A stretch of DNA of 34,092 bases, from contig WFZS01000019.1 of the NCBI GenBank assembly GCA_015489465.1, positions 1-34,092 of the forward strand. The letters run 5' to 3'. The notes beneath the pieces are model-generated. The model ran no database searches and had not been told where the DNA came from. It saw only the letters and a list, made by a program, of their open reading frames with translations. Below, piece by piece: positions 1 through 34,092 of the stretch (position 1 is its first letter; each line of letters starts with the position of its first letter). The DNA is from Bacteroidales bacterium (GTDB lineage Bacteria > Bacteroidota > Bacteroidia > Bacteroidales > F082). A program made the position numbers and the translations under genes.

Positions 1-86
1 AAACAACGCCGAACTCCGAATATCGATTTAAGATTAAGCGAAGTTGTGTTTTTGTGACACTATGACGTGTGATCTTCTGCAGCGGC

Positions 87-176
87 TTGTCACGGTGAGT
101 GATGCGACCTTTGGGAGTATCGTATCAAACCGTGCGTGGATAGGCTTACCCTGCCACTATTCGACAAGCTACCAAT
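87..176. repeat. direct repeat, copy A (140-bp period)
   Basis: Starts with TTGTCACGGTGAGTGATGCG and ends in the TCGACAAGCT region. Positions 87-130 match copy B (227-270) with only a few substitutions; similarity falls off between 139 and 160 and returns at TCGACA. Confidence 0.8.
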
Positions 177-180
177 GACG
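152..180 (-). repeat. REP-like hairpin unit, copy 1 (degenerate)
   Basis: Read on the minus strand it has the layout TGTCA..., then a central GTCGAA, then a TGnCA end, with several changes (it starts CGTCATTGG and ends AGTGGCA). It is the most diverged of the four copies. Confidence 0.5.
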
Positions 181-226
181 TTGTTTTTAAACACTTGTAA
201 ATCAAACTATAATAAGCGTGGTCGGA

Positions 227-316
227 TTGTCACGGTGAGTGATGCGACCTTTAGGAGCATCGTATCGAACCGTGCGTGCGGTGGCTTGTCCCGCCACATT
301 TCGACAGGCTCAATGT
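227..316. repeat. direct repeat, copy B (140-bp period)
   Basis: Second copy of the 87-176 repeat, offset by exactly 140 bp and carrying the same TTGTCACGGTGAGTGATGCG start. It ends in a better-preserved hairpin unit (292-320). Confidence 0.8.
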
Positions 317-320
317 GACA
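292..320 (-). repeat. REP-like hairpin unit, copy 2
   Basis: Minus-strand reading starts TGTCACATTGAGCC, has TGTCGAA in the centre and ends ATGTGGCG. The ends are partly complementary, so it can fold into a hairpin. Confidence 0.65.
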
Positions 321-338
321 GCCTCCCCTTCCTACAAT

Positions 339-390
339 TACGTCATTTACCGATTGTTGAAAAATTTTTTCTTCTCTCTACCAATGACAC
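339..390. repeat. ~50-bp direct repeat, copy 1
   Basis: Carries CGTCATTTA, then GATTGTTGAAAA, a T-run, TTCTCTCT and a closing TGACAC. Each block recurs in the same order at 548-595. Confidence 0.7.
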
Positions 391-442
391 CACTTGTAAA
401 GAGCGGAATATCAATATATTAAATTTTTAATGTACGATGGGT

Positions 443-473
443 TGTCACACTGAGCCCCGTCGAATGTGTGACA
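443..473 (+). repeat. REP-like hairpin unit, copy 3
   Basis: Plus-strand reading starts TGTCACACTGAGCC, has CGTCGAA in the centre and ends TGTGTGACA. The outer 8 bases (TGTCACAC and GTGTGACA) are perfect inverted repeats around a 15-nt centre. It lies in the opposite orientation to the other three copies. Confidence 0.7.
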
Positions 474-496
474 GTGGGTAGGCAAATTTCCTTCCC

Positions 497-526
497 TGCC
501 ACCCTTCGACCGGACTCAGGGTGACA
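497..526 (-). repeat. REP-like hairpin unit, copy 4
   Basis: Minus-strand reading starts TGTCACCCTGAGTCC, has GGTCGAA in the centre and ends GGGTGGCA. The ends are nearly perfect inverted repeats. Confidence 0.7.
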
Positions 527-547
527 CCTGCCTAATGTACCGCTATA

Positions 548-595
548 ACGTCATTTAATGATTGTTGAAAATTTTTTATTCTCTCTAAATGTGAC
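548..595. repeat. ~50-bp direct repeat, copy 2
   Basis: Second copy of the 339-390 repeat with the same ordered blocks (CGTCATTTA, GATTGTTGAAAA, TTCTCTCT, GTGACAC) and small length differences. Confidence 0.7.
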
Positions 596-834
596 ACAAG
601 CCCTGCGCACCCGCAAAAACCATTAACGATTAACTTTTCCAATCATCTTCGAACAACTCTGAACGCTAAACTCGGAATGGAATATCGAATAATGAATATC
701 GATTTAAGATTGAAGATTGAATGAAGAATTTAGATGTATAGACCTTCCGACTTTCGACCTTCTTATCCTTATGCCCCGGGCTGGCCAAACCGTGCGCGCG
801 GTAGCTCTCTATACGGTATTATATATAAAAAATG

Positions 835-861
835 TTTAAAAAATTCCGGGAATTTAAAAAA
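835..861 (-). terminator. possible terminator of the asd-ribF operon
   Basis: Directly after the ribF stop, the minus strand has a short inverted repeat (AAATTCC and GGAATTT around one base, in practice a 6-bp stem with a 3-nt loop) followed by a T-rich run. The stem is short and AT-rich, so this is only a candidate. Confidence 0.35.
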
Positions 862-1794
862 TCAACTACCCAATATTGCCCTTGCCTTTTTTTCATCTTC
901 GGCCAACTGTTGCTTAAGCCCTTTTAAACTATTGAACTTTATTTCGTCACGTAGTCTGTCAACAAAATATATCGTTATCACCTCGCCGTAAATATCTTTA
1001 TCAAAATCAAAGATGTTTACTTCAACGGTAAATTTATTATCCTCTATTGTGGGACGGTAACCGATATTCCCCATTCCGCCGTAAATTTTACCGTCATATT
1101 CCACCCGGCAAACATAAACACCGTTGGCAGTAATAAGTTTGTATTCGTTGGAAATTTCAATGTTTGCGGTCGGGTAACCGATGGTTTTTCCTATCCCGTT
1201 GCCGTGAACAACCTCGCCGGTTATTGAATATTCATACCCCAAAAATTTATTGGCTTCCTTTATCTTTCCCTCTTTCAATAAATTGCGTATTAATGTGGAA
1301 CTAACCGTAACTCCGTCTATTACAAGCGGTTCCACCTGTTCAACATCAAAACCGTATTGTTTACCCAATTTCAAAAGCAATTCGTAACTACCGTGACGGT
1401 TTCTGCCGAAATGGTGATCATGTCCTATTATTATCTTTTTGGGATGAAGATACTTTACAATATAATCGGTGATAAACTTTTCGGAACTGTTTTTTGCAAA
1501 CTCTTTGGTAAATTCTATAATTATCAGATTGTCTATTCCGGCTTCTTCGATAAGTTTTATTTTACGTTCCGGCGTATTTATGAATTTTAACTCTTCGGGT
1601 GTTTTATTTCCCAAAACTATCTTGGGATGCGGGAAAAAAGTTATCACAACGGTTTCGCCGTTAACTTTTGCAGCCTCGCGCTTCATAACATTAAAAACCG
1701 CACGATGCCCAAGGTGAACACCGTCAAAAGTACCTGTTGTAACTACCGGATTTTTAATGCCCGTTGCGTCTTGTATATGTCTAAATACTTTCAA
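862..1794 (-). CDS. ribF: bifunctional riboflavin kinase / FAD synthetase
   Basis: Phosphorylates riboflavin to FMN and adenylates FMN to FAD in the cytoplasm. The 310-residue product has the usual two-domain layout. The N-terminal FAD-synthetase nucleotidyltransferase shows GTFDGVHLGH at 21-30 (HxGH-type site), GHDHHFG at 124-130 and SSTLIR at 165-170. The C-terminal flavokinase shows GNGIGKTIGYPTAN near 198-211 (PTAN motif), GVYVC at 225-229 and the expected acidic residue in TVEVN at 256-260. Length and motifs are complete. The ATG lies 2 bp after the asd stop, so it is almost certainly co-transcribed with asd. Family assignment is firm. Confidence 0.96.
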   Translation of the reverse strand: MKVFRHIQDATGIKNPVVTTGTFDGVHLGHRAVFNVMKREAAKVNGETVVITFFPHPKIVLGNKTPEELKFINTPERKIKLIEEAGIDNLIIIEFTKEFAKNSSEKFITDYIVKYLHPKKIIIGHDHHFGRNRHGSYELLLKLGKQYGFDVEQVEPLVIDGVTVSSTLIRNLLKEGKIKEANKFLGYEYSITGEVVHGNGIGKTIGYPTANIEISNEYKLITANGVYVCRVEYDGKIYGGMGNIGYRPTIEDNKFTVEVNIFDFDKDIYGEVITIYFVDRLRDEIKFNSLKGLKQQLAEDEKKARAILGS

Positions 1795-1796
1795 AT

Positions 1797-2786
1797 CTAA
1801 TTTATTAATCCGTTTTTTATGAGATATGATGCGATTTGTACTGCATTTGTTGCCGCACCTTTTCTAATATTATCGGCAACAATCCACATGTTCAAACCGT
1901 TTTCCACCGAAAAATCCCTTCGTATCCTACCCACAAAAACCTCATTCTTACCTTTTGAAATTACAGGCATGGGGTATTTATTATTTGCAGGATCATCTTC
2001 CAATATTACTCCCGGCATCTCGCCGATAATTTTTTTAATATCGTCAAGCTCAAAAGGTTTTTTAAGCTCGGCATTAACGAATTCAGAGTGTCCTCCTACC
2101 ACGGGTACACGAGCGGCCATTGCCGTCAAAGGAATATTATCGTCAAGGATTTTGTTGGTTTCATTTACCAGTTTCATCTCTTCGGTAGTATAACCGTTAT
2201 CCTCAAAATCGCCTGCATGAGGCAAAACGTTAAGGTCTATTTTATGCGGATACACCTTTTCAACTTCACGGCCTTCGCGCTCGGCCATAAGTTGTTCAAC
2301 GGCTTTTGCACCGCTACCAGTAACCGATTGGTATGTCGAAACAACTACTCTTTTCAATCCGTATTTTTTATGAATCGGCGCCAAAGCCATAACCATTTGG
2401 ATTGTCGAACAGTTGGGATTAGCTATTATTTTATCTTTTTCGGTAAGTATATGTGCGTTTATTTCCGGTACAATCAAAGGCTTATCTTTATCCATCCTCC
2501 ATGCAGACGAGTTGTCGATTACAAAAGTTCCTTTAGCGGCAAATTCGGGTGCCCACTTCTTGGAAGTGCTACCTCCAGCCGAAAATATAGCTATTTGAGG
2601 TTTCTTTTCAATAGCCTCCGGTATCGAAATTACCGTATAATCCTTCCCTTTGAAAGAAACCTTTTTACCCACCGAACGTTCCGAAGCCACGGGATAGAAA
2701 TTGTCAATATCAAAATCCATCTCTTCCAACACTTTTAAAATTTCACGCCCCACCAATCCGGTAGCTCCGACAACCGCAATATCCAT
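1797..2786 (-). CDS. asd: aspartate-semialdehyde dehydrogenase
   Basis: Reduces aspartyl phosphate to aspartate semialdehyde, the branch point to lysine/diaminopimelate, threonine and methionine. With the ATG at 2786 the protein is 329 residues: the Rossmann motif GATGLVG starts at residue 7, the catalytic Cys is in NPNCST (Cys126) and the catalytic His in GGHSEF (His233). An in-frame start farther upstream at 2837 would add 17 residues that do not fit the family and would put the start upstream of the likely -7 box at 2826-2833, so 2786 is preferred. First gene of the asd-ribF pair and divergent from the lamin-tail-domain gene. Confidence 0.96.
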   Translation of the reverse strand: MDIAVVGATGLVGREILKVLEEMDFDIDNFYPVASERSVGKKVSFKGKDYTVISIPEAIEKKPQIAIFSAGGSTSKKWAPEFAAKGTFVIDNSSAWRMDKDKPLIVPEINAHILTEKDKIIANPNCSTIQMVMALAPIHKKYGLKRVVVSTYQSVTGSGAKAVEQLMAEREGREVEKVYPHKIDLNVLPHAGDFEDNGYTTEEMKLVNETNKILDDNIPLTAMAARVPVVGGHSEFVNAELKKPFELDDIKKIIGEMPGVILEDDPANNKYPMPVISKGKNEVFVGRIRRDFSVENGLNMWIVADNIRKGAATNAVQIASYLIKNGLIN

Positions 2787-2825
2787 ATTATTATTTTTTC
2801 TAATTTTAAAAAGAAAATATGCCTG

Positions 2826-2833
2826 CAAAATTA
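2826..2833 (-). promoter_or_regulatory. -7 box for asd-ribF
   Basis: On the minus strand this reads TAATTTTG, an exact match to the Bacteroidota TAnnTTTG element. It lies 39 nt before the asd ATG at 2786. No good -33 TTTG is seen. It overlaps the first possible start of the divergent gene. Confidence 0.45.
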
Positions 2834-2842
2834 TCAATAATT

Positions 2843-5422
2843 ATGAGACGGTTGCTTTTATTACTTCTTTGCTTTCCTTTTATTTCCTTTTCGCAGGTTT
2901 ACGATGACTTTTCCGATGGTGATTTCACATCAAATCCGGAATGGACGGGCACAACGCAAAAAATGAAAATTAATAATGACTTTCAACTGCAACTTAACGA
3001 TTCCGTTGCGGGAACGGCTTATCTTACAACCGCCAATGCATTGGCTACTGATTGTGAATGGAGATTTTGGATAAAACAATCTTTTTCGCCGTCAGGTAAT
3101 AACAACAGCAGGGTTTATCTTATCAGCAATACCCAAAACATTACCGGTGATGTTCACGGATATTTTTTACAACTGGGCGAGGCCGGAAATAACGATGCCA
3201 TTGAACTTTTCAGACAAGACGGAAACAGCGTTGCTTCCGTTTGCCGTGGCACCGACGGTCTTATCTCGTCATCTTTTAACATTTCCGTGAAAGTTACCAG
3301 AGATAATAACGGTTTGTGGAATATCTACGTTGACAAAAACAACACCGGCGTTTACATACCGGAAGCCACCGGAACTGATAACATTTACACTCAAACAGGC
3401 TTTTTCGGCTTTTTTGCAAAATATACCAAAAGCAATTCAAAAAAATTTTACTGGGATGATGTTTATATCGGTGACATAATTATTGACAACGAACCTCCCG
3501 TTATAGAAAATGTTTCGGTTTTGTCCGATTCATCACTCCTTATAAATTTTGATGAAGCCGTGGACAGTATTTCATCTCAAAATTTTTCAAATTATGCCGT
3601 TGACCACAACATCGGTCATCCCATTTCCATAACTTACGGAATAACAAAAGTAACTTTAACTTTTGCCGGAAAATTTCAAAATAACGTAACATATATTCTT
3701 ACCGTTTCAGGTATAAGTGATATTGCCGGAAATGTTATGGAACAGTATCAAACGCAGTTTTCTTATTATTCGGCATTTCCCGGTGACATTGTTTTTAATG
3801 AAATTTTTCCCGACCCTAACCCTCCGGTGGGATTACCTCCATACGAATTTTTGGAATTGTTTAACAGAACCGGAAATATCATATCACTGAATAATTGGAC
3901 ATTGACAATAGGCAATTCGGAAAAAACTTTCGAGAATGTTTCCATACAGCCTGATGGATATTTGTTGGTCGGAGATATTGATGCTGCCGGCGATTATTCC
4001 CAATACGGTACCTTTTACGGTTTCGGAAGTTTTTCATTGACAAATTCAGGTCAAACCTTGACGTTAAAAAATCAAAACGGCGAAATTATAAATGCGGTAT
4101 CGTATAAAAAAAGCTGGTACAAAGACCCTGATAAAGATGACGGTGGCTGGACTTTGGAAAAAATAAATCCCGATAATATATGTTCGGGTGAAGAAAACTG
4201 GAAAGCTTCAATAGATATTAACGGTGGAACACCCGGTAAAAAAAACTCCGTTTATGATAGCGTTTTTCTTTATCCTTCGCTTAAAAATTATTCTATAATT
4301 GCCGGAGATGTAATAGAGTTGATTTTTAATCAAACGATGGATAAAGAATCGCTAACCGACATTGATAATTATGAAATAGATAACGGTATAGGACATCCGT
4401 CCGGAGCGTTTCCGGTAATTAATGATGATTCCAAAGTCGATTTGTATCTGAGCAAACCTCTTGAGAACGGCGTTATTTACAATTTGACAATAAGCGGTAA
4501 TATCAAAAACTGTATAGGTGTGGAGATTGGAAAAGACACTGTTATAACGTTGGGGATTCCCGAAACTATCAATAAGGACGATATCATTATTAACGAGATA
4601 TTGTTTAACCCTTTGGCAGGATGCGAAGATTATGTTGAAATTTATAACCGCTCGGATAAATTACTTGACATTTCATATCTTCAAATAGGTTCGGTAAAAA
4701 TTTCACCGCCCAATCCACCCGACACAAGTTGGTACGCTGTTGCCGATAAACAAATTTTAATGTTTCCTTCCGAATATCTTGTTCTTACCAAATCACCCGG
4801 TGCGGTAAAAAATTGTTACTCCATAAAAAATCCCGGTGCTTTTATAGAAGTAAATCCTTTTGCTTCGTATAACAACGAAAACGGAACCGTTATTTTAAAA
4901 GCCGACTCGGTAATAATAGATGATTTTACGTATGATGAAAGCATGCATTACCCTCTTTTAAATTATGTTAAAGGCGTTTCGTTGGAAAGGATAAACCCAT
5001 ACGGTGAAACAAACGACCGTAACAATTGGCATTCCGCCGCGGAAAGTGCGGGTTTCGGAACACCCGGATATCAAAACTCTCAATTTTTTATTCCCGGTGA
5101 ACAAAATGAAGAAATAAAAATTGAACCCGAAGTGTTCTCACCCGACGAAGACGGCGTAAATGATGTCGTCAATCTGATTTATAAATTTAACAAACCGGGA
5201 TACAATATAACGGTAACGGTATTTGATAAAAACGGTATCAAAGTAAGAACACTTGCGGAAAACAGGCTTGCAGGCACCAACGGTACTATTTCGTGGGACG
5301 GTGTTACCGATTGGAATACTAAAGCAAACGTAGGTATTTATGTTTTTTATATCAAAGTGTTCGATACCGATGGCAATGTTAAAGCATGGAAAAAAACAGC
5401 CGTTTTAGCAACAAAATGGTAA
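2843..5422 (+). CDS. secreted protein with two lamin-tail domains and Ig-like domains
   Basis: Start set at 2843 (MRRLLLLLLC...) because it gives a clean signal peptide cleaved before Gln (SFS|Q); an ATG at 2819 would add 8 residues. The 859-residue protein reads as: signal peptide; a region that may be a laminin-G/LamG-like beta sandwich (about 18-210); SbsA/Big_5-like Ig domain (about 215-305); lamin-tail domain starting GDIVFNEIFPDP (about 313-430); second Ig-like domain (about 475-575); second lamin-tail domain starting DDIIINEILFN (about 579-745); C-terminal domain with FSPDEDGVND and GIYVFYIKVFD (about 761-859). The last resembles FlgD-Ig and gliding-motility-associated C-terminal domains, which suggests T9SS export to the surface, though this is not a classic type-A tail. 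Substrate and role are unknown. Same strand as the next gene, 64 bp upstream of it. Confidence 0.75.
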   Translation: MRRLLLLLLCFPFISFSQVYDDFSDGDFTSNPEWTGTTQKMKINNDFQLQLNDSVAGTAYLTTANALATDCEWRFWIKQSFSPSGNNNSRVYLISNTQNITGDVHGYFLQLGEAGNNDAIELFRQDGNSVASVCRGTDGLISSSFNISVKVTRDNNGLWNIYVDKNNTGVYIPEATGTDNIYTQTGFFGFFAKYTKSNSKKFYWDDVYIGDIIIDNEPPVIENVSVLSDSSLLINFDEAVDSISSQNFSNYAVDHNIGHPISITYGITKVTLTFAGKFQNNVTYILTVSGISDIAGNVMEQYQTQFSYYSAFPGDIVFNEIFPDPNPPVGLPPYEFLELFNRTGNIISLNNWTLTIGNSEKTFENVSIQPDGYLLVGDIDAAGDYSQYGTFYGFGSFSLTNSGQTLTLKNQNGEIINAVSYKKSWYKDPDKDDGGWTLEKINPDNICSGEENWKASIDINGGTPGKKNSVYDSVFLYPSLKNYSIIAGDVIELIFNQTMDKESLTDIDNYEIDNGIGHPSGAFPVINDDSKVDLYLSKPLENGVIYNLTISGNIKNCIGVEIGKDTVITLGIPETINKDDIIINEILFNPLAGCEDYVEIYNRSDKLLDISYLQIGSVKISPPNPPDTSWYAVADKQILMFPSEYLVLTKSPGAVKNCYSIKNPGAFIEVNPFASYNNENGTVILKADSVIIDDFTYDESMHYPLLNYVKGVSLERINPYGETNDRNNWHSAAESAGFGTPGYQNSQFFIPGEQNEEIKIEPEVFSPDEDGVNDVVNLIYKFNKPGYNITVTVFDKNGIKVRTLAENRLAGTNGTISWDGVTDWNTKANVGIYVFYIKVFDTDGNVKAWKKTAVLATKW

Positions 5423-5486
5423 TACCTTTATGACAATGATTCATTTTTTATCTTTACAGGATTAAATTTTTTCTAAAATCCCCGGT

Positions 5487-7076
5487 ATGAAAAAACAATT
5501 TATAATCTCAACATTAATACTTTTTTTATTTAATGTTTCTTTTGCCTGTACCAATTTAATAGTCACAAAAGGTGCTTCTGTAAACGGTTCGGCATATCTT
5601 GTTTATTTAAACGACGGTGAATGGCTTCCTCATTTGAGTGTAACCCCCGCAGCCGACCACAACATCAATGATTCTTTAATTTTCACTTCTCTTTCGGGAA
5701 AAAAATACAAAGTTCATCAGGTTGCTCATACTTACAGGCATGTAGGTATATTGATGAATGAGCATCAACTTTCGATAGGTGAAACAACCTTTACCGGACG
5801 AAGGGAGCTTTGGGATAAAACCCTGCCATTAAAATATTGGGAACTGATGAGACTTGCCCTTGAACGTGCCAAAACGGCTCGTGAAGCCATAAAAGTAATG
5901 ACTTCTCTTGTCGAGCAATACGGTTATGGTAGCGAAGGGGAAAGTTTTTCGATAGTTGACCCCGATGAAGCCTGGATAATGGAGATGATAGGGACAGGAG
6001 GAGAAGGAGGCGCCGTTTGGGTTGCAAAACGTATTCCCGACGGTATGATATCGGCACATGCCAATCATTCGCGAATAGGTGAATTTCCGTTAAACGACCC
6101 CGAAAATTGCCTTTACTCGAAAAACGTTATAAAACTTGCCGTTGAAAAAGGATACTACGATAGTTCTTCAGGCGAGCCTTTTAGATTTAATGATGCTTAC
6201 GACCCTCCGACACCCGCACATCTAAAATATACCGAAACGAGAGTCTGGAGTATTTTCAGGAGAGCGGCACCATCACAAAACTTTTCACCGGACTATCATA
6301 GAGCCGTTCCCGGCGCCAAACCTTATCCTTTGTATATAAAACCTGATAAAAAACTTTCTTTACAAGATGTTTTTTCGTTGATACGCGACCATTACGAAGG
6401 CACTCCTTTTGATATGACCAAAGGTATTGCGGCGGGACCTTTCGGAAATCCTTACCGTTCCGGACCTTTGCAATGGGAAGTTAACGGTAAAAAATATTCG
6501 TGGGAACGTACTATATCAACACCTCAAACAGCTTATGTTTACGTTGCTCAAGTAAGAAAAAACATACCCGATAATATGGCACTGATGTGGTACGGTTTTG
6601 ACGATACTTATACCAACTGTTTTTTCCCTTTTTATATAATGTCTGAAAAAGTTCCCGAAGCTTATGCAAAGGGCGATTTTAACAAGTTCGATTTTAAATC
6701 GATGTGGTGGACTTTTAATTTTGTTTCGAACTTTGCAAAAGTATGCTATCAACCCATGGTGAAGGATATAAAAAAAGTACAATATGAACTTGAGTCGAAG
6801 TTTATAAAAGAACAAGATTCCATAGAAAAAACAGCTTTAAACCGGCAAGGTGCCGAAAGAATAAAAACCTTAACCGAGTTTTCAATAAAATGTGCTAACA
6901 CCGTACACGACAGGTGGGTTGAACTGGCAGGCTATCTTGTCATGAAATATAACGACGGTTATAAAAAAGATGAAAAAAACAGAGTCCATTCCCTTCCCTA
7001 CCCCGAAGAATGGTTGAAAAAAGTTGTGGAAATTGAAGGTGAAAAATATTTGATTGAAGATAAAAAAAAGAAATAA
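5487..7076 (+). CDS. secreted C69-family dipeptidase
   Basis: Resembles the C69 (formerly U34) dipeptidases, N-terminal-nucleophile hydrolases that split dipeptides and small acyl amides. The 529-residue protein starts with a signal peptide; residues 17-26 are VSFACTNLIV. Signal peptidase I cleavage after Ala20 would expose Cys21, the conserved nucleophile of the family, so export and activation coincide. Downstream features typical of the family include ESFSIVDPDEAWIMEM, ISAHANHSRI and DTYTNCFFPFYI. No transmembrane segments appear after the signal. The C-terminus is Lys-rich. Expected in the periplasm or outside, in peptide nutrition. Follows the lamin-tail gene but may have its own promoter (near-matches TACCTTTA at 5424 and TATCTTTA at 5449). 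Confidence 0.88.
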   Translation: MKKQFIISTLILFLFNVSFACTNLIVTKGASVNGSAYLVYLNDGEWLPHLSVTPAADHNINDSLIFTSLSGKKYKVHQVAHTYRHVGILMNEHQLSIGETTFTGRRELWDKTLPLKYWELMRLALERAKTAREAIKVMTSLVEQYGYGSEGESFSIVDPDEAWIMEMIGTGGEGGAVWVAKRIPDGMISAHANHSRIGEFPLNDPENCLYSKNVIKLAVEKGYYDSSSGEPFRFNDAYDPPTPAHLKYTETRVWSIFRRAAPSQNFSPDYHRAVPGAKPYPLYIKPDKKLSLQDVFSLIRDHYEGTPFDMTKGIAAGPFGNPYRSGPLQWEVNGKKYSWERTISTPQTAYVYVAQVRKNIPDNMALMWYGFDDTYTNCFFPFYIMSEKVPEAYAKGDFNKFDFKSMWWTFNFVSNFAKVCYQPMVKDIKKVQYELESKFIKEQDSIEKTALNRQGAERIKTLTEFSIKCANTVHDRWVELAGYLVMKYNDGYKKDEKNRVHSLPYPEEWLKKVVEIEGEKYLIEDKKKK

Positions 7077-7221
7077 AAACAAGTTATATACCTCTGGTTT
7101 TCAGGTTGTTAAAAGCTTTTACTTTAATACAAAAACGTTGCAATTTATTTAGACCCGTTATAAATATCTATGCAATTAATATATGTATATGTTTAATAAT
7201 ATGAACTTTTTAATCAATTGT

Positions 7222-7229
7222 TATTTTTG
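7222..7229 (+). promoter_or_regulatory. -7 box for the ArsR-family gene
   Basis: TATTTTTG, an exact TAnnTTTG match, 20 nt before the ATG at 7250. Just upstream (about 7175-7197) is an AT-rich imperfect palindrome centred on TATATGTATA that could be an autoregulatory operator; that part is speculative. Confidence 0.55.
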
Positions 7230-7249
7230 CATAAAATCATTTGTAAGCT

Positions 7250-7549
7250 ATGAGTAAATTTAAAATCGAACCGGAAAAACTTGATGCTGCGGCAAGCAAA
7301 TTAAGAGCAATATCACACCCCATGAGGATTGCCATTATAGAGCTTCTTTCGGGGGAAAAACATTTAAGTGTTACGGATATTTATAAAAGTTTGGGTATTG
7401 AACAAGCTGCCGCTTCGCACCATTTAAATATATTGAAAAACAAAGGTATTCTGGTAGCAAAAAGAGACGGTAAAAAAATATTTTACTCTTTACGAAGTAA
7501 CATAATTTCCGAAATTGTTGAGTGTATAAACCGTTGTAACGAAAACTAG
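7250..7549 (+). CDS. ArsR-family winged-helix regulator
   Basis: Small cytoplasmic DNA-binding regulator of 99 residues, usual for the family. After an N-terminal helix it shows the ArsR signature: RAISHPMRIAIIELL (about 19-33), a recognition helix in LGIEQAAASHHLNILKNKG (about 48-66), and a wing in VAKRDGKKIFYSLRS (about 69-83). The metal-binding ELCVCDL-type motif is absent, so it is not an obvious arsenic or cadmium sensor. Two cysteines near the C-terminus (Cys92, Cys96) could act as a redox or metal site, but this is only a guess. No linked target gene; it converges on dprA with one base between the stops. Confidence 0.88.
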   Translation: MSKFKIEPEKLDAAASKLRAISHPMRIAIIELLSGEKHLSVTDIYKSLGIEQAAASHHLNILKNKGILVAKRDGKKIFYSLRSNIISEIVECINRCNEN

Positions 7550-7550
7550 C

Positions 7551-8648
7551 CTATTTGACTCTATACCTTTTTCCGGGTAAACTTAAAATAATACCTTTAA
7601 ATTCCATATTTAAAAGAGCGGAAGCTATTTTAGACAATTGTAATCCGCTTTTTACCATTAATTCATCAACACCGCATTCACCGTACTTTTGTAAAATCTC
7701 TATCAAAGTCTGTTCGTCAGCCGTTAAATTACTGAAAAGTTCAAGCTGCCTGTTATCCTCTTTTCTAACATCATCCCAACCCAATAAATAAGCAATATCA
7801 TCGGCAGACTCCGCCATAGCCGCTTTATTGGTTTTAAGTAAATAATTACATCCTTTGGAATACTGGTCATTAACCCTGCCCGGAACTGCAAAAACATCCC
7901 TGTTATATGAAAAGGCAATATCGGCTGTAATTATAGCACCTCCCTTTCTCCCCGACTCCACCACCAGTGTGGCATCACTGATACCTGCAATTATGCGGTT
8001 ACGTTTAGGGAAATTTTCCCTGTCGGGGGTCGTTCCCGACATAAATTCGGTAAGAAGACCTCCGTTAGTAACCATTTTCTTCGCAACACTTTTGTTTTCC
8101 GAAGGATAAATTCTGTCTAGCCCGTGTCCCAAAACCCCTACGGTTGATATTCCGGTGTTTACCGAAAACCTGTGGGCGCAACTGTCAATTCCGTACGCTA
8201 AACCGCTTACTACTAAAACATCTTTTTCTTTCAATCCCTCCAAAATATTTTCACACATTATCTTACCGTACGGCGTGGAACGACGTGTACCGACAACAGC
8301 AAGCACTCTTTTTTTATTTAACGAAACATTGCCTTTGTAATATAACATTACCGGACCGTCTTCGCATTGCAAAAGTCTTTTTGGATATTCATCGTCCGTA
8401 TAAAAAAGAGGTGTTATTTTATGTTTCTCAATAAATTCAATTTCCTGTTCGGCACGAGCTAAAACATTGTTTCCCAAAATGTTTTTTACAATGTTTTCAC
8501 CTATCCCGGGAATTTTCAATAAAGCTTTTTTCGACTCTTTAAACACAGCCTCCACTCCACCACAATACGCTATCAGTTTTTTGGCATTAACGGCACCTAT
8601 TTTCGGAATCAAAGTTATACCAATCTTGTATTTCAGGTCATCTTCCAT
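7551..8648 (-). CDS. dprA: DNA-processing protein DprA
   Basis: Binds incoming single-stranded DNA and loads RecA during natural transformation; also common in non-competent bacteria. An N-terminal helix-hairpin-helix-like region (ALLKIPGIGENIV) is followed by the DprA/Smf Rossmann domain: VVGTRRSTPYGK, SGLAYGIDSCAH, GHGLDRIYP, FPKRNRIIAGIS, VESGRKGGAIITA and FAVPG, all in the expected order. A C-terminal winged helix (about 305-365) completes the usual length. Start placed at the ATG at 8648 (365 residues); a TTG three codons upstream lies within or next to the -7 box 8655-8662, so it is unlikely. The mRNA would then be nearly leaderless. Confidence 0.95.
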   Translation of the reverse strand: MEDDLKYKIGITLIPKIGAVNAKKLIAYCGGVEAVFKESKKALLKIPGIGENIVKNILGNNVLARAEQEIEFIEKHKITPLFYTDDEYPKRLLQCEDGPVMLYYKGNVSLNKKRVLAVVGTRRSTPYGKIMCENILEGLKEKDVLVVSGLAYGIDSCAHRFSVNTGISTVGVLGHGLDRIYPSENKSVAKKMVTNGGLLTEFMSGTTPDRENFPKRNRIIAGISDATLVVESGRKGGAIITADIAFSYNRDVFAVPGRVNDQYSKGCNYLLKTNKAAMAESADDIAYLLGWDDVRKEDNRQLELFSNLTADEQTLIEILQKYGECGVDELMVKSGLQLSKIASALLNMEFKGIILSLPGKRYRVK

Positions 8649-8654
8649 AGGTAT

Positions 8655-8682
8655 CAAAAATATTAATTTTTGATTTGCACAA
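8655..8682 (-). promoter_or_regulatory. dprA promoter
   Basis: Minus strand: TTG at 8682-8680, 17-nt spacer, TATTTTTG at 8662-8655. The box ends 6 nt before the dprA ATG, so transcription should start within a few bases of the start codon. It is interleaved with the divergent promoter for the glycosyltransferase gene. Confidence 0.6.
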
Positions 8683-8699
8683 GGTATTTAATACCTTTG
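8669..8699 (+). promoter_or_regulatory. glycosyltransferase-gene promoter (full -33/-7)
   Basis: TTTG at 8669-8672, 19-nt spacer, TACCTTTG at 8692-8699. This matches the published Bacteroides consensus (TTTG-N19-TAnnTTTG) at every defined base. The box ends 7 nt before the ATG at 8707, giving a leader of only a few nucleotides. Confidence 0.75.
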
Positions 8700-8706
8700 T
8701 TTTCAA

Positions 8707-9789
8707 ATGAACTCCGTAAAGAAAATATTAATATGCCCGATGGATTGGGGGCTGGGACATGCAACACGCATGGTTCCGGTTATAGAATTGTTAAAGGAAA
8801 AAGACGTTGAAATTATTTTAGGTGCCGATAACAGACCTTACGAATTTCTTAAACACAGGTTTCCGGATTTACCCGTAATACGTTTTGAAGGTTACGTACC
8901 TCATTACCCGAAAAAAAGTGCCATGGCATTAAAAATGCTGTCGGACATGCCCGAAATGATGCGCCGTGCCGATGAAGCACATGCTTTTCTTGAAAAATTC
9001 GTTAAAAAAAATAACATCGACATTGTTATTTCAGATAACCGCTATGAACTTTGGACCAAATATGCGCGGACTGTTTTTGTTACCCATCAAATAGAGATTC
9101 AGACGGGCAATTACGGAAAAATCACAAAAATGGCCATAAAGCAACTTGTCAGCGGATTTATAAAAAAATTCGACGAGTTGTGGATTCCCGATTTTGAAGG
9201 TGACATAAACCTTTCGGGAAAACTATCGCACGTAAATAAATATCCTCTTAAAAATCGCCATTTTATAGGTCCGTTAAGCAGATTCGGATTTGTAAACCCG
9301 AAAAATATTGATAAAAAACCCGATGTTTTGATTATGCTTTCGGGACCGGAACCTCAACGAAGTATTCTGGAAGTAAAATTAAAAGATCAAGCTTTTCACA
9401 CTGGTTTAAACACTGTTATACTTCAAGGCCGTCCGGAAGATGAGTATTATGAAAAAATGGGTAATGTAGAAGTATTTTCACACTTACCCGATGAGGAAGT
9501 TGCCGGATATATTAACAATGCTGACATTGTTATAAGCCGGCCGGGTTATTCTACCGTTATGGATCTTGCATGGTTCGGTGCCAAAGCGGTATTTATCCCT
9601 ACACCCGGACAAACGGAACAAAAGTACCTTGCGGAATATCTGAAAAAGAAAGGTTATTACTATTACCAAAATCAAAATGACTTTGACCTTGAACAGGCTA
9701 TCGCCGAATCGGTTAATTATAGCGGTGTTTTACTCAAAAACGACTATATCATTCTGAAAAAAAGAATCGAAAATCTTATCAATCAATAA
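8707..9789 (+). CDS. GT-B fold glycosyltransferase (MurG/GT28-like)
   Basis: 360 residues with the two-domain GT-B layout. The N-terminal domain opens with KILICPMDWGLGHATR (6-21), the Gly-rich loop of MurG-like enzymes. The C-terminal half has VLIMLSGPEPQRS, then HLPDEEVAGYINNADIVISR and GYSTVMDLAWFGAKAVFIPT, which resemble the GT28 nucleotide-sugar site. It is not murG itself, whose neighbours are cell-division genes. No signal peptide or membrane helix, so probably cytoplasmic or membrane-associated. Acceptor and donor sugar are unknown; envelope glycan or glycolipid synthesis is inferred. The start is fixed by the KILICP strand at residue 6. Divergent from dprA and ends 10 bp from the 3' end of hflX. 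Confidence 0.8.
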   Translation: MNSVKKILICPMDWGLGHATRMVPVIELLKEKDVEIILGADNRPYEFLKHRFPDLPVIRFEGYVPHYPKKSAMALKMLSDMPEMMRRADEAHAFLEKFVKKNNIDIVISDNRYELWTKYARTVFVTHQIEIQTGNYGKITKMAIKQLVSGFIKKFDELWIPDFEGDINLSGKLSHVNKYPLKNRHFIGPLSRFGFVNPKNIDKKPDVLIMLSGPEPQRSILEVKLKDQAFHTGLNTVILQGRPEDEYYEKMGNVEVFSHLPDEEVAGYINNADIVISRPGYSTVMDLAWFGAKAVFIPTPGQTEQKYLAEYLKKKGYYYYQNQNDFDLEQAIAESVNYSGVLLKNDYIILKKRIENLINQ

Positions 9790-9799
9790 ATAAAATATT

Positions 9800-10999
9800 C
9801 TAATAAAGGAAATTATTATACGGATAACGTATTGCGTGAACCTCCCTTATAGTGTTGTATAGCAGCTTTTTGAAATCATCCCAGTTTTCTTTCTTTTTTG
9901 CCGAGATAAATATTGAAGGATAATTTTCTTTGGCCATCCAGGTTTTTTTCAACTCATCAAGACTTATATTTTCTTTTGTCGCTGGTGTAAGATCGTCCTC
10001 TTCTTTTTCAACCCATTTATAAGCATCTATTTTGTTAAAGACCATAATCGTTTGTTTGTCGCCGGCACCTATTTCGGCTAAAGTTTTATTGACGGTTTGT
10101 ATATGGTCTTCAAATTCGGGATGTGAAATATCCACTACATGAACCAGTATATCCGACTCTCTAACCTCATCCAGCGTGGATTTAAAAGATTCAACAAGTC
10201 CGTGTGGCAGTTTTCGTATAAAGCCCACCGTATCCGACAATAAAAAAGGCAGGTTTTCTATAACTACTTTTCTAACGGTTGTATCGAGAGTTGCAAAAAG
10301 TTTATTTTCGGCAAAAATTTCCGATTTACTAAGGAGGTTCATTATTGTCGATTTTCCGACATTGGTATAACCTACCAAAGCAACACGTATGAGTTTTCCC
10401 CTGTTTTTCCGCTGAGTAGCCTTTTGTTTATCTATCTGTTCAAGCTTCTTTTTTAACAGAGCTATCTTATCACGTATTATACGGCGGTCGGTTTCTATTT
10501 CGGTCTCGCCGGGACCTCTTAAACCTATACCTCCGCGCTGACGTTCAAGGTGTGTCCACATACCGGTAAGACGTGGTAAAAGATACTGATACTGTGCCAG
10601 TTCAACTTGTACTTTTGCGTGTGCCGTCCGGGCTCTTTTTGCAAAAATATCGAGGATAAGATTCGTACGGTCCAAAACCTTTGCATCCAAAGCTTTTTCA
10701 AGGTTTCTTATTTGCGAAGGTGTTAACTCGTCATCAAAAACAACCATCTCAACCCCTGCGGCTTTTACATATCGAGCTATCTCCTCAAGTTTACCGGCAC
10801 CAACGTAAGTCTTGGGATTGGGATAATCAAGGTTTTGTATGAACCGTTGAACAACTTTACCTCCGGCAGTGTCAACAAGAAATTCAAGTTCATCCAGATA
10901 TTCGTGAACTTTATTCTTTTTATCCTTACTTAACGACAAACCTACTATTACGGTTTTTTCCGGCTCTACCTTTATCGAACTTTCTTTCTTTTCTATCAT
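9800..10999 (-). CDS. hflX: ribosome-associated GTPase HflX
   Basis: Splits or rescues stalled ribosomes under stress. 399 residues. The N-terminal HflX domain includes YVGAGKLEEI (65-74), DDELTPSQ (89-96) and QYQYLLPRLTGMW (136-148), then the Gly-rich RGGIGLRGPGETEIE (155-169) and a coiled-coil linker. The G domain has G1 GYTNVGKS (210-217), G3 DTVGF (256-260), G4 NKID (322-325) and G5 SAK (366-368). The C-terminal domain is complete. The ATG lies 18 bp after the trpS stop with no terminator between them, so the two are probably co-transcribed. Confidence 0.96.
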   Translation of the reverse strand: MIEKKESSIKVEPEKTVIVGLSLSKDKKNKVHEYLDELEFLVDTAGGKVVQRFIQNLDYPNPKTYVGAGKLEEIARYVKAAGVEMVVFDDELTPSQIRNLEKALDAKVLDRTNLILDIFAKRARTAHAKVQVELAQYQYLLPRLTGMWTHLERQRGGIGLRGPGETEIETDRRIIRDKIALLKKKLEQIDKQKATQRKNRGKLIRVALVGYTNVGKSTIMNLLSKSEIFAENKLFATLDTTVRKVVIENLPFLLSDTVGFIRKLPHGLVESFKSTLDEVRESDILVHVVDISHPEFEDHIQTVNKTLAEIGAGDKQTIMVFNKIDAYKWVEKEEDDLTPATKENISLDELKKTWMAKENYPSIFISAKKKENWDDFKKLLYNTIREVHAIRYPYNNFLY

Positions 11000-11017
11000 C
11001 TATTGTCTCCGGACGAA

Positions 11018-12025
11018 CTAATGTATCCTTTTAAAACCTATAATTTCTCTAACGTCGTTAACGGTATTACGTCCGCTTTCCCGCGCTTTTTCGGCACCCA
11101 TCTTCATAACCTTATCAATATACTCCTGATTAGCGGCTATTTCTTTTACTTTTTCACGGAAAGGCTCGGTGAATTTGATGATGTCGTCGGCAAGTTGTTT
11201 TTTCATGTCGCCGTACCTGATGGTCATATTATTGTATTGATCGTCAAAATATTCTACCGTACCGGGTTCCGAAACAACTTTCATTATTGTAAAAAGATTT
11301 TCTATTGGTTCGGGCTTTTTCTGGTTTTTTTCGGTCGGACCGCTATCGGTAACGGCTTTCATCACTTTCTTACGAATGGATTTCGGATCTTCGGCAAGGA
11401 AAACGGCATTGCCTTCACCTTCCGATTTTCCCATTTTGCCGGAACCGTCAAGGCCGGGTATTTTAACCAAGTCGTCGCCAAAGTTAAAAGCTCTCGGTAT
11501 TGGGAAATAATCGGTTTTGTACATTCTGTTAAAACGACGGGCAAAAGTTCTTGTCATTTCAAGATGCTGCTCTTGATCTTTTCCGACGGGAACATATGTT
11601 GAACGGTGTATTAAAATATCCGCCGCCATCAATGTAGGATATGTAAGCAAGCCCGCATTCACGTTGTCGGGTTGTTTTCTGGCTTTTTCTTTAAAAGTTG
11701 TAACCCTTTCCAACTCACCGAGGTAAGCGTTCATATTAAGGAAAAGATAGAGTTCGGTAGTCTCGGGGAGATCGCTTTGCAAGTATATTGTTGCTTTTTC
11801 GGGATCCAATCCCGCAGCAAGATATTCAATCAATACCTGCCTGACTTTTCCTTGAAGATCTTCAGGTTTGGGATGTGTAGTTAACGAGTGGTAATCGGCA
11901 ATAAAAAAATAACACTCGTACATGTCTTGCATTTTAACAAAATTCTTTACGGCACCAAAATAATTACCCAGGTGCAAATTGCCTGTCGGTCTTATTCCGC
12001 TTAAAACTATTTCTTTCTTTTTCAT
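11018..12025 (-). CDS. trpS: tryptophan--tRNA ligase
   Basis: Class Ic aminoacyl-tRNA synthetase that charges tRNA-Trp. 335 residues, normal for bacterial TrpRS. The HIGH-type motif is TGNLHLGN (14-21), the tryptophan-pocket region includes VPVGKDQEQHLEMTR (145-159), and the KMSKS loop is KMGKS (197-201). The ATG at 12025 is preceded after 5 nt by a perfect -7 box, so this mRNA looks nearly leaderless. First gene of trpS-hflX. Confidence 0.97.
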   Translation of the reverse strand: MKKKEIVLSGIRPTGNLHLGNYFGAVKNFVKMQDMYECYFFIADYHSLTTHPKPEDLQGKVRQVLIEYLAAGLDPEKATIYLQSDLPETTELYLFLNMNAYLGELERVTTFKEKARKQPDNVNAGLLTYPTLMAADILIHRSTYVPVGKDQEQHLEMTRTFARRFNRMYKTDYFPIPRAFNFGDDLVKIPGLDGSGKMGKSEGEGNAVFLAEDPKSIRKKVMKAVTDSGPTEKNQKKPEPIENLFTIMKVVSEPGTVEYFDDQYNNMTIRYGDMKKQLADDIIKFTEPFREKVKEIAANQEYIDKVMKMGAEKARESGRNTVNDVREIIGFKRIH

Positions 12026-12030
12026 GGCGG

Positions 12031-12038
12031 CAAAAATA
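12031..12038 (-). promoter_or_regulatory. -7 box for trpS-hflX
   Basis: Minus strand TATTTTTG, with TTTA 17 nt farther upstream as a weak -33. Only CCGCC separates the box from the ATG, which implies a leader of about 0-3 nt. Confidence 0.6.
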
Positions 12039-12135
12039 GTTAATTTATATGTTCGTAAACCATGTTTTTAAACTTGAAAACGTTGTGTCAAAAACTATTA
12101 TCGTTCTATTATCGACAAGGTTCGTGTATTATTTC

Positions 12136-12143
12136 TATGTTTG
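12136..12143 (+). promoter_or_regulatory. -7 box for the secreted EEP-family gene
   Basis: TATGTTTG, an exact match, 22 nt before the ATG at 12166. No convincing -33 box. Confidence 0.5.
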
Positions 12144-12165
12144 CAACATTAAATAAGAGTAATAC

Positions 12166-13443
12166 ATGAAAAAAGGATTAACGGTTGTTTTTTTATTGGT
12201 AAGCTTTTTAATCAAAGCTCAGGATACACTTGTGGTTTTACAATATAATCTTCTGAATTACGGAAACTACACAAATTATTGTAATACAAACAACAATAAC
12301 GTATCAGAAAAAGACGGGTTTATAAAAACAATAATCAATTACATGAAGCCCGATATCTTTTCGGTTAACGAAATGGTGGCACACGAAGCGATGATGGAGC
12401 ATCTGCGCGGTGTTATAAATGAAACATGGACAAATAATTACAAACGTCCGCCTTTTATTCATCAAAATTCGGATTATCTTGCCAACACCATTTATTACAA
12501 TTCCGAAAAACTGACATTTGTTTCGCAAGCAATAGCACAAAATTATATAAGGGATGTAAACGTTTATAAGTTTTATTACAATTCACCCGATCTTGAAAAC
12601 GGAGATACGGCATTTGTTATTTGCATTACGGCTCATTTAAAAGCGGGATACGGCACGGACAATGAAAACAAACGTACCACAATGGCTAAAAACATCATGA
12701 ATTATATAGCAAATCATAATCCTAAAGATAACTATTTGCTGATGGGTGATTTTAATCTATATTCCGATTCGGAGCCGGCATGGCACTTTTTTACAATGAA
12801 CGATAATGAAGAAATAAGATTTAACGATCCGGTAAATAAATCCGGCGACTGGCACAACAATTCTTCATACAAATATTATCATACGCAGTCAACACACAGC
12901 AACTCCAACGGTTGTGCAGCCTCAGGCGGACTTGATGACAGGTTTGATTTTATACTTATTTCCAACTACATTAAAGAAGGAACAAAAAAAGTTAAATATG
13001 TAAACGGAAGTTATCATGCCGTAGGCCAAGACGGCAAACATTTTAACAAAGGTCTTCTTGACTCTCCGACAAACACTTCCGTACCGTCAAACGTTTTATC
13101 GGCTTTATATAGAAACTCGGATCATTTACCCGTAACTTTAAAATTGGCTGTTAATGAAACCGCAGGTATAAATGAAAAACCGGTTTCAGGGTTTAGTTCA
13201 ATAAAGTTAATAAATCCCGTAAAAGACAAAATAAAAGTAGAGGTTTACAGCAAATTTAACGGCACTACCGGTGTTACTTTATTCGACCTTACCGGAAAAA
13301 AACTTGTTGAAAAAAGATTTGATTTGCAAAAAGGATATAATAGCCTTAAATTGGATATTTACGGATTGAAAAAAGGATTTTATCTGTTGCGCTTTGAAGA
13401 TAACAACGGATTGGTTCTAACTAAAAAACTTATTAAAAATTAA
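12166..13443 (+). CDS. secreted endonuclease/exonuclease/phosphatase-family protein, T9SS tail
   Basis: Metal-dependent phosphodiesterase fold (EEP/DNase-I-like) exported by T9SS. 425 residues: signal peptide cleaved at KA|Q (Gln19 becomes residue 1); EEP domain about 20-330 with LQYNLLNYGN (Asn28), SVNEM (Glu69), ITAHLKAG (His157), MGDFNLYSDSEPAW (Asp195, Asn197), DDRFDFILIS (Asp258, Asp261) and NSDHLPV (Asp319, His320), so the catalytic set appears complete. A C-terminal type-A sorting domain (about 343-425) includes LFDLTGKKLVE and GFYLLRFE. Nucleic-acid scavenging or lipid phosphodiester cleavage are both possible; substrate not readable. It converges on the next gene with an 11-bp overlap. 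Confidence 0.88.
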   Translation: MKKGLTVVFLLVSFLIKAQDTLVVLQYNLLNYGNYTNYCNTNNNNVSEKDGFIKTIINYMKPDIFSVNEMVAHEAMMEHLRGVINETWTNNYKRPPFIHQNSDYLANTIYYNSEKLTFVSQAIAQNYIRDVNVYKFYYNSPDLENGDTAFVICITAHLKAGYGTDNENKRTTMAKNIMNYIANHNPKDNYLLMGDFNLYSDSEPAWHFFTMNDNEEIRFNDPVNKSGDWHNNSSYKYYHTQSTHSNSNGCAASGGLDDRFDFILISNYIKEGTKKVKYVNGSYHAVGQDGKHFNKGLLDSPTNTSVPSNVLSALYRNSDHLPVTLKLAVNETAGINEKPVSGFSSIKLINPVKDKIKVEVYSKFNGTTGVTLFDLTGKKLVEKRFDLQKGYNSLKLDIYGLKKGFYLLRFEDNNGLVLTKKLIKN

Positions 13444-14062
13444 TATTGTACTCCGACTTTTTATTTTCCCAATATTGCAAACCTTTTTCGGTAGCAATGC
13501 TTTTTACAAAGTTCTCGAACATTTGAATAAACACTTTCGAGAAAGAAAGGTCTTTTGCCGGAAAACTGTCGGGATTGTACATATCCACCAAGCGGCTAAT
13601 ATACACCCGTGCAACAAGCTCTTCACTAACATCGTCACGGTAAACACCCTGCCATTTTCCGTCTCTCAGATTTCCGGAAATCCGTTGAAAAACAAACTCG
13701 GCCTTTTTGTCAAAATGATCTTTATAAATATCCGGATAAAGTTCTTGATATTGATGAACAAGAGCGGGTGAAAGGTTATGAAAATTATCGGCAATATCCT
13801 TACTTACGTTAAATAACAAATCTATGGCATTCGTTTCTTTTCTGTTTTCATCATATTTTTTAAGAATCTCCTCCAATTGTTGTCTTTCATTTTCAAGTAT
13901 TAAGTTTACAAGCTCGTCATTGGATTTTACATATTTTGCCAATAACTCTTTTGAAACGGATGGAACTTCTTTTAGTTTTTCCAGAGTTACGGGATTTATT
14001 CCTTTTTCCCGGGCTGTTTTTCTAATCGTTTTAACAAAATCGCTTAATTCCTGATTAGTCAT
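13433..14062 (-). CDS. TetR-like transcriptional regulator (probable)
   Basis: 209 mostly helical residues without signal or membrane segment. The N-terminal 65 residues fit a shortened TetR helix-turn-helix: FVKTIRKTAREKGINP, then SVSKELLAKYVKSNDELV, where the last part matches the conserved end of the TetR recognition helix. The rest would be the ligand/dimer domain (about 70-205). Divergence from classical TetR leaves some doubt. It lies 38 bp after the beta-propeller gene on the same strand and has no -7 box of its own, so it is probably co-transcribed. Its 3' end overlaps the EEP-family gene by 11 bp. Confidence 0.55.
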   Translation of the reverse strand: MTNQELSDFVKTIRKTAREKGINPVTLEKLKEVPSVSKELLAKYVKSNDELVNLILENERQQLEEILKKYDENRKETNAIDLLFNVSKDIADNFHNLSPALVHQYQELYPDIYKDHFDKKAEFVFQRISGNLRDGKWQGVYRDDVSEELVARVYISRLVDMYNPDSFPAKDLSFSKVFIQMFENFVKSIATEKGLQYWENKKSEYNINF

Positions 14063-14100
14063 AATAAAAGTTTGATGAAAAATGCATACAAATAATATGC

Positions 14101-15666
14101 CTAATTCGAAAGTACTATTTTTTGAGTTTTTACAAAATCCCCGGCTCGTAATACAAAATAATATATACCGGATGTCAGATTATAATTTACGGCGTTGAAG
14201 TGTTCAATATATTTACCTCTCGCGAGTTTTTTGTTGTCAATTACAACTGCAACCTCTTTACCCATTACATCATAAACTTTTAAATTAACTACCGACGGTT
14301 TGTTTATTTTAAAAGCTATGGCAGTACTCTCTTTAAAAGGATTGGGATAATTGGACTGAACGGTAAACGGTTCCGTGGTTTTTTGCTTCTGCTCTTCAAT
14401 ACCTACCGATATATCCACAATGGCTGTCAATACCGAAAGACTTCCGTTTTGAAGTCTTGTCCAAATAGGCCTGACCATGCCGTCGAATGCCGTTATGTTG
14501 GTATAATCGCCGAAAAAAACCGATGACGACGGCAAAAACGGTGTTTCACTAACCATAAAGTTTTGAAAAGTCTCGCCACCGTCAACCGATCTTGCAATAT
14601 AAACGTCAGTATTATTGTCGTTGTAGTTTCGCCTGTCATAAAAAACCACATAAACGTCACCCGTTGCATTATCCACCGTCATCCACGATAAAAATTGTTG
14701 TTTTCCGGGAGGGTCGTCATTCACTCTAACGGGTTCCGACCATGTATTTCCTCCGTCGGTGGATTTGGCTATCCAAACATCGGTATCATTTTGCCCGTTT
14801 CGCTGGTCGGTCCAATTTACATAAATAGTTCCTCTGTATTGCGAATTGCTTATATCGCAACATGTTACCGGTAATCCGTTACACCTCCATATCCCCGGAA
14901 TATTATAATCCCATCCTCCCGGTTGATCGGCTACAAAAATATCATTGTCAAGCCACGTTTCTCCTCCGTCAAGAGACCTGTCGAACATAATTCCCAACGG
15001 TCCGGCCCATGCAACATACAACTCACCGCCGGGTCCTACCGCAGGCACGGCACCTTCAACGGTATTGTCACTGTCAAGACAATCGCCGGAAGTTTCGTTA
15101 ATTCTTTTGGCATTAGTCCATGTAACACCTCCGTCAGTGGATTTTGAAAACATTATGTTTGAATAATCGGTACTGCTACTGCTACCGTAATAATCAAACT
15201 GTGTCCATGTTGCATAAATGGTATTAGTGGCACTGTCAACCACAGCCCACTCTTTGTCTTGATCTTTTTGACTGTTCAAGCCGAAATATGAATCTACTAT
15301 CCATGAATGGGAATCGAAATCATATTTTTGAACCACCATTCTGTCAAGCCAATCGCCACTAGGCGGATTAGCCAGATGAAAGTAGTAAAAGTCGCCCGCC
15401 GTGTCAACTATAACACACGGGTCTCCGTAAACGCCATATTGAGAAGACATTGAACTTTCGTTCCACGTAAGCCCTCCATCGTCAGAATAATAAAAATTTG
15501 TGATATTGGAACCGGCAACCAAATGATCGGGATTTTTAGGATCCATTATTATTGAAGGCTCCTCGGGAGAACCCGTATTATCAATGACAACATTTGGATA
15601 TTGGTAAAATTGGGAATACAAGGAAAGCGTTAGAAAAGAAAATAAAAGCAATAAAATATTTTTCAT
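14101..15666 (-). CDS. secreted Asp-box (BNR/sialidase-like) beta-propeller protein, T9SS tail
   Basis: 521 residues. Signal peptide ends YS|Q (Gln19 becomes residue 1). Five Asp-box repeats S-x-D-G-G-x-T-W/F lie at 61-68 (SDDGGLTW), 176-183, 231-238, 302-309 and 360-367, giving a BNR-type six-bladed propeller (about 25-420). The C-terminal type-A T9SS domain starts at SNYPNPF (438-444) and runs to IVLSN. Asp boxes are structural and occur in non-sialidases; I do not see a clear Arg triad, so exo-sialidase activity should not be assumed. Expected at the cell surface or outside, in glycan or protein binding or breakdown. Confidence 0.85.
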   Translation of the reverse strand: MKNILLLLFSFLTLSLYSQFYQYPNVVIDNTGSPEEPSIIMDPKNPDHLVAGSNITNFYYSDDGGLTWNESSMSSQYGVYGDPCVIVDTAGDFYYFHLANPPSGDWLDRMVVQKYDFDSHSWIVDSYFGLNSQKDQDKEWAVVDSATNTIYATWTQFDYYGSSSSTDYSNIMFSKSTDGGVTWTNAKRINETSGDCLDSDNTVEGAVPAVGPGGELYVAWAGPLGIMFDRSLDGGETWLDNDIFVADQPGGWDYNIPGIWRCNGLPVTCCDISNSQYRGTIYVNWTDQRNGQNDTDVWIAKSTDGGNTWSEPVRVNDDPPGKQQFLSWMTVDNATGDVYVVFYDRRNYNDNNTDVYIARSVDGGETFQNFMVSETPFLPSSSVFFGDYTNITAFDGMVRPIWTRLQNGSLSVLTAIVDISVGIEEQKQKTTEPFTVQSNYPNPFKESTAIAFKINKPSVVNLKVYDVMGKEVAVVIDNKKLARGKYIEHFNAVNYNLTSGIYYFVLRAGDFVKTQKIVLSN

Positions 15667-15696
15667 AAACCGGTTTTTAATAATTAACTAATTAAA

Positions 15697-15704
15697 CAAA
15701 GATA
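15697..15704 (-). promoter_or_regulatory. -7 box for the Asp-box protein gene
   Basis: Minus strand TATCTTTG, an exact match, 30 nt before the ATG at 15666. The -33 region is not recognisable. Confidence 0.5.
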
Positions 15705-15740
15705 ACAATAAAATAAAGTATTTATTGCATTTATAGGTTA

Positions 15741-16508
15741 TTACCCGATTTCATTACCTTTTTGCAGCTCTCTTAATTTTACGTATTTAAGGAAAGTTGA
15801 CCAGGAATTCATGGAGCAAACCACAATACCGTAATATCCGTCCAAAAAGCCCAGTTTGATAAAATAATCACGAATAAACCTGAAAACCGTTCGTAACGGC
15901 AACATTACAAGTGACGACTTTTTTCCTTTTTTATATGCTTCTTGTGCCCCTATGGTAGTGAACTTGTTTATTTGGTTAACATGTTGCCCGATACTGTAAT
16001 ATGAATAATGTAAAAGATCTCCTTTCAGGTGTTTTGTTTTACTTCCTTTTTTCAATACGAGAAAATCATGGGGATTTGTGCCTTCCCACTTGCCCAACTC
16101 TTTTTTCCATAAACGCAATTTACGGTCGGGGTACCATCCGGAATGTTTAATCCACTTTTTTACATAAAACGTAAGTCTGTTAAAGTAATAACCGTCGGCA
16201 TCCGGATTTTCTTTAATTTTTTTTATTTCTTCAAAAAGTTTTTCACTTAACGCTTCATCGGCATCAAGCGAAAGCACCCAATCGTAATTACAAAATTCCA
16301 ATACCTTGTTTTTTTGTTCCACATATCCTTCAAAAGGGTGCTTGTAAAATTTGACACCGTATTTTTTGCAAATTTCCTCTGTTTTATCGGTAGAAAAAGA
16401 ATCGAGAACCACAATTTCATCGACAAGATTTATTACCGATTTAATACATCTTTCTATATTTCTTTCTTCGTTAAAAGTTATTATTGCAGCGGAAATTTTT
16501 ATTGGCAT
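15741..16508 (-). CDS. family 2 glycosyltransferase (KdtX/WaaE-like)
   Basis: GT-A fold sugar transferase resembling LPS-core glucosyltransferases of the WaaE/KdtX type. 255 residues. It starts with KISAAIITFNEERNIERCI (4-22), followed by VDEIVVLDSFSTDKTEEI (29-46) and the DxD-type site LDADE (81-85). Later KWIKHSGWYPDRKLRLWKK and GTNPHDF are typical of this subgroup. No signal peptide. Its ATG overlaps the stop of the M48 gene by one base (TGATG), so translation is probably coupled. The exact sugar and acceptor are unknown; LPS core is inferred from family and context. Confidence 0.85.
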   Translation of the reverse strand: MPIKISAAIITFNEERNIERCIKSVINLVDEIVVLDSFSTDKTEEICKKYGVKFYKHPFEGYVEQKNKVLEFCNYDWVLSLDADEALSEKLFEEIKKIKENPDADGYYFNRLTFYVKKWIKHSGWYPDRKLRLWKKELGKWEGTNPHDFLVLKKGSKTKHLKGDLLHYSYYSIGQHVNQINKFTTIGAQEAYKKGKKSSLVMLPLRTVFRFIRDYFIKLGFLDGYYGIVVCSMNSWSTFLKYVKLRELQKGNEIG

Positions 16509-17317
16509 CAGTTATTTTTTTTGCTGTTTTTATAGTACTTCATAGCTTCCGGCAACCACTTTTTAATATTTTCAATTCTTGTTTGGTCGGAAGGGTGCGT
16601 ACTTAGAAATTCGGGAGGTTTTCGGCTTTTATTCATTTTTTGCATGTTTTGCCAAAATTTTATGGCTTCATGGGGGTCGTATCCAGCCATAGCCATAAAA
16701 ATAAGACCCAAATGATCCGCTTCACTCTCTTGCAATCTGCTAAAAGGTAACATCAATCCAACTTGAGTGCCCACTCCGTAAGCCGCAAGCCATAATGCCC
16801 TGGTTTCTTCAGGCTTTTTTTGTAATGCAACACTAAGAGCCATTCCTCCCAACTGCTGAACCAATGCTTGACTCATTCTTTCGGAACCGTGTTCCGCTAT
16901 GGCATGAGCTATTTCATGAGACAAAACAACGGCAAGACCCCCGTCCGTTTTTGTTATGGATAAAATCCCCGTATAGACAACAACTTTTCCTCCGGGCATA
17001 CACCATGCATTTGCCTGCTTGTCTTCTACAAGATTAAACTCCCAGTCGTAACCTTGTAATAAATGAGCCATATCATGCTCGGTAAGATACTTTGTTACGG
17101 CATGTTCGATATTTGTACCTACTTTTTTAACTTGTTGAACAGCTTTTTTATTCGAGCTTAATTTATGCTCTTTTAAAAAAGTATCATATTGTTGATCGCT
17201 CATAGCCAACATTTCGCTTGCCGGCATCATGTTAAACTGTTTACGTCCGGTTATAGGTACTGTTGAACATGAATAAAAAACAATAATCGATGTTATTAAA
17301 AGTATGAACTTTTTCAT
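16508..17317 (-). CDS. M48-family metalloprotease lipoprotein (LoiP/YcaL/BepA-like)
   Basis: Zinc protease of the envelope quality-control type. Start placed at ATG 17317 (269 residues, MKKFILL...); the TTG at 17338 lies inside the -7 box. A lipoprotein signal ends FYSC (Cys17). The zinc site is HEIAH (134-138) and the third ligand lies in ESEAD (Glu197 with Asp201). Residues after the domain are few and there are no TPR repeats, unlike BepA, so it is closer to LoiP or YcaL. In E. coli these proteases act on outer-membrane proteins including LptD, which fits its place beside an OstA-like gene. Overlaps the glycosyltransferase start by 1 bp. Confidence 0.9.
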   Translation of the reverse strand: MKKFILLITSIIVFYSCSTVPITGRKQFNMMPASEMLAMSDQQYDTFLKEHKLSSNKKAVQQVKKVGTNIEHAVTKYLTEHDMAHLLQGYDWEFNLVEDKQANAWCMPGGKVVVYTGILSITKTDGGLAVVLSHEIAHAIAEHGSERMSQALVQQLGGMALSVALQKKPEETRALWLAAYGVGTQVGLMLPFSRLQESEADHLGLIFMAMAGYDPHEAIKFWQNMQKMNKSRKPPEFLSTHPSDQTRIENIKKWLPEAMKYYKNSKKNN

Positions 17318-17335
17318 AATCCGTTGTTTATTTTG

Positions 17336-17343
17336 CAAAAGTA
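17336..17343 (-). promoter_or_regulatory. -7 box for the M48-glycosyltransferase operon
   Basis: Minus strand TACTTTTG followed by CA; exact match, 18 nt before the ATG at 17317. It overlaps the alternative TTG start, which is therefore rejected. Confidence 0.55.
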
Positions 17344-17393
17344 ATGGTTTTTATAAATCTTTTTTTATCAATCCCGCCAGGTTTTAAAACCGT

Positions 17394-18911
17394 TCAGGGT
17401 CTGCGGTAAATATCATATTTATCTTTGGGCCTGATAGCCTCTTGCCAGCTAAATCCTCTAAGTTTTTTACCCTCCGGCGGAAACTTATCGGGAGGATAGG
17501 TAGTTTCTTTGGGCTCTTCGTTGTAAACAATATTATTTATTTCACCGTTTTTAAGCCTTATCTCCATGGTACTTCCTTCGGCTTTATCAATTCCTATAAG
17601 ATAGCCGTCTTCATCTTTAACGTAAAAAACAGTTTGAGCATTACCGTCAACAAACAGTTTTGTTATCTCATTTCCCGAAAAATATCCAATCATATTACGC
17701 CCTTTTATTTGGTTAAACCGGTCCAATGAATCATGCATAACAATCATCGCATTATTATACATTACCAGGGAGTCGGGGTGGTTGTTGACAATTGCAATGG
17801 TCATGGAATCGGCTGTCAGCTGGTTTTTTCCCGACCACAAAACGGGTTCGTAATAAAGCCTTATCACCGAATCCTGCATACTGTATGCCATAGAATCACA
17901 TTTACCTTGCAAATCGGTTCTGTAAAATCTTACATTGTAATAAGAAAGTATCTTTTTTACTTGCCTTTCTTTATCGAAAAATATCCAAATGGTGTCTCCG
18001 CTGAAATATAGCGAATCGGTATCGTCATAAGTAATTGCAGTGGCACTGTCGGTAACATAAGCCATACCTTTGTCCTGCCACATTTCACCGAAAACACCTT
18101 TTACTATAACCCTTCTAACGGTATCCTTTATTTTAACCCTTCCGAATGCTTTTCCGTAATTGCTATCGCCCGAAAACAATATGCTGTCGGCTGATAAAAT
18201 CTGCTCGTTTTGCGATATTTCAGGGTTTTCAATAAGTTTTCCGTAATTATTTCTTGTATCGAACCATCCGTCTTCGCAATATATTTTTCCTTGTTCACCT
18301 GTTATGGTGGTGGGTCCTTTAAAAAAAGCCACCTCGGTAACGGAATTATAAATAAGAGTATCGGAATAAATAATATAATCGGGAGTAGTTAATACCACAT
18401 CGGTTTTAAAATGAAAAATTTTTGTCAGTTCATTGTAATAACCTTCCTTACTTGTAAGAACGTTTTCACCGTTAACAATTTTTCCGTGGTTGTAATAATA
18501 AGCGATATTTGTATTTCGATCGTAAATCAAATGATTAGTTGTCAAAACCATTTGATTATCGATAAGTTTAACATTACTGAATAGTTCCGCTATTTTGGTT
18601 TCACCGGTATAATATACGCTGTCACTGAAAATTTCAACACTATCGTTAACGATTATGTGAATATTATCATACGCTTTAAAAGTTTTTGTTTCGGTGTTGA
18701 GAACGACGCTGTCGCAATAAAACAGAGAAGAATCGTGGCGTAAAAGTACATCTCCTATTAACCTTTCGATATTTTTCCCCAATTTTTCGTCATAGCTTTG
18801 CAGCTTGGCCCTTTCAACAAATATTTTAGTGGTTTTGGTTTCTTTCCGTTGAGCGAAAAAAGCTATGGGAATTAAAAGAAACAACGTTATGTAGGCAAAT
18901 TTTATCTTCAT
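17394..18911 (-). CDS. OstA-like LPS-transport protein (LptA/LptD N-terminal type)
   Basis: Periplasmic beta-jellyroll protein of the OstA family, expected to help carry LPS to the outer membrane. Start at ATG 18911 (505 residues, MKIKFAYI...) because the -7 box 18926-18933 would place the transcript start at or after the ATG at 18923. The signal peptide ends FFA|Q. Three or more OstA-type stretches follow, for example RLIGDVLLRHDSSLFYCDSV, MVLTTNHLIYDRNTNIAYYY and ILSADSILFSGDSNYGKAFG, with many D-S-x-x-Y/F-x-G/D strand repeats. No barrel-like C-terminus is seen, so it is not full LptD. Co-located with an M48 protease and an LPS-type glycosyltransferase. Confidence 0.85.
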   Translation of the reverse strand: MKIKFAYITLFLLIPIAFFAQRKETKTTKIFVERAKLQSYDEKLGKNIERLIGDVLLRHDSSLFYCDSVVLNTETKTFKAYDNIHIIVNDSVEIFSDSVYYTGETKIAELFSNVKLIDNQMVLTTNHLIYDRNTNIAYYYNHGKIVNGENVLTSKEGYYNELTKIFHFKTDVVLTTPDYIIYSDTLIYNSVTEVAFFKGPTTITGEQGKIYCEDGWFDTRNNYGKLIENPEISQNEQILSADSILFSGDSNYGKAFGRVKIKDTVRRVIVKGVFGEMWQDKGMAYVTDSATAITYDDTDSLYFSGDTIWIFFDKERQVKKILSYYNVRFYRTDLQGKCDSMAYSMQDSVIRLYYEPVLWSGKNQLTADSMTIAIVNNHPDSLVMYNNAMIVMHDSLDRFNQIKGRNMIGYFSGNEITKLFVDGNAQTVFYVKDEDGYLIGIDKAEGSTMEIRLKNGEINNIVYNEEPKETTYPPDKFPPEGKKLRGFSWQEAIRPKDKYDIYRRP

Positions 18912-18925
18912 ATTTTCAAACATTG

Positions 18926-18933
18926 CAAAGGTA
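18926..18933 (-). promoter_or_regulatory. -7 box for the OstA-like gene
   Basis: Minus strand TACCTTTG followed by CA; exact match ending 14 nt before the ATG at 18911 and only 2 nt before the ATG at 18923. This is what argues for the downstream start. Confidence 0.55.
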
Positions 18934-18969
18934 AGTATTCTAAATAAAGCACAGTCGCTAAAAATCTAT

Positions 18970-18977
18970 TAGTTTTG
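18970..18977 (+). promoter_or_regulatory. -7 box for the M28-type gene
   Basis: TAGTTTTG followed by CA; exact match 25 nt before the ATG at 19003. Confidence 0.5.
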
Positions 18978-19002
18978 CATCTGATTTTATAAATAACTTG
19001 AA

Positions 19003-19992
19003 ATGAACCTTAACATTTTTACGGTAACATTAATCCTTTCAATAATATTGAACTCATGCGGAACCACCGGCTCCCGAAAAGGAAATAAAGCTAAAAAAAA
19101 GAGTTTTACGGAAGCCGTTTTTAATGCCGATTCGGCATATTATTTCACCGGTAAACAAGTTTCTTTCGGTCCGCGAGTTCCGGGAACCAAAGCTCATGAC
19201 GAGTGTGCAAACTGGTTAATATCAAAATTAAAACAATATAGCGATACCGTTTACATTCAACATTTTAAAACCAAAACATACGACGGTGTTACCAGAAACG
19301 GAATAAATTTAATAGGTTCCATCAATCCGGAATCTCCTTTGAGGGTTTTATTGCTTGCCCATTGGGATTCACGTCCTTTTGCGGATCATGACCCTAATCC
19401 CGAAAATTACCATAAACCTATTGATGCTGCAAATGATGGTGCAAGCGGTGTTGCGGTTTTGCTTGAATTGTTGAGGCAATTTAAATTACACAACCCCGGA
19501 AAGGGTGTTGATGTTTTGCTTGTTGACATAGAAGACTGGGGACCTCCCGATTTTGAAAAACATGAATATAAAGAGGAAAATTGGGGTTTGGGCTCACAAT
19601 ATTGGGCAAAAAACCCGCACATTCAAAATTATCAAGCAAATTACGGTATATTGCTCGATATGGTAGGCGCCAAAAATCCCGTCTTTAAAAAAGAATATTA
19701 TTCAATGGCATATGCCAGATTTGTTGTGGATATGGTTTGGCAAACGGCAAAGATACTGGGATACAATGATATTTTTATTAACAAGGAAGGCGGGGCCATT
19801 TCGGATGACCACATATTCATAAACAAATACAGAAAAATACCTACAATAGATATAATTCATCTTGACGACAAAAGCAGTAACGGCAGTTTTTTCGAATATT
19901 GGCATACAACCGGCGACACTATGGACAAAATAGATAAAAACACCTTGCTGGTTGTGGGTAAAGTTGTAGGTACAACGGTTTATAATTACTAA
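19003..19992 (+). CDS. M28-family lipoprotein, glutaminyl-peptide cyclotransferase-like
   Basis: Zinc enzyme of the M28/QC fold, likely converting N-terminal Gln to pyroglutamate. 329 residues with a lipoprotein signal ending LNSC (Cys19). Motifs in order: LLLAHWDSRP (117-126), DAANDGASGVAVLLELLR (141-158, zinc Asp145), VDIEDWG (174-180, catalytic-type Glu177 beside zinc-type Asp178), SDDH (267-270) and WHTTGDTMD (300-308, zinc His301). The single Zn set and WHT-x-x-D motif follow animal-type QCs, which known Porphyromonas and Tannerella enzymes resemble; a plain aminopeptidase would usually carry EE at the second site. Assignment is by motif only. Lead gene of a three-gene cluster with 3-bp spacing to the next. 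Confidence 0.82.
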   Translation: MNLNIFTVTLILSIILNSCGTTGSRKGNKAKKKSFTEAVFNADSAYYFTGKQVSFGPRVPGTKAHDECANWLISKLKQYSDTVYIQHFKTKTYDGVTRNGINLIGSINPESPLRVLLLAHWDSRPFADHDPNPENYHKPIDAANDGASGVAVLLELLRQFKLHNPGKGVDVLLVDIEDWGPPDFEKHEYKEENWGLGSQYWAKNPHIQNYQANYGILLDMVGAKNPVFKKEYYSMAYARFVVDMVWQTAKILGYNDIFINKEGGAISDDHIFINKYRKIPTIDIIHLDDKSSNGSFFEYWHTTGDTMDKIDKNTLLVVGKVVGTTVYNY

Positions 19993-19995
19993 ACA

Positions 19996-20259
19996 ATGTT
20001 TTTATTTATAGCCGGCATATCACCCGGAAAACCGCAAAGGTGGCGGACTTTAAAACCCGAATATTGTCCGCATTGCCATAACACGGAAAGATGGATATTG
20101 GAAAAAGTAAAACACAACCTTACTTTTTTCTTTATCCCCTTAATTCCGGTTAGAACCGATTATCTCTATTATTGTCCCATATGCGGATATCAAAAACCCG
20201 TCGACAAAGAAACCTTTGAATATAAAATCAAGTTTGAAGCCGAATTAATTGATAACTGA
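19996..20259 (+). CDS. small zinc-ribbon protein
   Basis: 87 residues with two CxxC pairs, YCPHCHN (Cys24, Cys27) and YCPICGY (Cys60, Cys63), that form a four-Cys zinc ribbon separated by a hydrophobic stretch (FFFIPLIPV, 44-52). It resembles the short zinc-ribbon proteins of Bacteroidota (zinc_ribbon_15-like) whose function is unknown. No signal peptide is clear; the hydrophobic N-terminus and middle could associate with the membrane. It lies between the M28-type and membrane-protein genes with tight spacing, so the three are probably one transcript. Confidence 0.8.
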   Translation: MFLFIAGISPGKPQRWRTLKPEYCPHCHNTERWILEKVKHNLTFFFIPLIPVRTDYLYYCPICGYQKPVDKETFEYKIKFEAELIDN

Positions 20260-20287
20260 AATTTTTAAAATATTTTCCATTTATTTA

Positions 20288-20749
20288 ATGGCGATGGTAA
20301 AATACTTTTACTCGCCGTTTTTTGCCTATTCCGTAGGCGAAACTTTTTGGGTATCTTATTTTATTATAATTGCCGGAGGGTTTACCAGCTTCACTTTATT
20401 TTATCATATTACCCCGTTTATACAAATATCCACCAAATATTTAAAACCCGCATTATTAAAGATGCTACCGGTTAAACTAAATATCATACTCAAAGAAAAA
20501 TTCCGAACAAAAAAAGATAAACGCAAAAAATTTAACAAACGTAAAAGAATGATGATTAAAATGAAATCATCGGGAATGTGGCTTATAATATTAACAACTC
20601 CGGTTTTATTATCACTTCCCGTAGGTGCTTTTATGTTAAGAAAATACTATCCCGACAATAAATATTCATACTTTTTTGCACTTTTATCAATAGCTTTCGA
20701 AGGGTTTATAATTTGCATTTTGATATGGAAAGATAACCTGTTTTTGTAA
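20288..20749 (+). CDS. small integral membrane protein, function unknown
   Basis: I do not recognise a family. With ATG 20288 the product is 153 residues. Hydrophobic stretches lie at about 12-38 (one or two crossings), 101-120 (GMWLIILTTPVLLSLPVGAF) and 130-149, giving about three membrane helices. Between them is a very basic loop (about 70-96, rich in Lys and Arg, KKDKRKKFNKRKRMMIK) that should face the cytoplasm by the positive-inside rule. A TTG at 20249 would give 166 residues and overlap the zinc-ribbon gene. Its position makes it a candidate partner of the zinc-ribbon and M28-type proteins. Confidence 0.65.
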   Translation: MAMVKYFYSPFFAYSVGETFWVSYFIIIAGGFTSFTLFYHITPFIQISTKYLKPALLKMLPVKLNIILKEKFRTKKDKRKKFNKRKRMMIKMKSSGMWLIILTTPVLLSLPVGAFMLRKYYPDNKYSYFFALLSIAFEGFIICILIWKDNLFL

Positions 20750-20813
20750 CACATTCGGGAGTGTTATCATTGCCGAATTCTCTATAAACATTAATTTATA
20801 CCGATAAAATAAT

Positions 20814-20821
20814 TATGTTTG
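20814..20821 (+). promoter_or_regulatory. -7 box for the RND efflux operon
   Basis: TATGTTTG, an exact match. It contains the ATG at 20815, which is one possible start of the TolC gene, and so supports the ATG at 20854 instead. No regulator gene is next to the operon. Confidence 0.55.
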
Positions 20822-20853
20822 TATATAATTTAATCGAAACTAAAATCCCCCAA

Positions 20854-22164
20854 ATGAAAAGTAAGCTAATTTTATTATTTGCATTTTTTGTTGCATTAAT
20901 TAATCAAACTGCATACAGTCAAAGTAAAGATACATTGATAAACCGTTACAGGCGTATTGCCGTTGATTATCAGCAACAAGTAAAGATGGCTAAAAAAAGT
21001 TTGCTTGGTGCCGAATCGAAATTCAAAGCAACAAAATCGGCTTACGGACCGAAACTTGATTTTTCAAGTAATTACAAATATTACGGTGTACCGATGCAGT
21101 TGGCTCCCCCGGCGGATGCGCCTATAGGAACTCCCGGTGAAGAACTTCACAACATCTATTCTTTGGATATTACATTAAATCAGCCTGTTATTACCGGCGG
21201 TAATTTGAAAAATACACGAAAAGCTTCGGAATGGGACTACGAATCCATGAAAAGCTATGTTAAAATGTCGGAACAACAGGTAATGTTGGCTTCCGATAAA
21301 ACATACTTAACCGTTGTAGCAAAAAAGGAAATTAACAAACTCGCCGAAGCATACCGTGATATTATAGGAGAATTCGTTAAAGTGATAAATAACAGGGTTG
21401 AAGAAGAAGTTGTGGGAAAAAACGAACTTTATCAATCGAAGGTAAGATATAATGATGCCGAATATCAGGTTTTGCGCTCCGCCAAAGAATACAAAATGAG
21501 TTTGATGAATTTAAACAGACTTTTGGGATATCCCGTTGACACCGTTCCGTTGATAGCGGATTCGTTACCCCTGTTGAATTTGGAAATTTCATCGGACAGT
21601 TTAATAGAAAAGGCATTGGTAAAACGACCCGATTTATCTTACTATAAAGGAAAAGTAATTGCCAATCAATACAGGGAAAAAGTTACCGTTTCAAAATTTA
21701 ATCCGCAAATGAATGTTTTTGCCGGCGGCAAGTGGGGTTCTCCCGCTCCCGGATTACAAATACAACCTGACTTTAACTACTATTTTGCAGCAAAATTAAA
21801 GATTCCGATCTTTTACTGGGGCGAGAAAAAACATGAGAAATTTGCAGTAAAACAGCAAACCGAAATTTCAAAACTCAAAGTTGACGAAACAACGGATGAA
21901 ATTGTACTTGAAGCTCAACAGGCCTATTACAATCTTATGGAATCAAAAGAACAAGTGAACTTTGCCAAAGGAGCGTTAGACAATGCCAAAAAGAATGTTA
22001 TTGTAATGCTCGACAGATATAACGAAGGGCTTTCGTCGGTGCTGGAAGTTTTGGATGCTCAAACTTTCTGGCAAAAAAGCTATTTGAATTACATTCAGGC
22101 AAAATACGATCTTAATATAGCATATTCGGAATACTTACATGCAACCGGGGAATTGAATAAATAA
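20854..22164 (+). CDS. TolC-family outer-membrane efflux protein
   Basis: Outer-membrane channel of a tripartite pump. Start at 20854 (436 residues, MKSKLILL...) because the upstream ATG at 20815 lies in the -7 box and the shorter form opens with a proper signal peptide ending AYS|Q. Long amphipathic helices and two homologous halves are typical: first half with LDFSSNYKYYGV and LNQPVITGGNLKNTRKAS; second half with LKIPIFYWGEKKHEKFAVKQ and a final repeat ending QAKYDLNIAYSEYLHATGEL. Thirteen bases upstream of the HlyD-type gene; same operon. Confidence 0.92.
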   Translation: MKSKLILLFAFFVALINQTAYSQSKDTLINRYRRIAVDYQQQVKMAKKSLLGAESKFKATKSAYGPKLDFSSNYKYYGVPMQLAPPADAPIGTPGEELHNIYSLDITLNQPVITGGNLKNTRKASEWDYESMKSYVKMSEQQVMLASDKTYLTVVAKKEINKLAEAYRDIIGEFVKVINNRVEEEVVGKNELYQSKVRYNDAEYQVLRSAKEYKMSLMNLNRLLGYPVDTVPLIADSLPLLNLEISSDSLIEKALVKRPDLSYYKGKVIANQYREKVTVSKFNPQMNVFAGGKWGSPAPGLQIQPDFNYYFAAKLKIPIFYWGEKKHEKFAVKQQTEISKLKVDETTDEIVLEAQQAYYNLMESKEQVNFAKGALDNAKKNVIVMLDRYNEGLSSVLEVLDAQTFWQKSYLNYIQAKYDLNIAYSEYLHATGELNK

Positions 22165-22177
22165 AAAATAAATAATT

Positions 22178-23266
22178 ATGAATTTTAACAATATGAAAAA
22201 GTTAACCGCACTGTTAGTCTTAACTTCATTAATACTGGTTTTTACGGGTTGTAAAGAAGAGGAAGCACCCAAAAAAGAAATTATAAGACCCGTTAAAACA
22301 ATGAAGGTTTCTTACTTTGTTGATGAAATGGGTAAAGGCTATCCTGCCACTTCCAAAGCTTTTAAAGAAGCCGATATTTCATTCAGAGTGGGGGGAGCAC
22401 CTATAATAGAAAACAATATTGTGGAAGGACTAATGGTTAAAAAAGGTGCTTTGATAGCAGCCATCGACCCTTCCGATTTCAAAATAGCTTTACAATCGGC
22501 AAAAGCTCGTTACAATCAAGCAAAAGCCGAAGCTAAGAGATATGAAAGACTTTGGAAAAAAGGTTCGGTATCAAAAAGTGATTACGACAGTAAGTATGCT
22601 TTTTTCAAAGAAGCCGAATCGGCATATCTTCAAGCTAAAAACAATTTGGAATATACAAAAGTATATGCACCTTTTACCGGTTTTTACGGTGAAAAATTAG
22701 CCGAAATAGGAGACGTTGTGCAAGCGTACCAACCAATCACAAGGCTGTACGACTTATCGAAAATCGAAATTGTTACAACCATACCCGAACAAATGGCTGT
22801 TAATTTCAGGTTTTTCGATAAATATCATGTAATCTTCGACACATATCCAGATACTACTTTTACGGCTACTTTAAAAGAAATGGAAAAAACCCCCACTCCC
22901 GAAGGTTTTAAACTTCATCTGTTTTTAAATTATGACCCTTATAAATCATCGGCATACAGAATATCGGCAGGAATGAGTTGCAGGGTTAATATTTCTTTAA
23001 AAAGTGATAAAATTTCTAAAGGTGAAATAGTTGTTCCGACATCCGCTGTTTTTGAAGGTGAAACGGACACCGTTCCTTCGGTATGGATTTTAACAAAAGA
23101 TTTGACGGTTAAAAAACAGCATGTATCTCTCAACGGCTTTGCGGGAAAAGATTATATAAGAATTAAATCGGGACTTAAACCGGGTGAGATAATAGTGGTA
23201 GCCGGAGCTAAAAGACTTGTTGAAGGTCAGAAAGTTAAGATCCTTGATCAAAAGAATTTCCATTGA
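22178..23266 (+). CDS. HlyD/AcrA-type periplasmic adaptor, lipoprotein
   Basis: Membrane-fusion protein joining the RND pump to the TolC channel. 362 residues; lipoprotein signal ends FTGC (Cys25), or starts 5 codons later at MKKLTALL. Barrel-sandwich/lipoyl half ENNIVEGLMVKKGALIAAIDPSDF (about 86-109), a helical hairpin (about 110-155, SAKARYNQAKAEAKRYERLW), the second lipoyl half VYAPFTGFYGEKLAEIGDVV (about 163-182), then beta-barrel and membrane-proximal domains ending GLKPGEIIVVAGAKRLVEGQ. Complete. Second gene of the efflux operon. Confidence 0.93.
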   Translation: MNFNNMKKLTALLVLTSLILVFTGCKEEEAPKKEIIRPVKTMKVSYFVDEMGKGYPATSKAFKEADISFRVGGAPIIENNIVEGLMVKKGALIAAIDPSDFKIALQSAKARYNQAKAEAKRYERLWKKGSVSKSDYDSKYAFFKEAESAYLQAKNNLEYTKVYAPFTGFYGEKLAEIGDVVQAYQPITRLYDLSKIEIVTTIPEQMAVNFRFFDKYHVIFDTYPDTTFTATLKEMEKTPTPEGFKLHLFLNYDPYKSSAYRISAGMSCRVNISLKSDKISKGEIVVPTSAVFEGETDTVPSVWILTKDLTVKKQHVSLNGFAGKDYIRIKSGLKPGEIIVVAGAKRLVEGQKVKILDQKNFH

Positions 23267-23285
23267 TAATTAATCCGGAAAAATT

Positions 23286-26200
23286 ATGAATTTAGCAGGA
23301 TATTCATTACGAAATAAACAGGTCATATACTTCTTTTTGATAATTACCATATTCGGTGGTATTTTTTCTTTTGAACATTTGGGAAAAAGAGAAGATGCGC
23401 CGTTTGTTATCAAGCAGATAGTATTTATGACATATTATCCCGGCGCTAATGCCGAACAGGTTAGAACACAAGTTACCCAAGTTATCGAGAGGGAAATACA
23501 ATCCCACCCTCTTGTCGATTTTATCAAATCGGAGTCAAGACCCGGATTCAGTTATATAAAAGTTGACATGTATCAATGGGTGCCTAAAGAGGTATTCCAG
23601 CAAGTTTGGGACGAAATGAGGCGAAAGATAATGAACGTTCAACCCAAACTGCCTCCCGAAGCCAGTACCGTAATAGTAAATGACGACTTTGGTGACGTTT
23701 ACGGTATATATTACGGAATTACCGCAGACTCGGGTTTTACAATGGGTGAACTTGAAGATTACGCCCAATTTATAAAACAACAGTTGTCAACAGCGGAAGA
23801 TGTTGCAAAAGTAAAACTGTTCGGTATTCAGGACAGGGTTGTTAACGTTTACATTTCGGATGAGAAATTGGCCAACTCCGGTCTTACACCTAAAAATATT
23901 CAAGAGGCTCTTGCTTCACAAAACCAATTGATAAATACGGGTGCAATAGAATCGGGTTCGTTTCAAATACGAATTGATGCGGTTGGTACTTTTAAATCTG
24001 TTAGTGAAATTGAAAATCTTGTTATCAAAGGAAAAGCCGGAAACAAAATAAGATTGGGAGATATTGCCAAAATAGAAAAAGCTTATAAAGATCCGCCGAG
24101 TACAATGATGAGGATGAACGGTTTGCCGGCAATCGGAATAGGATTTTCAACAAGAGAGGGCGGAAATTCCGTTGTGGTAGGACGCAGTGTGCGTGAAAAG
24201 TACAGACAAATACAAGATTTACTGCCTGTCGGTATTGAAATGAATAAAATTTACTCGGAAGACGAAGTAGCATTGGAAGCTAATAACACTTTTATTACCA
24301 ACCTTATAGAATCGGTTTTAATAGTTGTTATTCTCATATTGTTTGCAATGGGTTTGCGTGCAGGTGTTCTTATCGGCACGAGCTTGCTATTCTCTATTTT
24401 AGGAACACTTTTCCTGATGCTGCCGTTCGGTATAGATCTTCACAGAACCTCGTTGGCGGCAATTATCATTGCAATGGGTATGCTTGTTGACAATGCCATT
24501 GTCGTCACCGACAATGCCCAAATGAAAATAGCGCAAGGTATGCCACGGCGAAAAGCCTTGGAAGAAGGAGCATCAAAACCGCAATGGGGACTTCTGGCAG
24601 CTACTATTATAGCTATTTTATCGTTCCTTCCGCTTTATACGGCTCCCAGCAATACCGCCGAAATTATAAAACCTTTATTTAAAGTTTTAGCTATCGCTTT
24701 GATTTTAAGTTGGGTATTCGCACTTATTCAAACCACTACTTTCGGCGATTTCTTGCTTAAAGAATCGGCAGGCGGAGAACCTAAAGATCCTTACGATACC
24801 AAATTTTACAAAAAACTTACAGCTTTTATAGAATCTGTCGTTCAACATAAATACCTTACCGTAGGTATTGTGTTCGGACTGTTCTTTTTGAGTATTTATC
24901 TTTTTAAATTTGTTAAACAAGACTTTTTCCCGGCTATCAACAAACCTATGTTTAAGGTTGATTATTTCTTACCGGACGGTACAGATATAAGAAAAGTGGA
25001 GAAGGATATTGAAAAGATGGAGAAATATCTTCTTAAACAAAAGGTTGTTAAAAATGTTTCCATAACCATAGGTGCATCACCGCTGAGGTATTATCTCTCT
25101 TCGGTATCGTGGAGTCCCAGACCTAATTTTGCCAATTTACTTATTGAGACAACTGATTACAAAACAGCCGATTCACTTATGCCTGAGTTTGAAAAATGGG
25201 TAGATGCCAATTTCCCGGATAATCTGGCAATATTTTACAAGTTTAAAGTTGCTCCTTCGCCGGATGCTATCATAGAGGCAAAATTTGACGGACCTAATCC
25301 GGCAGTATTAAGGGAATTGGCTGAAAAAGCCAAAGCAATAATGAGGGCAGATCCTTTGGCTCAGGATATCAGGGACAGCTGGGGAGTTAAAACACCGAAA
25401 CTCGAACCTGTTTACAACCAAAATAAAGGACGTATTGCCAATGTTACCAGAACGGACATGGCAAGGGCATTACAAAGACTATCCGACGGGCAGAAAATAG
25501 GGGAATTCCGCGAAGGTACCTGGGTTATGCCAATGCTGCTAAAAGCTGAAAACAGGGATTTTTATAACTACGGAGATATTGGAAGTTTACCTATTCTTAA
25601 TTCGGAAGGCAATATAATTCCTTTGGCACAGGTAACTGACAGCATACCCATAAAATTTGAAAATTATTATTTAAACGAATTTAACAGACAGCTTGATATA
25701 GCAGCACAATGTGACCCTGTTCCCGGTATAGGTAATACTGAGTTGGAAGCAAGACTGATGCCTAAAATAGAAGCTATTCCTTTACCGGAAGGTTATAGAC
25801 TATGGTGGGACGGTATATATTACACCCAACAGGTTACAAATAAAGCCATTAACTCGCAATTACCCATAGCCGTATTGCTAATTATAACAATTTTAATGTT
25901 GCAATACCGCAATTGGAAAACAGTAACAATGATTATGTTAATGGTACCGTTGGTAATTATAGGTATCACTTTCGCCTTTTTAGCATCAGGATTGTTTTTC
26001 GGTTTCTTTGCCGTTCTCGGTATTTTGGGTCTTGTCGGCATGGTAATAAAAAATGCCATCGTTTTGCTTGACCAAGCCGATGCGGAAATGAAAGAAAACG
26101 GATTGTCGCAATATCAAGCCATTATAGTTGCTACCAGATCAAGAGCAATACCGGTGGCAATGGCTGCAGGAACTACAATATTAGGAATGGCACCACTATT

Positions 26201-26330
26201 ACCCGATCCTATGTTCGGTGCAATGGCAGTTACAATAATGGGAGGTTTGTTTGCCGCCACATTATTAACAATAATTGTACTTCCTGCGTTTTATGCCGTT
26301 ATGTTCGGGTTGAAAAAAGATAAAAAATAA
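23286..26330 (+). CDS. RND-family efflux pump inner-membrane subunit
   Basis: Proton-driven exporter of the AcrB/MmpL superfamily. 1014 residues: TM1 near 10-28, first periplasmic porter loop about 30-330, a TM2-6 block about 335-480, a TM7 near 520-540, second porter loop about 545-850, TM8-12 about 855-1005. In TM4 the relay motif reads GMLVDNAIVV, so Asp402 is kept and the second Asp is Asn403, as in several HME/NFE-like branches. TM10 has IKNAIVLLDQ with Lys922, the expected partner. Substrate unknown: drugs, bile acids, lipids or metals are possible. The order TolC-HlyD-RND with 13- and 19-bp gaps marks a single operon. Confidence 0.93.
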   Translation: MNLAGYSLRNKQVIYFFLIITIFGGIFSFEHLGKREDAPFVIKQIVFMTYYPGANAEQVRTQVTQVIEREIQSHPLVDFIKSESRPGFSYIKVDMYQWVPKEVFQQVWDEMRRKIMNVQPKLPPEASTVIVNDDFGDVYGIYYGITADSGFTMGELEDYAQFIKQQLSTAEDVAKVKLFGIQDRVVNVYISDEKLANSGLTPKNIQEALASQNQLINTGAIESGSFQIRIDAVGTFKSVSEIENLVIKGKAGNKIRLGDIAKIEKAYKDPPSTMMRMNGLPAIGIGFSTREGGNSVVVGRSVREKYRQIQDLLPVGIEMNKIYSEDEVALEANNTFITNLIESVLIVVILILFAMGLRAGVLIGTSLLFSILGTLFLMLPFGIDLHRTSLAAIIIAMGMLVDNAIVVTDNAQMKIAQGMPRRKALEEGASKPQWGLLAATIIAILSFLPLYTAPSNTAEIIKPLFKVLAIALILSWVFALIQTTTFGDFLLKESAGGEPKDPYDTKFYKKLTAFIESVVQHKYLTVGIVFGLFFLSIYLFKFVKQDFFPAINKPMFKVDYFLPDGTDIRKVEKDIEKMEKYLLKQKVVKNVSITIGASPLRYYLSSVSWSPRPNFANLLIETTDYKTADSLMPEFEKWVDANFPDNLAIFYKFKVAPSPDAIIEAKFDGPNPAVLRELAEKAKAIMRADPLAQDIRDSWGVKTPKLEPVYNQNKGRIANVTRTDMARALQRLSDGQKIGEFREGTWVMPMLLKAENRDFYNYGDIGSLPILNSEGNIIPLAQVTDSIPIKFENYYLNEFNRQLDIAAQCDPVPGIGNTELEARLMPKIEAIPLPEGYRLWWDGIYYTQQVTNKAINSQLPIAVLLIITILMLQYRNWKTVTMIMLMVPLVIIGITFAFLASGLFFGFFAVLGILGLVGMVIKNAIVLLDQADAEMKENGLSQYQAIIVATRSRAIPVAMAAGTTILGMAPLLPDPMFGAMAVTIMGGLFAATLLTIIVLPAFYAVMFGLKKDKK

Positions 26331-26360
26331 AATAACCTGATAATAAAACCTTTTCTTTTC

Positions 26361-26398
26361 AAAAAAGCCTGCATTAAAAATTAATGACAGGCTTTTTT
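26361..26398. terminator. bidirectional Rho-independent terminator
   Basis: AAAAAAGCCTG (26361-26371) and CAGGCTTTTTT (26388-26398) are perfect inverted repeats around an AT-rich loop of 16 nt that can pair further (CATTA with TTAATG, one bulge). The flanking A- and T-runs let it act in both directions: after the RND gene on the plus strand and after the barrel gene on the minus strand. Confidence 0.85.
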
Positions 26399-26411
26399 GA
26401 TTAGTTAACTA

Positions 26412-27797
26412 CTAAAATAGATATCCCAGACCGATATAAATACCTATATTACCGTCACGTTTGTCAAGAGCCTTACCCACATCAACCGAAAGCATAAAGT
26501 TTTCATTCATAGCCATGTGAAGTCCGCCTCCCACGCTGTTATGAAAACCGTCTTTGTCTTCAAAATATTTTGATTTTATACTCTCGGGAAGATTTTCTAT
26601 CTCTTTCTTTTTCATCTCTACCAAAACACGTCCCGTATCGAAAAATCCGCTTAACGAAAACGAAAGATTTTGTTTCATCACTACCGACTGCCATATTCTC
26701 CATCTAAATTCAAAATTTCCGTAACCTATACCTTTACCGACCACCCTGTTTCTTAAAATACCTCTTAATGTTTTGGCTCCTCCCAAACCTTCACTTGAAG
26801 ATCCACGCAAATATGTGGGATATAGTCTGTTTTCGGCATACCACGGTGCTTCTCCCGCTATTGTTGACATAAATCCAAGTCTGTACGCAAATACAAGATT
26901 TTTCACTACCGTAAAATATTGCCTGTGAATTACGGATAATTTCAAAAATCCGGAACTCATGTTCGACATAAATTCAGGAGCGCTAACAAGAAGTATTTCA
27001 CTCCAAACACCTCTATGTGGATTCGGCTCGTTGTCTCTGGTATCAAATATTAAACCTGTTTTTATTGCCGTATAAAATCCGCCGTTAGCTTCGTTTTCAT
27101 TAATTAATCCCCAGTCTTTATAATGATCGTATAAAGTAGGTACGGTATCAGTGGCAGGTATAAAATCAGCAGGATCTTTACCTTTGTTAAGGTGGTCAAT
27201 ATCCACATCGGAAATATCCAGGTTATAAAAATCCACTCCGGCTACCCATTTGAAATTCTTTGAAGTAATATTTCCTTGTAACATAAACATAAAACGAAAC
27301 ATATTTTGACGGATTTTGTAAAATACCTTGGTGGAATCATTTACCCAATCAGGATTATAAACAGACATATAACCGTTAAAACCGAAAAAATCATAAAGAT
27401 GGTCGGGTTTATAAGTCAGGTCACTTGTTATCCTTAGGTTTTTTATAAGCCTGTCGCTGTCATAATATAAACGGAACAAAGAACTTCCTTTGGTATAAAA
27501 TGAAGCTTCGGCGTAAATATAATGGTCATAATTCGGGTAACGGCTTCCGTCACCGTAATTATAAAGGCCTCCGAGAGCTCCCAATTGAACTCCGAGATCG
27601 GAATCGAAAGACAGAATCGGCAAACCTCCGAAAGTCCATCCCTTTTTTATTATTTGTTTTGTAGAATCTTTGCCATTATTGACATGTGAAGTCTGGGCGT
27701 TTAAAGAATTTAATAAACCGGAAAGTGTCATTATCAAAAAAAGCCTTGATAACCATTTTTTTAAATATCCGTTTAAAAAGTGTGTAAATGTTGACAT
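26412..27797 (-). CDS. BamA/TamA-type outer-membrane barrel protein
   Basis: 461 residues; signal peptide ends LNA|Q (Gln35). The rest is beta-barrel: alternating hydrophobic strands, an RG motif (Arg345-Gly346 in TLRGIL) followed by GNFEFRWRIW, as in loop L6 of Omp85 proteins, and a C-terminal strand ending IYIGLGYLF with terminal Phe. N-terminal POTRA repeats are absent or very short, so it is not BamA itself; Omp85-like D15 domain proteins of unknown substrate are common in Bacteroidota. Divergent from the next gene, and it shares the bidirectional terminator with the efflux operon. Confidence 0.8.
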   Translation of the reverse strand: MSTFTHFLNGYLKKWLSRLFLIMTLSGLLNSLNAQTSHVNNGKDSTKQIIKKGWTFGGLPILSFDSDLGVQLGALGGLYNYGDGSRYPNYDHYIYAEASFYTKGSSLFRLYYDSDRLIKNLRITSDLTYKPDHLYDFFGFNGYMSVYNPDWVNDSTKVFYKIRQNMFRFMFMLQGNITSKNFKWVAGVDFYNLDISDVDIDHLNKGKDPADFIPATDTVPTLYDHYKDWGLINENEANGGFYTAIKTGLIFDTRDNEPNPHRGVWSEILLVSAPEFMSNMSSGFLKLSVIHRQYFTVVKNLVFAYRLGFMSTIAGEAPWYAENRLYPTYLRGSSSEGLGGAKTLRGILRNRVVGKGIGYGNFEFRWRIWQSVVMKQNLSFSLSGFFDTGRVLVEMKKKEIENLPESIKSKYFEDKDGFHNSVGGGLHMAMNENFMLSVDVGKALDKRDGNIGIYIGLGYLF

Positions 27798-27876
27798 ATA
27801 AGATAATTTTATTAAGTTTTTTTATATTTTTTGCTAAAAATATTGTTCTAATATAGCAATTTAAAAATGTAAAGTC

Positions 27877-28545
27877 TTGGTAAAAGTATCCAAAATAAAA
27901 ATAACAGATATTAAATTTTTAATAGCTTTTTTATTTTTTTCGATTCTAACCGTACAGGTAAACGGGCAGTACTACAACGATTCGTTATTTTTATTGAAAG
28001 GAATATTGCTTACCGAAGACAGTCTTAAACCTTTACCCGATGCTCACATTATCAGTAAAAAAATGATTTGGGGAACGTTTTCGGAGCCTGACGGTAATTT
28101 TGAAATTTATGTTCCCGAAAACGATACCCTTCTTATTACTTCTTTGGGTTTCAGCAACGGTCTTTTTTTTGTAGATGACAGTGTGTTAAAAGCCGATTCC
28201 GTTACTATTTTTATGAAAAGGGATACTATTACGTTAAACGAGGTTTTAATAAAAGCTTTTTGGGATTACGAAACTTTTAAACAAATGGTTATAGACATGC
28301 GTTTGCCCGAAGAGATACAAATAAATGCCGATGACGAAGACAAGTTATTAAACAGACCGTTACAACCATATCCCATGGGGCCCATTCAGGCATTATATAA
28401 TTTATTTAATTCCACGGCACGTTTACAAAGAAAACTTATTAGAAACCGGAAGCATTACAATAAAATAATGATACAAATGGGCAGGGTAAATGATACAATA
28501 CCGACTATCCCTGAGCATATGCAACGGAAGCAACACTCACCTTAA
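27877..28545 (+). CDS. carboxypeptidase-regulatory-like domain protein, TTG start
   Basis: 222 residues. No ATG exists before the signal peptide, so translation probably starts at TTG 27877; the only nearby ATG (27867) is followed at once by a stop codon. The signal peptide ends VNG|Q (Gln31). Residues about 38-125 resemble a CarboxypepD-reg-like beta sandwich, with ILLTEDSLKPLPDAHI, GTFSEPDGNFEI and NDTLLITSLGF, the fold often found at the N-terminus of TonB-dependent receptors but here standing alone. The remainder is mostly helical and basic. Function unknown. Its last 41 bases overlap the 3' end of comF on the opposite strand. Confidence 0.72.
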   Translation: MVKVSKIKITDIKFLIAFLFFSILTVQVNGQYYNDSLFLLKGILLTEDSLKPLPDAHIISKKMIWGTFSEPDGNFEIYVPENDTLLITSLGFSNGLFFVDDSVLKADSVTIFMKRDTITLNEVLIKAFWDYETFKQMVIDMRLPEEIQINADDEDKLLNRPLQPYPMGPIQALYNLFNSTARLQRKLIRNRKHYNKIMIQMGRVNDTIPTIPEHMQRKQHSP

Positions 28546-29203
28546 CATTTTCCAATTCTTTCAAAACGGTTACGCAAGCTTCTATTGTAGCGCCGGTTGT
28601 GATAACATCATCAACCAAAAGAATATGTTTGTTTTTTAAAACGCTTTTATCTTTTACAATAAAAGAAGTTTTAACATTTTCCCATCTGTCGAATCTCTTT
28701 TTTTTGGTTTGCGATTCGGTATTTGCAATTTTAATAAGATTGTTTTCAATTGTCTCGATATTCAAAACATCCGAAATACCCCGGGCAATAAGTGCACTTT
28801 GGTTGTAACCTCTTTTTTTTCGTTTTAAAGGGTGCAAAGGTACCGGAACAACAATATCAACGGTATTGAACAAAGGACTTTTCACTAAATTTCGCCCTAG
28901 TAATGTTCCTAAAAATATTCCCACATCTTTTTTACCCCTGTATTTTAAATTGTGCATAAGTTTCTGCACCTTCCCGCCTTTATTGAAAAATAAAAATGAT
29001 GTTGCCGAAAATATATCTATTCTTCCTTTAAAAATCTCGAATACGGGGTTTTCTTGAAAAAAACAAAAATTTGTTCTGGGAAGATGAAATAAACACTTGG
29101 TACAGATCACATTTTCCTGATTAAAAAGCACATTGCCGCAGGCCATGCATGTTCTCGGAAAAAACAGATGATAAAAACCGTTTAACCATTTTTGGTATTT
29201 CAT
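28505..29203 (-). CDS. comF: ComF-family phosphoribosyltransferase-like protein
   Basis: Needed for DNA uptake in competent bacteria; the domain is a type I PRTase. 232 residues. An N-terminal zinc finger has two Cys pairs, TCMACG (Cys19, Cys22) and ICTKCL (Cys34, Cys37). Then VPVPLHPLKRKKRGYNQSA (119-137) and the PRPP loop ILLVDDVITTGAT (194-206). Complete and normal length. A near-match TACCTTTA (29209-29216) lies 5 nt before the ATG, hinting at a leaderless mRNA. Its 3' end overlaps the neighbouring gene by 41 bp. Confidence 0.93.
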   Translation of the reverse strand: MKYQKWLNGFYHLFFPRTCMACGNVLFNQENVICTKCLFHLPRTNFCFFQENPVFEIFKGRIDIFSATSFLFFNKGGKVQKLMHNLKYRGKKDVGIFLGTLLGRNLVKSPLFNTVDIVVPVPLHPLKRKKRGYNQSALIARGISDVLNIETIENNLIKIANTESQTKKKRFDRWENVKTSFIVKDKSVLKNKHILLVDDVITTGATIEACVTVLKELENVKVSVASVAYAQG

Positions 29204-29218
29204 GGTTTTAAAGGTAAT

Positions 29219-29248
29219 AAAAAAGGAGATACCGAAAACGATACCTCC
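29219..29248 (-). terminator. Rho-independent terminator of the two-barrel operon
   Basis: Read on the minus strand: GGAGGTATCG, TTTT loop, CGGTATCTCC, then TTTTTT. The 10-bp stem pairs fully with two G-U wobbles in RNA. It sits 24 bp beyond the stop of the 29272-30351 gene and upstream of comF. Confidence 0.85.
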
Positions 29249-29271
29249 CCAAGTTTCAAATTATGATTTTT

Positions 29272-30351
29272 TTAATTAGTCTTCTTTTTAAAACCCAACA
29301 ATCTGTAATTAATAGAGAGTAATATTGATTTTCTATCACCTATTACACCACCCTCAACTCTAAATTGCCATGATTTATTAAGCTGATATTGTGCTCCGAT
29401 AAGTCCGTTCCAATGTGCTTTTGTTTGTTTATCCATTTTATACGCTACTAACGATTCACCGTTTCTTTCATCAACGGCATTTACAATAGGGGTAAAAAAC
29501 TTGTCTGCAAGAGTCTGTTGCCACTGCGGTGCCGCATTATATTTATCCCAATAATCGGAAACCCATTGATCTTTTTTATCCCATATTTCCTGCGGGATAG
29601 CATCTTGCAACGGTACTTGTCCTACCGTTTCCGACTGCATTGTCAAATACATCGCTCCTACCCAAAAAGAAAAATTACTTTGAGGTCTGTTTTTAAATTT
29701 AAAAACCTTACCCATTCTTATTCCAACCACATTAGCTATTGTAGGCTTGTCCAAAAGTTCGGGTTTATTCCAGGTCATATTAGCATCAAGAGACAACCAT
29801 ACCGGACCTAAACCTCCTGCTAACAAAACACCAAAACCGTAAGTGGTAATATTTTGATCTACCACAGATGTAAAACTGCCATCGGGCAACAAAGGTGATA
29901 TAACTTCCACGGAAGTTTCCGAATGACCGTATCCGAATATTCCGTAAAGGTCAATAAACGGAAAAACCCACAAATCAGGTCGAACATTAAAAGAGTAAGA
30001 CCTGTTTCTATTATCACCAAATGATAATATCGAATCGGAAACGGGTGTTAATGGAAAATTAACAATACCATCATGTGCATTGTCAAATCCCAATTGAAAA
30101 TTATCGATTGTTACTCCTTGGTTAACATAAAAGTAGTTAGCCATAAATCCAACTGGATAAGGAATATCAATACCTTTTTTATACGCTTTTGCTCCCCAAA
30201 ACGGGAAAACCCTGTCATAATTCATCCTTTTTAAACTGTCAACATAAGCTTGTTGTTTCCCTTTACGAACTACTTTGGATGCGTATTGAGCCTTTGTTAA
30301 ATTCGGAAATACAAAAGATACTAATAGTAAAATAATGTAAATTTTTTTCAT
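29272..30351 (-). CDS. outer-membrane beta-barrel protein, function unknown
   Basis: 359 residues; signal peptide ends TKA|Q (Gln22). After a Lys/Arg-rich stretch it consists of alternating beta strands typical of barrels, such as VGFMANYFYVNQGVTI, LYGIFGYGHSETSVEV and TTYGFGVLLAGGLGPVWLSL, with a helical insert (about 255-300, KDQWVSDYWDKYNAAPQWQQ) and closing strands WQFRVEGGVIG and SILLSINYRLLGF. The terminal lysines follow the last strand. No family is recognised beyond barrel character. 17 bp downstream of the 30369-31145 barrel gene, so probably in one transcript. Confidence 0.75.
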   Translation of the reverse strand: MKKIYIILLLVSFVFPNLTKAQYASKVVRKGKQQAYVDSLKRMNYDRVFPFWGAKAYKKGIDIPYPVGFMANYFYVNQGVTIDNFQLGFDNAHDGIVNFPLTPVSDSILSFGDNRNRSYSFNVRPDLWVFPFIDLYGIFGYGHSETSVEVISPLLPDGSFTSVVDQNITTYGFGVLLAGGLGPVWLSLDANMTWNKPELLDKPTIANVVGIRMGKVFKFKNRPQSNFSFWVGAMYLTMQSETVGQVPLQDAIPQEIWDKKDQWVSDYWDKYNAAPQWQQTLADKFFTPIVNAVDERNGESLVAYKMDKQTKAHWNGLIGAQYQLNKSWQFRVEGGVIGDRKSILLSINYRLLGFKKKTN

Positions 30352-30368
30352 AGTTATCGGTTTTTTAA

Positions 30369-31145
30369 TTATTTATGTTTTTCTGCTGCTTTTGCAGCTC
30401 TTTTTGCCGCTTTTTTTCTGGCTCTTTCTTCTCGTTTTTTCCTGGCTTTTTCGCCTGCACCTATCGGTATATTGGCTTTCAAATATAGAGAATTATTTTT
30501 TGTTCCTTTGACACCCTTGTAAACATTGGTAAATCCGTAATAATATTTAAATCCCAAAGTCCAACCGGTCCTTTTTTTAAACCTGTAACCGAAACCCGCA
30601 ATGGCTCCCAAATCAATGGGATTTATCATATCCTTGTTATATTTTTTTATTATGATATCCCTCTCATTCCTCTGCTTTTCTTTATACTCTACCCAAGCTT
30701 TATATTTTAAACTGGGCTGAAAACCTCCTTCAAAATAAAAGCCGTTATCAAATTTGTACCTCATCATTAAAGGAACATTGAAATAATTCACTTTTTGATA
30801 ATAATTTCCCTCGGTAGCACCTAATGTATCTAAAGAAGGTATTCCCAGAAAATCAAGGTCTTTTTGAGTTAATTGTCCGGAGCCCATTTTTGCTTTTACT
30901 AAAACACCCGTACTTACATACCAATTATGTTTCATCTTAATGGCAAAATAAAAGCCAAGGTTCCAGTCCATAACATATTTCTTTGTTTCCAAATTGAAAA
31001 TACTGGAAAAATTACCTCCGCCTTCAAGACCGAAATCAATTTTATCGGAATTTAATTTATCACCCAATATTAGTGAAATCAAAACCTGTGACTGAAGGTT
31101 TATACTTGCGAATACCAGAAGTAAAATAAATATTGATTTTTTCAA
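30369..31145 (-). CDS. outer-membrane beta-barrel protein with basic C-terminal tail, TTG start
   Basis: Start placed at TTG 31145 (258 residues, then KKSIFILLLVF...), because it opens directly into a signal peptide ending LQS|Q and because the GTG at 31190 lies upstream of the -7 box at 31173-31180. The body resembles PF13568-type (OMP_b-brl) barrels: FGLEGGGNFSSIF, WNLGFYFAIKMKHNWYVSTG, FNVPLMMRYKF, TGWTLGFKYYYGFTNVYKG and SLYLKANIPIG. After the last strand comes an unusual tail (about 232-258) of almost only Lys, Arg, Ala and Glu, probably helical and periplasmic. Function unknown. First gene of a pair with the following barrel. Confidence 0.75.
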   Translation of the reverse strand: MKKSIFILLLVFASINLQSQVLISLILGDKLNSDKIDFGLEGGGNFSSIFNLETKKYVMDWNLGFYFAIKMKHNWYVSTGVLVKAKMGSGQLTQKDLDFLGIPSLDTLGATEGNYYQKVNYFNVPLMMRYKFDNGFYFEGGFQPSLKYKAWVEYKEKQRNERDIIIKKYNKDMINPIDLGAIAGFGYRFKKRTGWTLGFKYYYGFTNVYKGVKGTKNNSLYLKANIPIGAGEKARKKREERARKKAAKRAAKAAEKHK

Positions 31146-31172
31146 ATTTGTAAACCTTTCAAATTGTTTTTG

Positions 31173-31180
31173 CAAATATA
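31173..31180 (-). promoter_or_regulatory. -7 box for the two-barrel operon
   Basis: Minus strand TATATTTG followed by CA; exact match, 27 nt before the TTG at 31145. It excludes the upstream GTG at 31190. Confidence 0.55.
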
Positions 31181-31257
31181 GATAAAACACAACTTATCCT
31201 TTAATTTAATATATTTCATGTTACCTTAACCTGTAATTTTTTGAAACTATTATGCAA

Positions 31258-31282
31258 AATTTTAAAATTGACTTTTAAAATT
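31258..31282. promoter_or_regulatory. perfect 10-bp inverted repeat, possible operator
   Basis: AATTTTAAAA and TTTTAAAATT flank a 5-nt centre (TTGAC). It sits where the -33 region of the 31345 gene should be, 8 bp before its -7 box. Its AT-only arms make chance more likely than usual, so a regulator site is only a suggestion. Confidence 0.35.
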
Positions 31283-31290
31283 ATTTGCTC

Positions 31291-31298
31291 TATATTTG
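31291..31298 (+). promoter_or_regulatory. -7 box for the 31345 barrel gene
   Basis: TATATTTG, an exact match, 46 nt before the ATG at 31345. A TTG lies 20 nt upstream inside the inverted repeat. Confidence 0.5.
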
Positions 31299-31344
31299 TT
31301 CATTATTCTTAGCAACAATTTAAAATTAACTAAATAGAAAAACT

Positions 31345-32022
31345 ATGAAAACAAAATTTTTACTACTTTTTTTAAGTTTAATTTTAAGTATTTACTCTTT
31401 TGCAGGGGACAATGACACGGGTTCAAAACATAAAGTTAGAAATACAAGTGGAATAGGCGTTGCCATAAAACTTACATCTTTAGGACCCGGAATAGAAATT
31501 AGCAAAGCTTTTTATCATCCATTTAATATAAGACTCGGGGCTACTTATTTCGGAAACAAAAGTGATTTATCAAAATATCTTCCCGACGGTGAATATTTTT
31601 ACAATGAACTTAGAATAGGAACCGTATCATTAATAGGCGACTGGCAATTCAGAGGTATTTTTCATGCTTCTTTAGGTGCATTTTATAATTATTCGGAAGA
31701 ATATTATGAACATGACTATCCTTCATATAATCCACCAACAATTGTAAATAAGGTTAGATTCAATGTTAATAAAATAAATCCTTATATAGGTGTTGGTTTT
31801 GGAAGAAGTATATCTAAAAAAAGACTTTTAAGCTTCGGTCTTGATTTCGGGATTTTATATATAGGTAAAATTAAATATAGCATCGAAACAAACGATCCGG
31901 ATTATGAAAAACCTGAAGATATAATTAAACCTTTGGATAAAATAGAGAGATTTCAATTTTATCCTTATCTGAATTTCCAATTATCGTTTAGATTATTTAC
32001 AAAAATTAAACACTATTACTAA
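31345..32022 (+). CDS. outer-membrane beta-barrel protein, function unknown
   Basis: 225 residues with a signal peptide ending SFA|G, the one ordinary signal-peptidase-I product here whose mature end is not Gln. Barrel-type strands include SGIGVAIKLTSLGPGIEI, FNIRLGATYFG, TVSLIGDWQF, INPYIGVGFGRS and LLSFGLDFGILYIG, ending FQFYPYLNFQLSFRLF. No family is recognised. Its stop overlaps the stop of lutB by 4 bp (32019-32022). Confidence 0.75.
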   Translation: MKTKFLLLFLSLILSIYSFAGDNDTGSKHKVRNTSGIGVAIKLTSLGPGIEISKAFYHPFNIRLGATYFGNKSDLSKYLPDGEYFYNELRIGTVSLIGDWQFRGIFHASLGAFYNYSEEYYEHDYPSYNPPTIVNKVRFNVNKINPYIGVGFGRSISKKRLLSFGLDFGILYIGKIKYSIETNDPDYEKPEDIIKPLDKIERFQFYPYLNFQLSFRLFTKIKHYY

Positions 32023-33413
32023 TAATTATCTTCCTTGTTTTGTTCTTTCCAAAGCTGACTGAAAGATTTTTCGGCTATAACGGGTAACTCCCTGCGCGGA
32101 CCCCATGAATTTTTAGCTACCAGTTTTAATACCGTATTTTTAACTTTACCGTTAAACATGTCCAGACGTTTACGTGACGAAAGAACAAATGCAGCTATAT
32201 CAACGGATTTTTTTTCAAAGTAGGTATAAAAACCGTTTTCCATAGCCTCTTTTCTGTTTACCAACAATAACTCATGTAATGGTATTTTTACAGGACATAC
32301 TTCGGTACATGCACCGCAAAGTGATGAAGCAAAACTTAAATGCCTGTATTTTCCGAAATCAATTAAATGCGGTGTAATAACAGCTCCTATGGGTCCGCTG
32401 TAAGTGGTTCCATAGGTATGACCGCCAATATTTTTATAAACGGGACATACGTTTAAGCAAGCACCGCAACGTATGCAGGAAAGAGCCTGACGCTGACGTT
32501 CTTTTGCCAAAAGATTTGTTCGTCCGTTATTTAAAAGTATCACTATCATCTCTTTCGGACCGTCTTTTTCGATACGTTTTTTCGGACCGCTGATTATATT
32601 ACTGTAAGCTGTCAAATTTTGTCCGGTACCGTGTGTGGAAAGTAACGGCCAATAAAGATCAAGATCTTCCAGTTTTGGTATTATCTTTTCAATACCTGCA
32701 ACTACAATATGTAATTTAGGAAACGACATTGACATAATTCCGTTTCCTTCATTTTCGGTTAAAGCTATCGAACCCGTTTCGGCAATAAGAAAATTGGCAC
32801 CGGTAATTCCGGCATCAGCTTCAACAAATTTTTTTCTTAACAGTTCACGGGTAAAATCAGTTAATTCTGTAGGCGATAAATCTTCAGGTGTTCCGAATTT
32901 TTCATGATACAGTTTTGCAATATCTTCTTTTGACAAGTGCATAGCAGGGGTTACTATATGATAGGGTTTTTGCCCCGCTTGCTGAACTATAAACTCACCC
33001 AAATCGGTTTCTACAACTTCTATTTTTTTCCTTATCAGATTAGCGTTAAGTTCTATCTCTTCGGTGATCATTGATTTTGACTTAACCACCTTTTTAACTT
33101 TACGCTTTTTCAATATTTTTATTATTTCGTCAATTGCTTCCTTGTCGTCGTCAGCCCAAATTACTTTACCACCGTTATTTGTAAATTTATTTTCAAATTC
33201 TATAAGATATTTTTCAAGATCATTAATCACCTTATATTTAAGGTAACCCGCTCTTGTTCTGGCCAAATCCAAATCCTTATAAATAGCTTTACCTTTTTTT
33301 ACGGCGGCATCGTATCTACTTATATTAAATTGAATTTTTTTTCGATGTTCCTTGTCAAAAGCTACTTCTTCGGCTTTCTTTAAAAATATTTTATGCTGTA
33401 ATGATTGTTTCAC
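32019..33413 (-). CDS. lutB: LutB-type lactate-utilisation iron-sulfur protein
   Basis: LUD-domain protein with ferredoxin-type centres; in Bacillus LutABC oxidises L-lactate. 464 residues with GTG start at 33413 (no in-frame ATG follows the upstream stop). LUD part includes DAGITGANFLIAETGSIAL (200-218) and LLSTHGTGQN (257-266). The Fe-S part has CIRCGACLNVC (Cys313, 316, 319, 323) and CGACTEVC (Cys366, 369, 373), the usual family set, then VKIPLHELL. LutA and LutC are not next to it, so they lie elsewhere or are absent. It follows rpiB by 20 bp and is probably co-transcribed. Confidence 0.93.
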   Translation of the reverse strand: MKQSLQHKIFLKKAEEVAFDKEHRKKIQFNISRYDAAVKKGKAIYKDLDLARTRAGYLKYKVINDLEKYLIEFENKFTNNGGKVIWADDDKEAIDEIIKILKKRKVKKVVKSKSMITEEIELNANLIRKKIEVVETDLGEFIVQQAGQKPYHIVTPAMHLSKEDIAKLYHEKFGTPEDLSPTELTDFTRELLRKKFVEADAGITGANFLIAETGSIALTENEGNGIMSMSFPKLHIVVAGIEKIIPKLEDLDLYWPLLSTHGTGQNLTAYSNIISGPKKRIEKDGPKEMIVILLNNGRTNLLAKERQRQALSCIRCGACLNVCPVYKNIGGHTYGTTYSGPIGAVITPHLIDFGKYRHLSFASSLCGACTEVCPVKIPLHELLLVNRKEAMENGFYTYFEKKSVDIAAFVLSSRKRLDMFNGKVKNTVLKLVAKNSWGPRRELPVIAEKSFSQLWKEQNKEDNY

Positions 33414-33433
33414 AATTAAACGGTAATTAATAA

Positions 33434-33886
33434 CTATTCACATTTTATCGGAATCTTTTTTATTCTTCTTAAATGCCTTCCACCTTCAAATTCGGTAGTA
33501 AGAAAAATTTTAACCATTTCCCAAGCTTGTTCAAAAGGTATGTATCTTCCGGGAATAGACATTATGTTTGCATCGTTATGTTGTCTTGTTAACCTTGTTT
33601 GTTCTTCATTCCAACACAAACCGGCTCTGACATTTTGATGTTTATTGGCAGTCATCTGGGCTCCGTTTCCGCTCCCGCACATTATAATACCTCTTTCATA
33701 TTCACCGTCATTAACAGCTTTTGCCAATGGATGTATAAAATCGGGATAATCAACACTTTCTTCCGAATAAGTACCGAAATCCACAATTTCATAACCTGCT
33801 TCTTCCAATTTCTTTTTCAAAAATTCTTTCATGGCATAACCGCCATGGTCCGTAGCCATTGGTATAATTTTACTCTTATCGTTCAT
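33434..33886 (-). CDS. rpiB: ribose-5-phosphate isomerase B
   Basis: Interconverts ribose 5-phosphate and ribulose 5-phosphate in the pentose phosphate pathway. 150 residues, normal. Motifs: ATDHGGYAMK (11-20), VDYPDFIHPLA (45-55), the catalytic Cys in MCGSGNG (Cys70) and the His in TRQHNDAN (His103); GGRHLRRI (135-142) provides phosphate-binding Arg residues. Some RpiB relatives prefer allose or galactose phosphates, but the pattern fits the standard enzyme. First gene of rpiB-lutB. Confidence 0.95.
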   Translation of the reverse strand: MNDKSKIIPMATDHGGYAMKEFLKKKLEEAGYEIVDFGTYSEESVDYPDFIHPLAKAVNDGEYERGIIMCGSGNGAQMTANKHQNVRAGLCWNEEQTRLTRQHNDANIMSIPGRYIPFEQAWEMVKIFLTTEFEGGRHLRRIKKIPIKCE

Positions 33887-33908
33887 TTGTTAAAAAAAAT
33901 ATGATGCA

Positions 33909-33916
33909 CAAAATTA
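33909..33916 (-). promoter_or_regulatory. -7 box for rpiB-lutB
   Basis: Minus strand TAATTTTG, exact match, 22 nt before the ATG at 33886. Confidence 0.5.
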
Positions 33917-33942
33917 GTCAAAAAAATACGGTTATTTAAAAA

Positions 33943-34092
33943 GTATTGATACTTAATGCTTTTTATTTAAATATTTAAAAATATATCATATTAAATGTTA
34001 TTGATACTCAAATTTTTACAAGTTATCAACACTCATGTTAATATTAATGTTTATTAATCGGTGACAAAATAACGGTTATCAACAGTTATTAC
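33943..34092. other. AT-rich region with DnaA-box-like repeats (possible oriC or dnaA upstream region)
   Basis: No gene is visible. TTATCAACA occurs twice in the same orientation (34023-34031 and 34076-34084), one mismatch from the TTATCCACA DnaA box. TATTGATACT also occurs twice (33944-33953 and 33999-34008), and long A/T-only stretches lie between (33960-33998). The window stops 8 bp after the second box, so what follows cannot be read. A replication origin or an autoregulated dnaA promoter is possible; AT-rich chance is the alternative. Confidence 0.35.

Follow-up and report, generated by a model that had tools for sequence, protein, structure and literature searches.

The replication origin of Escherichia coli, oriC, is laid out as 9-mer DnaA boxes clustered, in both orientations, in AT-rich DNA. 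The E. coli box is TTWTNCACA, and the DnaA residues given as contacting it are R399, P423, D433, H434, T435 and H439 (PMC7561715). A large distance between oriC and dnaA is common in Bacteroidetes, and the oriC of Prevotella intermedia OMA14 has been described as multiple DnaA boxes at a skew turn, with dnaA not near (PMC4755523). In Tenacibaculum, Ori-Finder predictions place oriC adjoining rpiB in six of seven circular chromosomes and near rpiB in the seventh (PMC9864904), and in other flavobacteria oriC has been reported near mnmG (PMC12843772, PMC11278836), although the names mnmG and leuB are swapped in one figure legend of PMC11278836. An rpiB-adjacent origin is already in print for Tenacibaculum, and the case presented here is another family. 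Among the matches listed in the origin, rpiB and nadA literature, we found no report of an rpiB-nadA origin in Bacteroidales.

The window (the whole stretch of DNA analyzed, 34,092 bp) spans the entire contig C19 of a 2.74-Mb draft genome in 209 contigs (G000), so that on the right it stops where the assembly breaks off. Its rightmost gene is rpiB, transcribed leftward from 33886, and the tail beyond (33887-34092) has a GC content of 19.4%, in agreement with the very AT-rich stretch that an earlier, sequence-only reading had described there. We are highly confident that this tail is the rpiB-proximal part of a predicted chromosomal oriC cut by the assembly. The right contig end is most probably half of the start of chromosome replication, located beside rpiB and away from dnaA. 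Further inside the window, positions 31345-32022 hold an ORF of 225 aa without Pfam match at E 0.001. The features of the locus are:

33434..33886, minus strand: rpiB (ribose-5-phosphate isomerase B; PF02502, E 1.2e-55), flanking the predicted origin
33887..34092, no strand: predicted oriC, the 206 bp next to rpiB of the intergenic region shared with nadA, whose nadA side is unassembled
33944..33953, plus strand: TATTGATACT repeat, copy 1, not conserved; its minus strand is a two-mismatch box, GTATCAATA
33999..34008, plus strand: TATTGATACT repeat, copy 2, not conserved
34023..34031, plus strand: predicted DnaA box TTATCAACA, at a recurrent position ca. 132-139 bp upstream of rpiB
34036..34044, minus strand: variant box ATATTAACA, matching in word and approximate place the TGTTAATAT(CTGC) element of relatives
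34076..34084, plus strand: predicted DnaA box TTATCAACA, at a recurrent position ca. 184-202 bp upstream of rpiB

Two pairs of words in the same orientation had been noticed in the tail, and their coordinates were confirmed: the TTATCAACA pair (53 bp from start to start, with no other copy in the window) and the TATTGATACT pair (55 bp apart, with no further exact match in the window) are all on the plus strand. Finding at least two TTATCAACA per 34 kb is unremarkable (13 of 100 shuffles). Same-strand pairs within 60 bp appeared in none of 300 whole-window shuffles, and pairs in none of 5000 shuffles of the tail, for TTATCAACA and likewise for TATTGATACT, both words having been chosen post hoc, after inspection of the sequence. 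The tail contains eight repeated 9-mers, a number reached in 7 of 1000 shuffles. The pattern TTATCAACA-N40..60-TTATCAACA has a single match in the 2.74-Mb genome, which is the window tail, and the reversed-pattern control has none. Measured from rpiB, the two boxes lie at 136 (+) and 189 (+), aligned with TTATTAACA in three congeners, and the word TGTTAATAT stands between them at 34036. The TATTGATACT pair had a different fate, as a conserved origin repeat it was rejected: no copy was found in 42 related regions, where the core of the word, ATTGATA, is as frequent as chance predicts (14 observed vs. 13.9 expected). Because only the TTATCAACA half generalizes across relatives, the 53 and 55 bp spacings are not one conserved layout, and the earlier suggestion that their similarity reflects a repeated arrangement has to be abandoned.

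The other side of the region has to be sought on other contigs. The nadA gene of this genome starts at the extreme end of contig C51 (8,959 bp), and dnaA is in the middle of a separate contig, C86. At the very end of C51 (L107 / L212, position 8959) letters resembling an untrimmed Nextera transposase adapter replace the first nadA codons. A search of the genome for the missing part with the intergenic region of G025 returned short matches only (best E 0.004) and no contig carrying it. We turned to relatives selected by rpiB similarity, in named and unnamed locus sets that overlap, the closest named records at the locus being Bacteroidales genomes from metagenomes. Divergent rpiB and nadA less than 1 kb apart were found in 56 of the 64 nadA-bearing genomes (our own and family relatives), with an AT-rich intergenic region of 512-725 bp, typically about 550 bp. 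As for the remaining eight, two have no rpiB match and six (G000, G011, G034, G050, G055, G068) have rpiB and nadA on separate contigs, the rpiB contig breaking 148-465 bp upstream of the gene, within the predicted origin. Outside the family no rpiB-nadA adjacency was seen among the matches listed, in a by-eye check of 147 genomes (148 including our own). At five loci where nadA was not found (L127, L133, L143, L147, L177), the gene opposite rpiB encodes a repeat protein (SSEGxLRDGKPDGxWKTYYExG-like) similar to one that is two genes past nadA in G002 (L041:14744-16264). These loci have the appearance of having lost nadA while retaining the origin.

The rpiB-nadA regions are crowded with DnaA-box words. 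After removal of near-duplicates and of lengths outside 300-900 bp, 42 of 48 regions were retained, and in these TTATYAACA occurs 111 times vs. 4.0 expected from shuffles. Words with C at box position 6 number eight (TTATCCACA once and TTATTCACA seven times, 0.2 and 0.9 expected), and hence 111 of the 119 TTATYMACA words have A there. A ranking of 9-mers blind to any motif put TATCAACAA first and TTATCAACA second, one base shifted from each other, with GATATTAAC and TGTTAATAT within the next four ranks; outside boxes TGTTAATAT was counted 43 times in the 42 regions vs. 2.5 expected. The boxes recur in many regions at the same distances from rpiB, ca. 135(+), 152(-), 197(+), 233(-), 305(+), 335(-), 398(-) and 455(+). 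The regions have a median GC of 0.232 and an averaged AT profile without a sharp site of the kind that would mark a DNA-unwinding element, the nadA half being missing in our own genome. Boxes were also counted in the Bacteroidales-type loci (L124-L187, defined by list position and title), 58 out of 64, those with 600 bp upstream of rpiB present, the other six having too little sequence. They contain 223 TTATBAACA boxes upstream of rpiB (6.30 per kb) vs. 11 (0.22 per kb) in a control set of 152 intergenic regions not upstream of rpiB. At least three boxes were present in 49 of the 58 rpiB-upstream regions vs. none of the 152 controls, and three of the 58 were boxless. The cluster persists at loci where nadA was not found. 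In the window itself, the 206 bp available, all of it intergenic and within 600 bp upstream of rpiB, contain two exact boxes. Density of TTATYAACA sampled along the G002 chromosome did not single out the origin: the region has a single exact match, whereas two spots elsewhere have two.

The skew minimum, by which the sequence-only reading had proposed to judge the origin, was located in relatives and fell inside the region in G002, G040, G025 and G009, nearby in G041 and elsewhere in G001. The G002 chromosome, from the same family, is complete (3.27 Mb); in it rpiB extends to 228,695 and nadA starts at 229,228. Coarse cumulative GC skew (60 samples of 20 kb) has its minimum after the 162-kb stretch and its maximum at ca. 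2.0 Mb, and in the contiguous 182-270 kb the minimum is at 228,841, within the rpiB-nadA region (228,696-229,227), the maximum being ca. 1.77 Mb from the minimum. The dnaA gene of this chromosome, at 682,066, is 453 kb from the minimum, and the samples flanking it are both positive (+516 and +537), i.e., there is no skew turn at dnaA. For G040, 200 kb of sequence gave a minimum at 567,934 (region 567,382-567,990), in a contig of G025, from the same genus, at 9,209 (region 8,757-9,290) and in G009 at 67,444 (region 67,040-67,593). In G041, which has no nadA match, it lies 0.5-0.9 kb upstream of rpiB, beyond the intergenic edge, and in G001 the 20-kb minimum was more than 9 kb away, a miss. Of the 51 named loci flanked by 4 kb or more on each side, 26 have their minimum in the region upstream of rpiB, vs. 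2.3 expected by length; other divergent intergenic regions of these loci contain it in 6 of 74 cases. In the other 25 loci the local minimum is elsewhere, often at the locus edge. The values of our own genome (minimum at 34,034 in the window, a skew sum of +168 along C51 read outward from nadA, and no skew turn in the dnaA contig) come from separate contigs of a draft in which the nadA half is absent, and their agreement with an origin is one of consistency only.

How far does the linkage extend? In 16 Flavobacteriaceae loci (including Tenacibaculum and Polaribacter) the box density upstream of rpiB was 5.94 per kb, with at least three boxes in 13 of the 16, and 60 intergenic regions other than this one had 0.17 per kb. 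The local skew minimum was at the rpiB upstream region in 1 of 13 vs. 0.5 expected. Among the matches listed for a sample of the phylum there were 20 single-contig genomes with an rpiB match, and at least two TTATNMACA within ca. 600 bp upstream were present in six of the eight belonging to the same class and in none of the 12 others, several of which are GC-rich, something that lowers TTATNMACA counts anyway. Likewise among the matches listed, the 20-kb skew minimum was no more than 1 kb upstream of rpiB in three of the eight and none of the 12. Three genomes of the class (G216, G232 and G127) have boxes upstream of rpiB without a local minimum there, and a fourth, G155, whose dnaA is at 1.818 Mb, has a coarse skew turn at 2.44-2.60 Mb, around its rpiB (2.546 Mb). 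From the Flavobacteriaceae, the phylum sample and G155, the rpiB-origin linkage is therefore common to part of the class. An origin at rpiB throughout the Bacteroidota was not supported, with none of the 12 single-contig genomes outside the class, among the matches listed, having two such words upstream of rpiB.

There are other ways to account for such a box-rich tail. A cluster without origin role, either a datA- or DARS-like site for titration or reactivation or one by which DnaA controls rpiB or nadA transcription, seems to us very improbable. DnaA boxes by themselves are no proof of an origin and, in many regions, one abuts the rpiB start (29 of 145 boxes begin within the first 15 bp) and may belong to the translation or transcription start. 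However, when the rpiB-start positions are dropped 116 boxes are still left (5.02 per kb), the boxes are kept where nadA was not found, and the skew minimum coincides with them, at chromosome scale in G002 and locally in other relatives, whereas a datA- or DARS-like cluster would be away from the origin. Chance repetition of words without function, for which the low GC of the tail and the frequency of two TTATCAACA in shuffles might speak, we consider extremely improbable, contradicted as it is by conservation, i.e., the aligned positions in three congeners and the strong enrichment over the 42 related regions.

We give just as little credence to an origin adjoining dnaA, with the rpiB upstream region as a mere AT-rich spacer. 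This would fit the frequent, although not obligatory, adjacency of oriC and dnaA, which is not found here. It is contradicted by the skew of G002, with dnaA 453 kb off the minimum and positive values on both sides, and coarsely by that of G155. In addition, of 11 dnaA loci, covered to ca. 1.5 kb from the DnaA domain (for L102, to 0.8 kb on one side), seven are free of box words and the other four have at most two. An origin next to dnaA was thus rejected, with no turn of the skew at dnaA and few boxes there. Of what the sequence-only reading had put forward, the origin-like character of the tail held, with the skew minimum and the box array in relatives; dnaA, which it had suggested looking for to the right, is not nearby but on C86. 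The distant dnaA does not refute an origin at rpiB, since in the Bacteroidetes the two commonly lie far apart (PMC4755523). For the rpiB-nadA region as oriC, events would be as follows. The full origin, in relatives the 512-725 bp AT-rich region between the divergent genes, would be recognized by DnaA encoded elsewhere on the chromosome, which would bind the TTATCAACA-type boxes, oligomerize and open the AT-rich DNA, allowing the helicase to load; two forks would then depart, one past rpiB and the other past nadA.

The initiator protein also has differences that may be relevant. When the DnaA of this genome is aligned with 8btg_A, the P of SLPKIG is N and the first T of DHTTV is A, positions that we take to be P423 and T435 of E. 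coli. DHATV replaces DHTTV in domain IV of all 11 DnaAs compared, our own and ten family relatives (L002, L097-L106), and none of the 11 has proline at the P423 position, which is N, A or I (by eye, ungapped motif). Together with the A at box position 6, the changed residues suggest a shifted specificity. It is conceivable, although we hold it at less than even confidence, that initiator and site drifted together, the box becoming TTAT(C/T/G)AACA (A at position 6 vs. C in E. coli) while two of the six listed DnaA contacts changed (P423 to N, A or I and T435 to A, 11 of 11), and that the rpiB-origin linkage is an old feature of the class Bacteroidia, common to this family and the Flavobacteriaceae, with an initiator whose specificity differs from that in E. 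coli; the residues were read in our own and family genomes. The system offers a simple test of such a shift in DnaA specificity. In practical terms, these results give a predicted origin for an uncultured family of Bacteroidales in which rules based on dnaA would mislead, and the rpiB upstream region with its TTATBAACA cluster is a usable marker to orient genomes and serves equally for replication-rate estimates from metagenomes.

Compared with the systems described, what is possibly new here is the link between rpiB and the origin in a Bacteroidales family, the A at box position 6 and the two changed box-contact residues in the 11 family DnaAs. Like E. coli oriC, the locus is AT-rich and has 9-mer boxes that are clustered and face both ways, but the family box has A where that of E. 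coli has C, and the neighbors here are rpiB and nadA. The oriC of P. intermedia OMA14 is also a box cluster at a skew turn and distant from dnaA, although the boxes were sought there with the E. coli motif. The Tenacibaculum oriC is likewise beside rpiB, a gene that has a box-rich upstream region in our 16 Flavobacteriaceae loci, Tenacibaculum among them. Tenacibaculum belongs, however, to a different order of the class and the evidence for its oriC is an Ori-Finder prediction, and the Flavobacteriaceae loci that we inspected have other genes where the Bacteroidales family has nadA.
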